Assembly: GCA_030266985.1 (NCBI GenBank)
Contig: JAJDJB010000009.1
Span: 1 to 48,036 of the forward strand
Source of the DNA: Synergistaceae bacterium OttesenSCG-928-D05
GTDB lineage: Bacteria > Synergistota > Synergistia > Synergistales > Synergistaceae
Direction of reading: 5' to 3'
DNA: 48,036 nucleotides
Every line of letters begins with the position of its first letter. Positions within the stretch are counted from its first letter, which is position 1. A program made the position numbers and the translations under genes. Under the pieces are notes generated by a model. It did no database searches and was not told the origin of the DNA. It saw only the letters and a program-made list of their open reading frames with translations. Positions 1 to 48,036 of this stretch are shown in pieces.

Positions 1-576
1 CCACTTTCACATTCAAGCGAGAGGTTTTTCAAGGATACAATACACCATTTTGCATTGTATAGAGCTGGCTCTATTGACAATAGAGTTTTAACCTTTCATC
101 CTAACTATCAAACTCCTCAGCTTCGCGACCCAGAAAAGGCATATCAAGCCTTTAGTGAAACGATTTCTTCTTATGATGAAAATAGAGAGATTGAACTTGT
201 AAAGATGATTGGGAATCCCCAAAAAACTCTGTGCAATTGTTTATGGTTTTTGATGGAGAAGCGGAATTGGAAATATTCCGAGACTTTTAGTAGTGAAACT
301 GGATTGCATAAGAACTACCACGGAAAAATTAAAAATAATAACTACAACAACATGACCACTAATGTACTGATGGCCATTTGTGTGGGGATGAAGATAAATC
401 TTAGAATAACTGAAAAGTTGTTTGATAAATCTAAAAATAAGATCGACTATTATAACGACCCCGATAAAACTTACATTCGCATAATGAAAACCATGCCAGC
501 ACTCTCTCTTGATGATTTTAATGGTATTCTGCAACGGTGTAACGTTAAAGAATTGGGCACTGAAATAAAAGAATAA
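1..576 (+). CDS. 5'-truncated helix-turn-helix-like protein (C-terminal part)
   Basis: The frame is open back to base 1, so the gene almost certainly begins outside the window; the first possible internal start is a TTG at 55. About 190 residues are visible. The segment with MEKRNWKYSETFSSETGL followed by a Lys/Asn-rich turn and a VLMAICVGM helix has the rhythm of a Cro/C1-type helix-turn-helix, and a later stretch ending near LSLDDFNGIL resembles the C-terminal part of HTH proteins found on Firmicutes mobile elements, sometimes fused to ImmA/IrrE-type peptidases. I cannot see a peptidase motif because the N-terminus is missing. Base composition is clearly AT-richer than the rest of the window, and the gene sits directly upstream of a broken IS256 element, so horizontal origin is likely. 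The family assignment is inference from pattern only. Confidence 0.55.
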   Translation, partial: PLSHSSERFFKDTIHHFALYRAGSIDNRVLTFHPNYQTPQLRDPEKAYQAFSETISSYDENREIELVKMIGNPQKTLCNCLWFLMEKRNWKYSETFSSETGLHKNYHGKIKNNNYNNMTTNVLMAICVGMKINLRITEKLFDKSKNKIDYYNDPDKTYIRIMKTMPALSLDDFNGILQRCNVKELGTEIKE

Positions 577-664
577 ATTCATTAACTCATTGAGTTGGAT
601 TTGGATAAGGTAAGATAAGTTGCGCAAAAAGAGAAAGAGCTAGAAAAGGAGGACATGGAAGAGA

Positions 665-1781
665 CCGTCTGGTAAGATTTTAAGTTGTCCAGACCCAAAA
701 CCCACAGGGAGGTATCTTTCATGTCCAGGAAAATTATACAGTTGAATGAAGTGGCAATAAAGCAGGAATTAAAAGAACTTGTCCGCAGCAGTGTTGAAGA
801 GACACTGAACGAGCTTCTCGACCGTGAAGCTACCGAATTACTGAAAGCAGAAAAACACCAGCGAACGGCAGAGCGTGAAGGCTATCGTGCAGGACATTAC
901 GAGCGCAACTTAATGACGACGTCGGGAGATGTCACGCTTCAGGTGCCAAAACTGAAAGGCGTCACATTTGAGACCGCAATTATAGAACGCTACCGCCGCC
1001 GAGAAAGTTCTGTAGAAGAAGCGATAGTGGAAATGTATCTCGCAGGGGTATCAGTCCGGCGAGTTGAAGACATAACCGAGGCACTTTGGGGATCGCGCAT
1101 ATCAGCTGGTACAGTGAGTGAACTGAACCAGAAGGTGTATATCCATATAGATGCCTGGCGTGAGCGTTCTCTGCAGGGAGAGTATGCATATGTATATCTG
1201 GACGGGATTTATCTCAAGCGTAACTGGGGAGGCACATACGAAAACGTTGCGATATTGGTTGCCGTGGGAGTAAACCAGGATGGTTACCGAGAAGTGCTGG
1301 GTGCGTCCGAAGGGATGAAAGAAGATAAAGAGAGTTGGCTTGGATTTCTGAGGCATTTAAGTGAAAGAGGTTTAAAGTCTCCGCGACTTTTCATAGGAGA
1401 CCACTGCGTTGGTATGTTGGAAGCAATTACCGCAATGTATCCGACGGCGAAGTACCAGCGTTGTACTGTACATTTCTATCGGAACATGTTTTCGGTAACA
1501 CCGCGCAGCAAGTTAAAAACAGTAGCGGCGATGCTAAAGGCGATTCACGCGCAGGAAGATAAAGAAGCCGCACGGGAGAAAGCGCGGCAGATATCGCTAA
1601 AGCTGCGAGAGATGAAGCTGAAAGAAGCAGCGGATAAGCTAGAGCAAGGTATAGAGGAAACGCTGACGTATATGGATTTTCCGACAGAGCACTGGTCAAA
1701 AATCCGTACCAATAACGTGATTGAGCGTTTAAACCGAGAGATACGCCGCAGGACGCGTGTGGTGGGGACGTTTCCAGACGG
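665..1781 (+). mobile_element. IS256-family insertion sequence remnant
   Basis: The stretch contains a transposase of the IS256 (Mutator-like) family and a short possible terminal inverted match, CCGTCTGG at 665-672 and CCAGACGG at 1774-1781. The right-hand copy lies inside the codons for the conserved TFPDG motif, so it may be chance or may be the point where recombination removed the true right end. A second local inverted pair, GTCTGG at 667-672 and CCAGAC at 689-694, lies in the left end. No target-site duplication could be recognised, and about 30 transposase codons are missing on the right, so the element is probably immobile. Confidence 0.5.
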
Positions 1782-1791
1782 CCGTGTATGA
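721..1791 (+). pseudogene. IS256-family transposase, C-terminally truncated
   Basis: The start is the ATG at 721, which has a GGGAGG ribosome-binding site at 707-712; an upstream TTG at 685 has none. The product is about 356 residues against roughly 390-410 in the family. It shows the typical order: an N-terminal DNA-binding region with GHYERNLMTTSGDVTLQVPK, a DDE-fold start at YLDGIYLK, the second acidic residue in FIGDHCVGMLEAI, a QRCTVHFYRN motif, and the third catalytic Glu in TNNVIERLNREIRRRTR. The reading frame then reaches VGTFPDG and stops three codons later, where relatives continue for about 30 residues. The codons after TFPDG belong in a different frame to a foreign gene tail. I read this as a rearrangement that fused the transposase to another gene's 3' end. 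Confidence 0.9.
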
Positions 1792-1918
1792 AGAAGCAAA
1801 GCCAAACGGACAGTGGCTAAAATCTATTGTTTTCAAGCTCCCTATCATTCAAGAGGACATGAGTATAGGTTTGGACAACGATACTCATGTGGAATGTGTG
1901 GTTGAGCTTGTATTATAA
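1781..1918 (+). pseudogene. Orphan 3' fragment of an unidentified gene
   Basis: One base out of register with the transposase frame, the sequence is open for 45 codons from the break at about 1781 to a TAA at 1916-1918. The peptide contains PNGQWLKSIVFKLPI and ends DNDTHVECVVELVL. It has no start codon context of its own before the junction, so it looks like the surviving tail of a gene whose 5' part was lost when the IS256 element recombined. The THVExVVxL ending loosely recalls the C-termini of Firmicutes RlmD-like rRNA uracil methyltransferases, but this is too short to assign. The stop codon overlaps the ribosome-binding site of the following gene. Confidence 0.4.
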
Positions 1919-1930
1919 GGAAGAAAACAG

Positions 1931-3103
1931 ATGACGCTCGCGATCTCCAAAGAACAGGCGCGCAAATTCCTGATTCGGTATCACCATCTGACGAGCGCAA
2001 CGGAACTGAAAAACGACGCGGACATTCTCGCCTTCGTAAAGAAAGTCGGGTGCCTGCAATTCGACCCGCTTGACGCAGTGGGCAAAAATCCGGATTTGGT
2101 TCTCCAGTCACGCGCGCCGCACTACCGCAAAGGCGCGCTCTACCCGTTGATATACGAGCAGAAGGCGCTCATTGACGTATGGGATAAAAACATGTCAATC
2201 TGCCGCATCGAAGACTGGCCCTATTTTTCCAGAAACCGTGCCAACGTGCGGCCCAAGCTTAAAAAATTGAAAAAAGGCGCGACGCGCGTTCGGGAATATT
2301 TAGAGAAAAACGAGTCCGCCTGTTCCTCCGATTTCGATCTGAACGAAACGGTGGAGTGGCACTGGAGTAAGGCGCGCCTTTCTACGCTGGCACTTGAGTA
2401 TATGAACTACGCCGGAGAGATTGTCGTCTGCAATAAAAAGGGCACGCGGTGCTATTTCACGCTTGCGGAGAATTTTATTCCAGCGGATATCCTCTCCGCC
2501 CACGACCCAAACGTTTCCGACGCAGACTATGACGCGTGGATCGTGCTGCGGCGCATTAACAGCATCGGAATGCTCTGGAACCGCGGCGGGGACGCGTGGC
2601 TTGGTCTTCAGAATTTCAAGAGCATGAACCCCGAGCGTGGCTTTGCCGCGCTGCTCGAGGCGGAGCGCATAGAACCAATAAACGTCGAGGGCGTCGATTT
2701 CCCGCTCTATATCGCAAAGGAAAATGTGCCGCTTCTTCAGGAATCCCAGAAAGAACCAGACGACCGAGATGAAATCCGCATCCTAGCCCCGCTCGACAAT
2801 TTGATCTGGGCACGTCGCCTAATAGAAGAACTTTTTCATTTCTACTATCGCTGGGAGGTATACGTCCCAGCGGACAAACGCCAGTACGGTTATTACGTTC
2901 TGCCGATTCTGTACGGCAGCCGCTTTATCGGCAGGATCGAAATGAAGACAGACAAAGCAAACGATTCTCTGCTCGTGCAAAATTTCTGGTGGGAAGAAAA
3001 AACAGGCGCGAAACAAAAAATTCGCAGCACGCTAAAAAAAGCGCTGAAACGCTTCGCCGCTTATAATCTATGTAAGAACATCGTCTATGAAACAGAGATT
3101 TAA
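1931..3103 (+). CDS. YcaQ-family winged-helix DNA glycosylase
   Basis: The product of 390 residues matches the HTH_42/YcaQ family of winged-helix proteins, which includes the interstrand-crosslink glycosylases YcaQ and AlkZ. The catalytic region is visible near the N-terminus as CLQFDPLDAVGKNPDLVL. The Gln43-Phe44-Asp45 triad corresponds to the Q-hydrophobic-D motif of YcaQ rather than the QxQ of AlkZ. Three winged-helix modules would follow, ending in a C-terminal WEVYVP...RQYGYYVLPILYG segment typical of the family. The expected role is unhooking of alkylated or crosslinked purines in base-excision repair. The start ATG follows AAGGAAG at 1917-1923. Placed just after a mobile-element scar and upstream of a DJ-1 protein, it may be part of a damage-response group. 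Family assignment is firm; substrate is inferred. Confidence 0.85.
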   Translation: MTLAISKEQARKFLIRYHHLTSATELKNDADILAFVKKVGCLQFDPLDAVGKNPDLVLQSRAPHYRKGALYPLIYEQKALIDVWDKNMSICRIEDWPYFSRNRANVRPKLKKLKKGATRVREYLEKNESACSSDFDLNETVEWHWSKARLSTLALEYMNYAGEIVVCNKKGTRCYFTLAENFIPADILSAHDPNVSDADYDAWIVLRRINSIGMLWNRGGDAWLGLQNFKSMNPERGFAALLEAERIEPINVEGVDFPLYIAKENVPLLQESQKEPDDRDEIRILAPLDNLIWARRLIEELFHFYYRWEVYVPADKRQYGYYVLPILYGSRFIGRIEMKTDKANDSLLVQNFWWEEKTGAKQKIRSTLKKALKRFAAYNLCKNIVYETEI

Positions 3104-3133
3104 AAACGAAATATTCCGGAAAGGATGCCGACC

Positions 3134-3769
3134 ATGAAAAAAATCCTTCTGTTCGTACCCAAAGGCTTCGAAATCCTGGAATTCGCGTCGCTTGTCGATG
3201 TGATGGGGTGGGCGAAGACCGAGTGCGCCTTGCCTGTCGACCTCACAACGTGCGGATTCACAAAGCAAGTTAAAAGCGCGTTCGGCGTGGAGGTTACCGT
3301 CGATACGCTGTTCGAGGAAATCAGCGCGAACGATTACGACGCGCTCGCGATTCCGGGCGGTTTCGAGGTGTTCGGATTCTACGAACACGTTTACGACGAA
3401 CGTTTGCTCGACCTGATCCGCCGGTTCGACGCGGAGAAAAAGATCATCGCTTCAATCTGCGTCGGTTCGCTGCCAATCGCAAAAAGCGGCGTTCTAAAAC
3501 GACGCAGAGCCACGACCTTCAAATCCGACGACGGTCTGCGCAAAGGACAGCTCCGTGACTTCGGCGCCCTGGTACAGAAAGAACACGTAGTCGTGGACAA
3601 TAATGTCATTTCTTCCGACGGTCCCGACACCGCACAGGCCGTAGCCTTCAAGCTTCTTGAGCTGCTCACGTCTCCGAAGGACGCACGCCGCGTGCAAGCC
3701 GCAATGGGCTTTGAAACGGAAAACGCGCAGGGCGATTTTTTCGTCAGCTTCTTTAAAAACAACGGCTGA
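3134..3769 (+). CDS. DJ-1/PfpI family protein
   Basis: The protein of 211 residues has the DJ-1/PfpI fold signature: MKKILLFVPKGFEILEF at the N-terminus with the acidic residue that supports the nucleophile, ALAIPGGFE in the middle, and the nucleophile elbow IASICVGSLPIAKSGVL with Cys109. Family members act as deglycases or glyoxalases, peptidases or chaperones. The sequence does not distinguish these, although a methylglyoxal synthase gene a few kilobases away would fit a carbonyl-stress role. I chose the ATG at 3134 because the GGAAAGG ribosome-binding site at 3118-3124 directly abuts the in-frame ATG at 3125 and is properly spaced from 3134. It lies 30 bp after the YcaQ gene and is probably cotranscribed with it. 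Confidence 0.85.
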   Translation: MKKILLFVPKGFEILEFASLVDVMGWAKTECALPVDLTTCGFTKQVKSAFGVEVTVDTLFEEISANDYDALAIPGGFEVFGFYEHVYDERLLDLIRRFDAEKKIIASICVGSLPIAKSGVLKRRRATTFKSDDGLRKGQLRDFGALVQKEHVVVDNNVISSDGPDTAQAVAFKLLELLTSPKDARRVQAAMGFETENAQGDFFVSFFKNNG

Positions 3770-3892
3770 TTCAGCGGCGGGGCGCACACGTTTCCCTGCC
3801 GCTCGTTATTTCTAAGATTTCCACCCGCCTATTTCCGAAGTAAAACCGGATAATTCATTATATTTGCCTATCCATCTCTTCATGAAAGTCCG

Positions 3893-3921
3893 TAACAAAT
3901 CGAAGCGGCGCTCCTTATAAT
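3893..3921 (+). promoter_or_regulatory. Possible promoter upstream of the CDGSH gene
   Basis: A perfect TATAAT at 3916-3921 lies 17 bases after a weak TAACAA box at 3893-3898. This would start transcription about 80 bases before the CDGSH gene. Only the -10 box is convincing. Confidence 0.4.
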
Positions 3922-4006
3922 GTGTGCTATCAGGTACACCACAGTTTTGCATTGCATAAGCGCCACGTTTAAATTTGCCTTAAAAATGGACGGGAGGAAA
4001 TACAAA

Positions 4007-4687
4007 ATGTCAGAGAAGAAGATTAAAATATTGGAAAACGGCCCCTACGAAGTCACTGGCGGCGTTCCGATCAAGGAAAAGATCATCACGGCTGAGGGAC
4101 ATGTGAACGAATGGAAGGACGGCAGAACGTTTCCCGTCGAGGATGAAGTGCATCTTTGCCGCTGCGGTCGCTCGAAGAACGCGCCTTTCTGCGACGGCTC
4201 GCATATCGAGGCGGGTTTTGACGGCACCGAGACCGCGTCAAAAGAAAAGTATGCGGAGCGCGCCGCCTGGCAGGAGGGGGAGGGGATCAGCCTTCTCGAC
4301 GACGACCGCTGCGCGTTCGCGAGATTCTGCCACAGGGAACACGGCGACGTCTGGACGCTGACGGACAAATCGGGCAACCCTCAGCTCCGCGAAGAGGCGA
4401 TCGAAGGCGCGTGCGCGTGTCCCGCGGGGCGACTGACCTCTGTCGACAAGGACGGCACCCTGATCGAACCGAAACTTGAGCAGGAGATCGTTATCATCCA
4501 GGACCCGCAGAAGGGCGTCAGCGCCGGACTTTTCGTAAAGGGCGGCATCCCGCTCCAGGGTGCGGACGGAAAAATGTACGAAACAAGGAACCGTTACACG
4601 CTCTGCCGCTGCGGCGAGTCCCAAAATAAACCGTTCTGCGACGCGTCGCACGTGCCTGCGGAATATGACGACCATATGAAACATTAG
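4007..4687 (+). CDS. CDGSH iron-sulfur protein with two CDGSH modules and a central Fe-S domain
   Basis: The 226-residue protein has two CDGSH zinc-finger-like modules that each bind a 2Fe-2S cluster through three Cys and one His: Cys51, Cys53, Cys62 and His66 in CRCGRSKNAPFCDGSH, and Cys200, Cys202, Cys211 and His215 in CRCGESQNKPFCDASH. Between them, Cys102, Cys108, Cys136 and Cys138 (RCAFARFC and ACACPAG) fit the divergent ferredoxin-like domain common in bacterial CDGSH proteins. Such proteins are thought to handle redox signalling or electron transfer; the exact partner is unknown. The start is the ATG at 4007 with a GGGAGG site about 12 bases upstream; the open frame extends further upstream without a good start. 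It is a single-gene unit closed by a strong terminator. Confidence 0.88.
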   Translation: MSEKKIKILENGPYEVTGGVPIKEKIITAEGHVNEWKDGRTFPVEDEVHLCRCGRSKNAPFCDGSHIEAGFDGTETASKEKYAERAAWQEGEGISLLDDDRCAFARFCHREHGDVWTLTDKSGNPQLREEAIEGACACPAGRLTSVDKDGTLIEPKLEQEIVIIQDPQKGVSAGLFVKGGIPLQGADGKMYETRNRYTLCRCGESQNKPFCDASHVPAEYDDHMKH

Positions 4688-4732
4688 AATAAATTTCCTG
4701 CCGCGCATCACAACGCAGGATAGAAAAAATCA

Positions 4733-4760
4733 CAGGCTCCCGTGCGGGGCCTGTTTTTTT
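4733..4760 (+). terminator. Intrinsic terminator after the CDGSH gene
   Basis: CAGGC and CCC (with one bulged T) pair with GGG and GCCTG around a GTGC loop, followed by seven T residues. Confidence 0.9.
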
Positions 4761-4896
4761 ATTCCTTATATGACGCTCCGGGCGCCGGCGCACTCCCACT
4801 ATACATACGTTTGCAAGAACCCCGTAAAGCCACACACGTACGCTTTTCTGCTATGATTATTTGGCGTGATGCGAATCTTTCGAAGCGGGTGGGAAT

Positions 4897-6036
4897 GTGC
4901 GGCTGATTTTTCTCGGTTTTATCTCCATGATCGTTCTTTTAAACGCATATGTCTGCGCGAGATACACGGCGCTTGTGGTTGCGGCAGGTATCCCGATTTG
5001 GCTTTTCCGCACCGTTTATGCCCTTTTCGTATTTTCGTTTTTTTCGTCGATCTTCTTTCAGGATGCGCTCCTGGTACATCCGCGTCTGAACGACGCAGTG
5101 ACTTTTGTGCTGACGATTTATCTGGGTATTTTTATTTTTTCTTTCGCGGGATTCTTTATCGCCGACGCAACCAGGCTTTTAGGGAAATTTTTACCCGTTT
5201 CCGGTGCGCTGAGGTCGAGTCTTCAGAAACTATACGCGCACGGCCTTGTCGTGCTTGCGGTCGCGATCGTTCTGACCTGTTACGGCATGTGGAACGCGAA
5301 ACAGGTGCATGTGAAAGAATACGCCGTCACGATCGCCAAACATGCTCCAATCGAACGCCTTGATCTTTTGCTTCTCTCCGACCTCCACCTGGGCACTGCG
5401 ATTCGGGAAAAAGAGCTGGGCGAGATTGTGCGGCGCGCCAACGCGCTTTCGCCCGACGTCGTCTGTATCGCGGGGGATCTGTTCGACCACGCGACGACGC
5501 GCGCTCTTATGGAAAGCGCAGCGCATTCGCTCGGCGAACTCAAATCGAAGTACGGCGTTTATTTTGTCTTCGGCAACCACGAATATTATCTGGGCGACGA
5601 GCGCGAAGCGGTGAAGGGAATTATAGCGAGCGGGGTAGCGGTCCTGGCGGATGAAAGCGTCATCATCGGCGACGGGGTTTACATCTTGGGCCGCAAGGAC
5701 GCGACGGACACGCGCCGTCTTCAGATTCCGGACCTTCTGCGCGCGGAAGAGATCGATATTACAAAACCTGTAATCCTGCTCGACCATCAGCCGCGCGACT
5801 TGAAAACCGCCGAAGCGGCGGATGTTGACCTAATGCTTTCGGGGCATACGCACGCGGGGCAGATCACGCCGTTCGACCTTTTGACGGGCTTGTTCAATGA
5901 AATGCTGTATGGCATACGCCGCAGCGGGAATTTTCACGCAATCGTGTCGTCGGGAACGGGCGTATGGCGATTTCCAATCCGCGTCGGCAGCCGAAATGAA
6001 ATGGTCCTGATCCGCATAACATTCAAGAAAGATTAA
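4897..6036 (+). CDS. Membrane-anchored metallophosphoesterase (YkuE-like)
   Basis: The protein of 379 residues begins with about four hydrophobic segments over the first 140 residues (for example WLFRTVYALFVFSFFSSIFF), followed by a calcineurin-like phosphoesterase domain. Metal-binding motifs are present in order: LSDLHLG, AGDLFDH, FGNHEYY, and SGHTHAGQ. This layout is that of YkuE/YpbG-type enzymes whose catalytic domain is tethered to the membrane; known relatives act on phospholipid or nucleotide-linked substrates, but the substrate here is unknown. The chosen start is a GTG at 4897 with a purine-rich GGGTGGG very close upstream, so the exact start is uncertain; an ATG at codon 11 is possible. 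The gene stands alone between the terminators at 4733 and 6054. Confidence 0.85.
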   Translation: MRLIFLGFISMIVLLNAYVCARYTALVVAAGIPIWLFRTVYALFVFSFFSSIFFQDALLVHPRLNDAVTFVLTIYLGIFIFSFAGFFIADATRLLGKFLPVSGALRSSLQKLYAHGLVVLAVAIVLTCYGMWNAKQVHVKEYAVTIAKHAPIERLDLLLLSDLHLGTAIREKELGEIVRRANALSPDVVCIAGDLFDHATTRALMESAAHSLGELKSKYGVYFVFGNHEYYLGDEREAVKGIIASGVAVLADESVIIGDGVYILGRKDATDTRRLQIPDLLRAEEIDITKPVILLDHQPRDLKTAEAADVDLMLSGHTHAGQITPFDLLTGLFNEMLYGIRRSGNFHAIVSSGTGVWRFPIRVGSRNEMVLIRITFKKD

Positions 6037-6053
6037 CGCTTTCGCCGCGCAAT

Positions 6054-6083
6054 AAAAAACGTCCCCGAAGCCTTCGGGAACGT
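6054..6083 (-). terminator. Terminator for the LolA-like gene, possibly shared
   Basis: CCCGAA at 6064-6069 pairs with TTCGGG at 6073-6078, extended by ACGT at 6059-6062 with ACGT at 6080-6083 across one mismatch. Read on the minus strand the hairpin is followed by six T residues. On the plus strand the T run is shorter (6088-6091), so it may also slow transcription from the phosphoesterase gene. Confidence 0.75.
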
Positions 6084-6108
6084 CGTCTTTTCGCCAGATA
6101 AAAAGCGA

Positions 6109-6747
6109 CTAAATATCTTTTATTTCTTTATACCACGCAGGCACGACAAACGTCCGGTCACTGATCTCGTTGCCGTAGGCGAAAATTTCAAGCATCTCGT
6201 CGCCGGTTTTCCAGTAACGCCACTCGTAGGTAAGAGGGTCGTAATAGAATGTCCGCGGGCCTTTGTCGCCAAAATCCATCTCCTCGTAGTAATGAGGTTT
6301 TCCTTTGATCTCTTCTGTGCCGCAGGAAATCAGGCAGGCGGCAGAATCCGGCGTACTCGGAAGGTCGACTGGAGGCCCGAGCTGCAGTTTTTTGCCCGCG
6401 CCGATTTCCCGCCGTACAAAAATCGCCTCATCGTGCATCATGACGCACATCTCTGCGCCAACCGTCAGGATACTGAGATGATGACTTTTGGCTGCGAGGT
6501 CAACGCGCCGCGTCTCGGAATCTTTTACAAAAAGCGTGACTTCCGTCGTTTCTTCGCCCATACCAAGGTCGATTTTCGTGCTGTATTTGATCGTCACCGG
6601 GTGCTTCGCAGTATTCAAAGTGTCGAACCACAAATTCATGCTGCGCTCACCGGCGGGCAATTCGTCCGCAAACGCGTCGGCGATAAAGGAAAAGAAAAAG
6701 CAGATGATCAAAAGCGCGACAAAAATAGCTGCAAGTGTTTTTTTCAT
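6109..6747 (-). CDS. Exported hypothetical protein, possibly LolA-like
   Basis: The 212-residue product has a clear signal peptide, MKKTLAAIFVALLIICFFF followed by a small-residue AFA-D cleavage site near residue 28. The mature part alternates short beta-strand segments with charged turns (TIKYSTKIDLG, TLFVKDSETRRVDL, ISDRTFVVP), which resembles the half-barrel LolA/LolB or outer-membrane lipoprotein-sorting fold. No lipobox Cys is present at the cleavage site, so a soluble periplasmic protein is more likely than a lipoprotein. I do not recognise a named family. It is monocistronic, opposite in direction to its neighbours, and lies between an extended -10 promoter and its own terminator. Confidence 0.65.
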   Translation of the reverse strand: MKKTLAAIFVALLIICFFFSFIADAFADELPAGERSMNLWFDTLNTAKHPVTIKYSTKIDLGMGEETTEVTLFVKDSETRRVDLAAKSHHLSILTVGAEMCVMMHDEAIFVRREIGAGKKLQLGPPVDLPSTPDSAACLISCGTEEIKGKPHYYEEMDFGDKGPRTFYYDPLTYEWRYWKTGDEMLEIFAYGNEISDRTFVVPAWYKEIKDI

Positions 6748-6805
6748 GGATGAAAACCTCGCTTTTAAATATGACGTGGGTGAAAATTAAAAACGCCGTG
6801 AGATT

Positions 6806-6814
6806 AGTATATCA
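6806..6814 (-). promoter_or_regulatory. Extended -10 promoter for the LolA-like gene
   Basis: On the minus strand the sequence TGATATACT forms an extended -10 element about 60 bases before the start codon. No good -35 box is seen, as is usual for extended -10 promoters. Confidence 0.5.
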
Positions 6815-6926
6815 CGCTTCATAATATTTATTGCGCTCCTGCGGGGCAGCGGTCTTCGCGCGGCGCGGCACAAAATACCCCCCCTGGCGAATCCGTGAAA
6901 AGATGACGCAAAAAGCAGAAAGCACC

Positions 6927-6955
6927 TTGTAAAGTACTCGATTCCGTGGTAACCT
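6927..6955 (+). promoter_or_regulatory. Probable promoter of the tRNA-Gly gene
   Basis: TTGTAA at 6927-6932 and TAACCT at 6950-6955 are separated by 17 bases. The predicted start lies about 10 bases before the mature tRNA. Confidence 0.5.
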
Positions 6956-6971
6956 TTATTTCGTCATTTTC

Positions 6972-7047
6972 GCGGATATAGCTCAGTTGGTAGAGCATCA
7001 GCTTCCCAAGCTGAGGGTCGCGGGTTCGAATCCCGTTGTCCGCTCCA
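6972..7047 (+). tRNA. tRNA-Gly (CCC anticodon), CCA encoded
   Basis: The cloverleaf is complete: acceptor GCGGATA pairs with TGTCCGC, the D-arm is GCTC/GAGC, the anticodon stem TCAGC/GCTGA encloses loop TTCCCAA with anticodon CCC, and the T-arm has GCGGG-TTCGAAT-CCCGT with one wobble. The discriminator base is T at 7044, and the CCA end is encoded at 7045-7047. The gene is single, has its own promoter-like boxes and is followed at once by a strong terminator. Antisense reading of the gene creates familiar spurious open frames that are not proteins. Confidence 0.97.
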
Positions 7048-7054
7048 AAAGTAA

Positions 7055-7085
7055 AGCCCCCGGGCACAGCCCGGGGCGCTTTTTA
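7055..7085 (+). terminator. Terminator of the tRNA-Gly unit
   Basis: CCCCGGGC at 7058-7065 pairs with GCCCGGGG at 7069-7076 around ACA, extended by AGC/GCT, and is followed by a T run. Confidence 0.93.
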
Positions 7086-7365
7086 TACAGAGCACTCTTA
7101 ACAAAGCGAAAAACGGGCGTAATGCTGTCTGAAAAAGTACGTATCTTTTGGAACGTAAGGATTGCCGATTCTTCATGCGCGAAAATTCGGCACAAAATGC
7201 TCTGCATGCGCGCTGCAACTCAATTTTATCTCCTCAGTAATTTTTTTATATAGAAAATCCGTTGCGTAATATGCATATGACTCTGGTAATAGTATTCGCA
7301 TAGAGTGCGGGACACAGACATGATATCTTACATGTAGAAATTAATTATGAAAAGGGGGCGTACCC
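7086..7365. other. Intergenic region, no gene seen
   Basis: Between the tRNA terminator and the cupin gene I see no credible protein or RNA gene. The last 110 bases are AT-rich and probably carry the cupin promoter, but no box pair is convincing. Confidence 0.6.
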
Positions 7366-7719
7366 ATGAGTTACATCAGGCATCTGCCAATCGAAAAAGC
7401 GTTTGAGTTGGGGGACGAGGTTGCATATCTGCCGGGTCAGGTCGTGAGCAAAACGGTTGCGCAAAACGAAGCGCTCAGCATAACGATTTTTGCGTTCGAC
7501 AAAGAAGAAGAGATCAGTACGCACGCATCTCACGGAGATGCGCTCGTGATGGTACTGGATGGCAAGGCACGTATTACGATCGACGGAAAGGCATACGTTG
7601 TCGAAGCGGGGCAGAGTATTTTGATGCCCGCAGGCAAACCGCACGCGCTTTTCGCGCTTGAATCGTTCAAGATGATGCTCACCGTCGTGTTTCCGGAAGA
7701 AAAACGCGCGAAAAAATGA
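7366..7719 (+). CDS. Small cupin-domain protein
   Basis: The 117-residue protein is a single cupin barrel. Motif 1 is represented by ISTHASHGDALVMVLDGKARI, in which the two His and the acidic positions are recognisable, and motif 2 by the PAGKPHALFAL segment with its His. The N-terminal SITIFAFDKEEEI strand pair is typical of small cupin_2 proteins that bind a divalent metal. Substrate cannot be told from sequence. The start ATG follows AAAAGGGGG. The gene overlaps the next by four bases (ATGA at 7716-7719), so the two are translationally coupled and probably work together in one small operon. Confidence 0.88.
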   Translation: MSYIRHLPIEKAFELGDEVAYLPGQVVSKTVAQNEALSITIFAFDKEEEISTHASHGDALVMVLDGKARITIDGKAYVVEAGQSILMPAGKPHALFALESFKMMLTVVFPEEKRAKK

Positions 7720-8078
7720 AAGTCCGTGTCAAACGGATCTACGACGAAGCTTCTCCTGACGACGGATACCGCATCCTGGTCGACCGGCTATGGCCGCGCG
7801 GCATATCCAAAGAAAAGGCGCATCTGGATGAATGGATGAGGGGAATCGCACCGAGCGACGCGCTGCGCACGGCATTTCATCACGGTGGCGAAGATTTTTC
7901 CGCGTTCAAAAAAGCGTACTTGCAGGAACTTGCTGACAGCACCGAAAAGCAGGAACTGCTTAAGGCAATCGCGGAACACGCGAAAAACGACAACGTGACG
8001 CTTCTTTTCGGCGCGAAGGATGAAGCGAATAATCAGGCGGTTCTGTTGAAAGAGCTGCTCGAAAAGAAATATCTATAA
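7716..8078 (+). CDS. DUF488 family protein (YeaO-like)
   Basis: The 120-residue protein shows the DUF488 hallmark VRVKRIYDEASPDDGYRILV followed by DRLWPRGISKEKAHLDEW, and the conserved mid-region FHH...FSAFKKAYLQEL. The C-terminal half ends in TLLFGAKDEANNQA. Biochemical function of the family is not established; it often occurs next to cupin or redox genes, as here. Its ATG overlaps the stop of the cupin gene. A strong hairpin terminator follows about 25 bases after the stop. Confidence 0.9.
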   Translation: MKVRVKRIYDEASPDDGYRILVDRLWPRGISKEKAHLDEWMRGIAPSDALRTAFHHGGEDFSAFKKAYLQELADSTEKQELLKAIAEHAKNDNVTLLFGAKDEANNQAVLLKELLEKKYL

Positions 8079-8101
8079 TAATATAGAAGGTACATTTTAA
8101 G

Positions 8102-8138
8102 AAAACTCCCGGCCGCGTCTACAAGGCCGGGAGTTTTT
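8102..8138. terminator. Bidirectional terminator between DUF488 and mgsA
   Basis: AAAACTCCCGGCC at 8102-8114 pairs with GGCCGGGAGTTTT at 8125-8137. It has T residues on the plus side and A residues on the other side, so it can end both converging units. Confidence 0.93.
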
Positions 8139-8193
8139 CTTTTCTTAAAGGGCATCCCTTTTCGGGGCTGCTTGTAATTTTAAATCTTACTTT

Positions 8194-8658
8194 TCAGTCG
8201 CACCGGAGTTCCCGTTCCAAATAGCTCCCGTAATCGTACTTCGCGGACTCATAGGCGCTTTCGAAGAGCGGGGAAGCGATAACAAAATCAGCGGTCGCCT
8301 TTGTGCAGACGATAACAGTATCGTACACGCTGCAAATACGCATCAGCGCCTTCACATCGACGTCGTGGGGCTGCGTTGTCATCGGGTCTGTGAAGAAAAT
8401 CAGAACATCGACCTTCCCGCCCGCAATCAGCGCGCCCATCTGCTGGTCGCCGCCAAGCGGACCGGATTTGAGTAATTCTATATTTATGGGCAGTTCTGGA
8501 TGCTCCGTATCAAACATTTCTTTAATCAGCCTACCCGTTGTGCCCGTGCAAATCATCTTGTGCGCGGACAGCTTTTCCGCATTCGCGCGCACCCATTCCA
8601 TCATGTCTCTTTTTCTGGCGTCGTGTGCGACAAGTCCGATCGTCTTAATACGCTCCAT
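8194..8658 (-). CDS. mgsA: Methylglyoxal synthase
   Basis: The enzyme converts dihydroxyacetone phosphate to methylglyoxal and phosphate, a bypass that relieves sugar-phosphate stress. The sequence carries TIGLVAHDARK at the N-terminus, the phosphate-binding TGTTG, the catalytic Asp in SGPLGGDQQMGALI, and FFTDPMTTQPHDVDVKAL. The length of 154 residues is normal. Two starts are possible: GTG at 8670, which overlaps the preceding gene, or ATG at 8658, which gives MERIKTIGLVAHD and fits family N-termini better; neither has a strong ribosome-binding site, which argues for coupling to the gamma-glutamyltransferase gene just upstream. Its presence beside a DJ-1 protein and glutamyl transferase suggests aldehyde handling, but that is inference. 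Confidence 0.93.
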   Translation of the reverse strand: MERIKTIGLVAHDARKRDMMEWVRANAEKLSAHKMICTGTTGRLIKEMFDTEHPELPINIELLKSGPLGGDQQMGALIAGGKVDVLIFFTDPMTTQPHDVDVKALMRICSVYDTVIVCTKATADFVIASPLFESAYESAKYDYGSYLERELRCD

Positions 8659-8663
8659 TCGAT

Positions 8664-10274
8664 TTACCACACTGCAACGTGGCCGTCGGCACGCGGTTCT
8701 GTGGCGCCGCAGAGGACGTCGTTTTCACAGCGGAGGATCATCTCACCGCGTCCGTACGAAGCCGTGTCGCAGTCGAAAAGAACTTCGTGCCCGCGCGCGT
8801 CCAGACCATGCGCAATCCCGGTTCCTGCGTGCGCCTCGATGCCGACTTGCATTCCTTCGATCCACTGCCAGCGCGGCGCGTCAAACGCTTCCTGCGGATT
8901 CATCCCGAAGTCCACAAGGTTCATGACCGTCTGCACGTGACCCTGTGGCTGCATGAACGCACCCATGACGCCAAACGGACCTACAGGCTGACCGTCCTTC
9001 GTTAAAAAGCCCGGGATTATCGTGTGATAGGGCTTTTTCCCCGGGGCCAGACAGTTCGGGGAAGCGGGGTCAAGGCTGAAATTGTTTCCCCTGTTGTGAA
9101 GCGTGATTCCCGTGCCGGGCACAGCAAGACCGGAACCGAAGCCCCGATAATTGCTCTGTATGAACGAAATCATACCGCCGTCGCCGTCCGCGGCGGAGAG
9201 GTAAACCGTTCCGCCCGCGTTTGGCGCGCCGTGCGCCGGCATTGCCGCGCGCGTAAGGTCGATTTCTTTCGCGCGTTTCGCGCCGTAAGCGGCCGAAAGC
9301 AGCGCTTCCACGGAGACGTCCATATTGCGCGGATCGGCGACGTACTTGAGCGCATCGGCAAAGGCGAGTTTCGTCGCCTCAATCTGCAGGTGATACGCGT
9401 CCACCGTTTCTCGTTCGGAAAATTCAAAGTGCTTCAGAATATTGAGCGCCATCAGCGCTACGATACCCTGACCGCTCGGCGGGATTTCCCAGACGTCGTA
9501 ACCGCGGTAATCCACGCTGATCGGCGTCACCCACTCGGGCTTATACGCTGCAAGATCCTCCGCGGAAAGCCAGCCGTCGTGCGCTTTTGAGAACGCCGCG
9601 ATTTTTTCGGCGAGCGCTCCGCGGTAAAAAGCTTCCGCTTTCGTCTCTGCGATCAGCTCCAGTGTATCGCCCTGGTCGGGACAGCGCCAAAGTTCACCCG
9701 CGGCGGGCGCTCTTCCGTTTATCGTGAAAGAGTCGAATATGTGCTTGAATTCCGCACCTTTTAGATTTTTTTCAAACGCGGAAAACGCTTTTTTCCAAAG
9801 CGTGCTGATATAAGGGGAGACCGGAAAGCCGTTTCTTGCGTAATAGATCGCGGGCTTCAGAACTTCTGTCAGAGGCAGCCTCCCGAACCGCGCCGAGAGC
9901 TCCGCCCACGCCGCGGGCGTGCCGGGAACATTCACCGCATGCCAGCCGTAAAGCGGTATTTTTTCAAAACCTTTTGCGCGCAATACGTCCGCGTTGGCGC
10001 GCATCGGCGCCGTTCCGCTGCTATTCAGTCCGTGCAGCTTTCCATCCACCCAGACGAGCGCAAAAGCGTCGCCGCCAATTCCGCACCCTGTCGGTTCTAC
10101 CACTGTCAGGCACGCCGCTGTCGCGATTGCCGCGTCAACCGCATTGCCGCCTTTTTTAATCATTTCAAGACCGGCCTCGGCCGCGAGCGGCTGCGTCGTT
10201 GCTACCATCCCGCGCGTTCCGTAAACCGTCGTCCTGCGCGAGGGATATCTATATTCAGTTGCGTCAAACTGCAT
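8664..10274 (-). CDS. Gamma-glutamyltransferase family protein (YwrD-like)
   Basis: This 536-residue N-terminal-nucleophile hydrolase matches the Bacillus YwrD branch of gamma-glutamyltransferases. Landmarks are GMVATTQPLAAEAGLEMI, GGNAVDAAIATAACLTVVEP, and the autocleavage site GGTVYLSAADGDGG, where Thr356 would become the new N-terminus and nucleophile. The C-terminal part has PFGVMGAFMQPQGHVQ and ATEPRADGHVA. There is no signal peptide, so a cytoplasmic enzyme is expected, unlike periplasmic GGT of enterobacteria. The start is the ATG at 10274, preceded by GGAGGTG; an upstream in-frame start at 10310 lacks support. It shares an mRNA with mgsA and diverges from the MFS gene. The physiological substrate of this branch is uncertain. 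Confidence 0.92.
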   Translation of the reverse strand: MQFDATEYRYPSRRTTVYGTRGMVATTQPLAAEAGLEMIKKGGNAVDAAIATAACLTVVEPTGCGIGGDAFALVWVDGKLHGLNSSGTAPMRANADVLRAKGFEKIPLYGWHAVNVPGTPAAWAELSARFGRLPLTEVLKPAIYYARNGFPVSPYISTLWKKAFSAFEKNLKGAEFKHIFDSFTINGRAPAAGELWRCPDQGDTLELIAETKAEAFYRGALAEKIAAFSKAHDGWLSAEDLAAYKPEWVTPISVDYRGYDVWEIPPSGQGIVALMALNILKHFEFSERETVDAYHLQIEATKLAFADALKYVADPRNMDVSVEALLSAAYGAKRAKEIDLTRAAMPAHGAPNAGGTVYLSAADGDGGMISFIQSNYRGFGSGLAVPGTGITLHNRGNNFSLDPASPNCLAPGKKPYHTIIPGFLTKDGQPVGPFGVMGAFMQPQGHVQTVMNLVDFGMNPQEAFDAPRWQWIEGMQVGIEAHAGTGIAHGLDARGHEVLFDCDTASYGRGEMILRCENDVLCGATEPRADGHVAVW

Positions 10275-10353
10275 CGCTGTCCACCTCCATGTTGTGCTGT
10301 ACCATTCCAATTATACAATTTGCACGCGGCCAAAAAGCGTTTTTTTCATTCTC

Positions 10354-10381
10354 TTTACAAACGGATGACGAATGATATGAT
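10354..10381 (+). promoter_or_regulatory. Promoter of the MFS exporter gene
   Basis: TTTACA at 10354-10359 and TATGAT at 10376-10381 are 16 bases apart, both close to the sigma-70 consensus, and lie about 38 bases before the start codon. Confidence 0.7.
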
Positions 10382-10418
10382 ATGCGAGGCACCGGGCATT
10401 TATAAAGGAGAATCATTA

Positions 10419-11624
10419 ATGTCGAAAGACAATTGGAAACAGAAGACCGTCCTCTTTCTGCTCTCGCAAAACATCTCGCTTTTCGGATCGTCGCTCGTCA
10501 GTTTTGCCATCATTTGGCACATCACGCTCGAAACTTCTTCCGGGAGCTGGATGACGCTTTTGATCCTGTGCTCGTTGATGCCGCAGGTGCTCGTATCGCT
10601 GTGGGGCGGCGTTCTGGCCGACCGTTACAGCCGGAAATACATCATTATGCTCGCGGACGGTTTTATCGCCCTCGCAACATTGCTGCTGGCCATATTCTAT
10701 TGGCTTGGGTACGGCAGTTTATGGCTCATCATGGGAATATCCGTTGTGCGTTCCATCGGCGCGGGAATTCAAACTCCCGCGGTAAACGCAATCCTGCCGC
10801 AGATCGTCCCAGGCGAGATGCTGACAAGAGTCAACGGGATCAATCAGACTCTGAATTCTACGCTGATGCTTCTTTCGCCTGCTGCGGGCGGCGCGGCGCT
10901 TGCCTTTCTCGGTATCGAATGGGCGTTTATGGCGGACGTTATCACCGCGTCACTCGGGATTCTCGTCCTATATTTTATGGAGTTTGAAAGAACAACGCCG
11001 GAAAGAGAAGCGCAAAGCGCGTTGAAAGACCTCAGGGAAGGGATTTCTTATACATTTCGCTCTGAATTGCTCAAATATCTGGTTTTCTATTATGGAATAT
11101 CATTTTTTCTGATCACCCCTGCGGCTTTTTTGACGCCGATCATGATTGAACGGAGTTTCGGACCGGAAGTTTGGCGCCTGACTGCAAACGAGATTGTCTG
11201 GACGGTCGGTTCTCTCCTTGGAGGCGCATATGTTTCATATAAAGGCGCCTTCGCAAACAAAGTCAAAGTAATCGCCAGATGTTTGATCGCGTATGGCGTC
11301 ACATTTGGCCTGCTTGGCGTCGCCGCAAATTTTGAGGCATACCTCCTGATTATGGGCATAGCTGGCATTTTCCTGCCGATTATGGTCACTGCGGAAACTG
11401 TTTTGATACAGGAGCGTGTCGAAGATATGATGCTTGGGCGCGTTTTTTCGATTATCCACCTGATCGCGGCCAGCGCGATGCCCCTCGCAATGCTTATTTT
11501 CGGGCCGCTTGCCGACATCGTGCGAATCGAATTTATTTTGCTTGGCAGCGGGGGACTGCTTGCCTTCGCAGGGCTGACCTTCCATCAATATAGTAAGAAA
11601 TATGAAACGGGACCTTCCTTCTAA
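10419..11624 (+). CDS. MFS transporter (EntS-like exporter family)
   Basis: The 401-residue protein has about 12 hydrophobic helices and the major-facilitator loop motif GGVLADRYSRKYII between helices 2 and 3. It belongs to the branch that includes siderophore and macrolide exporters (EntS/MefA-like), with N-terminal LFLLSQNISLFGSSLVSFAI and a central acidic loop FERTTPEREAQSALKDLREG. The ligand is not predictable. The true start is the ATG at 10419 with AAAGGAG just upstream; the same frame is open far upstream but that part is antisense to the glutamyltransferase gene. It has its own promoter and terminator, so it is monocistronic. Confidence 0.9.
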   Translation: MSKDNWKQKTVLFLLSQNISLFGSSLVSFAIIWHITLETSSGSWMTLLILCSLMPQVLVSLWGGVLADRYSRKYIIMLADGFIALATLLLAIFYWLGYGSLWLIMGISVVRSIGAGIQTPAVNAILPQIVPGEMLTRVNGINQTLNSTLMLLSPAAGGAALAFLGIEWAFMADVITASLGILVLYFMEFERTTPEREAQSALKDLREGISYTFRSELLKYLVFYYGISFFLITPAAFLTPIMIERSFGPEVWRLTANEIVWTVGSLLGGAYVSYKGAFANKVKVIARCLIAYGVTFGLLGVAANFEAYLLIMGIAGIFLPIMVTAETVLIQERVEDMMLGRVFSIIHLIAASAMPLAMLIFGPLADIVRIEFILLGSGGLLAFAGLTFHQYSKKYETGPSF

Positions 11625-11642
11625 GAGGAGGTCCCGTCTTTT
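11607..11642 (+). terminator. Terminator overlapping the MFS stop codon
   Basis: ACGGGACCT at 11607-11615 pairs with AGGTCCCGT at 11629-11637, followed by CTTTT. The stop codon lies in the loop. It may also act against the converging msr unit. Confidence 0.85.
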
Positions 11643-11648
11643 ACATTT

Positions 11649-12092
11649 TTAATTTTCCTTCGTAACAAGCGGGATATAAGCGGCGTACCCCTCTTTTTCC
11701 ATATCAGCAAGCGGAACAAAACGCAGTGCGGCGCTGTTGATACAATATCGCAGCCCGCCGAGCGCACGCGGGCCGTCCGTAAAAACGTGCCCCAAATGCG
11801 CGTCTCCCTCTTTGCTTCTCACTTCCACACGGCGCATGCCAAATGAGTTGTCTTCAATTTCAACGACTTCAGCCGGGTCAATCGGTTTCGCGAATGCGGG
11901 CCAGCCACAGCCGGATTCAAATTTATCAGAAGACACAAAAAGCGCTTTTCCAGTCGTTACGTCGACATAGACACCTTTCTCGAAGCAGTCGAAATATTCG
12001 TTCTGAAAAGGCGGCTCAGTCGCGTTTTCCTGCGTCACGCGGTACTGCATCTCCGTGAGCGTCTTTTTCAGCTCCTCTTTGCTCCCTTTCAT
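11649..12092 (-). CDS. msrB: Peptide-methionine (R)-S-oxide reductase
   Basis: MsrB reduces the R epimer of methionine sulfoxide in proteins. The 147-residue product shows [12 protein letters not shown], the [10 protein letters not shown] signature and the catalytic Cys in [11 protein letters not shown]. The paired CxxC zinc ligands of many MsrB proteins are absent ([13 protein letters not shown] in that position), so this is the zinc-free type. The start at 12092 is chosen because its ATG overlaps the msrA stop codon as ATGA, which indicates translational coupling, and because it gives a normal N-terminus ([12 protein letters not shown]). Confidence 0.95.
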
Positions 12093-12607
12093 GCGCGATC
12101 CCCAGGTTTTCTGCTTTTCGCCGATTCGAACTTCGCACCGCCAATATGGCAATAACCGCCGGGATTTTTATCCAGATATTTTTGGTGGTATTCCTCGGCG
12201 GGGTAGTAATTTTCCAGCTTTTTCAGTTCCACAACGACCGGTTTGCGATATCTCGCCTGCAATTCCCGTAAAGCCGTTTCGATCACAGCGTAATCCGTTT
12301 CATCCGTGTAATAAATGCCGGTTCTATATTGCGTTCCGATGTCATGTGCCTGACGGTTCAGCGTCGTCGGGTCGATCACGTCGAAATACATTTCCGTTAA
12401 AAACGGCAGCGTGACCTTATCCGGGTCGTACGTTACGCGTACCGTCTCCGCGTGTCCGGTGTCATATCTGCACACCGCCTCGTACGAGGGATTTTCTGTG
12501 TTTCCATTCGCGTAGCCGGCTTCGGTTTCAGTAACGCCTTCTATGAGGGAAAAATATTTTTCCACGCCCCAGAAGCAGCCGCCCGCAAAATAGATTTCCT
12601 TTTTCAC
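12089..12607 (-). CDS. msrA: Peptide-methionine (S)-S-oxide reductase
   Basis: MsrA reduces the S epimer of methionine sulfoxide and pairs with the downstream MsrB for full repair. The 172-residue protein has the catalytic GCFWGVE motif near residue 10, [12 protein letters not shown], and a C-terminal GGYCHIGG with the recycling Cys. The start is the GTG at 12607, about eight bases after AAGGAG; the in-frame GTG at 12616 directly abuts that site and is less likely. In many anaerobes the two enzymes are fused; here they are separate genes joined by a four-base overlap. Confidence 0.95.
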
Positions 12608-12921
12608 CGCAATCACTCCTTTTCCAATTTTATATATATATTATTGCAGTTCTGAGATTTTCACCTGCGCAAATCGCCGCAAAAAGTTTTACATTTCAGC
12701 GCAAGTTTGATGCCGCTTCCCGTTGCACTTTTTCTGCTTTTATAGTATATTATGGATTATGTCAACTATGGTCAAAGAAACGGATTGAAATATTTGGCAG
12801 TGCTAATGCGGAAAAGCGCCTCCTGCGGGATAACAAAGCCAGCGGTGGCTGTATTTTTCGAAAGTATATGATAGAATTACAAGGTTATGTCAAAGAAAGG
12901 TATTTGAAAGGGGTCATTCAC
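12608..12921. other. Divergent intergenic region and tig leader
   Basis: The 314-base gap separates divergent msrA and tig. It holds the tig promoter at 12723-12751 and an untranslated leader with a small hairpin, AGCCA-GCGG-TGGCT near 12838-12851. No CIRCE-like inverted repeat and no further gene were recognised. An in-frame ATG at 12868 upstream of tig lacks a ribosome-binding site. Confidence 0.5.
12723..12751 (+). promoter_or_regulatory. Promoter of the tig-clpP-clpX-lon block
   Basis: TTGCAC at 12723-12728 and TATATT at 12746-12751 are spaced by exactly 17 bases. Transcription would start near 12758, leaving a leader of about 160 bases before the trigger factor start. Confidence 0.75.
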
Positions 12922-14406
12922 TTGAAAACAGAGGTTCTTTCCCAGGACAAGAATATCGTGGTCGTAAAGGCCGAGTTTGAGGCCGAAGAGGTCAATAAAG
13001 CCGTAGCGAAAACGATCAAAAATCTTTCCATGAAGGCAAACATCAAAGGATTCCGCAAAGGTCACGCGCCGCGCAAAACGATCGAGCTCTATTTCGGCAA
13101 ACAGGGCATCTATGCGGAGACGGTCGAAAACATGCTGCAGGACGCGATCGAGAAAATGGTAGAGGAGTACGACCTCGACCTGATCACGGAACCGAACGTG
13201 AAGCCGGGAGAGCTTGAAGAAGGGAAAGCCTTTACCGTCGAAGCGACGTTTGAAGTCACACCCGAAGTAAAACTGCCGGAGCTCGACAAAATCACGGCGG
13301 AAAAGACGATTTACACCGCGACGGAAGACATGGTAAACGAGAATATCGAGCGCATCCTTGAAGCGCACAGCGATATCGTTCCGCTCTACGAAGAGCGCGC
13401 ACTCAAAGATGACGACTACGTCTCCGTTCAGTATACGTCCAGCGTCGTCGGCGACGACGGCTCGCTGAAACCGGTCGAAAATGACGTCAAAACAGAAATT
13501 TTCCTCGGCGAACCGAACATCCGCCCCGAGATTAAAGAGGCGCTCGTCGGGAAAAAACCGGGCGACAAAGCGGAGATTGAATTCCCCGTAGAGGGCAATT
13601 TCGAAAACAAGGAACTCGCCGGAAAGACAATGCGCTACGAAATCGAAGTGCTCGGTCTCATGGAGAAAAAAATACCCGAACTGACGGACGAAACGGTCGT
13701 AGAGATCACGAATTCCCGCCACCAGACCGTCAGCGAGTTCAAGGAGAACGTTCTGGCGCAGCTCAACGCTTCCGCGGAACGCGAAAGCAACGAAAGCCTA
13801 AGAAACGACGCTGTCATGAAATTGGTTGAAGAGACAGAGGTCGAAGTGCCGGAATCCATGATTGCGCGCCAGAAAGAAGCGATGCGTCAGGAGCAGGAAC
13901 AATACATCAGCCGCGATTCGGGCCTCTCGATGGAAGAGTTCTTTGAAAAGAGCGGCATGGATAAAGAAAGCTATGACGCAGAGCTCGAATCTTCCGCAAA
14001 AGAAATCGTGAAGCGCTCCCTCGTCTTGGAAGCGCTGGCAAACAACCAGGATATCCAGACGACGCCGGAGGAGCTCAACGCGGAGATCCAGCGCATGGCA
14101 ATCTCGTCGCGCGTCGATCCAGAAAAATTCCGTAAGCATGTTTATTCCGACCGCGAGCGCATCTACGAGATCGCGGCGAAAATCCGCAACCGCAAGGCAA
14201 TCGATTACCTCGTTGGCGAAGTCAAAGTCGAAGAAGTAGCGGAAAAACAGCCGGAAGACGCGGCAAAGTCCGAGGCGAAAGAAGCAAAACCGAAGAAACC
14301 GCGTGCCAAAAAAGCGGACGAAGCGAAAGAACCCAAGGAAAAAACGGCGAAGGAGCCCAAAGCACCGAAAGCTCCGAAGGAGCCCAAGAAAAAGGAATCG
14401 AAGTAG
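12922..14406 (+). CDS. tig: Trigger factor (ribosome-associated chaperone) with long charged tail
   Basis: Trigger factor binds the ribosome exit tunnel and shelters nascent chains. The N-terminal ribosome-binding domain contains the signature GFRKGHAPRK (the family GFRxGKxP loop), followed by a linker and a FKBP-type prolyl isomerase domain (DDYVSVQYTSSV to YEIEVLGLMEKKIPEL), then the helical chaperone arms. The start is taken as the TTG at 12922, giving MKTEVLSQDKNIV, because AAAGGGG lies about nine bases upstream and the N-terminus then matches the family. The protein is 494 residues, longer than the usual 430-450, owing to a tail of about 57 residues rich in Lys, Ala, Pro and Glu (repeats such as KEPKAPKAPKEPKKK). 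First gene of the ATP-protease cluster. Confidence 0.95.
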   Translation: MKTEVLSQDKNIVVVKAEFEAEEVNKAVAKTIKNLSMKANIKGFRKGHAPRKTIELYFGKQGIYAETVENMLQDAIEKMVEEYDLDLITEPNVKPGELEEGKAFTVEATFEVTPEVKLPELDKITAEKTIYTATEDMVNENIERILEAHSDIVPLYEERALKDDDYVSVQYTSSVVGDDGSLKPVENDVKTEIFLGEPNIRPEIKEALVGKKPGDKAEIEFPVEGNFENKELAGKTMRYEIEVLGLMEKKIPELTDETVVEITNSRHQTVSEFKENVLAQLNASAERESNESLRNDAVMKLVEETEVEVPESMIARQKEAMRQEQEQYISRDSGLSMEEFFEKSGMDKESYDAELESSAKEIVKRSLVLEALANNQDIQTTPEELNAEIQRMAISSRVDPEKFRKHVYSDRERIYEIAAKIRNRKAIDYLVGEVKVEEVAEKQPEDAAKSEAKEAKPKKPRAKKADEAKEPKEKTAKEPKAPKAPKEPKKKESK

Positions 14407-14426
14407 TTCCGGCATAAATCGGAACT
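14405..14426 (+). repeat. Intercistronic hairpin after tig
   Basis: AGTTCCG at 14405-14411 pairs perfectly with CGGAACT at 14420-14426. No T run follows, so it is more likely an RNA-processing or stability element than a terminator. Confidence 0.55.
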
Positions 14427-14439
14427 GCGGGGACGCGGC

Positions 14440-14459
14440 ATAGTTGCGTATAGTTGCGT
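14440..14459 (+). repeat. Tandem 10-base direct repeat between tig and clpP
   Basis: ATAGTTGCGT occurs twice in immediate succession at 14440-14449 and 14450-14459, about 30 bases before the clpP start. Function unknown; it could be a slippage product or a protein-binding site. Confidence 0.6.
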
Positions 14460-14489
14460 TCCGAAGATAAATAAACGGGAGGGGATGTC

Positions 14490-15074
14490 ATGTCCTATTA
14501 TGTACCGATGGTTGTGGAGCAGAGCGGAAGAGGCGAGCGCTCCTATGACATATACAGCAGACTCTTAAAAGACAGGATCATCTTTCTCGGCACCGGGATA
14601 GACGATACAGTAGCAAATCTGATCGTAGCGCAGTTGCTCTTTTTGGAGAGCGAGGACCCTGAAAAGGATGTCTTCCTTTATATAAATAGCCCTGGCGGTT
14701 CCGTAACGGCCGGACTTGCGATCTACGACACCATGCAGTATATCAAATCGCCCGTCTCCACCATATGCACCGGAGGAGCCGCAAGCATGGCGGCAGTGCT
14801 CCTTGCGGCGGGCGCGGAAGGTAAGCGCATTGCGCTCCCGAACTCGCGCATTATGATTCACCAGCCGCTGGGCGGCGTGCAGGGGCAGGCTTCCGACATC
14901 GAGATACAGGCGAAGGAGATCTTGAGGCTCAAATCGGCGCTCAACGATATCCTTGCGAAACACACAAAGCAGCCGATCGACCGGATACATACGGACACCG
15001 ACAGAGATTTCTTCATGTCGGCGGAAGACGCGGTCAAATACGGCATCGTGGACAAAGTAATCGAAAAGAGATAG
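14490..15074 (+). CDS. clpP: ATP-dependent Clp protease proteolytic subunit
   Basis: ClpP forms the tetradecameric serine protease barrel that degrades substrates unfolded by ClpX. The 194-residue product carries the active-site Ser99 in GGAASMAAV, His124 in MIHQPLGG and the catalytic Asp in the HTDTDRD segment (residues 169-173). The N-terminal [20 protein letters not shown] loop and [11 protein letters not shown] are typical. The ATG follows GGGAGGGG. It lies between tig and clpX, the conserved order for this functional unit. Confidence 0.98.
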
Positions 15075-15085
15075 CGAACGGACGT

Positions 15086-15115
15086 ACGGCGGGGAGTTTT
15101 CGAACTTCTCGCCGT
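15086..15115 (+). repeat. Intercistronic hairpin between clpP and clpX
   Basis: ACGGCGGGGAG at 15086-15096 pairs with CTTCTCGCCGT at 15105-15115 (11 pairs, two of them G-U) around an 8-base loop. No T run follows, so readthrough into clpX is expected. Confidence 0.65.
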
Positions 15116-15155
15116 CTTCGACGCAGCAATCGTAATTGAACTGAGAGGGAAGTAT

Positions 15156-16496
15156 ATGTACGAAAAAGATTCCGGCAGAGGAGATAATCGGACCAGGCGC
15201 AAGCCGCGCTGCTCGTTCTGCGGCAAAAGCCAGGACGAAGTCGCGAAGTTGATCGCGGGACCGTCCAGCGTCTTCATATGCACAGACTGCATCCAGCTGT
15301 GCAACGTCATCATGCGTGACGAACAGACGGACACAATGCCTGACGAAGGCATTGCACAAAAAAGGAAGCCAGATTATCAATCTGTCACAAGCAATGAAAA
15401 ACTGCCCAGACCTTCTGAAATCAAGAAATTTCTGGATCAATATGTGATCGGACAGGACCAGGCAAAAAAAGTTCTCTCCGTAGCAGTCTACAACCACTAT
15501 CAAAGAATTCGGGACAACGCCGTAAGTTCGAACGATGAGGTCGAACTGCCAAAGAGCAACGTATTGCTCGTGGGACCGACCGGCAGCGGAAAAACGCTGC
15601 TTGCGCAGACGCTCGCGAAGATGCTTAACGTACCCTTTGCGATGGCGGACGCAACGACTCTAACGGAAGCGGGCTACGTTGGGGAGGACGTGGAAAACAT
15701 CCTTCTGCGGCTTCTGCAGGCGGCGGAGTTCGACACAGACGCAGCGCAGCGCGGAATCATCTACATCGATGAAATCGATAAGATCTCGCGCAAATCCGAG
15801 TCTGTTTCAATCACGCGCGACGTTTCCGGTGAGGGCGTCCAGCAGGCGCTGCTGAAAATTATCGAGGGCACCGTTGCGAACATCCCGCCGAAGGGCGGAC
15901 GCAAGCACCCCAGCCAGCAGATGATTCCGATCGACACAAGCAATATTCTGTTTATCTGCGGCGGCGCGTTCGACGGCCTGGAAAAAATTATCGCGAAACG
16001 CACTAATGAAAAATCACTCGGTTTTGGCGGCGACATCATCACGAACGTGAAGGACCGCTCGCCATACGAGCTGCTAAAAATGCTGCAGCCCGACGATCTC
16101 AGGATGTATGGATTCATTCCTGAATTTATTGGCCGTCTTCCTGTGCTTGTAGCACTCGAAGCGCTTTCGCACGAGGCGCTCGTCAAAATCCTAAAAGAGC
16201 CCAAGAACGCACCGATCAAGCAATACAAAAAACTCTTCGGTCTTGAAGGCGTAGAACTCGATTTCACGGACGAAGCGGTGGACGCGATTGCGCGCAAGGG
16301 CGAAAAGCTGAATACAGGCGCGAGAGGCCTGCGCACGATTTTGGAATCCCTTATGCTCGATCTTCAGTACGAACTGCCTGAAAAAAGCGACGCGATCTCA
16401 AAACTCACCATCACAGAAGAATCCGTCAACGGCACCGGCGAGCCTATTCTTTCGATCAAAGAAAAAGTCGAAAAAGAGTTCGACGAGGTCATTTAG
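15156..16496 (+). CDS. clpX: ATP-dependent Clp protease ATP-binding subunit ClpX
   Basis: ClpX is the AAA+ unfoldase that feeds ClpP. The 446-residue protein begins with the zinc-binding dimerisation domain (Cys19, Cys22, Cys42 and Cys45 in RCSFC and ICTDC), then the AAA+ core with Walker A GPTGSGKT near residue 140, Walker [11 protein letters not shown], and the pore and sensor regions through [24 protein letters not shown] of the ClpP-contact region is present (IGF-loop area). The ATG follows GAGAGGGAAG. Only two bases separate its stop from the lon start. Confidence 0.98.
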
Positions 16497-16498
16497 CA

Positions 16499-18826
16499 AT
16501 GTCTTTGCATCCGGTGCTGCCCGTCAGGGACATGGTCATTTTTCCGGGCGTTATTGCGCCTGTTTTCATAAGCCGCCCGCGGTCTGTGAAAGCGATCGAA
16601 GAGGCGACTGCAAATGGTGAATTGATTTTCATCGTCGCACAGAAACACCCCTCGACGGATTCTCCCGGCCCAAATGACCTTTACTCCGCCGGCACCCTTT
16701 GTAAAGTGCTGCGCAGCATCCGCCTGCCTGACGGCACGACAAAGGCAATGATAGAGGGTGGCTGGCGCTGCCGCGTCTCCGTATATATGGAGAACGAAGA
16801 ATATCTTGAAGCGGACGTTGAAAAAATTAAAATCGTCAATGCAGAGGCCACAAAAGAACTCGAAGCGCTTCGCAGAAGCGTTCTTTCCGAGTTTGAGACT
16901 TACGCGAAACTAAATCCAAAAATGCCGGACAGCATGTCGCTTACGGCGCTCGACACGGAAAACCCTGCAACGATGGCAGATATCATCTGTTCACACTCGC
17001 ATCTCAAAATCGCGGACAAGCAGGTTATCCTTGAAACCGAAGACGTCGTGGAACGCTTGAATACGCTTCTTCGTCTGCTCGTCCACGAAAACGAATATCT
17101 TGTCCTCGAACATCAGATACAGGAAAAAGTGCGCGGGGAAATAGACAAAGGCCAGCGCAATTACTATCTGCGTGAACAGCTCAAGATTATCCAGGACGAG
17201 TTAGACGACGGCGGGGGAGCGACTGAGATTGAAGAGCTCCACAAAAGGGTCGATCGCTGCGGGATGCCGACAGAAACGGCCGAGCGCGCCCATCACGAGA
17301 TCACGCGCTATTCGAAGATGGCGCCAATCTCGCCGGAAGCCACCGTCTCAAAAAACTACATAGAATGGCTGATCGATCTGCCTTGGAGCGTTTCCTCGGA
17401 AGACCATATTGATCTGAAACAGGCAAAAAAAATCCTGAACGAAGACCATTACGGCCTGCAGGAAGTCAAGGAACGCATCCTTGAGTTCCTCGCGGTAAGG
17501 AAACTCGCCGCAAACGATATGCGCGCGCAGGTGCTCTGTTTCGTGGGACCGCCCGGCGTGGGCAAAACGTCTCTCGGAAAGTCGATTGCGCGCACTATGG
17601 GGCGCAAGTTTGTCAGCATGTCGCTCGGCGGCATGCGCGACGAAGCGGAGATCCGCGGACATCGCAGGACATATGTCGGTGCGCTGCCCGGGCGGGTCAT
17701 ACAGAAAATCAAGCAGGCAGGCACAAACAATCCGGTACTGCTGATGGACGAGATCGACAAAATCGGTTCCGATTTCAGGGGAGACCCGGCGGCGGCATTG
17801 CTCGAGGTTCTAGATCCGGAACAGAACTGCAGCTTCACGGACAATTTTATTGAACTCTCCTTTGATCTGAGCAAAGTCATGTTCATCACGACGGCAAATT
17901 CCGTCGCGACGATTCCGCGTCCGCTGCTTGACCGCATGGAAATGATCTATCTGCCGGGCTACGTGGCGGAGGAAAAAATTAAAATCGCAAAAAAGCATCT
18001 GCTGCCGCGCATCTATAAAGAGCACGGCCTGACGGTAAAGGATATCTCGATCCCCGATGCCGCGATCAAAAAAGTAATCGCCGCCTACACAATGGAGGCC
18101 GGCGTCCGTGGTTTGGATCGCCAGCTTTCAAAGATATCGCGCAAGGTGGCCGCTGAAATCGCAGAGAATAATGGCAACTGCGGCGAAAAGCCAAAAATCA
18201 TATCTCTGGACACCGTGCAAACGATGCTTGGCGCGCCGAAACTTCATGTGACGCATATCCCGAGGCAGGATGCCCTGGGCGCCGCAATCGGGCTTGCATG
18301 GACGGAAACCGGCGGTGCGGTACTCGTGATTGAATCCGCAGTAATGGAAGGCGGCGGACATGTTTCCTATACGGGCAACCTGGGCGACATTATGCAGGAA
18401 TCCGCACAAACAGCGCTCGCATATTTGCGTTCGCGCGCAGAAACTTACAACCTGACGAACTTCGACTGGCAGAAAAAGGACATCCACATCCATGTGCCGG
18501 AAGGCGCGGTCCCGAAAGACGGACCTTCGGCGGGCATTACGCTGGCGCTCTCGCTCTGTTCCGCACTGACGGGGAGAAAAATTGATAATTCTTACGCAAT
18601 GACGGGAGAAATGACGCTGCACGGCGAAGTGCTCCCCATCGGCGGCGTCCGCGAAAAAATCCTCGCGGCAAAACGCATGGGAATTAAAAAATTGATCATG
18701 CCGGATGACAACCGCGCAGAGATTCAGGAACTCAGCGAATGGATATTGTCGGGCGTCACGATTCACTACGCCAAAACAATCGACAAAGTTTTTGAACTGA
18801 CCCTGCGCCCCGCGGACGTGCTATGA
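16499..18826 (+). CDS. lon: ATP-dependent protease La
   Basis: Lon degrades damaged and regulatory proteins in the cytoplasm. The 775-residue product has the N-terminal LON substrate-binding domain (LPVRDMVIFPGVIAP), a coiled central region, the AAA+ module with GPPGVGKTSLGKS near residue 350 and VLLMDEIDKIG, and the C-terminal protease domain with the Ser677/Lys720 dyad (KDGPSAGITLALSL and GGVREKILAAKRM). Length is normal for LonA. Its ATG begins two bases after the clpX stop, and its stop overlaps the engB start by four bases, so the set clpX-lon-engB is tightly coupled. Confidence 0.98.
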   Translation: MSLHPVLPVRDMVIFPGVIAPVFISRPRSVKAIEEATANGELIFIVAQKHPSTDSPGPNDLYSAGTLCKVLRSIRLPDGTTKAMIEGGWRCRVSVYMENEEYLEADVEKIKIVNAEATKELEALRRSVLSEFETYAKLNPKMPDSMSLTALDTENPATMADIICSHSHLKIADKQVILETEDVVERLNTLLRLLVHENEYLVLEHQIQEKVRGEIDKGQRNYYLREQLKIIQDELDDGGGATEIEELHKRVDRCGMPTETAERAHHEITRYSKMAPISPEATVSKNYIEWLIDLPWSVSSEDHIDLKQAKKILNEDHYGLQEVKERILEFLAVRKLAANDMRAQVLCFVGPPGVGKTSLGKSIARTMGRKFVSMSLGGMRDEAEIRGHRRTYVGALPGRVIQKIKQAGTNNPVLLMDEIDKIGSDFRGDPAAALLEVLDPEQNCSFTDNFIELSFDLSKVMFITTANSVATIPRPLLDRMEMIYLPGYVAEEKIKIAKKHLLPRIYKEHGLTVKDISIPDAAIKKVIAAYTMEAGVRGLDRQLSKISRKVAAEIAENNGNCGEKPKIISLDTVQTMLGAPKLHVTHIPRQDALGAAIGLAWTETGGAVLVIESAVMEGGGHVSYTGNLGDIMQESAQTALAYLRSRAETYNLTNFDWQKKDIHIHVPEGAVPKDGPSAGITLALSLCSALTGRKIDNSYAMTGEMTLHGEVLPIGGVREKILAAKRMGIKKLIMPDDNRAEIQELSEWILSGVTIHYAKTIDKVFELTLRPADVL

Positions 18827-19443
18827 CGCTTTCACATTGGAAGTCCGAACTTTTTTGCACGGCGTTTAATCTCGGACAGATTCCGCCCGCGGAAGATTAT
18901 GAGATCGTCTTCGTTGGCCGCTCCAACGTTGGCAAATCTACTTTGATCAATGCGCTGCTGGGCAGAAAAATCGCCAAGGTAAGCGCAAAACCGGGCAAAA
19001 CACGCAGCATTAATTTCTACAACGTCCACACGGAACCGGCTTTTTCTCTCGTTGACCTCCCCGGCTACGGATATGCGCAGCGGGGCAAGGACGAGCGAAA
19101 ATCATGGTGGAAACTGATCGACAGCTATTTTGAATTGCACAGGCCGATCTCTTTCGTGATGCACCTCATGGATTTTCGTCACGGGCCGCTCGCGAACGAT
19201 AACGAACTGACCTCCTGGCTCGACAGCATGAACATGCCGCGGCTCGTCGTCTTCACAAAAGGAGATAAAATCTCGCGCGGGAAACAGCGCGGGCTTTATC
19301 AGCAGTACATGAAGGCAGGAATCGATTCCGTCCTGCCGCCATTCATCACAAACGGAAAAAACGACGTAGAGATGGAAAAAGTGCGGCAGGGGATATTGCA
19401 GATTCTGGACGAAATGATTAAACTAGACCAGTTGGAACGTTAA
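18823..19443 (+). CDS. engB: Ribosome biogenesis GTPase YsxC/EngB
   Basis: EngB (YihA/YsxC) is an essential GTPase that assists large-subunit assembly. The 206-residue protein has G1 GRSNVGKSTLINALLG, the G2 Thr region in KTRSINFYN, G3 VDLPGYGYAQ and G4 TKGDK. It follows lon with an ATGA overlap, an arrangement widespread among bacteria. The gap after it holds the structured leader of valS, so transcription may be modulated at this point. Confidence 0.97.
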   Translation: MTLSHWKSELFCTAFNLGQIPPAEDYEIVFVGRSNVGKSTLINALLGRKIAKVSAKPGKTRSINFYNVHTEPAFSLVDLPGYGYAQRGKDERKSWWKLIDSYFELHRPISFVMHLMDFRHGPLANDNELTSWLDSMNMPRLVVFTKGDKISRGKQRGLYQQYMKAGIDSVLPPFITNGKNDVEMEKVRQGILQILDEMIKLDQLER

Positions 19444-19473
19444 AAGTATCTTTGTTTCCTGCACGAACCTGTA

Positions 19474-19550
19474 TACCCGAGGAGTCGGAACGGCCGGCCT
19501 GTCGGGATGGGAATAGAAGGGCACGCCACCCGGCGCGTCCAACAAGGAGG
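19474..19550 (+). promoter_or_regulatory. Structured leader before valS
   Basis: Two possible hairpins precede valS: CCCGA at 19476-19480 with TCGGG at 19502-19506, enclosing a GGCCGGCC palindrome, and GGGCACGCC at 19519-19527 with GGCGCGTCC at 19532-19540 (eight of nine pairs including one G-U). The second ends four bases before the AAGGAGG ribosome-binding site at 19544-19550. The leader is too short for a T-box and lacks the T-box sequence. Confidence 0.4.
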
Positions 19551-19558
19551 AACACCCT

Positions 19559-22222
19559 ATGAATCCGGAGAAAATCACTCTGGGAAAGAGCTATGACCCC
19601 GTACCGATCGAAGATAAATGGTACGAGGTGTGGCGTAGCGAAGGACTTTTCAAAGCAGACCCCGAATCACCAAAACCGCCATTTTCAATCGTCATCCCGC
19701 CGCCAAACGTAACGGGATCGTTGCACGTCGGCCATGCGCTGGACAACACGCTGCAGGACATTCTCTGCAGGACGAAGCGCATGCAGGGCTACGAAGTACT
19801 TTGGATGCCGGGCACGGACCACGCGGGCATCGCGACACAGAACGTCGTTGAACGCTCGCTTGCCGCGCAGGGTGTTTCCCGGCACGACCTCGGTCGTGAA
19901 GCGTTCGTCGAGAAGGTCTGGGAATGGAAGGAACAGTACGGCAGCACGATCATCAACCAGCTGAAAAAACTCGGCGCATCCTGCGACTGGGAGCGCGAGC
20001 GCTTTACGATGGACGAAGGACTTTCTTCCGCTGTACGCAAGGTTTTCGTCGATCTCTACAACAAAGGGCTTATTTATCGAGGCAAATACCTCATCAACTG
20101 GTGCCCGCGATGCCATACCGCACTTTCCGACCTTGAAGTGGAGCACGAGGAAAAGACCGGTAAATTCTATGAAGTCGCTTACCGCATCGTCGGCGAGGAC
20201 GGCAGTATCGTCGTTATGACAACGCGCCCGGAAACGATTCTGGGCGATACGGCAATTGCGGTGCATCCGCGTGACGAGCGCAACAGGCACCTGATCGGCA
20301 AAAAAGTAATCGTGCCGGTCGTTGACCGCGTGATCCCGATTATAGAAGACAACATGGTCGACCCCGAGTTCGGCACCGGTTTTGTTAAAATCACGCCCGC
20401 ACACGACCCGAACGACTTCCTCGTCGGACAGCGCCACAACCTGGAACAGATCCAGGTCATCGATGACAACGGCGTCATGAACGAAGCGGCGGGGAAATAT
20501 CAGGGCATGGATCGCTTTGAAGCAAGGGATGCGATCGTCGAAGACCTTGAAAAAATGGGCGCGCTCATGGGCGTACAGGATAAAGTCCATTCGGTGGGCG
20601 AGTGCTACCGCTGCCATTCCGTCATTGAACCCTATCTTTCCGAGCAGTGGTTCGTGAGGGCAAAACCGCTTGCGGACGCGGGCGTAGCAAAGACAAAATC
20701 GGGCGAGATTGATTTCGTGCCTGACCAGTGGACAGGCGTCTATTACCAGTGGATGGAAAATATCCGTGACTGGTGCATTTCCAGACAGCTATGGTGGGGA
20801 CACCGCATCCCGGCGTGGTACTGCGATACGTGCGGGGAGCTCATCGTCGCGATGGAAGCGCCGAAAGCATGTCCAAAGTGTGGCGAGACACATCTGCGCC
20901 AGGACGAAGACGTACTGGATACATGGTTCTCAAGCGCACTCTGGCCGTTCTCCACGATGGGCTGGCCGGAAAAAACAAAGCTGCTTGAAAAATTCTATCC
21001 GACTTCCGTACTCGTGACCGGATTCGACATCATTTTCTTCTGGGTCGCGCGCATGATCATGTTCGGACTTGAATTCATGGACGGCGAAGTTCCGTTCCAC
21101 GACGTCTATATCCACGCTCTTGTGCGCGATGAGAAGGGGCAGAAAATGAGCAAGTCGAAGGGCAATGTCATCGACCCGCTCACGATCGTCGCGGAATACG
21201 GCGCGGACGCAATGCGCCTGACATTTGCCGCGCTCACAGTACAAGGCCGCGATATTTTCCTTTCCAAGGAGCGTATCGGAACATACCGTCTCTTCATGAA
21301 CAAGCTGTGGAACGCGAGCCGTTTCGCACTTATGAACCTGGAGGACGCGGAAGCGGGGCAGAAGTGGGACGACAAAGACCTGCTGCTGCACGATAAATGG
21401 ATACTGAACAGACTTTCGCAGGTCACCGAGGAAATGACGCAGTTGATGGACGGCTATTACTTCGGTGAATCAGCACGTCTCATGTACGATTTCGTCTGGG
21501 GCGAAGTCTGCGACTGGTACTTGGAACTCTCGAAGCCCGCACTGCGCGGCGACGAAGGTGAAGCGCGCCGGAAATCGACGCAGGCGGTACTGCTTGCTGT
21601 GTTTGAAGATACGCTCAAACTGCTGCACCCGACCATTCCCTTTGTGACGGAAGAGCTGTGGCAGGCGTTCCCCTTCGGAACAGGGATTATTGAACGTACG
21701 TCCTGGCCAAAACCGCGCCTTGACAACATCGACGAAAAAACGCTTTCCGACATGGATTTCGTGATGGACATCATCCGCGTCATCAGAAATCTCCGTGCGG
21801 AGGCACGGATTGCGCCGCAACAGCCAATCCCGCGCGTTGCGATAATGGCACATACAGCGGAAGCATCGAGCCTCCTTAAGGAAACGGAGTCGCAAATCAA
21901 GCTGCTCACGAAGGTGGAAGAAATCAATCTGTTCGCAGCGGGCGCGGCAAAACCGGAACGTAGCCTGACAACAATCCTTGACGGCGTGGAAGTCTACATG
22001 CCCGTCGGCGACCTGCTCGACGTCGAAAAAGAGGTACAGCGCATGAAAGCGGACCTCGCAAAACTGCAGAAGGATATCGAAAAGGGCAGGGAAAAGCTCG
22101 CGAATCCGCAGTTCGTCGACCGCGCGCCTGAAGAGATCATCTCAAAAGAAAAGGCGACGCTCGCAGACAACGAGTCCAAATTCGAGCGCATCAGCGAGAA
22201 TCTGAAGAGCCTGACAGAGTAA
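19559..22222 (+). CDS. valS: Valyl-tRNA synthetase
   Basis: The class I synthetase charges tRNA-Val. The 887-residue product shows the HIGH-type motif in GSLHVGHALDNT, the editing domain with TTRPETILGDTAIAVHP, the VLDTWFSSALWPFSTMGWP block and the KMSKSKGNVIDP signature. The C-terminal domain ends in the family's coiled coil (VEKEVQRMKADLAKLQKDI and following heptads, about residues 815-887). Two zinc-type cysteine clusters (WCPRCHT and CDTCGE...CPKCGE) are intact. The ATG follows AAGGAGG. folC starts at the next base after its stop. Confidence 0.98.
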   Translation: MNPEKITLGKSYDPVPIEDKWYEVWRSEGLFKADPESPKPPFSIVIPPPNVTGSLHVGHALDNTLQDILCRTKRMQGYEVLWMPGTDHAGIATQNVVERSLAAQGVSRHDLGREAFVEKVWEWKEQYGSTIINQLKKLGASCDWERERFTMDEGLSSAVRKVFVDLYNKGLIYRGKYLINWCPRCHTALSDLEVEHEEKTGKFYEVAYRIVGEDGSIVVMTTRPETILGDTAIAVHPRDERNRHLIGKKVIVPVVDRVIPIIEDNMVDPEFGTGFVKITPAHDPNDFLVGQRHNLEQIQVIDDNGVMNEAAGKYQGMDRFEARDAIVEDLEKMGALMGVQDKVHSVGECYRCHSVIEPYLSEQWFVRAKPLADAGVAKTKSGEIDFVPDQWTGVYYQWMENIRDWCISRQLWWGHRIPAWYCDTCGELIVAMEAPKACPKCGETHLRQDEDVLDTWFSSALWPFSTMGWPEKTKLLEKFYPTSVLVTGFDIIFFWVARMIMFGLEFMDGEVPFHDVYIHALVRDEKGQKMSKSKGNVIDPLTIVAEYGADAMRLTFAALTVQGRDIFLSKERIGTYRLFMNKLWNASRFALMNLEDAEAGQKWDDKDLLLHDKWILNRLSQVTEEMTQLMDGYYFGESARLMYDFVWGEVCDWYLELSKPALRGDEGEARRKSTQAVLLAVFEDTLKLLHPTIPFVTEELWQAFPFGTGIIERTSWPKPRLDNIDEKTLSDMDFVMDIIRVIRNLRAEARIAPQQPIPRVAIMAHTAEASSLLKETESQIKLLTKVEEINLFAAGAAKPERSLTTILDGVEVYMPVGDLLDVEKEVQRMKADLAKLQKDIEKGREKLANPQFVDRAPEEIISKEKATLADNESKFERISENLKSLTE

Positions 22223-23527
22223 ATGTCGGACGCCTTTAAACAGATTGAACTAAAACTCGAAAAACTGGCAAGTCCCGGGATCGTTCCGGGGCTTGCCAGA
22301 CTTCATATGCTGCTGCCGCTAATCGGCAATCCTCAAAAAGCATTTCCTGCGGTCCATGTAGTAGGCACAAACGGCAAAGGCTCGACCTGCGCAGCGCTTT
22401 CCTCGATCTTCACGGAGGCGGGGTATAAAACGGCGCTTTACACGAGCCCGCATCTGGCTTCGTTCGGAGAACGTCTTGAGATCGGGGGCAAACGAGTTTC
22501 GCCCGAAAAATGGGCGGAGGCGGCTGAAAAAATCCAAACCGCGCTCGCCGCTTCCAAAGAACTGCAAAACGACAGACCTACTTATTTTGAGCTTATCACA
22601 GCCGCGGCTTTTTTCATTATTGCGCGTGAAAACCCGGATATTGCAATCGTAGAGGCCGGGCTCGGCGGGCGGCTTGACGCGACAAACACGCTCGAAAATG
22701 TCCTTTTGAGCCTAATCACGCCTATCGGCGTCGACCACACGGATTATTTGGGTGAAACACTTGCGGAGATCGCCGCCGAAAAATTTGCCGTTGTGCGCAA
22801 AAACACCCCCGCTATTTTTGCAGGCGGAGAAGTACCGCTTGAAAAACAATTCAAACAAACCGCGTATGAAAAAAACGCAAACCCCTTTTTACTTTTGGAA
22901 CTTTGCAGCGTAACGCGTAGAAAAACGGGCCTCGACGGCACCGATTTTTCAATCTTTTGGAACGCGAAACAAAAAAACCTCGATCTACACACACCGCTGA
23001 TCGGCCTTTTTCAGCCGGACAACGCGGCGCTTGCATGCTGCGCGGCACAGCTTCTTCAAGAGCGTTTCCCTGAGCTCAACGAGGACGCGATCAAAAAAGG
23101 CGTTGCCAAAACGCGCTGGGAAGGACGCATCGAAAAGGCAGCGGACAATCCCGTTCTTATTTTTGACGGTGCACACAACCCGCACGCAATGAAAAAGCTC
23201 GCAGAAACGTTGCGTGAGATTTATCCGCCCGGCGTTTTGAACATTGTCTTTGCCGCAATGGCGGACAAGGATGTGCGTTTGATGCTCGACCTTATGAAGG
23301 GACTTTCGCCGACGCTCTACTGCACGCAAGTTCCCGATTTGGCGCGCAGCATGAAAGCGGACTCACTTGCAGCAGCGGCACAGGCGCACGGATTGCAGAC
23401 GGCGGGGAGTTTCGAAAATCCGGTTGACGCGATTCGCGCCGCACGAGCAACAGGAAGACCGACAGTTTGCTGCGGCAGCCTTTATATGATCGGCTGGGTA
23501 AAGGAGCACATGGATGACGAACGATAG
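22223..23527 (+). CDS. folC: Folylpolyglutamate synthase / dihydrofolate synthase
   Basis: FolC adds glutamates to folates and, in bifunctional forms, makes dihydrofolate from dihydropteroate. The 434-residue Mur-ligase-like enzyme has the ATP-binding GTNGKGSTCAALSSI loop, SPHLASFGERL, the EAGLGGRLDATN motif and the FDGAHNPHAM motif of the C-terminal domain. Its ATG directly follows the valS TAA (TAAATG), so it depends on the valS message; the valS-folC pair is common in Firmicutes and relatives. Whether both activities are present cannot be read from sequence alone. Confidence 0.96.
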   Translation: MSDAFKQIELKLEKLASPGIVPGLARLHMLLPLIGNPQKAFPAVHVVGTNGKGSTCAALSSIFTEAGYKTALYTSPHLASFGERLEIGGKRVSPEKWAEAAEKIQTALAASKELQNDRPTYFELITAAAFFIIARENPDIAIVEAGLGGRLDATNTLENVLLSLITPIGVDHTDYLGETLAEIAAEKFAVVRKNTPAIFAGGEVPLEKQFKQTAYEKNANPFLLLELCSVTRRKTGLDGTDFSIFWNAKQKNLDLHTPLIGLFQPDNAALACCAAQLLQERFPELNEDAIKKGVAKTRWEGRIEKAADNPVLIFDGAHNPHAMKKLAETLREIYPPGVLNIVFAAMADKDVRLMLDLMKGLSPTLYCTQVPDLARSMKADSLAAAAQAHGLQTAGSFENPVDAIRAARATGRPTVCCGSLYMIGWVKEHMDDER

Positions 23528-24296
23528 CGCGTTTTCTCTCTCCAACGAAAACGGACTGGTTGTCCTGAATTTTAATCTGCCAGAAGCGCTGCGCGATATT
23601 TTCAGTGTAAAGCTGTTTGGCAGGGGAGCGGCAATGGACGCCGCGCAGGGCAATCCGGAAAAATCATGGCTGGCCGTAAAAACCCCGGAACTGCCAGACG
23701 TAAAACTCATCGCGCCTTATCAGGTGCATGGCACCGCGGTGCTCCCAGCACATGAAATTTACGCATGGCCGACGCGCCCGCAGGCGGACGGCATTTTTCT
23801 TACGCAGGCGGCAAAAGCATGCGGCAGTCTGCGCTTTGCGGACTGCACGCCTGTAATCATAGCGGGAACGAAGCCCCGACCGTGGATGCTGCTTCTGCAT
23901 TCCGGCTACGTCGGCACAGTAAAAGATATTTCCGGAACTGCGCTGGCGCGCGAGATTGAGCGCGGCACAATCGACTTGTCCGGCGAAACCTGGGCATGGA
24001 TCGCGCCCTCGATCTGTCCGAAATGTTATTCGCGCAAAAAAGACGGCGACCTTTCTACAACAAACGGCTTAGCCGTTTTTGATCGAGCGAATTATGAAGA
24101 TAAGGGCAGCCTTGTTTTCTTCGACATCCAATCGCAGATTGCGTTGCAGCTTGAGCGTGCGGGTCTTGCGAAGAATCGGATTTTTACGATGCGCCGTTGT
24201 ACGCATTGCGAACATGGATTTTTTTATTCTTATCGCGGCGGAGACCTCTTGAGCAGAAATTTCCTGCTCGCATGCGCCACGAAAGCTTCTTTATAG
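23514..24296 (+). CDS. pgeF: Laccase-domain protein (PgeF/YfiH family)
   Basis: The 260-residue protein belongs to the DUF152/multicopper polyphenol oxidoreductase-like family, whose members act as purine nucleoside-cleaving enzymes or as the peptidoglycan editing factor PgeF. The metal-binding positions are visible as QVHG, FADCTPV and HSGYVGT; the last differs from the usual HAGWRGT. A Cys pair in ICPKCYS and another in RRCTHCEHGFFYSYRGGD complete the C-terminal signature. The gene overlaps folC by 14 bases with AAGGAG inside folC. The N-terminal 50 residues are less conserved. Family is secure, exact activity is not. Confidence 0.85.
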   Translation: MTNDSAFSLSNENGLVVLNFNLPEALRDIFSVKLFGRGAAMDAAQGNPEKSWLAVKTPELPDVKLIAPYQVHGTAVLPAHEIYAWPTRPQADGIFLTQAAKACGSLRFADCTPVIIAGTKPRPWMLLLHSGYVGTVKDISGTALAREIERGTIDLSGETWAWIAPSICPKCYSRKKDGDLSTTNGLAVFDRANYEDKGSLVFFDIQSQIALQLERAGLAKNRIFTMRRCTHCEHGFFYSYRGGDLLSRNFLLACATKASL

Positions 24297-24371
24297 GGGA
24301 TAATATTAACGGTGCATTGAGAGGGGCTTTCCTTTTTTGCGCAAACCACCGTTCAGGGGTGACATGAGATC

Positions 24372-25343
24372 ATGGAAAATCTGAAAATCGGCGTGATCGG
24401 CGTCGGACACCTTGGAATGCATCACGCCAGGGTATACACAGAAATTTTGGGCGCACAGCTCACAGGCGTCGTCGACATCAATGAAGACCGCGCCGCGGCA
24501 ATCGCCGAACCCTTAGGCGTTCCGCACTACGCAGATATCGAAACATTCCTGAAAGTGAAAAAACCGGACGCGCTGAGCATTGCCGTTCCAACTAGCAAAC
24601 ATTTCGAGATCGCAAAAATCGCGATGGAACACGGCGTGCACGTCCTGATCGAAAAGCCCGTCACCTCAAGCGTCGACGAAGCGGAGCAGCTGCTTCGCCT
24701 CGCGGTCAAGAAAGACCTGATTCTTCAGGTAGGGCACATTGAGCGCTTCAACAGCGCGGTGCAGCACGTACGCGAGTTCGTCAACGATCCCTATATGATC
24801 GAAACGCACCGCATGGGACCTTTCTCTCCGCGCATCAGCGATGTCGGCGTTGTCCTCGACCTGATGATCCACGATGTGGACATCGTCCTCTCGATGGTCA
24901 ATTCCGAACTCGTCTCCATTTCCGCGATGGGCCGCTGTGTGCGTACGGACCATGAGGACGTGGCATCCGCGCAACTCCAGTTTGCAAACGGCGCGATGGC
25001 GCACATCCTCGTGAGCCGCGTTTCGGAAAAACGCATCCGTCAGATGGAGATTATGGAAGCGGAACGCTACATCACACTGAACTACGAGACGCAGGATATC
25101 TCCGTACAGCGCTGCGTGCGCCAGGTTGGCGGTAACGTCGTTGAAGTCATGGAGCATCCTGTTTTTGCAAAGATGGAACCGCTGAAACTCGAACTCCAGC
25201 ACTTTGTTCAGTGCGTGCGCGAAGGCAAACAGCCGATGGTCGGCATCAAGGACGGCAAGCGCGCGCTGGAAATATGCGTTGCGGTGCTGCGCCAGATTCA
25301 CGAAGAAAAGAAACCCGGCGTTTCGCTCGCCGATGCAATCTAA
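24372..25343 (+). CDS. Gfo/Idh/MocA family NAD(P)-dependent oxidoreductase
   Basis: The 323-residue protein has an N-terminal Rossmann fold with GVIGVGHLGMHHAR, the EKP motif in VLIEKPVTSSVDEA, and a C-terminal alpha/beta domain with MIHDVDIVLSMV. In some Gram-negatives a close relative (GnnA) oxidises UDP-GlcNAc for 2,3-diamino lipid A, and similar proteins occur near lipid A genes, but no aminotransferase or lpx gene is next to it here, so the sugar substrate is open. AGGGGTGA lies about ten bases before the ATG. It ends the housekeeping block and is followed by a perfect terminator. Confidence 0.85.
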   Translation: MENLKIGVIGVGHLGMHHARVYTEILGAQLTGVVDINEDRAAAIAEPLGVPHYADIETFLKVKKPDALSIAVPTSKHFEIAKIAMEHGVHVLIEKPVTSSVDEAEQLLRLAVKKDLILQVGHIERFNSAVQHVREFVNDPYMIETHRMGPFSPRISDVGVVLDLMIHDVDIVLSMVNSELVSISAMGRCVRTDHEDVASAQLQFANGAMAHILVSRVSEKRIRQMEIMEAERYITLNYETQDISVQRCVRQVGGNVVEVMEHPVFAKMEPLKLELQHFVQCVREGKQPMVGIKDGKRALEICVAVLRQIHEEKKPGVSLADAI

Positions 25344-25384
25344 GCAATAAGCAATGACAATCGGGCCGTTAGAAGGTATTATTT

Positions 25385-25412
25385 AGAGAGGGGCGTTCCC
25401 CTCTCTTTTTTT
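25385..25412 (+). terminator. Strong terminator closing the tig-to-dehydrogenase block
   Basis: AGAGAGGGG at 25385-25393 pairs perfectly with CCCCTCTCT at 25398-25406 around CGTT, followed by seven T residues. Confidence 0.96.
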
Positions 25413-25445
25413 GTGCCCTGATTTCTGCATGAAAGGGTGTTGCGT

Positions 25446-25682
25446 TTGTTAGATTTTTTAAGTGGAGTTCCGACGGTAAACCTACAGGCGCTTGTCGCGA
25501 TGGTGTTGTTCGGCGTCGCGCTTTTGCTTGCCCGCATGGTCGTCAATATCCAATCCGGAAAATGGCCGGGCGGACCGATGTTTGTGCTCTATCTGCGCGT
25601 CCTTCTGGGTTTTGTTTTTGCTGCGTCAATCGGACTCGGTTTTTATTCTTTCGCTGGCATAGACATTCTTTTTAATAAATAA
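25446..25682 (+). CDS. Small two-helix membrane protein
   Basis: The product of 78 residues (start TTG at 25446, eight bases after GAAAGGG; a GTG at 25437 overlaps that site) has two hydrophobic helices, LVAMVLFGVALLLARMVV and VLYLRVLLGFVFAASIGLGF, joined by a short QSGKWPGGP loop. No family is recognised. It sits between the terminator at 25385 and meaB and could be transcribed with meaB. Codon use resembles its neighbours, and the ribosome-binding site supports a real gene. Confidence 0.65.
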   Translation: MLDFLSGVPTVNLQALVAMVLFGVALLLARMVVNIQSGKWPGGPMFVLYLRVLLGFVFAASIGLGFYSFAGIDILFNK

Positions 25683-25766
25683 CCTCTGCCTCGGACGTAT
25701 GGAAACCCATTCCGTGATAAACTTGAATCTGACAACATAACAAGCAACGATAAAGGAGTTTCTGCC

Positions 25767-26702
25767 ATGGAAGAACTGCTTAAAAGAGCCTTTTCAGGCG
25801 ACCCAAGGGCGATCGGAAGACTGATCAGCCTTGTAGAATCCGAAGCCCCCACCGCAAAAGAACTGATGAAACAAATCTATCCGCACACGGGGAAAGCGCA
25901 TGTCATCGGCGTTACGGGAAGTCCCGGCGCAGGGAAGAGTACTTTTGTCGACCGTTTGATCTCCTACTATAAGAATGACGGGAAAAAAGTCGGCGTCATT
26001 GCGATCGACCCCTCAAGTCCCTACACAGGCGGCGCGATTTTGGGCGACCGTCTGCGCATGCAGAGCCACGCACTCGACCCTGACGTTTACATACGTAGTA
26101 TGGGATCGCGCGGAAATCTTGGCGGCGTAAGCCGCGCAACGCACGAAGCGGCGCTTATTCTGGACGCCTGCGGCTATGACGTTGTAATCATAGAGACGGT
26201 CGGTGTAGGGCAGTCGGAAGTGGACATTGTAAAAATCGCCGACTCGGTCTGCCTTGTGTTGGTTCCCGGCATGGGCGACGACGTGCAGATCATGAAGGCG
26301 GGGATCATGGAGATCGCGGACGTATTTGTCATCAACAAATCAGACAAAGACGGCGCAGACAAAGTGGCATCGGACGTGCAGCTTATGCTGAAGCTGCTCG
26401 GCGAGAAAGAGTGGATACCGCCTGTCGTGATGGTATCCTCCTATAAAAACACGGGTGTGGACCAGGTCAAAACAGAGCTGGACGGGCACAGGCATTTCCT
26501 GGAATCCTCCGAGGAAGGCAAAAAGCGCCGTTACTCCAAGCTCGAAATGGAAGTTGAAGCGATTCTGCGCGGCGAGATTTCGCTGATTGTGGAACGTGCA
26601 TGGAAAGAGGAGCGCGAGGCGGGGATTCTGGACAAGCTTGCGTGCCGCTCCTGCGATCCTTATACGCTGACAGCAGATATTATTTCAAAAATTGTTCAAT
26701 AG
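25767..26702 (+). CDS. meaB: Methylmalonyl-CoA mutase-associated GTPase MeaB (ArgK)
   Basis: MeaB is a G3E-family GTPase that protects and loads adenosylcobalamin on methylmalonyl-CoA mutase. The 311-residue protein shows VTGSPGAGKSTFVDRLI (Walker A), IDPSSPYTGGAILGDRLRM, MGSRGNLGG, VIIETVGVGQSE and the NKSD base-recognition motif. The C-terminal dimerisation helices are complete. AAAGGAG precedes the ATG at a good distance. The mutase itself is not in the window, so its partner must be elsewhere, or the protein serves another B12 mutase. Confidence 0.95.
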   Translation: MEELLKRAFSGDPRAIGRLISLVESEAPTAKELMKQIYPHTGKAHVIGVTGSPGAGKSTFVDRLISYYKNDGKKVGVIAIDPSSPYTGGAILGDRLRMQSHALDPDVYIRSMGSRGNLGGVSRATHEAALILDACGYDVVIIETVGVGQSEVDIVKIADSVCLVLVPGMGDDVQIMKAGIMEIADVFVINKSDKDGADKVASDVQLMLKLLGEKEWIPPVVMVSSYKNTGVDQVKTELDGHRHFLESSEEGKKRRYSKLEMEVEAILRGEISLIVERAWKEEREAGILDKLACRSCDPYTLTADIISKIVQ

Positions 26703-26738
26703 TTTTATAGTTTTGAAGAGAAAGAGGAGGACGATATC

Positions 26739-27851
26739 ATGAAAATAGCTTTGGCGGCAGATCATGCGGGTTTCGATCTGAAGGAAGAGATCAAAAAACA
26801 CTTGGAGACACAAGGGGACAAATATAAAATTCTGGATTACGGCACATTTTCGTCGGAGCAGAGCGTTGACTACCCGGACTGGGGCTTTAAAGCCGCAAAC
26901 GCAGTAAAAGAAGGCAACGCCGATTACGCGATCCTTTTCTGCGGCACGGGCATCGGAATGAGCATCGTGGCAAACAAGGTGAAGGGCATCCGCTGCGCGC
27001 TCTGCCATGATCATTTCACGGCCGCGATGAGCCGTAGGCACAACAACGCGAACGCGCTCGCAGTCGGCAGCAGGGTGCTCGGATCCGGCATCGCGAAGGA
27101 AATCGTCGACACCTGGCTCGCCGAGAAGTTCGAAGAAGGCAGGCACGGAAAACGCCTCGAAAAAATCGAATCCTACGAAGCGCTTCACGCTGGCGAACAC
27201 TTCAAAAAAGAAACATCTGACGGCGGCCGCACGGTCGTAATCGACCACCCGCTTGTGTGCCACAAAATCGGCCTGATGCGCGACAAAAACACAAGCTCGA
27301 AAGATTTCCGCGACCTCGTACAGGAAGTCGCGGGCCTCATGGTCTACGAGATCACGCGCCAGCTCCCGCTCGAAGAAATTGAAATCGAAACGCCGCTTGA
27401 AAAAACGCGCGTTCAGACGCTTTCCGGCAAAAAGCTCGCCATCGTACCAGTACTGCGCGCCGGACTCGGTATGGTCGAGGGCATTCTAAAACTTGTGCCC
27501 AACGCGAAAGTAGGGCACATAGGTCTTTACAGAGACCCGCAAACGCTGCAGCCTGTCGATTATTACTGCAAACTGCCGAAGGACATTTCGGACCGCGATA
27601 TATTCGTCGTCGACCCGATGCTTGCCACCGGCGGCTCCGCGGTTGCGGCAGTCAGTCATATCAAAAAAGTCGGCGGCAAGCGCATCTCCCTTGTCTGCCT
27701 GCTCTCCGCACCGGAAGGGATCGAGAAATTCCATGAAGTGCACCCTGACGTGGACATATATACCGCCGCGGTCGATCCGCACCTGAACGACCACGGATAT
27801 ATTGTCCCCGGACTCGGAGACGCCGGAGACAGACTCTTTGGAACGAAATAG
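26739..27851 (+). CDS. rpiB-upp: Fused ribose-5-phosphate isomerase B and uracil phosphoribosyltransferase
   Basis: One open frame of 370 residues joins two complete enzymes. Residues 1 to about 146 are Rpi[17 protein letters not shown], the catalytic Cys68 in [11 protein letters not shown], and [18 protein letters not shown] short polar linker (about 147-162) leads into uracil phosphoribosyltransferase, residues 163-370: [29 protein letters not shown], the PRPP loop [11 protein letters not shown] (about 290-300) and the C-terminal uracil-site [20 protein letters not shown]. No stop or frameshift interrupts the join. RpiB interconverts ribulose- and ribose-5-phosphate; the latter gives PRPP, the co-substrate of Upp in uracil salvage. 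The ATG follows AGAGGAGG. Both halves keep all key residues, so a bifunctional enzyme is expected. Confidence 0.95.
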
Positions 27852-27866
27852 CGCAAGGACTTAGGC

Positions 27867-28742
27867 GTGCTCGCGGCATACCTCTTCGCATTGGTTATGT
27901 TCTTATGGGGGTTGGCTGTAACCCCCGTATCAATTGCCCTTGCGGGAAAGTTCCGGATTCTCGACAAGCCCGGCGGCAGAAAAACGCACCGGAGCACCAT
28001 GCCGCGCGGCGCTGGGATAGTCATATGGAGCGGCTACCTGCTCTGGGCGCTCTTCCTGCCGAATCCGGGCGTGGAGGTGCGCCTCGTTGCAACGGGCGCG
28101 TCCTTGGTGTTCGTTGTCGGATACATGGACGACATGCACCCGCTGCCTTCACTGATGCGCCTCTTGTTCCACGCCGCCGCCGCACTCTGGGTCGTATACA
28201 CGCTCCCCGTTCCGCTGTGGCAGCGCCTTCTTCTAACGATATGGATCACGGGGGCGACGAGCGCCTATAATTTTATCGACGGAATGGACGGACTCTGCCT
28301 CATTATGACGCTGCTCACAATGCTGATGGCCGCTGTGTTCGCGGGTAGCCCGCTCATCTGGATCCCGCTTTCGGGGCTCGTGTTCGGCGTTTTCGCCTGG
28401 AACTTCCCGTCTCCGCGCACCTTTTTGGGGGACGGCGGCAGTACGCTGCTGGGGTATATCTGCACGTCGCACCTCGCGTGGAACGTTTTTCCGTCATTTT
28501 TTCAGCACGGTCTTTTTTTCATGCTCGCGGCGCTGCTTCTTTTAGGCGGCGCGCCTGTGCTGGACACGCTGATCGCGATGACGCGCAGGATTCTGACGCG
28601 GCGTTCTCCCTTCACACCGGATCGCGGACACGCGCACCATAAGCTCTTGGACGCGGGGATTCCAAAGCCCCTGACGATCCTCGTAATCGGCTGCGTACAC
28701 GTTTTTATGCTTTTTTCAGGCTACAGATTTCTCGGAATTTAA
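27867..28742 (+). CDS. wecA: Undecaprenyl-phosphate sugar-1-phosphate transferase (WecA/TagO-like)
   Basis: This polytopic enzyme of the MraY/WecA family of 291 residues moves GlcNAc-1-phosphate (or a related sugar phosphate) from its UDP form to undecaprenyl phosphate and so starts a surface polysaccharide. Diagnostic cytoplasmic motifs are GYMDDMHPLP, NFIDGMDGL, TFLGDGGSTLLG and the HxHH-type DRGHAHHKL. About ten hydrophobic helices are seen. The start is a GTG at 27867 with AAGGA eight bases upstream. Followed 16 bases later by wecB, which provides a related nucleotide sugar, supporting an O-antigen or teichoic-like glycan role. Sugar specificity is inferred. Confidence 0.88.
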   Translation: MLAAYLFALVMFLWGLAVTPVSIALAGKFRILDKPGGRKTHRSTMPRGAGIVIWSGYLLWALFLPNPGVEVRLVATGASLVFVVGYMDDMHPLPSLMRLLFHAAAALWVVYTLPVPLWQRLLLTIWITGATSAYNFIDGMDGLCLIMTLLTMLMAAVFAGSPLIWIPLSGLVFGVFAWNFPSPRTFLGDGGSTLLGYICTSHLAWNVFPSFFQHGLFFMLAALLLLGGAPVLDTLIAMTRRILTRRSPFTPDRGHAHHKLLDAGIPKPLTILVIGCVHVFMLFSGYRFLGI

Positions 28743-28758
28743 GAGGGGGATGCCATAA

Positions 28759-29898
28759 ATGAAGAAAAAAACCGTCGTTTGCGTCGTAGGCACAAGACCA
28801 GAAGCCATCAAAATGGCGCCCGTCATAATCGCGTTGCGCGAGAAGCCGTGCTTCGACGTCAAAGTGCTTGCGACAGGACAGCACGAAGCAATGCTTTCGC
28901 AGGCGCTTGGCTTTTTTAAGATCAAAGAAGACCACAATTTAAGCATCATGCGCGAACGCCAGTCCCTGGACCACATCACAGCCTCCGTGCTCACAGGGGC
29001 AGGGGCTTATTTTGACGAGGTGTCGCCCGACGCCGTGCTCGTACACGGAGATACGACGACGACGTTCGCCTCGGCGCTTGCCGCTTTTTACAGAAAAATC
29101 CCCGTTGGACACGTGGAAGCCGGGCTTCGCAGCGGCGACATGGCGCTGCCGTTCCCCGAAGAGATGAACCGTGTGCTAGCAGACCGCATCACGCGCTGGT
29201 CGTTTGCACCGACGCCTCAGGCGCGGGAAAATCTGCTGCGCGAAGGCACGCCGGACGCCAACATCTGGGTCACGGGAAACACAGTCATCGACGCGCTGCT
29301 CTTTACCGTCCGCAATACGAAAAAGCCAACGACACCCGAACTTGCGCCGGTTCTGGACGGCCGCCCCTTTTTGCTCGCCACGATGCACCGGCGCGAATCG
29401 TGGGGGAGACCGCTTGAAAACGTCTGCGCAGCGCTCGCGGACATCTTGGAGCAAAATCCGCATCTGCACGTCGTAATTCCGATGCACAAAAATCCGGCGG
29501 TACGCGAAGTGATCGTCGGCAGGCTCGGGGATAAACCGCAGGTGACGCTGTGCGACCCGCTTGACTACCCGGATTTTGTCTGGTGCATGAATGCGTCGCA
29601 GTTTATTTTGAGCGACAGCGGCGGCGTACAGGAGGAAGCGACGGCGATCCGCAAACCCGTGCTCATCCTGCGCAGCGTGACGGAAAGACCGGAAGCAGTG
29701 GAACACGGCAGCGGACTCCTCGTCGGCACAGATAGTGATAGAATAATGGATGAGGCTTCAAAGCTTTTGCGCGATCCGGCTTACTACGCCGCGACCGGGG
29801 AAAAGTGCGCCGCAAGCCCCTTTGGCGACGGCACCGCCGCGCGAAAGATCGCGGACGCGCTCGAGAAAAACCTGTTATGCGGCGCAACGCACGCATAA
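28759..29898 (+). CDS. wecB: UDP-N-acetylglucosamine 2-epimerase (non-hydrolysing)
   Basis: WecB makes UDP-ManNAc from UDP-GlcNAc for surface glycans. The 379-residue protein shows GTRPEAIKMAPVI at the N-terminus, VHGDTTTTFASALAAF, HVEAGLRSGD with PFPEEMNR, the TMHRRESWG loop and the C-terminal DSGGVQEEATAI motif. Length and order are typical for the GT-B-like epimerase. It is placed between wecA and murA, all of which use UDP-GlcNAc. GAGGGGG lies before the ATG. Confidence 0.95.
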   Translation: MKKKTVVCVVGTRPEAIKMAPVIIALREKPCFDVKVLATGQHEAMLSQALGFFKIKEDHNLSIMRERQSLDHITASVLTGAGAYFDEVSPDAVLVHGDTTTTFASALAAFYRKIPVGHVEAGLRSGDMALPFPEEMNRVLADRITRWSFAPTPQARENLLREGTPDANIWVTGNTVIDALLFTVRNTKKPTTPELAPVLDGRPFLLATMHRRESWGRPLENVCAALADILEQNPHLHVVIPMHKNPAVREVIVGRLGDKPQVTLCDPLDYPDFVWCMNASQFILSDSGGVQEEATAIRKPVLILRSVTERPEAVEHGSGLLVGTDSDRIMDEASKLLRDPAYYAATGEKCAASPFGDGTAARKIADALEKNLLCGATHA

Positions 29899-29919
29899 AT
29901 GGTAGGAGTGGACTGAATA

Positions 29920-31179
29920 TTGGAAGATAAAATGCTGATCCGGGGGGGCAAACCGCTTAGCGGCGCAATCGACGTACAGGGGGCAAAAAACGCCGCCCTG
30001 CCCGTCATGGCCGCGTCGATCCTCTTAAAAGGGCAGAGCCTCACGCTGGAGCGGGTGCCAAACCTGCATGACATACAAACGATGGCCGAAATGCTTCGTT
30101 ATCTCGGAACGCAAGTCTCGTTCAAAAACAACTGCATGACCATCGACGTGCCCGAAAAACTAAAATGGGAAACGCCGGCGGAACTCGTGCGAAAGATGCG
30201 CGCGTCTTCATTGGTACTCGGGCCGCTTGTCGCACGCTGCGGTCGGGCAGTTCTTCCTTTGCCCGGCGGCTGCGCAATAGGCAGCAGGCCGATAGATTTT
30301 CATTTAAAGGGCCTCACAAAAATGGGGGCATCCATCGAACTGGAGCACGGCTCCGTTCATGCGTCCTCGCAGGGCAGACTCAAGGGAACGACAATTGAAC
30401 TCGATTTCCCCTCGGTCGGGGCGACGGAAAACCTTATGATGGCGGCTTCCCTTGCGGAAGGTGTGACCTACATCGAAAACGCGGCGCAGGAGCCTGAGAT
30501 CGTAAATCTGGCGAATGTCCTGCGACTGATGGGCACGCCGATCAAAGGAGCGGGCACCGCCACGATCAAAATAACGGGGCAGGAATCGCTCCATTCCGCA
30601 CAGGGCGAGATCATCCCGGACCGCATTGAGGCATCCACGTACTTGATCGCAGGCGTGGCGTCAAAAGGCCAGGTCACGGTGCGTGGCATCGAGCCGGAAG
30701 ACCTGAACGCGCTGCTTGCAAAACTTGAGGAGGCCGGTGCCTCCATCGATATATTCAACAACGAAGTTACAGCAAAATGGGCCGGCGATCTGAACGGCGT
30801 CTCGCTTAAAACTTCGCCGCACCCCGGTTTTCCGACCGACACCCAGCCGCAGTTTATGGCAGCGCTTTGCCTCGCTTCGGGCACGAGCGTGGTCAACGAA
30901 AGCGTTTTCGACTCCCGTTTTCTCCACATCAACGAATTCAAAAAAATGGGCGCCAAGATCGACGTACAGGATAACGTGGCTGTCGTGACCGGCGTGTCAA
31001 AATTAACGGGCACAGAGGTACACGCCTCCGATCTGCGTGCAGGCGCGGCCCTGATCATCCTCGGACTCGCTGCGGAGGGAGAAACGCTGGTCTGCGACTT
31101 GCACCACGTATGGCGCGGGTATGAAGATCTCGTCTCTAAGATGCGCTCCCTCGGCGCGGATTTGGAGCTCGTTCCCTGA
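29920..31179 (+). CDS. murA: UDP-N-acetylglucosamine 1-carboxyvinyltransferase
   Basis: MurA carries out the first committed step of peptidoglycan synthesis, adding enolpyruvate to UDP-GlcNAc. The product of 419 residues contains GAKNAALPVMAA with the Lys-Asn pair, the catalytic Cys118 in LPGGCAIGSRPID (the fosfomycin target), FPSVGATENLMMAA and GFPTDTQPQFMA. The start is probably the TTG at 29920, about 11 bases from TAGGAG; an ATG four codons later would be too far away. Whether a second murA exists elsewhere cannot be seen. Confidence 0.95.
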   Translation: MEDKMLIRGGKPLSGAIDVQGAKNAALPVMAASILLKGQSLTLERVPNLHDIQTMAEMLRYLGTQVSFKNNCMTIDVPEKLKWETPAELVRKMRASSLVLGPLVARCGRAVLPLPGGCAIGSRPIDFHLKGLTKMGASIELEHGSVHASSQGRLKGTTIELDFPSVGATENLMMAASLAEGVTYIENAAQEPEIVNLANVLRLMGTPIKGAGTATIKITGQESLHSAQGEIIPDRIEASTYLIAGVASKGQVTVRGIEPEDLNALLAKLEEAGASIDIFNNEVTAKWAGDLNGVSLKTSPHPGFPTDTQPQFMAALCLASGTSVVNESVFDSRFLHINEFKKMGAKIDVQDNVAVVTGVSKLTGTEVHASDLRAGAALIILGLAAEGETLVCDLHHVWRGYEDLVSKMRSLGADLELVP

Positions 31180-31193
31180 GCGGCCGGTAAAGA

Positions 31194-32045
31194 ATGATGG
31201 AATCGCAGGAAATCACGCAGGGCGCTTATAATCAGATCACGACGTACGAATTTGTCGGCGCAGCGGGCACGGGCAAAAGCCAGCGCGCGCAGACCGTTGC
31301 CGCTATGCTCGACGCCGACTACATTATCGACGACGGGCTCGTGATCCACAAAGGCAGCATCGTCTGCGGACGCAGCGCAAAATCTGAGAAAAACCAGATC
31401 AGTGCGATTCGCCGCGCAATGTTTGAATACAACGACCACCGTAAGGAGGCCATGGATTTTTTCGCAAGTGTCGCGCCGTGTTCCATTATGGTCATTGGAA
31501 CCTCGGAGGACATGGCGATGAAAATCCTGCGCAAACTGCGCCTTCCGCCCGCCTCGCGAATCGTCCATATAGAAGAAGTTTCTTCTCCGGAAGAGATCGC
31601 GAAAGCGCGCAACGAACGCTTTAAGAAGGGGCAGCACGTCATCCCCGTCTCGCACGTGCTCGTGCGCAAGAACTTTGCGGGGAAGCTCGTCGGACAACTC
31701 CGCGTGTTCTGGAAGGCGAAGGACAAGGGCGAAGGGGAGAAGACGATTGTCCGCCCACCGTTCAGCTTCTACGGCGACGTCCACATCGAACCCGAGGCGA
31801 TCATGCAGATTGCGGAGTTCGTGGCGAGCCACACGACGCAGGTCGTGAAAGTCGAATCGGTTGAGGTGACGCCGGAAGAAGAGAGTCTCTCGATCGAGAT
31901 CAAAGTCGTCGTTACGATCGGTGATAAATCGTTCGTGGCGCTTGCGAAACTCGTGAAGGAGCGGATCGCGGTGAGCGTCCGTTATTTCACGGGCATCAAC
32001 GTAAAAAATGTCGATGTGACGATTACGGAGGTACAAATCGCATGA
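31194..32045 (+). CDS. P-loop protein with C-terminal Asp23-like domain, function unknown
   Basis: The 283-residue protein begins with a nucleotide-binding Walker A motif, GAAGTGKS at residues 22-29, within a Rossmann-like segment (TYEFVGAAGTGKSQ, then a MVIGTSEDMAMKIL strand-loop). After a basic middle stretch, the last 70-100 residues (VVVTIGDKSFVALAKLVK, ERIAVSVRYFTGINVKNVDV, TITEV) resemble the Asp23/Gls24 (DUF322) alkaline-shock domain, which in Firmicutes lies at the membrane near cell-envelope machinery. I do not know a named family with this combination. It sits between murA and the uracil-DNA glycosylase gene, overlapping the latter by four bases. Domain readings are mine by pattern; the ATP/GTP role is inferred. 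Confidence 0.7.
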   Translation: MMESQEITQGAYNQITTYEFVGAAGTGKSQRAQTVAAMLDADYIIDDGLVIHKGSIVCGRSAKSEKNQISAIRRAMFEYNDHRKEAMDFFASVAPCSIMVIGTSEDMAMKILRKLRLPPASRIVHIEEVSSPEEIAKARNERFKKGQHVIPVSHVLVRKNFAGKLVGQLRVFWKAKDKGEGEKTIVRPPFSFYGDVHIEPEAIMQIAEFVASHTTQVVKVESVEVTPEEESLSIEIKVVVTIGDKSFVALAKLVKERIAVSVRYFTGINVKNVDVTITEVQIA

Positions 32046-32701
32046 GCGAACGAAAAAAACTGATAGAGATCACACCAGAAGAAAAAACGGCGATGCGCGA
32101 AAAACTATGGAATCTGACGCGCGAAAACACGCTCGCGTGCAAGGCGTGCCCACTGGCGGCCACACGCACGAACGTCGTTTTCGGCGACGGGGACAGCAAC
32201 AGTAAGCTACTCTTCATCGGTGAAGGCCCCGGCGCGGAAGAGGACGAGCAGGCACTGCCTTTCGTCGGACGCGCAGGACAGTTGCTGACACAGATTCTCA
32301 CAGCGGCGGGCATCGACCGCAAAGACGTCTACATCACGAACGTCGTTAAGTGCAGACCGCCGGAAAACCGTGTCCCGACGCCGGAGGAAATGATGACCTG
32401 CAACCAGCACCTCCAGACGCAAATCATGCTCATGGATCCTGCGCTGATTGTCCTGCTCGGCAACACGCCCACAAAATGGATACTGAAAACGAGCGAAGGC
32501 ATCTCCAAGCTGCGCGGTAAATGGTTCGAATGGCGCGGCATCCCCGTGATGCCGATGTTCCACCCCAGTTTCCTGCTGCGAAACCAGTCGGCAAAGGGCG
32601 GGGGCCCCAAGCACCTGACCTGGCTTGACATCCAGGAGATCAAAAAACAGTGGGACTCCGTGCGCGAAACAGGCGCAACGAGCAACATCAAGTTCGGGTA
32701 A
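32042..32701 (+). CDS. Family 4 uracil-DNA glycosylase (Fe-S type)
   Basis: Family 4 UDG removes uracil from DNA and carries a 4Fe-4S cluster. Four cysteines fit the cluster: Cys33 and Cys36 in CKACPLA, Cys104 in VVKCRPPENR and Cys120. The active-site region GEGPGAEEDEQ and the FHPSFLLR motif are present. Length 219 residues is normal. The start ATG overlaps the upstream gene's TGA. An envelope operon is an odd place for a DNA-repair gene; the grouping may reflect chromosomal habit rather than function. Confidence 0.93.
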   Translation: MSERKKLIEITPEEKTAMREKLWNLTRENTLACKACPLAATRTNVVFGDGDSNSKLLFIGEGPGAEEDEQALPFVGRAGQLLTQILTAAGIDRKDVYITNVVKCRPPENRVPTPEEMMTCNQHLQTQIMLMDPALIVLLGNTPTKWILKTSEGISKLRGKWFEWRGIPVMPMFHPSFLLRNQSAKGGGPKHLTWLDIQEIKKQWDSVRETGATSNIKFG

Positions 32702-32705
32702 TCAC

Positions 32706-33395
32706 ATGAGCGAAAAGACGCTGCGGCATATCGGAATCGTCATGGACGGGAACGGAAGGTGGGCAAAATCGCGCGGCCTTCCGCGGCTCATGGGGCACCG
32801 TGAGGGAATCAAGGCGGTGGAGCGCACAATCCGCGCCGCAAAGGACCTCGGCGTGCCATATCTTTCGCTCTACGCGTTCTCGACGGAGAACTGGAAGCGC
32901 CCGAAGCTGGAAGTCAGCGGGCTCATGGCGATGTTCAAATTTTATACGAACGCAAAAATCGAAGAGATCAACCGCGAAAACGCACGCATGCGCTTCGCGG
33001 GCGACCTTGACGCGCTGCCATCCGACGTGCGCGAAGTTCTGCGCGCCGCGGAGGAACGAACAAACGGCAACACCGGCCTGGAACTTATCATCTGCCTGAA
33101 CTACGGCGGCAGGCAGGAGATCCTGGGCGCGATCGATAAAATGCTTGCGGGAGGTGTGCGTCCGCCGGTTACGGAGCAGGATCTGCGGAACTATCTCTAT
33201 CTGCCCGACGTGCCAGATCCCGATCTATTAATACGTACAAGCGGTGAGCAAAGAATGAGTAATTTCTGGCTGTGGCAGGGGAGCTACAGCGAGTATTATT
33301 TTACCGATAAGTTCTGGCCGGAATTCGGGAAAGAGGATCTCGAACAGGCCATATCTGTGTACTATGGGAGAGAACGCCGCTATGGAAAAGCTTAA
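32706..33395 (+). CDS. uppS: Undecaprenyl diphosphate synthase (isoprenyl transferase)
   Basis: UppS extends farnesyl diphosphate with isopentenyl units to C55, the carrier for peptidoglycan and O-antigen. The 229-residue protein has the HIGIVMDGNGRWAKSRGLPR start with the catalytic Asp, GHREGIKAV, LYAFSTENWKRP and DLLIRTSGEQRMSNF. The start is the ATG at 32706, just after the glycosylase stop, because upstream codons in the frame are antisense to no motif and give a foreign tail. It begins the conserved string uppS-cdsA-dxr-rseP-ispG and overlaps the next gene region by a few bases. Confidence 0.97.
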   Translation: MSEKTLRHIGIVMDGNGRWAKSRGLPRLMGHREGIKAVERTIRAAKDLGVPYLSLYAFSTENWKRPKLEVSGLMAMFKFYTNAKIEEINRENARMRFAGDLDALPSDVREVLRAAEERTNGNTGLELIICLNYGGRQEILGAIDKMLAGGVRPPVTEQDLRNYLYLPDVPDPDLLIRTSGEQRMSNFWLWQGSYSEYYFTDKFWPEFGKEDLEQAISVYYGRERRYGKA

Positions 33396-34212
33396 AGATT
33401 TCTTCGGATCCGCGCCCGAGCTCGGCATCCGCGCATTCAGCAGCATATTCATCGTCTTTATTGTGATTGGCGGCATCATCACAGGAGGATACGCATGGGA
33501 TTTCATCGTGACGGTAATCGCGATGCTCTCGCTCTGGGAATTTTACAAACTGCTCGCATCACGTTTCGACATCGCGCCGGGCATCATCATGTTCTCGGGG
33601 CTTTTTATCCTGCTCTCCACCGCGTTTGAACTCAGCATGCCGCTCATGCTCACCTCTATTCCAATCATCGCCTTTATCGCGCTCTTCCGCGAAGTGCTGA
33701 GGCGGCAGGCGACGGGGCAGAGTTACGCGCTGCTCAACATCGGCGCGACGATCTCCGGCCTTGCGTACATCGTGCTGCCCTGGTCATTCATGATGCTGAT
33801 CCGCGCGCGGGACTACGGCACGCTCTTCCTGATCACGCTCTTTTTCTGCACGTGGTGCTGCGACGTCGCTGCCTACATCGTGGGCAGCAAGCTCGGCAGA
33901 ACGCCGCTTTGCAATCGCGTCAGTCCAAAGAAAACGTGGGAAGGCTTCCTCGGCGGGGCAGCCGCGAGCGTCCTCTGCGGAGGTATACTTGCGCTACTTT
34001 TCTCCTTCCCCCCGCTCCCGCTTCTGCTCATGGGGCTGCTCTGCGGCGTGGCGGGCCAGCTCGGCGATCTCGGCGAATCCGTCCTGAAGCGAGAAGCAGG
34101 CGTGAAGGACACTGGCTCCGTTATCCCAGGTCACGGCGGGCTGCTTGACCGTTTCGACAGCATCCTCGTCAACGGAACCCTGGCGTTCCTGATTTTTGGA
34201 TTGATCGGATAA
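33382..34212 (+). CDS. cdsA: Phosphatidate cytidylyltransferase
   Basis: CdsA makes CDP-diacylglycerol, the precursor of phospholipids. About eight hydrophobic helices are visible over 276 residues, and the C-terminal signature region reads SVLKREAGVKDTG then IPGHGGLLDRFDS. The ATG at 33382 is chosen because GGGAGAG sits about ten bases upstream; an earlier ATG at 33364 overlaps uppS further. The start lies within the uppS coding end, so the genes are translationally coupled. Confidence 0.95.
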   Translation: MEKLKDFFGSAPELGIRAFSSIFIVFIVIGGIITGGYAWDFIVTVIAMLSLWEFYKLLASRFDIAPGIIMFSGLFILLSTAFELSMPLMLTSIPIIAFIALFREVLRRQATGQSYALLNIGATISGLAYIVLPWSFMMLIRARDYGTLFLITLFFCTWCCDVAAYIVGSKLGRTPLCNRVSPKKTWEGFLGGAAASVLCGGILALLFSFPPLPLLLMGLLCGVAGQLGDLGESVLKREAGVKDTGSVIPGHGGLLDRFDSILVNGTLAFLIFGLIG

Positions 34213-34213
34213 A

Positions 34214-35380
34214 ATGCGCGAAAAACAGATACGCGTCGCAGTCATAGGTGCCACGGGAAGCGTCGGTGCGTCGGCGCTCGACATCTGCGCAAAATTTCCG
34301 GATCGTTTCAAAGTCACTGCGCTCGCGGCAAAATCGAACGCGCAGAAGTTGCACGAACTTGCGCAGAAATTCTCTCCGAAAACCCTTTGTCTAACGGAGC
34401 CACAAGATAGTAATTTTAATTTGGGCAGTTATAAATGTATATTTGGCAAATCCGGACTTCTTGAAATTGCCACAGACCCGGAAGTTGACCACGTCGTTTT
34501 TGCCTCGTCCGGCACGGCGGCAATCAAAGCGCTACAGGAAGCGCTCAAGGCAGATAAAGATGTTTCGCTCGCAAACAAGGAAAGCATTGTCGTGGCGGGC
34601 CCGTGGGTCATGCCGCTCGTAAGAAGAAAAGATCAACTGCGCCCCGTGGACAGCGAACACAGCGCCATATGGCAGTGCCTGCGCGAAGACCCTGCGCGCG
34701 ATATACAGGAAATCTGCCTCACCGCGTCTGGCGGCCCCTTTCGCAGCCATACGAAGGAGCAGATGCGCGCAGTCAAAGCGGCTGACGCGCTGAAACACCC
34801 CGTTTGGGACATGGGCGCAAAAGTCACGATCGACAGTTCAACGCTCATGAACAAAGGCATCGAGTGCATCGAAGCGGCACAGCTTTTCGGGCTGCCGCAG
34901 GAACGCGTATCGGCTGTCGTCCACCCTGTTTCGCAGGCGCACGGCATGGTATTATTCCGCGACGGCACGCTCAAAATGCTCGTCTCCCCGGCGGACATGC
35001 GCTATCCCTGCGCGGCGGCGCTCGCGTGGCCGGATCGACTGGACCTAATCTCCGCGGGCATGCCTTATTTCAGACCACAGGATACGAACCTGTCATTTAC
35101 GGAAATTGACGAAGAACGTTTCCCCTGTTTTCAGATCGCAACGGAAGCGGGCAGGCGCGGAGGCGCATATCCTGCGCTCCTGATCGGCGCGGACGAAGCT
35201 GCGGTCGACGCGTTCTTAAAAGATGAAATCCCTTACCTCGCGATCGCGCAGGTAATTGAAGAAGTGTTTGCAAAGAGGCAGGGAAGCGCGCCCGAATCCC
35301 TTGACGAGGCAATTGCCCTGGTCGACGAGGGGAAACGGGCGGCGGAACGCGCCTGTATGAATTGGAGGAACCATTTTTGA
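34214..35380 (+). CDS. dxr: 1-deoxy-D-xylulose 5-phosphate reductoisomerase
   Basis: Dxr (IspC) is the second enzyme of the MEP isoprenoid pathway and the target of fosmidomycin. The 388-residue protein has the NADPH-binding GATGSVGASALDI loop, SLANKESIVVAG, the metal site PVDSEHSAIWQ, TASGGPFRSH and HPVWDMGAKVTIDSSTLM. A stretch near residues 62-75 is AT-rich in DNA but lies in a variable part of the family. Only one base separates it from the cdsA stop, and its TGA stop overlaps the TTG start of rseP. Confidence 0.97.
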   Translation: MREKQIRVAVIGATGSVGASALDICAKFPDRFKVTALAAKSNAQKLHELAQKFSPKTLCLTEPQDSNFNLGSYKCIFGKSGLLEIATDPEVDHVVFASSGTAAIKALQEALKADKDVSLANKESIVVAGPWVMPLVRRKDQLRPVDSEHSAIWQCLREDPARDIQEICLTASGGPFRSHTKEQMRAVKAADALKHPVWDMGAKVTIDSSTLMNKGIECIEAAQLFGLPQERVSAVVHPVSQAHGMVLFRDGTLKMLVSPADMRYPCAAALAWPDRLDLISAGMPYFRPQDTNLSFTEIDEERFPCFQIATEAGRRGGAYPALLIGADEAAVDAFLKDEIPYLAIAQVIEEVFAKRQGSAPESLDEAIALVDEGKRAAERACMNWRNHF

Positions 35381-36426
35381 TAAGTATGATATCCTTTCTG
35401 ATCGTCATATCGATCTGCGTAATATTCCACGAAGGCGGCCACTACCTGACCGCGAAGTGGCGTAACGTTCTGGTGCATGAATTCGCGTTCGGCATGGGGC
35501 CGGCCGTGTGGAGCAAAAAGAAGGGCGAGACCGTGTGGTCTCTGCGCGCTTTTCCCATAGGCGGTTTCGTTCGCCTGGAGGGTGAGGACGAAAGCGAGGC
35601 CGACGAGGGAACAAAGCCGACTGGCTATGATCCGTCGCGCTCCCTCATGCACAAAAAACCGTGGGAACGCTTCGTCATCCTTTCCTCCGGCGCGCTCGTA
35701 AACCTTCTGCTCGCATGGCTTCTGACAGCGCTGCTTCTGGCGGGAAACGGCGTGCTTGACCTCGAAAGCGCGAAGATCGGCAACGTCATGGAGAACACGC
35801 CCGCACAGGCTTACGGGATAGAAACGGGCGACACTCTCCTGTCCATCAACGGAAAAATGCTGGACGGGTGGGGTGACATTCGCAAAAATATCCAGGATCA
35901 AAGCGTCACGAGCGACATATTCACCATCGTCATTAAACGCGGCGAAGACACCATCACAAAAGAAATCTCCATCCCAGCGGGGGAGGACGGCACGGCGCGC
36001 CTGCTCGGCGTACAGCCCGCGCGCGTGACCTATCCGTTCTACAAAGCGCTCGCGCACGGTCTGGGTTTCTCATGGAACATGGGCGTTGAAATCTTGCGGG
36101 GACTCTGGATGTTTGTCACCGGGCAGATCAAAACGGACGTCGTCGGCCCGGTCGGAATCGCCGTCATGGCGGGCGACGCCTTCAAGCAGGGCTTTTGGTC
36201 GTTCGTCGCGTTTCTCGGCGTCATCAACCTGCACCTGGGACTCCTGAACCTTTTCCCCTTCCCAGCGCTCGACGGCGGCAGAATCGTCTTTGTCCTCATC
36301 GAAATGATCACGCGCCGCAAAGTGCCCGAAAAATGGGAAGGATGGATCCACTACGGCGGCTTTATCATACTGCTCGCCCTGATCGTGCTCGTCACCGGCA
36401 AAGACATCGTCCGGCTCTTCAGCTAA
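35377..36426 (+). CDS. rseP: Site-2 intramembrane zinc metalloprotease RseP
   Basis: RseP cleaves membrane-anchored anti-sigma factors and signal-peptide remnants. The 349-residue protein has the zinc motif HEGGH at residues 18-22 in the first helix, one PDZ domain in the middle (IGNVMENTPAQAYGIETGD, LLSINGKML) and the second metal ligand in NLFPFPALDGGRI. The start is the TTG at 35377, which overlaps the dxr stop (TTGA) and lies about seven bases after TGGAGGA. With one PDZ domain it is shorter than E. coli RseP. Confidence 0.95.
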   Translation: MISMISFLIVISICVIFHEGGHYLTAKWRNVLVHEFAFGMGPAVWSKKKGETVWSLRAFPIGGFVRLEGEDESEADEGTKPTGYDPSRSLMHKKPWERFVILSSGALVNLLLAWLLTALLLAGNGVLDLESAKIGNVMENTPAQAYGIETGDTLLSINGKMLDGWGDIRKNIQDQSVTSDIFTIVIKRGEDTITKEISIPAGEDGTARLLGVQPARVTYPFYKALAHGLGFSWNMGVEILRGLWMFVTGQIKTDVVGPVGIAVMAGDAFKQGFWSFVAFLGVINLHLGLLNLFPFPALDGGRIVFVLIEMITRRKVPEKWEGWIHYGGFIILLALIVLVTGKDIVRLFS

Positions 36427-36444
36427 TCCGGGGGAATAAATAAA

Positions 36445-37500
36445 ATGGGAAGCAAAAAAATCGTAACGATTAAAGGACTTCATATCGGCGGAAACAATCC
36501 GGTGCGCGTGGAAAGTATGCTGAAAACGCCGCTGACGGACACCGCCGCATGTTTGCGCGAACTGGAAGGACTTGCCGCCGAGGGATGTGAACTCGTTCGA
36601 GTCTCCTTCCCGGAGATCGCCTTGAAAGAACAACTCGCGGCGCTTGCGGAACAGTCGGATATTCCGCTCATGGCGGACATCCATTTTGACCACAGACTGG
36701 CGCTTGCCGCAATCGACGCGGGACTTCCTTCCATCCGAATCAACCCCGGCAACATGGGAAACAAAGAAGGGCTGGCGGAAGTCGTACGCGCGGCGCAGGC
36801 GAACGGCATCGTAATCCGCATCGGCGCAAACGGCGGCTCTCTCAGCAACAAACAACTCGCGCAGGCGGGGGGCGACCGCGCCTCCGCCCTCGCGGCAGCC
36901 GTCGGCGAACAAGTCGCGCTGCTTCGGGAGCAAGATTTCGACGACATCATCATCTCCGCAAAATCAAGCAACGTCATGGAGACCGTGCGCGCGAACAACA
37001 TCCTTTCTCAGAAATACAATTACCCCGTGCACATCGGCATCACAGAGGCGGGCCCCGGAGCCGCTGGAATCGCCAAAGGCGCGGCGGGACTCTCCCTGAT
37101 GCTCTCGCAGGGCGTAGGCGACACGCTGCGCGTGAGCCTCACCGCCCCCGGCACGGAAGAAGTAAAGACCGGATACCACATCCTGCGCGCGCTCGGCATG
37201 CGCAGCAGGGGAGTCGAGCTCATCAGCTGCCCGACCTGCGGCAGAAAACGCGTCGACGTCATGAAACTCACCGGACTGGTGCAGGAAATCCTCGCACAAA
37301 TGCAAATGCCCGCGTCCGCCGTCACCGTGGCCGTAATGGGCTGCGAAGTCAACGGCCCGCGCGAAGCCGCGGAAGCGGACATCGGCGTCGCCGGAACGCC
37401 GGACGGATTCGCGCTCTTCAAAAAAGGCAAACACATCTGCTCCGGCAAAATCGAAGAGTTGCCCCTTCTACTGCAAAACATATTAAAAGAGCTCTCGTAA
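36445..37500 (+). CDS. ispG: 4-hydroxy-3-methylbut-2-enyl-diphosphate synthase
   Basis: IspG (GcpE) is the Fe-S enzyme of the MEP pathway that makes HMBPP. The protein of 351 residues is the short bacterial form. The TIM-barrel N-terminal half includes VRVESMLKTPLTDT and MADIHFDHRLAL, and the C-terminal Fe-S half has the cluster ligands in SCPTCGRK and MGCEVNGPREA. It closes the long envelope and isoprenoid operon and precedes a weak hairpin terminator. A GGGGGAA purine block lies before its ATG. Confidence 0.97.
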   Translation: MGSKKIVTIKGLHIGGNNPVRVESMLKTPLTDTAACLRELEGLAAEGCELVRVSFPEIALKEQLAALAEQSDIPLMADIHFDHRLALAAIDAGLPSIRINPGNMGNKEGLAEVVRAAQANGIVIRIGANGGSLSNKQLAQAGGDRASALAAAVGEQVALLREQDFDDIIISAKSSNVMETVRANNILSQKYNYPVHIGITEAGPGAAGIAKGAAGLSLMLSQGVGDTLRVSLTAPGTEEVKTGYHILRALGMRSRGVELISCPTCGRKRVDVMKLTGLVQEILAQMQMPASAVTVAVMGCEVNGPREAAEADIGVAGTPDGFALFKKGKHICSGKIEELPLLLQNILKELS

Positions 37501-37550
37501 AATACTGAGATTACGTCACCCGTCCATAAATCTACCAAATAACGCAAAAA

Positions 37551-37579
37551 TAAACTCGGCAATGTGTCGAGTTTATTTT
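37551..37579 (+). terminator. Weak terminator after ispG
   Basis: TAAACTCG at 37551-37558 pairs perfectly with CGAGTTTA at 37568-37575, followed by a short TTTT. Confidence 0.6.
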
Positions 37580-37585
37580 ATTATG

Positions 37586-37594
37586 TGCTATAAT
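37586..37594 (+). promoter_or_regulatory. Extended -10 promoter of arcA
   Basis: TGCTATAAT combines an extended -10 TG with a perfect TATAAT box, about 130 bases before arcA. The -35 side is weak. The leader between this and arcA is T- and A-rich and has no recognised riboswitch. Confidence 0.6.
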
Positions 37595-37727
37595 TTTTTC
37601 TGGAACATCGGGGCTCTGCATTTCAAAAGCCTTTACATCACTTACAAACCAGGACTTTTTCTCAGCACCGCATGACATCTCAAAAACACGGCTATATTTC
37701 CAGATTTCCTATTGGAGGTGCAATAAA

Positions 37728-38966
37728 ATGTACTCGAATGAAACATTTAGTGTATTTTCCGAGATTGGACACCTGAAACAGGTCATGCTTCACCGCCCCG
37801 GCGGAGAACTCGACAGACTCACGAACGAAAACAAGCACGAGCTCCTTTTTGACGAACTGATCTGGCTCGACCTTGCACAGCGCGAACATGACTCCTTCGC
37901 GTCCATACTGCGAAGTGTGGGAACCGAGGTACTTTACTTCCGCGACACGCTGGCGGCCGTCCTTGAGAATAAGGAAGTCCGCGTCCAGTTCGTAAAAGAC
38001 ACGCTCGCCCTCGAAGCGCTCGACCGACGCCTCTCGGAATGTATGACAGAATATTTTATGAGCCTCCCCGCACAAGAACTCGCGACACACTTCATCGAAG
38101 GCTACAGCCGCGACGAAGCGAAAGAAATCTGCAAAGCCTCCCTGAGCCTCGTATTTAAAGTCTCAAACGGCAGCGACTTCCTCATCCACCCGATGCCAAA
38201 CCTTTACTTCCAGAGAGACCCCGCGATCACGATCGGCAACGGCATCGTGCTCGGGCAAATGACCTATGAAGCGCGCAGACGCGAGCCGCTCTACTGGAGA
38301 TACATCACGACGCACCATCCCCGCTTCAAAGGCATGAAAATACTGTTCGGCAAAGCGCCCGACGAAGTCTGGCCGCAGCGCATCGAAGGCGGCGACGTGC
38401 TCGTCCTCAACGAACGCGCGATCGCGGTCGGCGTCAGTCAGCGCACCGCGCCGACGACAATCCAGAGGCTTGGACGCGAGCTTTCGAAAAATACGCAGAT
38501 CAAACGCATCCTCGCGTTCGAGATCCCGAACGCGCGCTACAGCATGCACCTCGACACCGTATTCACGATGCCGGACAAAGACAAATTCTCGATCTTCCCG
38601 CCCCTGAAAGACTCTCTCAAGGTGTGGCAGATGGACTACAACGACGACGGCACGCTGCGCCGCATCACGGAGCAGGAAAACTGGAGGCAGGCAATGGCGG
38701 ACACGCTCGGCGTAGAACGCGTCCACGTCATCGAAATGAAAGGTAAGGATGACGCCGAAACCTTCCGTGAACAGTGGACCGACGGATGCAACGCGCTGAC
38801 CGTGGCGCCCGGAAAAGTCGTCACCTACAACCGCAATACGCTCTCAAACAGACTCCTGCGCGACAACGGCATCGAAGTTCTCGAGCTGGACGGTTCGGAG
38901 CTCGGCAAGGGCAGGGGCGGCCCAAGATGCATGTCCATGCCGCTAAATCGCGCGCCTGTGGAGTAA
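37728..38966 (+). CDS. arcA: Arginine deiminase
   Basis: Arginine deiminase hydrolyses arginine to citrulline and ammonia, the first step of the fermentative ADI pathway. The protein of 412 residues has the family landmarks LHRPGGELDRL, FQRDPAITIG, the active-site His in MHLDTVFTMPD, and the nucleophilic Cys in GRGGPRCMSMPL near the C-terminus. GGAGGTG precedes the ATG. Together with arcB downstream it would yield citrulline, ornithine and carbamoyl phosphate; the ATP-forming carbamate kinase and the arginine/ornithine antiporter are not in this window. Confidence 0.97.
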   Translation: MYSNETFSVFSEIGHLKQVMLHRPGGELDRLTNENKHELLFDELIWLDLAQREHDSFASILRSVGTEVLYFRDTLAAVLENKEVRVQFVKDTLALEALDRRLSECMTEYFMSLPAQELATHFIEGYSRDEAKEICKASLSLVFKVSNGSDFLIHPMPNLYFQRDPAITIGNGIVLGQMTYEARRREPLYWRYITTHHPRFKGMKILFGKAPDEVWPQRIEGGDVLVLNERAIAVGVSQRTAPTTIQRLGRELSKNTQIKRILAFEIPNARYSMHLDTVFTMPDKDKFSIFPPLKDSLKVWQMDYNDDGTLRRITEQENWRQAMADTLGVERVHVIEMKGKDDAETFREQWTDGCNALTVAPGKVVTYNRNTLSNRLLRDNGIEVLELDGSELGKGRGGPRCMSMPLNRAPVE

Positions 38967-38984
38967 ATTTTACAAAAAAACCTA

Positions 38985-39013
38985 TTTACATTTGGTCTAT
39001 TTAGGTGTATATT
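38985..39013 (+). promoter_or_regulatory. Promoter upstream of arcB
   Basis: TTTACA at 38985-38990 and TATATT at 39008-39013 are exactly 17 bases apart, about 43 bases before arcB, so arcB can be expressed apart from arcA. Confidence 0.75.
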
Positions 39014-39056
39014 CCTGAACTATCAATCAGATAAAACATTCAGGAGGAACTACACC

Positions 39057-40010
39057 ATGGCTTTTAACCTTCGTAATCGTCACTTGCTGACACTGAAGCA
39101 CCACACCCCGCAGGAGATTGAGTACCTGCTCGACCTGTCGAGGGATCTAAAAAATAAAAAGCGCGACGGCATCAAGGGCAAACTGCTCGCGGGCAAAAAC
39201 GTCGCGCTTATTTTCGAAAAACCGTCCACGCGTACGCGCTGCGCATTCACCGTCGCGACAATCGACGAGGGCGGACACCCCGAATACCTGGGAACGAACG
39301 ACATCCAGCTCGGCCATAAAGAAGACGTGAAAGACACTGCGCGCGTCCTTGGCCGCATGTTCGACGGCATTGAATTCCGCGGATACAGCCAGCAGACGGT
39401 GGAAGACCTCGCAAAATACTCCGGCGTGCCCGTGTGGAACGGACTCACCGACGACTACCACCCGACGCAGATTCTGGCCGACCTGCTCACCGTACGCGAA
39501 AAACTCGGCCGCCTCAAAGGCGTCAAGTTCGTTTTCTGCGGCGACGGACGCAACAACATGGCGAACTCGCTCATGATCGGCTGCGCGAAAATGGGACTCC
39601 ACTTCGTTGTCGCGGCGCCGACATCGCTGCACACAGACCCTGAGATCGTTAAAGAGTGCTATCAGATCCTCGAAGACACGCAGTCCGGCGGCACAATAGA
39701 AATAACCGACGACGTGCAAAAGGCCGTCAAAGACGCGGACGTCATCTACACGGACGTCTGGGCGTCGATGGGGGAGGAAGACAAGCTCGCCGAGCGCAAA
39801 AAAATATTGCAGCCCTACCAGGTGAACATGGAACTGCTTAAAGCGACCGGCAACCCGAACGTCCTGTTCCTGCACTGCCTGCCGGCGGTCAAGGGGTACG
39901 AGGTGACGGAAGAAGTATTTGAATCCCACCATTCAAAGGTGTTTGATCAGGCGGAGAACCGTATGCCAACGATAAAGGCGACTATCGTTTCCTCAATCGG
40001 TAATCTGTAA
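39057..40010 (+). CDS. arcB: Ornithine carbamoyltransferase (probably catabolic)
   Basis: The 317-residue enzyme exchanges carbamoyl phosphate and ornithine with citrulline and phosphate. It shows the carbamoyl-phosphate site [12 protein letters not shown], the ornithine-side [11 protein letters not shown] and the HCLPA motif. Sequence alone does not separate anabolic ArgF from catabolic ArcB; the position behind arcA favours the latter. CAGGAGGA precedes the ATG, and a promoter-like pair lies 43 bases upstream. The stop codon is inside a small perfect inverted repeat (40007-40025). Confidence 0.95.
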
Positions 40011-40025
40011 GAACGCAGTTCTTAC
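40007..40025 (+). repeat. Inverted repeat overlapping the arcB stop codon
   Basis: GTAAGAAC at 40007-40014 pairs with GTTCTTAC at 40018-40025 around GCA. No T run follows, so it could affect RNA stability or release rather than termination. Confidence 0.55.
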
Positions 40026-40518
40026 GCGCGATAAACGTAACAACTCTCAAGAGCGGTCCGGAGGGAGCGGCAGCTGTAATGCCGCAGGCGCAGTTCTGCT
40101 TCTCTTTGCGCTGCTTCCTTATCCATGGAAGCAAAATAAACGGCACTAGCCGTTCATCAAAGCACATCCGGTAAAGTGCGCGGGGCTTTCGGTCTTTTTC
40201 CGAAAGCCCCGCGCACTGTTAAATCCACACAAACTCTCCATCTGAAATCTCACCGTTTACTCTCATTCCACACAAATTTCGACAAGCTCCAAACCCTCCC
40301 CAGCGCCGTTCTCATGGCAAGCAAAAAACATACATTAACCTTCAACCTTTCAAAATAAACATATTTTTATGCATTTCTAATATTAATGTTAAGAAAGTGT
40401 AATAACTTTTTAAACATTATCCTAATACGGATGTGTATTAAAAAACAAGACGATATGATTTATGCAGAAAGGCTGTATGGCTTTGTTTTCATGGATAAGT
40501 AAAAAGGAGGCAACGTGC
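40026..40518. other. Intergenic region with large palindrome, no gene seen
   Basis: About 490 bases separate arcB from the next gene. They contain the 18-base perfect inverted repeat at 40175-40217, then an AT-rich stretch (40330-40500) that probably holds the promoter of the next gene, for example TATGAT at 40454-40459 without a good -35 box. I see no credible coding region. Confidence 0.55.
40175..40217. repeat. Large perfect palindrome with GGGGCTTTCGG core
   Basis: An 18-base arm, AGTGCGCGGGGCTTTCGG at 40175-40192, pairs without mismatch with 40200-40217 around TCTTTTT. No T run follows on either strand, so it differs from the ordinary terminators in this window. Two related hairpins occur at 44885-44916 and 48008-48036. 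Confidence 0.85.
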
Positions 40519-41925
40519 ATGATAACCCTGCACAACGCTCGTACCGAAGAGTCGGTCTCGTTGAAAATTCGCCTTGAAATCGGCATATCGGAAGACAGGC
40601 GCCCGCGCTACTACACGGACACGCACCGGTGTTTCCGCAGCGATATGAGCGCCGAAGATTTTCTGCAGATTGCCGCCGCGTTCGAAAACATGTACGACGG
40701 CGTCATCGACAAAGTTTTCATAGACCGCCACACCTGCGAAATCCTCTACGAACGCAACCGACCGCCGGCAAAACATACCCGCGGAAGCGCGTACAAAGAC
40801 CCCGGCATCGCGGCGGCACGCACGTATTTAAAAGAGATCGAATCCGGGCGTTCCGATCCGGAGGCGCGCAAAGCGGCGGAAGCGGTACGCACCCGCGAAA
40901 AGGAGCGGCAGGCGGGGGAGCGGCACACGGACATGGGCGAAGACGTCACACTGGACAAGAGAAAACCGCTTTACCTGCAAATGAAGGAACTCGTGGACTA
41001 CCTTTCCCAGTTATACGCCAAAGCGGACGAGCATTTCCGTGAGCATCCGCAGGACGAAACGCTGACTTTCAAACTTCCCGACCTCGTAATCGCCGGGTAT
41101 GACACGTTCGCCCCCGCAATGCTCGTCAAGCAATTCAGGACGACCACGGTGCACATGAAACCGACAAGGGCACTCGCGACGGCACGGGATTACCTGTTGC
41201 ATCTGGTTTGCACGCTGCCCGTCCTGCGCGATGCGTTCGAGGGCAAGCCGGATACGCATATTATGGCTTTTCCGCTCGGTGAGATCACCATTAAAAAAGA
41301 GCACCACGACGCGCCGCACGGCGAAGCGGAAACGCACACCGGCGCGCCCGACGAAAACACGCCCGCAGAACAAATTGAAGCGCCAAGCGACACGGCGAAC
41401 CGAAACGAGCGCACGATGCACCGGCAGGAAACCCTCGGCGGGAAACTGCGCAAATGGTGGCTCTGCATAGACGACGAAACAAACGCCCCCGCCAGCGAAA
41501 CATGCGGCGGCGATGACGAGGACGCGCCGCCGATGACGCTCAAGGAATACATCCTGCGTTTCCCGACGCTCTATCAAAAAGCGCGCGGGTTCTTCGGCAA
41601 AACCCCCGCGCCAGGTGTGCGCATTTTTGAAATGCCCGCCGTGAAATTAACAAAAGCGGAAGCGCAGGCACAGATACACCGTGCCGAACTTACACAAATG
41701 CTCGGCAACCCGGATCCGGATGTCATCCGCGCGGTCAGCGAGAGCATTTCCGACCTCGCCGCATCCGCCCGCGACTTTTTCGCAAAGAACCCAAAAGAAG
41801 CATTCGCGCTCATTCCGCAGCCAAACATACGCCTATCCAACCCCAACCAGCAGACAGAACCCCTCATACACGGGTTCGATTCGCCACCTGAGCCGCACGC
41901 TCCGGATGAGAGACAGCGGGAATAG
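40519..41925 (+). CDS. Unrecognised 468-residue protein with four degenerate repeats
   Basis: The start is the ATG at 40519, preceded by AAGGAGG; the open frame extends 19 codons upstream without support. No signal peptide is seen, so it is probably cytoplasmic. Residues 13-78 weakly recall the small DUF1659 domain (LKIRLEIGISED, then AEDFLQIAAAFENM). A charged linker follows. Four degenerate units of about 37 residues are visible at 155-193, 222-260, 341-378 and 406-441: each has a helix with YL or LY, a bulky pair, a Pro a few residues later, and a short hydrophobic strand (for example FFGKTPAPGVRIFEMPAVKL and FFAKNPKEAFALIPQPNIRL). Acidic, Ala/Thr/Pro-rich spacers separate them. Function unknown; it lies just upstream of the surface-protein pair. 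Confidence 0.75.
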   Translation: MITLHNARTEESVSLKIRLEIGISEDRRPRYYTDTHRCFRSDMSAEDFLQIAAAFENMYDGVIDKVFIDRHTCEILYERNRPPAKHTRGSAYKDPGIAAARTYLKEIESGRSDPEARKAAEAVRTREKERQAGERHTDMGEDVTLDKRKPLYLQMKELVDYLSQLYAKADEHFREHPQDETLTFKLPDLVIAGYDTFAPAMLVKQFRTTTVHMKPTRALATARDYLLHLVCTLPVLRDAFEGKPDTHIMAFPLGEITIKKEHHDAPHGEAETHTGAPDENTPAEQIEAPSDTANRNERTMHRQETLGGKLRKWWLCIDDETNAPASETCGGDDEDAPPMTLKEYILRFPTLYQKARGFFGKTPAPGVRIFEMPAVKLTKAEAQAQIHRAELTQMLGNPDPDVIRAVSESISDLAASARDFFAKNPKEAFALIPQPNIRLSNPNQQTEPLIHGFDSPPEPHAPDERQRE

Positions 41926-42069
41926 GGGAGAGCGGAGCATTTTCTCCGGCCTCCCGTAACGGAACGCGCAGCACACGCATTACATGAGCCTATTTTTTGA
42001 GAACAGCCCAAACGAGACGGGCATTCCATATCATCGAAAAAATAAAATAACTTAAGGAGGTAAAAGCAA

Positions 42070-44856
42070 ATGCAAACAAGACAATCCGGTAAATTTCTAC
42101 ACTTAAAATGGAAAGTTTTTATTTTCGCAATTTTTCTTTGCATTTTGATCACCAGCACACCGCTCTTTGCGGCGGAAACAATCGAACCTGAATCATGGGA
42201 TGAAATAACCCAGCCGTACACGCTCTCGGACGGCGACACGCTCGACTTAAGCGCCCTACCCGCAGAGGCGGGTGGGAAAATCGTTACGATCCCCGCAGAC
42301 GCCGATGTGACTGTGATCGGCAGTTCGGACGTTGCATACATAGGATTAAAGATCGAGCTTTTACAGAATGCGAGCCTCACGATCCAAAACCTGCGGATCG
42401 ACAATGATGTGCAGTCCGACGACTGGCATGCGGTGGACGTAAAAAAAACCGGCACAACACTTATCCTGGAAGGGTCGAACTACCTGCACGTCCATCGTAA
42501 CGCGGCATCCGTACACGCGCCGGAGGATACCGGCGTTACGATTACTTCCTTCACATCAGGTTCGCTCACTGCCTTTTCTGGAGACCCCGAAGGATCAATA
42601 TTCGGCGGCGCTGCAATCGGCGGCGCGGTGAATGAACATGCGGGGGGAATCATAATCTCAGGAAACGCGGTGGTGACTGCTTCTGCTGCAATGGACGGCG
42701 CAGGGATCGGCAGCGGCGCCCTGGCATCTCCGGGACCTCACGCCGGAACAATTACGATCTCTGACAATGCCACGGTGACAGCTACGTCATATACTGGCGC
42801 GGGAATCGGAGGGGCAAGCAATACCATGGGCAGCCGGGGAAGCACTGTGATAATCACAGGCGGCGCGGTATATGCGCGCTCCGTGATCGCCTATGACATC
42901 GGTCCAGGATTAGCATCAACGAATCAGTTTCCAGCTACAACTACAATCACTGGCGGCTCCGTCAATGCGCGCAAAGATAAAGTCTATGGCACGCCAAAAA
43001 ACGCTGCTGGCGCAACCCTGACACCGACAGCCATAGATTTCGCCGGCGGTCTCGCGGGCCAGACGCTCGTCTTTATGGTCGAGCCGACTGACGGCGACCC
43101 GTACGAATACACCTTCCTCGTTCCATCGGACGACGTAGCGTACCTCTGGCTACCGGCGGGCGTTGTTCCCCCGGCGGGCTTCGGCACTGCCACGCTGTCC
43201 GTGGACGTCGTATCCCTCGCGCGAAACACGCCAGCCATACAGTTGACGGCAACCGCGGGAGACAGTACGTTGCTCGTTCGCTGGGAACGGATCGACGAAA
43301 CTGAGGCCGTCCTTGAGCACGGTGAGATTTTGCCCGGCGAGGTGACCACTGTTGAAGGAATACAGCCTGGCACGCACCTCTTTCGCGTAAAGGCGCTCTG
43401 GGAAGCCTACGGTACCTCTGCGGACGCCTATTCGAACACAGTCGCCATCACAGTATCCGACGTAACGGCGGACGATATCGGCGTCACGGCTTACAATCTT
43501 CCCAATCCGATCCGCGCGGGTGACAGCGCCGAGATTACCTATACCTTTACAAGCGACACATATCCCGTCACCCTGGTCGGCAGCGCTGACACAACAGATC
43601 TGCCCGCCAGCAACTTTGGATTTAAAATCAGCGGCGACACAGAAGCTGTACTCTCGACGGATTCGGCGGGAGCGCAGGGAAGCTATTCCGTCAGCGTCGA
43701 TGTAATCGCGGACGGCTTGTGGGTCGGCCCCATAGGCATGACGTTCAAAATCGAACGCGCAGCGAACTCGGACGACGTGAAACTCGAGAGTTCCGGCGTA
43801 CCCGTATCGAAAATCTTTACGGGCCTTAGCGTTGACGCGGTCTACACGGCCATAAAAACCGCCGGCGATCTCTCTGAACTCGAAGCAAGCATTGGCAACG
43901 TCACGGCATCCGATAACTGGGATGAAAGCGCCTTCGAGTACAATCTCGTGAGCCCGGACACATTGACGGTAACCGGCACTGCGCAGGAACCCGGAGTCTA
44001 CGCGCTCTCCGTCCCGCTGAAACTCGGCGAATACAACATCAGGACAGAATCCGTTACTTATACCGTATACGCGGACGCGGACGACATTACCGTATCGTCG
44101 GACAGCGACGCGGAGGACATCCTGCGCGGCGATAACGTGGACATTGAGTTCTCCTTTGCGCTTGAGGAATTCCCCGACGCGGAGGTCGAAATCGTCGACG
44201 TGAAAGGCGCTGAGGGCTGGGAGGAAAGCGGGCTCATAATCGTACCGGGCGAAGACGGTAAAACATTCAAAATAATCAACGAAGCGAACATACCCGGCGA
44301 ATACGAGATCAGCGTGCTTATCGATATCAACGGCGCGGTCACGGAAATCACAATCCCTGTCGTCATCGCGGCGCAGGCGAAAGACATCACCGTGATACAA
44401 AAATCGGGCAAAATCGACATCGACAACATCACGGAAGGCGACGAAGTGGACGTCACATACGGCTTCGTCTCCAGCATCCCGAACGCAACCATAATCGTCC
44501 TTGATGCGAAAAGCGCAGGCGACAGAAATCTGAAGAAGCTCAATGACGCCGCAATCCCGGACGTCATCACAGACTGGGAAGAGAGCGGGCTCGACTTCAC
44601 CGTAAACCAGGACGGTACCATCCGCGTGGTAGGCACCGCAAAAACACCGGGGGATTACGCGATCGACGTGAACCTCACGTTGAACGACGTGCCCGTGGAA
44701 GACGTGAAGATCAACATCTCCATCCTCGCCAAAGAAACACCGCCGCCGCCAGGCTGTAAGAGCAGCAGCAGCGGCTGCAGCGCGGTGAACGCAGGCCTGT
44801 ATCTCATGGCACTGCTTCCCGTTATCTATATAAAGAAGCGAAACGGACAGCGATAA
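42070..44856 (+). CDS. Synergist-CTERM surface protein A with beta-helix-like and Ig-like repeats
   Basis: The 928-residue protein has an N-terminal signal peptide (helix around residues 15-33, LFA-A cleavage near 34), a region of TI-N-type strands, then about four glycine-rich rungs such as GAAIGG, GAGIGSG, GAGIGG and DIGPG alternating with TISxNAxVTA-like strands, suggesting a right-handed beta-helix or carbohydrate-binding fold. Next come four Ig-like units, each opening with a DDI-V or similar motif and ending in a VSV-I strand (from about residue 465 to 895). The C-terminus has a Pro-rich spacer, GCKSSSSGCSA, one hydrophobic helix (LYLMALLPVIYI) and KKRNGQR, matching the Synergist-CTERM sorting signal. 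AAGGAGG precedes the ATG. It is a tandem paralog of the next gene. Likely an anchored surface or secreted adhesin; ligand unknown. Confidence 0.85.
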   Translation: MQTRQSGKFLHLKWKVFIFAIFLCILITSTPLFAAETIEPESWDEITQPYTLSDGDTLDLSALPAEAGGKIVTIPADADVTVIGSSDVAYIGLKIELLQNASLTIQNLRIDNDVQSDDWHAVDVKKTGTTLILEGSNYLHVHRNAASVHAPEDTGVTITSFTSGSLTAFSGDPEGSIFGGAAIGGAVNEHAGGIIISGNAVVTASAAMDGAGIGSGALASPGPHAGTITISDNATVTATSYTGAGIGGASNTMGSRGSTVIITGGAVYARSVIAYDIGPGLASTNQFPATTTITGGSVNARKDKVYGTPKNAAGATLTPTAIDFAGGLAGQTLVFMVEPTDGDPYEYTFLVPSDDVAYLWLPAGVVPPAGFGTATLSVDVVSLARNTPAIQLTATAGDSTLLVRWERIDETEAVLEHGEILPGEVTTVEGIQPGTHLFRVKALWEAYGTSADAYSNTVAITVSDVTADDIGVTAYNLPNPIRAGDSAEITYTFTSDTYPVTLVGSADTTDLPASNFGFKISGDTEAVLSTDSAGAQGSYSVSVDVIADGLWVGPIGMTFKIERAANSDDVKLESSGVPVSKIFTGLSVDAVYTAIKTAGDLSELEASIGNVTASDNWDESAFEYNLVSPDTLTVTGTAQEPGVYALSVPLKLGEYNIRTESVTYTVYADADDITVSSDSDAEDILRGDNVDIEFSFALEEFPDAEVEIVDVKGAEGWEESGLIIVPGEDGKTFKIINEANIPGEYEISVLIDINGAVTEITIPVVIAAQAKDITVIQKSGKIDIDNITEGDEVDVTYGFVSSIPNATIIVLDAKSAGDRNLKKLNDAAIPDVITDWEESGLDFTVNQDGTIRVVGTAKTPGDYAIDVNLTLNDVPVEDVKINISILAKETPPPPGCKSSSSGCSAVNAGLYLMALLPVIYIKKRNGQR

Positions 44857-44884
44857 CCGTTAGCCTCAAACCATACGACAAAAC

Positions 44885-44916
44885 GCCGGGTTTTCCGTTC
44901 CTTTCGAAAGCCCGGC
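44885..44916. repeat. Hairpin between the tandem surface-protein genes
   Basis: GCCGGGTTTTC at 44885-44895 pairs with GAAAGCCCGGC at 44906-44916 with one G-T pair. The core resembles the palindromes at 40175 and 48008. No T run follows. Confidence 0.7.
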
Positions 44917-44933
44917 AAACATAAAAAAACAAA

Positions 44934-44954
44934 CAACTTCTGCAAAGGAAGTTG
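44934..44954 (+). repeat. Hairpin just before the ribosome-binding site of surface protein B
   Basis: CAACTTC at 44934-44940 pairs with GAAGTTG at 44948-44954. It ends two or three bases before the GAGGGGG ribosome-binding site, so it could affect translation. Confidence 0.5.
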
Positions 44955-44971
44955 AAGAGGGGGAAACAGAA

Positions 44972-47971
44972 ATGCGAACAAAACAACACGGTAAGTTTTC
45001 ACACTTAAAATGGAAGGTCTTATTCTTCACGATTAGTCTTTCCTTTTTAATAACCGGCACGCCGCTCTTTGCGGCGGATCCGATCGTACCCGAAACATGG
45101 GATGAAATCACCAAGCCGTACACGCTTGCGGACGGCGACACGCTCGATCTGCGCGGCTTGCCTGCGGAGGCGGGCACTAAAACCATTGTCATCCCCGAAA
45201 GCACAAAAGTAAAAGTAATCGGCAACCCCAGTGTCTCTTACAAAGATTTGAAGTTCCAACTCGCACGAAGCGCGGACTTCACGATTCAAAACCTGAAAAT
45301 CGACAACAGAACCGCCGCTTATGCCGTCACATATGCGATCGAGGTACAGGGTCCGGACACGACTCTCATTCTCGAAGGCTCAAACGACATGCAGTGTCGT
45401 GATACTGCCGCCGTCTTCGTACCGGCGGAAACCGACATTGAGATCACATCCAGTGCAGGGGGATTGCTCACAGCGACCGGAAACAATGCTGCCGCCATCG
45501 GCTCAAGAATCTATGGAACCACCGGATCAATCACTATTTCGGGCAACGCGGAAGTGACCGTTTACACGTCCAAAACCCAATCCGGCGCGGGCATTGGCGG
45601 CGGATATGACAGCTCAGGCGGCGATGTAACGATTACGGACAACGCGATTGTTACCGCATTTGCATTCGGAAAACGCGGCGCGGCAATCGGCGGCGGAGGG
45701 GCGAAACCAAGCGGTTCGGGTGGCGATGGCGGCACGCTCACAATCTCCGGCAACGCAAAAGTGACCGCAATTGCGACAGACGGCGGAACAGCCATCGGCG
45801 GCGGAATCGGCAGCAGCAGCACGGGCCAAACGGGCGGCGCGGGTGCCAATATAACAATCACGGACAATGCGACATTAATTGTCTCCGCGGACACCGGCAC
45901 CGCAATCGGCGGCGGACCGGCCGGCGGGCCGGCCGGCAATGGCGGCGATGGCGGATCCGTCGTCATCACAGGCGGCGCTGTGTACGTTCATGCCGACGGC
46001 GCGGGATATGGCATCGGCCCCGGTCTTGGCGGCAGCGAAGGCGAGGATGGCGGCGACGCGATCGTCACCATCACAGGCGGTTCCGTCAACATTGAGAAAG
46101 AAAAAGTCAAAGCGGCGCCCGTCAACGACGCAAACACAGAACTCTTCCTGACAATCAAACAATATCCCAACCTTGCGGGCAGGACGCTTGGCTTCACCGT
46201 CAATCCGGCTGTCGGCGAACCATACTCATACAACTTCCTCGTTCCCTCAGACGACCTTGCGTATCTCTGGCTGCCGGAAGGCTTCACACCTCCACCGCTA
46301 GGCGGGTCCGTTTCGCTCTCCGCAGGGGAAGTGGTATCCGTCGCACGCAACACACCCGGCGTGCATCTCACCGCCACCCCCGGCGACAACACCACGCTTG
46401 TTTGCTGGCAACGGATCGACGAAGATGAAAACGTCCTGGATTACGACGACATCGTACCCGGCGGGATGACGCTTACAGGCATACCCTTCGGCACAAACCT
46501 GTACAGGGTCAAGGCGGTATGGGAGGCCTTCGGACTGCCGCGGGAAGACGTCTACTCAAACACCGTCGCCGTCGAAGTACCCGACGTAACGACGGGGGAC
46601 ATCCACGTCACCGCGGACGACCTTCCCACAACAATGCGCGCAGGCGACAGCCAAAAAATCACCTATACATTTGCGAGCAATAAAGCCACGCACAGCGTTA
46701 CAAGGGTAGGCAGCGAGGACGCGCGCGGCATGGAAAACAGCGGCTTCAACATTACCATCAGCGGAGATACGCAGGCCATCCTCACCGCGGAATCCGCAGC
46801 GGAAGGAAGCTATTCCGCCGAATTCGACGTCATTGCGGGCGGCATGTGGCTCGGGCCCATCGGCATTTCGCTTGATGTAAAACGAGCCGCGGACTCCGAC
46901 GACGTGGAACTCGTGGCAACAGGCGCACCCATAACCAGCCTCAGCACAGGCATCAGTGTAGACGCGCACTACACCGCGCAGAAAAAAGCCGATGACCTGC
47001 CCGAACTCGACGCGGGCATCAGTGCGGTCCGAGCCTCCAACAACTGGGAAGAAAGCGGCTTCGACTACAAAACCACAGTTCCGGACACCCTCACCGTCAC
47101 AGGAACGGCAAAGACGCCCGGGGTCTATGGCCTCTCTGTCGACCTGAAACTCGGCGATTACGAAATAGCCACAGAATCCATCTCCTACACCGTATACGCG
47201 AATCCCGAAGACATCACCGTCACACCGGACGGTGACACAGAAGACATCGAACGCGGAGACATCGTAGACATCGAATACTCCTTCGCGCTCGACGGATTCC
47301 CCGACGCGGTCATCGAAATCATCGGCGTGAAAACCTCCGACGGCTGGGAACAAAGCGGCCTGTTGGCAACACCCGACGATAACGACGAAACCCTCGGCGT
47401 CATCGGCGAAGCAAATGCACCGGGCGAATACGAAATCACCGTACAAATCACAATCAACGACGTGCCTGCGGCAATCACGATCCCCGTCGTCATCGCGGCG
47501 AAACCGGAAGACGTCATTGTAATACCGAAAGAAGGCAGAATCCTCATCGACAAATTCACGGAAGGCGACGAAGCGAACGCCACCTACGGCTTCGACTCCG
47601 ACATCCCCGACGCCGACATAACGCTCATCGACGCAGAAGGCGCGGACGGCTGGAACCTGAGCGGACTTGAAATCGCCTTAGGCCCGGAGGACTCGATCCG
47701 CGTGACCGGCATCGCAAAAACACCGGGGAACTATGCCCTCGACGTGCAGCTCACCATGAACAACGTGCCCGTGGAAGACGTACAGGTTCACCTCTCCATT
47801 GTTGCAAAAGAAGTGCCCGAAGAAGATGACGAAGATGGCGAGGAAGAGGACGACAAGAAAAAAGGCGGCGGGAACGGAAACAGCGGCTGCAATGCGGCAA
47901 GCGCGGGAAGAGCAGGATTACTAGCCTTCGCGTTGCTTCCCTTCGTATATAGAAAGAAACGCAGCAAATAA
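44972..47971 (+). CDS. Synergist-CTERM surface protein B, tandem paralog of A
   Basis: The 999-residue protein aligns with protein A over its whole length, including nearly the same signal peptide (HLKWKVLFF, LFA-AD cleavage) and domain order. Its glycine-rich region is longer, with about six rungs (AIGS, GIGGG, AIGGGG, AIGGG, AIGGG, GIGPG) spaced by about 30-35 residues, against about four in A. Four Ig-like units follow. The C-terminal spacer is a striking acidic-then-basic stretch (EEDDEDGEEEDDKKKGG), followed by NSGCNAASAGRAG, a hydrophobic helix (LLAFALLPFVYR) and KKRSK, again the Synergist-CTERM layout. The last Ig-like unit lacks an insertion found in A. The start ATG follows GAGGGGG. 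Probably an anchored surface protein that arose by duplication. Confidence 0.87.
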   Translation: MRTKQHGKFSHLKWKVLFFTISLSFLITGTPLFAADPIVPETWDEITKPYTLADGDTLDLRGLPAEAGTKTIVIPESTKVKVIGNPSVSYKDLKFQLARSADFTIQNLKIDNRTAAYAVTYAIEVQGPDTTLILEGSNDMQCRDTAAVFVPAETDIEITSSAGGLLTATGNNAAAIGSRIYGTTGSITISGNAEVTVYTSKTQSGAGIGGGYDSSGGDVTITDNAIVTAFAFGKRGAAIGGGGAKPSGSGGDGGTLTISGNAKVTAIATDGGTAIGGGIGSSSTGQTGGAGANITITDNATLIVSADTGTAIGGGPAGGPAGNGGDGGSVVITGGAVYVHADGAGYGIGPGLGGSEGEDGGDAIVTITGGSVNIEKEKVKAAPVNDANTELFLTIKQYPNLAGRTLGFTVNPAVGEPYSYNFLVPSDDLAYLWLPEGFTPPPLGGSVSLSAGEVVSVARNTPGVHLTATPGDNTTLVCWQRIDEDENVLDYDDIVPGGMTLTGIPFGTNLYRVKAVWEAFGLPREDVYSNTVAVEVPDVTTGDIHVTADDLPTTMRAGDSQKITYTFASNKATHSVTRVGSEDARGMENSGFNITISGDTQAILTAESAAEGSYSAEFDVIAGGMWLGPIGISLDVKRAADSDDVELVATGAPITSLSTGISVDAHYTAQKKADDLPELDAGISAVRASNNWEESGFDYKTTVPDTLTVTGTAKTPGVYGLSVDLKLGDYEIATESISYTVYANPEDITVTPDGDTEDIERGDIVDIEYSFALDGFPDAVIEIIGVKTSDGWEQSGLLATPDDNDETLGVIGEANAPGEYEITVQITINDVPAAITIPVVIAAKPEDVIVIPKEGRILIDKFTEGDEANATYGFDSDIPDADITLIDAEGADGWNLSGLEIALGPEDSIRVTGIAKTPGNYALDVQLTMNNVPVEDVQVHLSIVAKEVPEEDDEDGEEEDDKKKGGGNGNSGCNAASAGRAGLLAFALLPFVYRKKRSK

Positions 47972-48007
47972 CTACAGCCATAACACAAACATAGACAACC
48001 AACCGCA

Positions 48008-48036
48008 CGGGGCTTTCGGAAAAACCGAAAACCCCG
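48008..48036. repeat. Hairpin after surface protein B, cut by the window end
   Basis: CGGGGCTTTCGG at 48008-48019 pairs with CCGAAAACCCCG at 48025-48036 around AAAAA with one mismatch. The window stops at the last base, so a T run for termination may lie beyond it. Confidence 0.75.

Follow-up and report, generated by a model that had tools for sequence, protein, structure and literature searches.

Old paralogous, probable Synerg-CTERM surface proteins that differ by whole rungs of a predicted β-helix in a Synergistaceae bacterium

Two adjacent genes near the right end of a 48,036-nucleotide stretch of the Synergistaceae bacterium OttesenSCG-928-D05 genome (the window) probably encode lipid-anchored, adhesin-like surface proteins that are processed by the protease MrtS and in which a stalk of Ig-like units carries a β-helix that binds a ligand, perhaps a glycan. 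The two proteins, designated A and B, differ by whole rungs of the putative helix. Judged from the sequences, this difference is old and lies within a larger gene family, with no sign of expansion under way. Taken alone, the window holds an ordinary pair of surface-protein paralogues, with the following features.

42070..44856, + strand: gene A (928 aa), with signal peptide, putative β-helix (4 loop rungs), cap, FN3-like unit, four Ig-like units and Synerg-CTERM
42070..42174, + strand: signal peptide of A, hydrophobic core VFIFAIFLCILITS, end ..LFAA
42541..42981, + strand: rung region of A, with N rung, two middle rungs (ISGN / ISDN), IGPG rung and last strand TITGGSVN
42982..43224, + strand: conserved cap domain of A (F.VPSDD.AYLWLP), 3' of the helix, common to the C24 gene array and the relatives in genome G086 (both described below)
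43459..44739, + strand: stalk of A, four Ig-like units
44746..44853, + strand: Synerg-CTERM of A, with Cys motif, hydrophobic stretch and basic end
44885..44916, + strand: hairpin between A and B with a stem of 11 bp and no U tract on the + strand (spacer z -4.8)
44972..47971, + strand: gene B (999 aa), plan as in A, putative β-helix with 6 loop rungs
44972..45076, + strand: signal peptide of B, core VLFFTISLSFLITG, end ..LFAA
45440..46105, + strand: rung region of B, with N rung, four middle rungs, IGPG rung and last strand TITGGSVN; β-strand periodicity in the model
46106..46339, + strand: cap domain of B
46583..47815, + strand: stalk of B, four Ig-like units; β-sandwich model, mean pLDDT 76, best PDB match the Ig domains of PrgB
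47849..47968, + strand: Synerg-CTERM-like tail of B, with Cys motif, hydrophobic stretch and basic end; under the TIGR04564 cut-off
48008..48036, + strand: terminal hairpin of the contig, 3' of B (z -5.4)

An open reading frame check showed that A and B are both intact and lie head to tail near the right end of the window, and the two proteins align end to end with 48% identity (786 bits), which bears out the original prediction of two full-length paralogs. Their signal peptides and Ig-like units match, as noted earlier, and the shared plan extends to the N-terminal start of the β-helix between the signal peptide and the glycine-rich rungs. Because B stops 65 bases from the end of the window, a further copy may lie beyond it. 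No Pfam family passed its cut-off with A or B, and none was reported by Pfam for the cap domain. Elsewhere in the window, a gene close to the left contig end (685-1791) encodes a Mutator-family transposase, and two genes (37728-40010) resemble arginine deiminase and ornithine carbamoyltransferase by translation alone. The A/B locus is flanked by a gene for a DUF1659-like protein (40462-41925; 16.3 bits, below the cut-off), which showed no significant similarity to the rest of the genome.

Motif counts gave exactly four loop motifs of the GAGIGGG type (closing Y-D/G-IGPG) in A and six in B, where about four and six rungs had been estimated, and strand repeats number five in A and seven in B. 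The proteins differ by whole rungs within the helix, which has two middle rungs in A and four in B between a constant first rung and two constant last strands (..GGAVY..IGPG.. and TITGGSVN). A third full-length paralogue, C, lies elsewhere in the same genome (C42:47229-50258); it and the gene array on contig C24 were missed in the first reading. C has six loop rungs and is also flanked by a gene for a DUF1659-like protein (L002:3-767; 26.8 bits, above the cut-off). Loop rungs in A, B and C therefore number 4, 6 and 6, and the stalk is fixed at four Ig units. In the middle rungs of these proteins (window 42649-45958), Gly and Asp strictly alternate after I(T)I(S/T). A two-rung duplication unit was considered and rejected: Gly/Asp parity stood at 2 of 252 labelings, but at 90 of 252 once that column was masked, and the test was chosen after the pattern had been seen and depends on one strand position.

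Both proteins end in a tripartite tail, which reads ..SSGCSAV..LYLMALLPVIYIKKRNGQR in A and ..SGCNAAS..LLAFALLPFVYRKKRSK in B. Against the Synerg-CTERM model TIGR04564 (cut-off 22.5 bits), A scored 18 bits in the protein scan and 23.5 bits in the whole-genome scan, B scored 17.2 and 14.6 bits, and C scored 27.2 and 32.2 bits. The match between the tails of A and B that was noted earlier holds for the Cys motif, the hydrophobic stretch and the basic end; by model score, A passes in the whole-genome scan only and B in neither scan. We treated the tail of B as a Synerg-CTERM signal because these three elements are kept. A Cys precedes the hydrophobic stretch in A, B and C, in the seven intact members of the gene array and in all three of the distant relatives E1-E3. 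The host genome holds 17 Synerg-CTERM matches over the cut-off, and its sole CPBP-family protease is MrtS (L073:1468-2007; 228 bits with NF040589, cut-off 130), the predicted Synerg-CTERM sorting enzyme, which was found over the cut-off in 126 of 188 Synergistota genomes. One secretin, of type II secretion or a pilus, is also encoded. A literature search on MrtS found no experimental paper.

The host genome assembly comprises 1.77 Mb and is 67% complete. Located on contig C24 (L034:2221-17613, minus strand) is an array of smaller relatives, of which seven are intact and one is frame-broken. Each array member has three loop rungs, an A/B-type cap and a strong Synerg-CTERM tail, and the stalks consist of one to three Ig/FN3-like units. 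The match between A and array member D1 (E about 1e-14) spans the rungs and the cap. Helix length varies among A, B and C on a constant stalk, whereas in the array the stalk varies and the helix is constant. A gene for a PgfS/ArnC-like glycosyltransferase (L034 4182-5168) lies between the last intact array copy and the broken one.

The model of the Ig region (mean pLDDT 76) matched the Ig-like adhesins PrgB and FdeC, and the S-layer protein SbsC was also among the matches. A fold match of this kind, made with a predicted structure, leaves the function of A and B unfixed; the adhesin label is suggested by their architecture as read from sequence. Another reading is that helix and Ig units build a structural envelope, or an S-layer or biofilm-matrix coat, in which rung number would be near-neutral length drift. 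The match to SbsC is consistent with such a coat, as are the number of paralogues per genome (about ten, from two subfamilies) and the free variation of middle rungs between constant ends. However, three paralogues with equal stalks and differing helices fit one lattice protein less well, and Pfam reported no S-layer homology domain in A or B. We consider a structural coat unlikely.

A search of 52 further genomes from the same family found no full-length protein of the A/B/C type. A profile of the rungs and cap, run over 188 Synergistota genomes, detected clear relatives in one genome from another Synergistota family (G086, relatives E1-E3; E to 1.8e-20) and weak rung-like matches only outside it. 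Loop rungs number 5, 7 and 4 in these three proteins, and the end rungs are as in A and B; the middle rungs have about 81-89% DNA identity, and the longest exact words that they share run to 47, 36 and 40 bases. With the Beta_helix_3 model (PF18889, cut-off 27), A scored 15.7 bits and B gave no match, and the distant relatives E1 (29.2 bits) and E2 (40.4 bits) passed. Two contig scans with family alignments yielded no confirmed relative, and the A/B/C profile, run against PDB sequences, returned nothing meaningful. Downstream of E1 (L068:4164-6721) and on its strand lie genes for a FecR-domain protein and for an outer-membrane protein of the SlipAM type, which are lacking at E2 and E3. A SLAM-type exporter was rejected because the SlipAM (PF04575) gene adjoins E1 only and is absent near E2 and E3. 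SlipAM (PF04575) was not detected in the genome of the window, by a search that was silent in control genomes too.

The near-identical middle rungs of the G086 proteins, set between the same end rungs, point to whole-rung duplication in the group, and sequence comparison gives good evidence that rung number in this lineage changes by whole-rung duplication or loss. The middle rungs of A, B and C have about 63-78% DNA identity with a longest shared exact word of 17 bases, and Tandem Repeats Finder detected no rung-length array. Outside the rungs, flank identity is 0.57 for A-B, 0.55 for A-C and 0.56 for B-C. A recent tandem duplication from A to B was rejected because the A-B flanks are no closer than the other two pairs, and slippage or phase variation was rejected for want of a rung-length tandem DNA repeat. 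The equal distance of A, B and C in their flanks indicates that the A/B pair is old; together with the diverged rungs and the lack of a tandem DNA repeat, it argues for an ancient paralogous difference. Repeat expansion, proposed earlier as the source of rung number change, accordingly holds for the lineage, where the G086 rungs are so alike, but no ongoing expansion was seen in A and B.

The same data bear on a periscope-like variable adhesin locus, in which frequent rung changes among strains, by repeat recombination, would tune adhesion. All sampled lineages differ in rung number, and the exact words of 36-47 bases shared by the G086 middle rungs are enough for recombination. In A, B and C, by contrast, the shared word is at most 17 bases, no array of rung length was found by Tandem Repeats Finder, and C, like B, has six rungs; moreover, the Ig stalk is constant here at four units and the helix varies, whereas Periscope Proteins vary in the stalk. 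Such a locus is quite improbable, and the variable locus of the original prediction was not supported for this pair, given the divergence of the middle rungs, the missing array and the age of the pair. One tentative possibility is that head and stalk length evolve separately in a Synergistota-specific surface family, with A, B and C varying in rungs and the array subfamily in stalk; recent rung amplification in the relatives would then place the variation in length in the binding head itself, opposite to Periscope Proteins.

A model of the helix (B residues 35-537, from a two-sequence alignment) had a pLDDT of about 80-95 in its first 80 residues and periodic β-strands through the rungs, with low confidence at the glycine loops and the cap. 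Its PDB matches were mostly β-helix proteins (polysaccharide lyases, phage tailspikes and autotransporter passengers), the best at an E-value of 0.02 and none at or below 0.001. Structure prediction, suggested earlier for the β-helix-like region, thus agreed with it in strand periodicity and in the identity of the top matches, but every match was weak (E >= 0.02). A secreted lyase or epimerase that acts on polysaccharides through a β-helix catalytic domain is very improbable, since the best fold matches, the polysaccharide lyase RbmB, the pectate lyase Pel9A and AlgG, reach E-values of only 0.02-0.1, no enzyme family was found for A or B in Pfam or NCBIfam, and the rungs are short, Gly/Ala-rich and not conserved in number, unlike a catalytic groove.

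As MrtS-processed surface proteins, A and B would be exported by Sec, for which a signal peptide is seen, and the hydrophobic helix of the Synerg-CTERM would hold them in the inner membrane. MrtS, as an intramembrane protease, may then cut near the conserved Cys and so give rise to lipid-anchored proteins, by analogy with MYXO-CTERM and MrtX, and the anchored proteins would pass to the outer surface. In this putative surface location, the right-handed β-helix and cap could form the distal ligand-binding part, perhaps for glycans, with the Ig units as the stalk. Middle rungs would be gained or lost whole, by duplication, between constant end rungs, changing the length of the helix and its presumed binding surface. 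The rung event that separates A from B, either gain of a rung pair in B and C or its loss in A, would be old, leaving diverged paralogues in side-by-side use. The locus offers two probable MrtS clients with a clean modular plan, with about 16 more in the genome, and the family provides a natural β-helix length series (3, 4, 5, 6 and 7 loop rungs) suited to asking how rung number affects binding.

A and B resemble fibrillar adhesins and Periscope Proteins (PMC9210967, PMC8201768) in having a putative binding head on an Ig-like stalk and in differing in repeat number. Periscope Proteins vary in the stalk, among strains, and their repeats are nearly identical (PMC8201768); the variation seen in A and B instead separates paralogues and lies in the helix head, and A and B have diverged repeats and lack the long, highly identical tandem DNA repeats by which Periscope Proteins are recognized. 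The strand repeat of about 20 residues is shared with the Beta_helix_3 repeat proteins (PF18889), but A and B fall under the cut-off of that family, and E1 and E2 lie over it. The experimentally studied analogue of Synerg-CTERM/MrtS (TIGR04564, NF040589) is the MYXO-CTERM/MrtX system, where MrtX cleavage and surface anchoring depend on the Cys, and for which lipidation and type II secretion have been proposed (PMC11980579). The tail of B differs in scoring under the cut-off of the Synerg-CTERM model, and the action of MrtS on A and B is suggested by analogy; the likeness lies in tails with a Cys motif, a hydrophobic helix and a basic end, and in the corresponding CPBP protease that the genome encodes.
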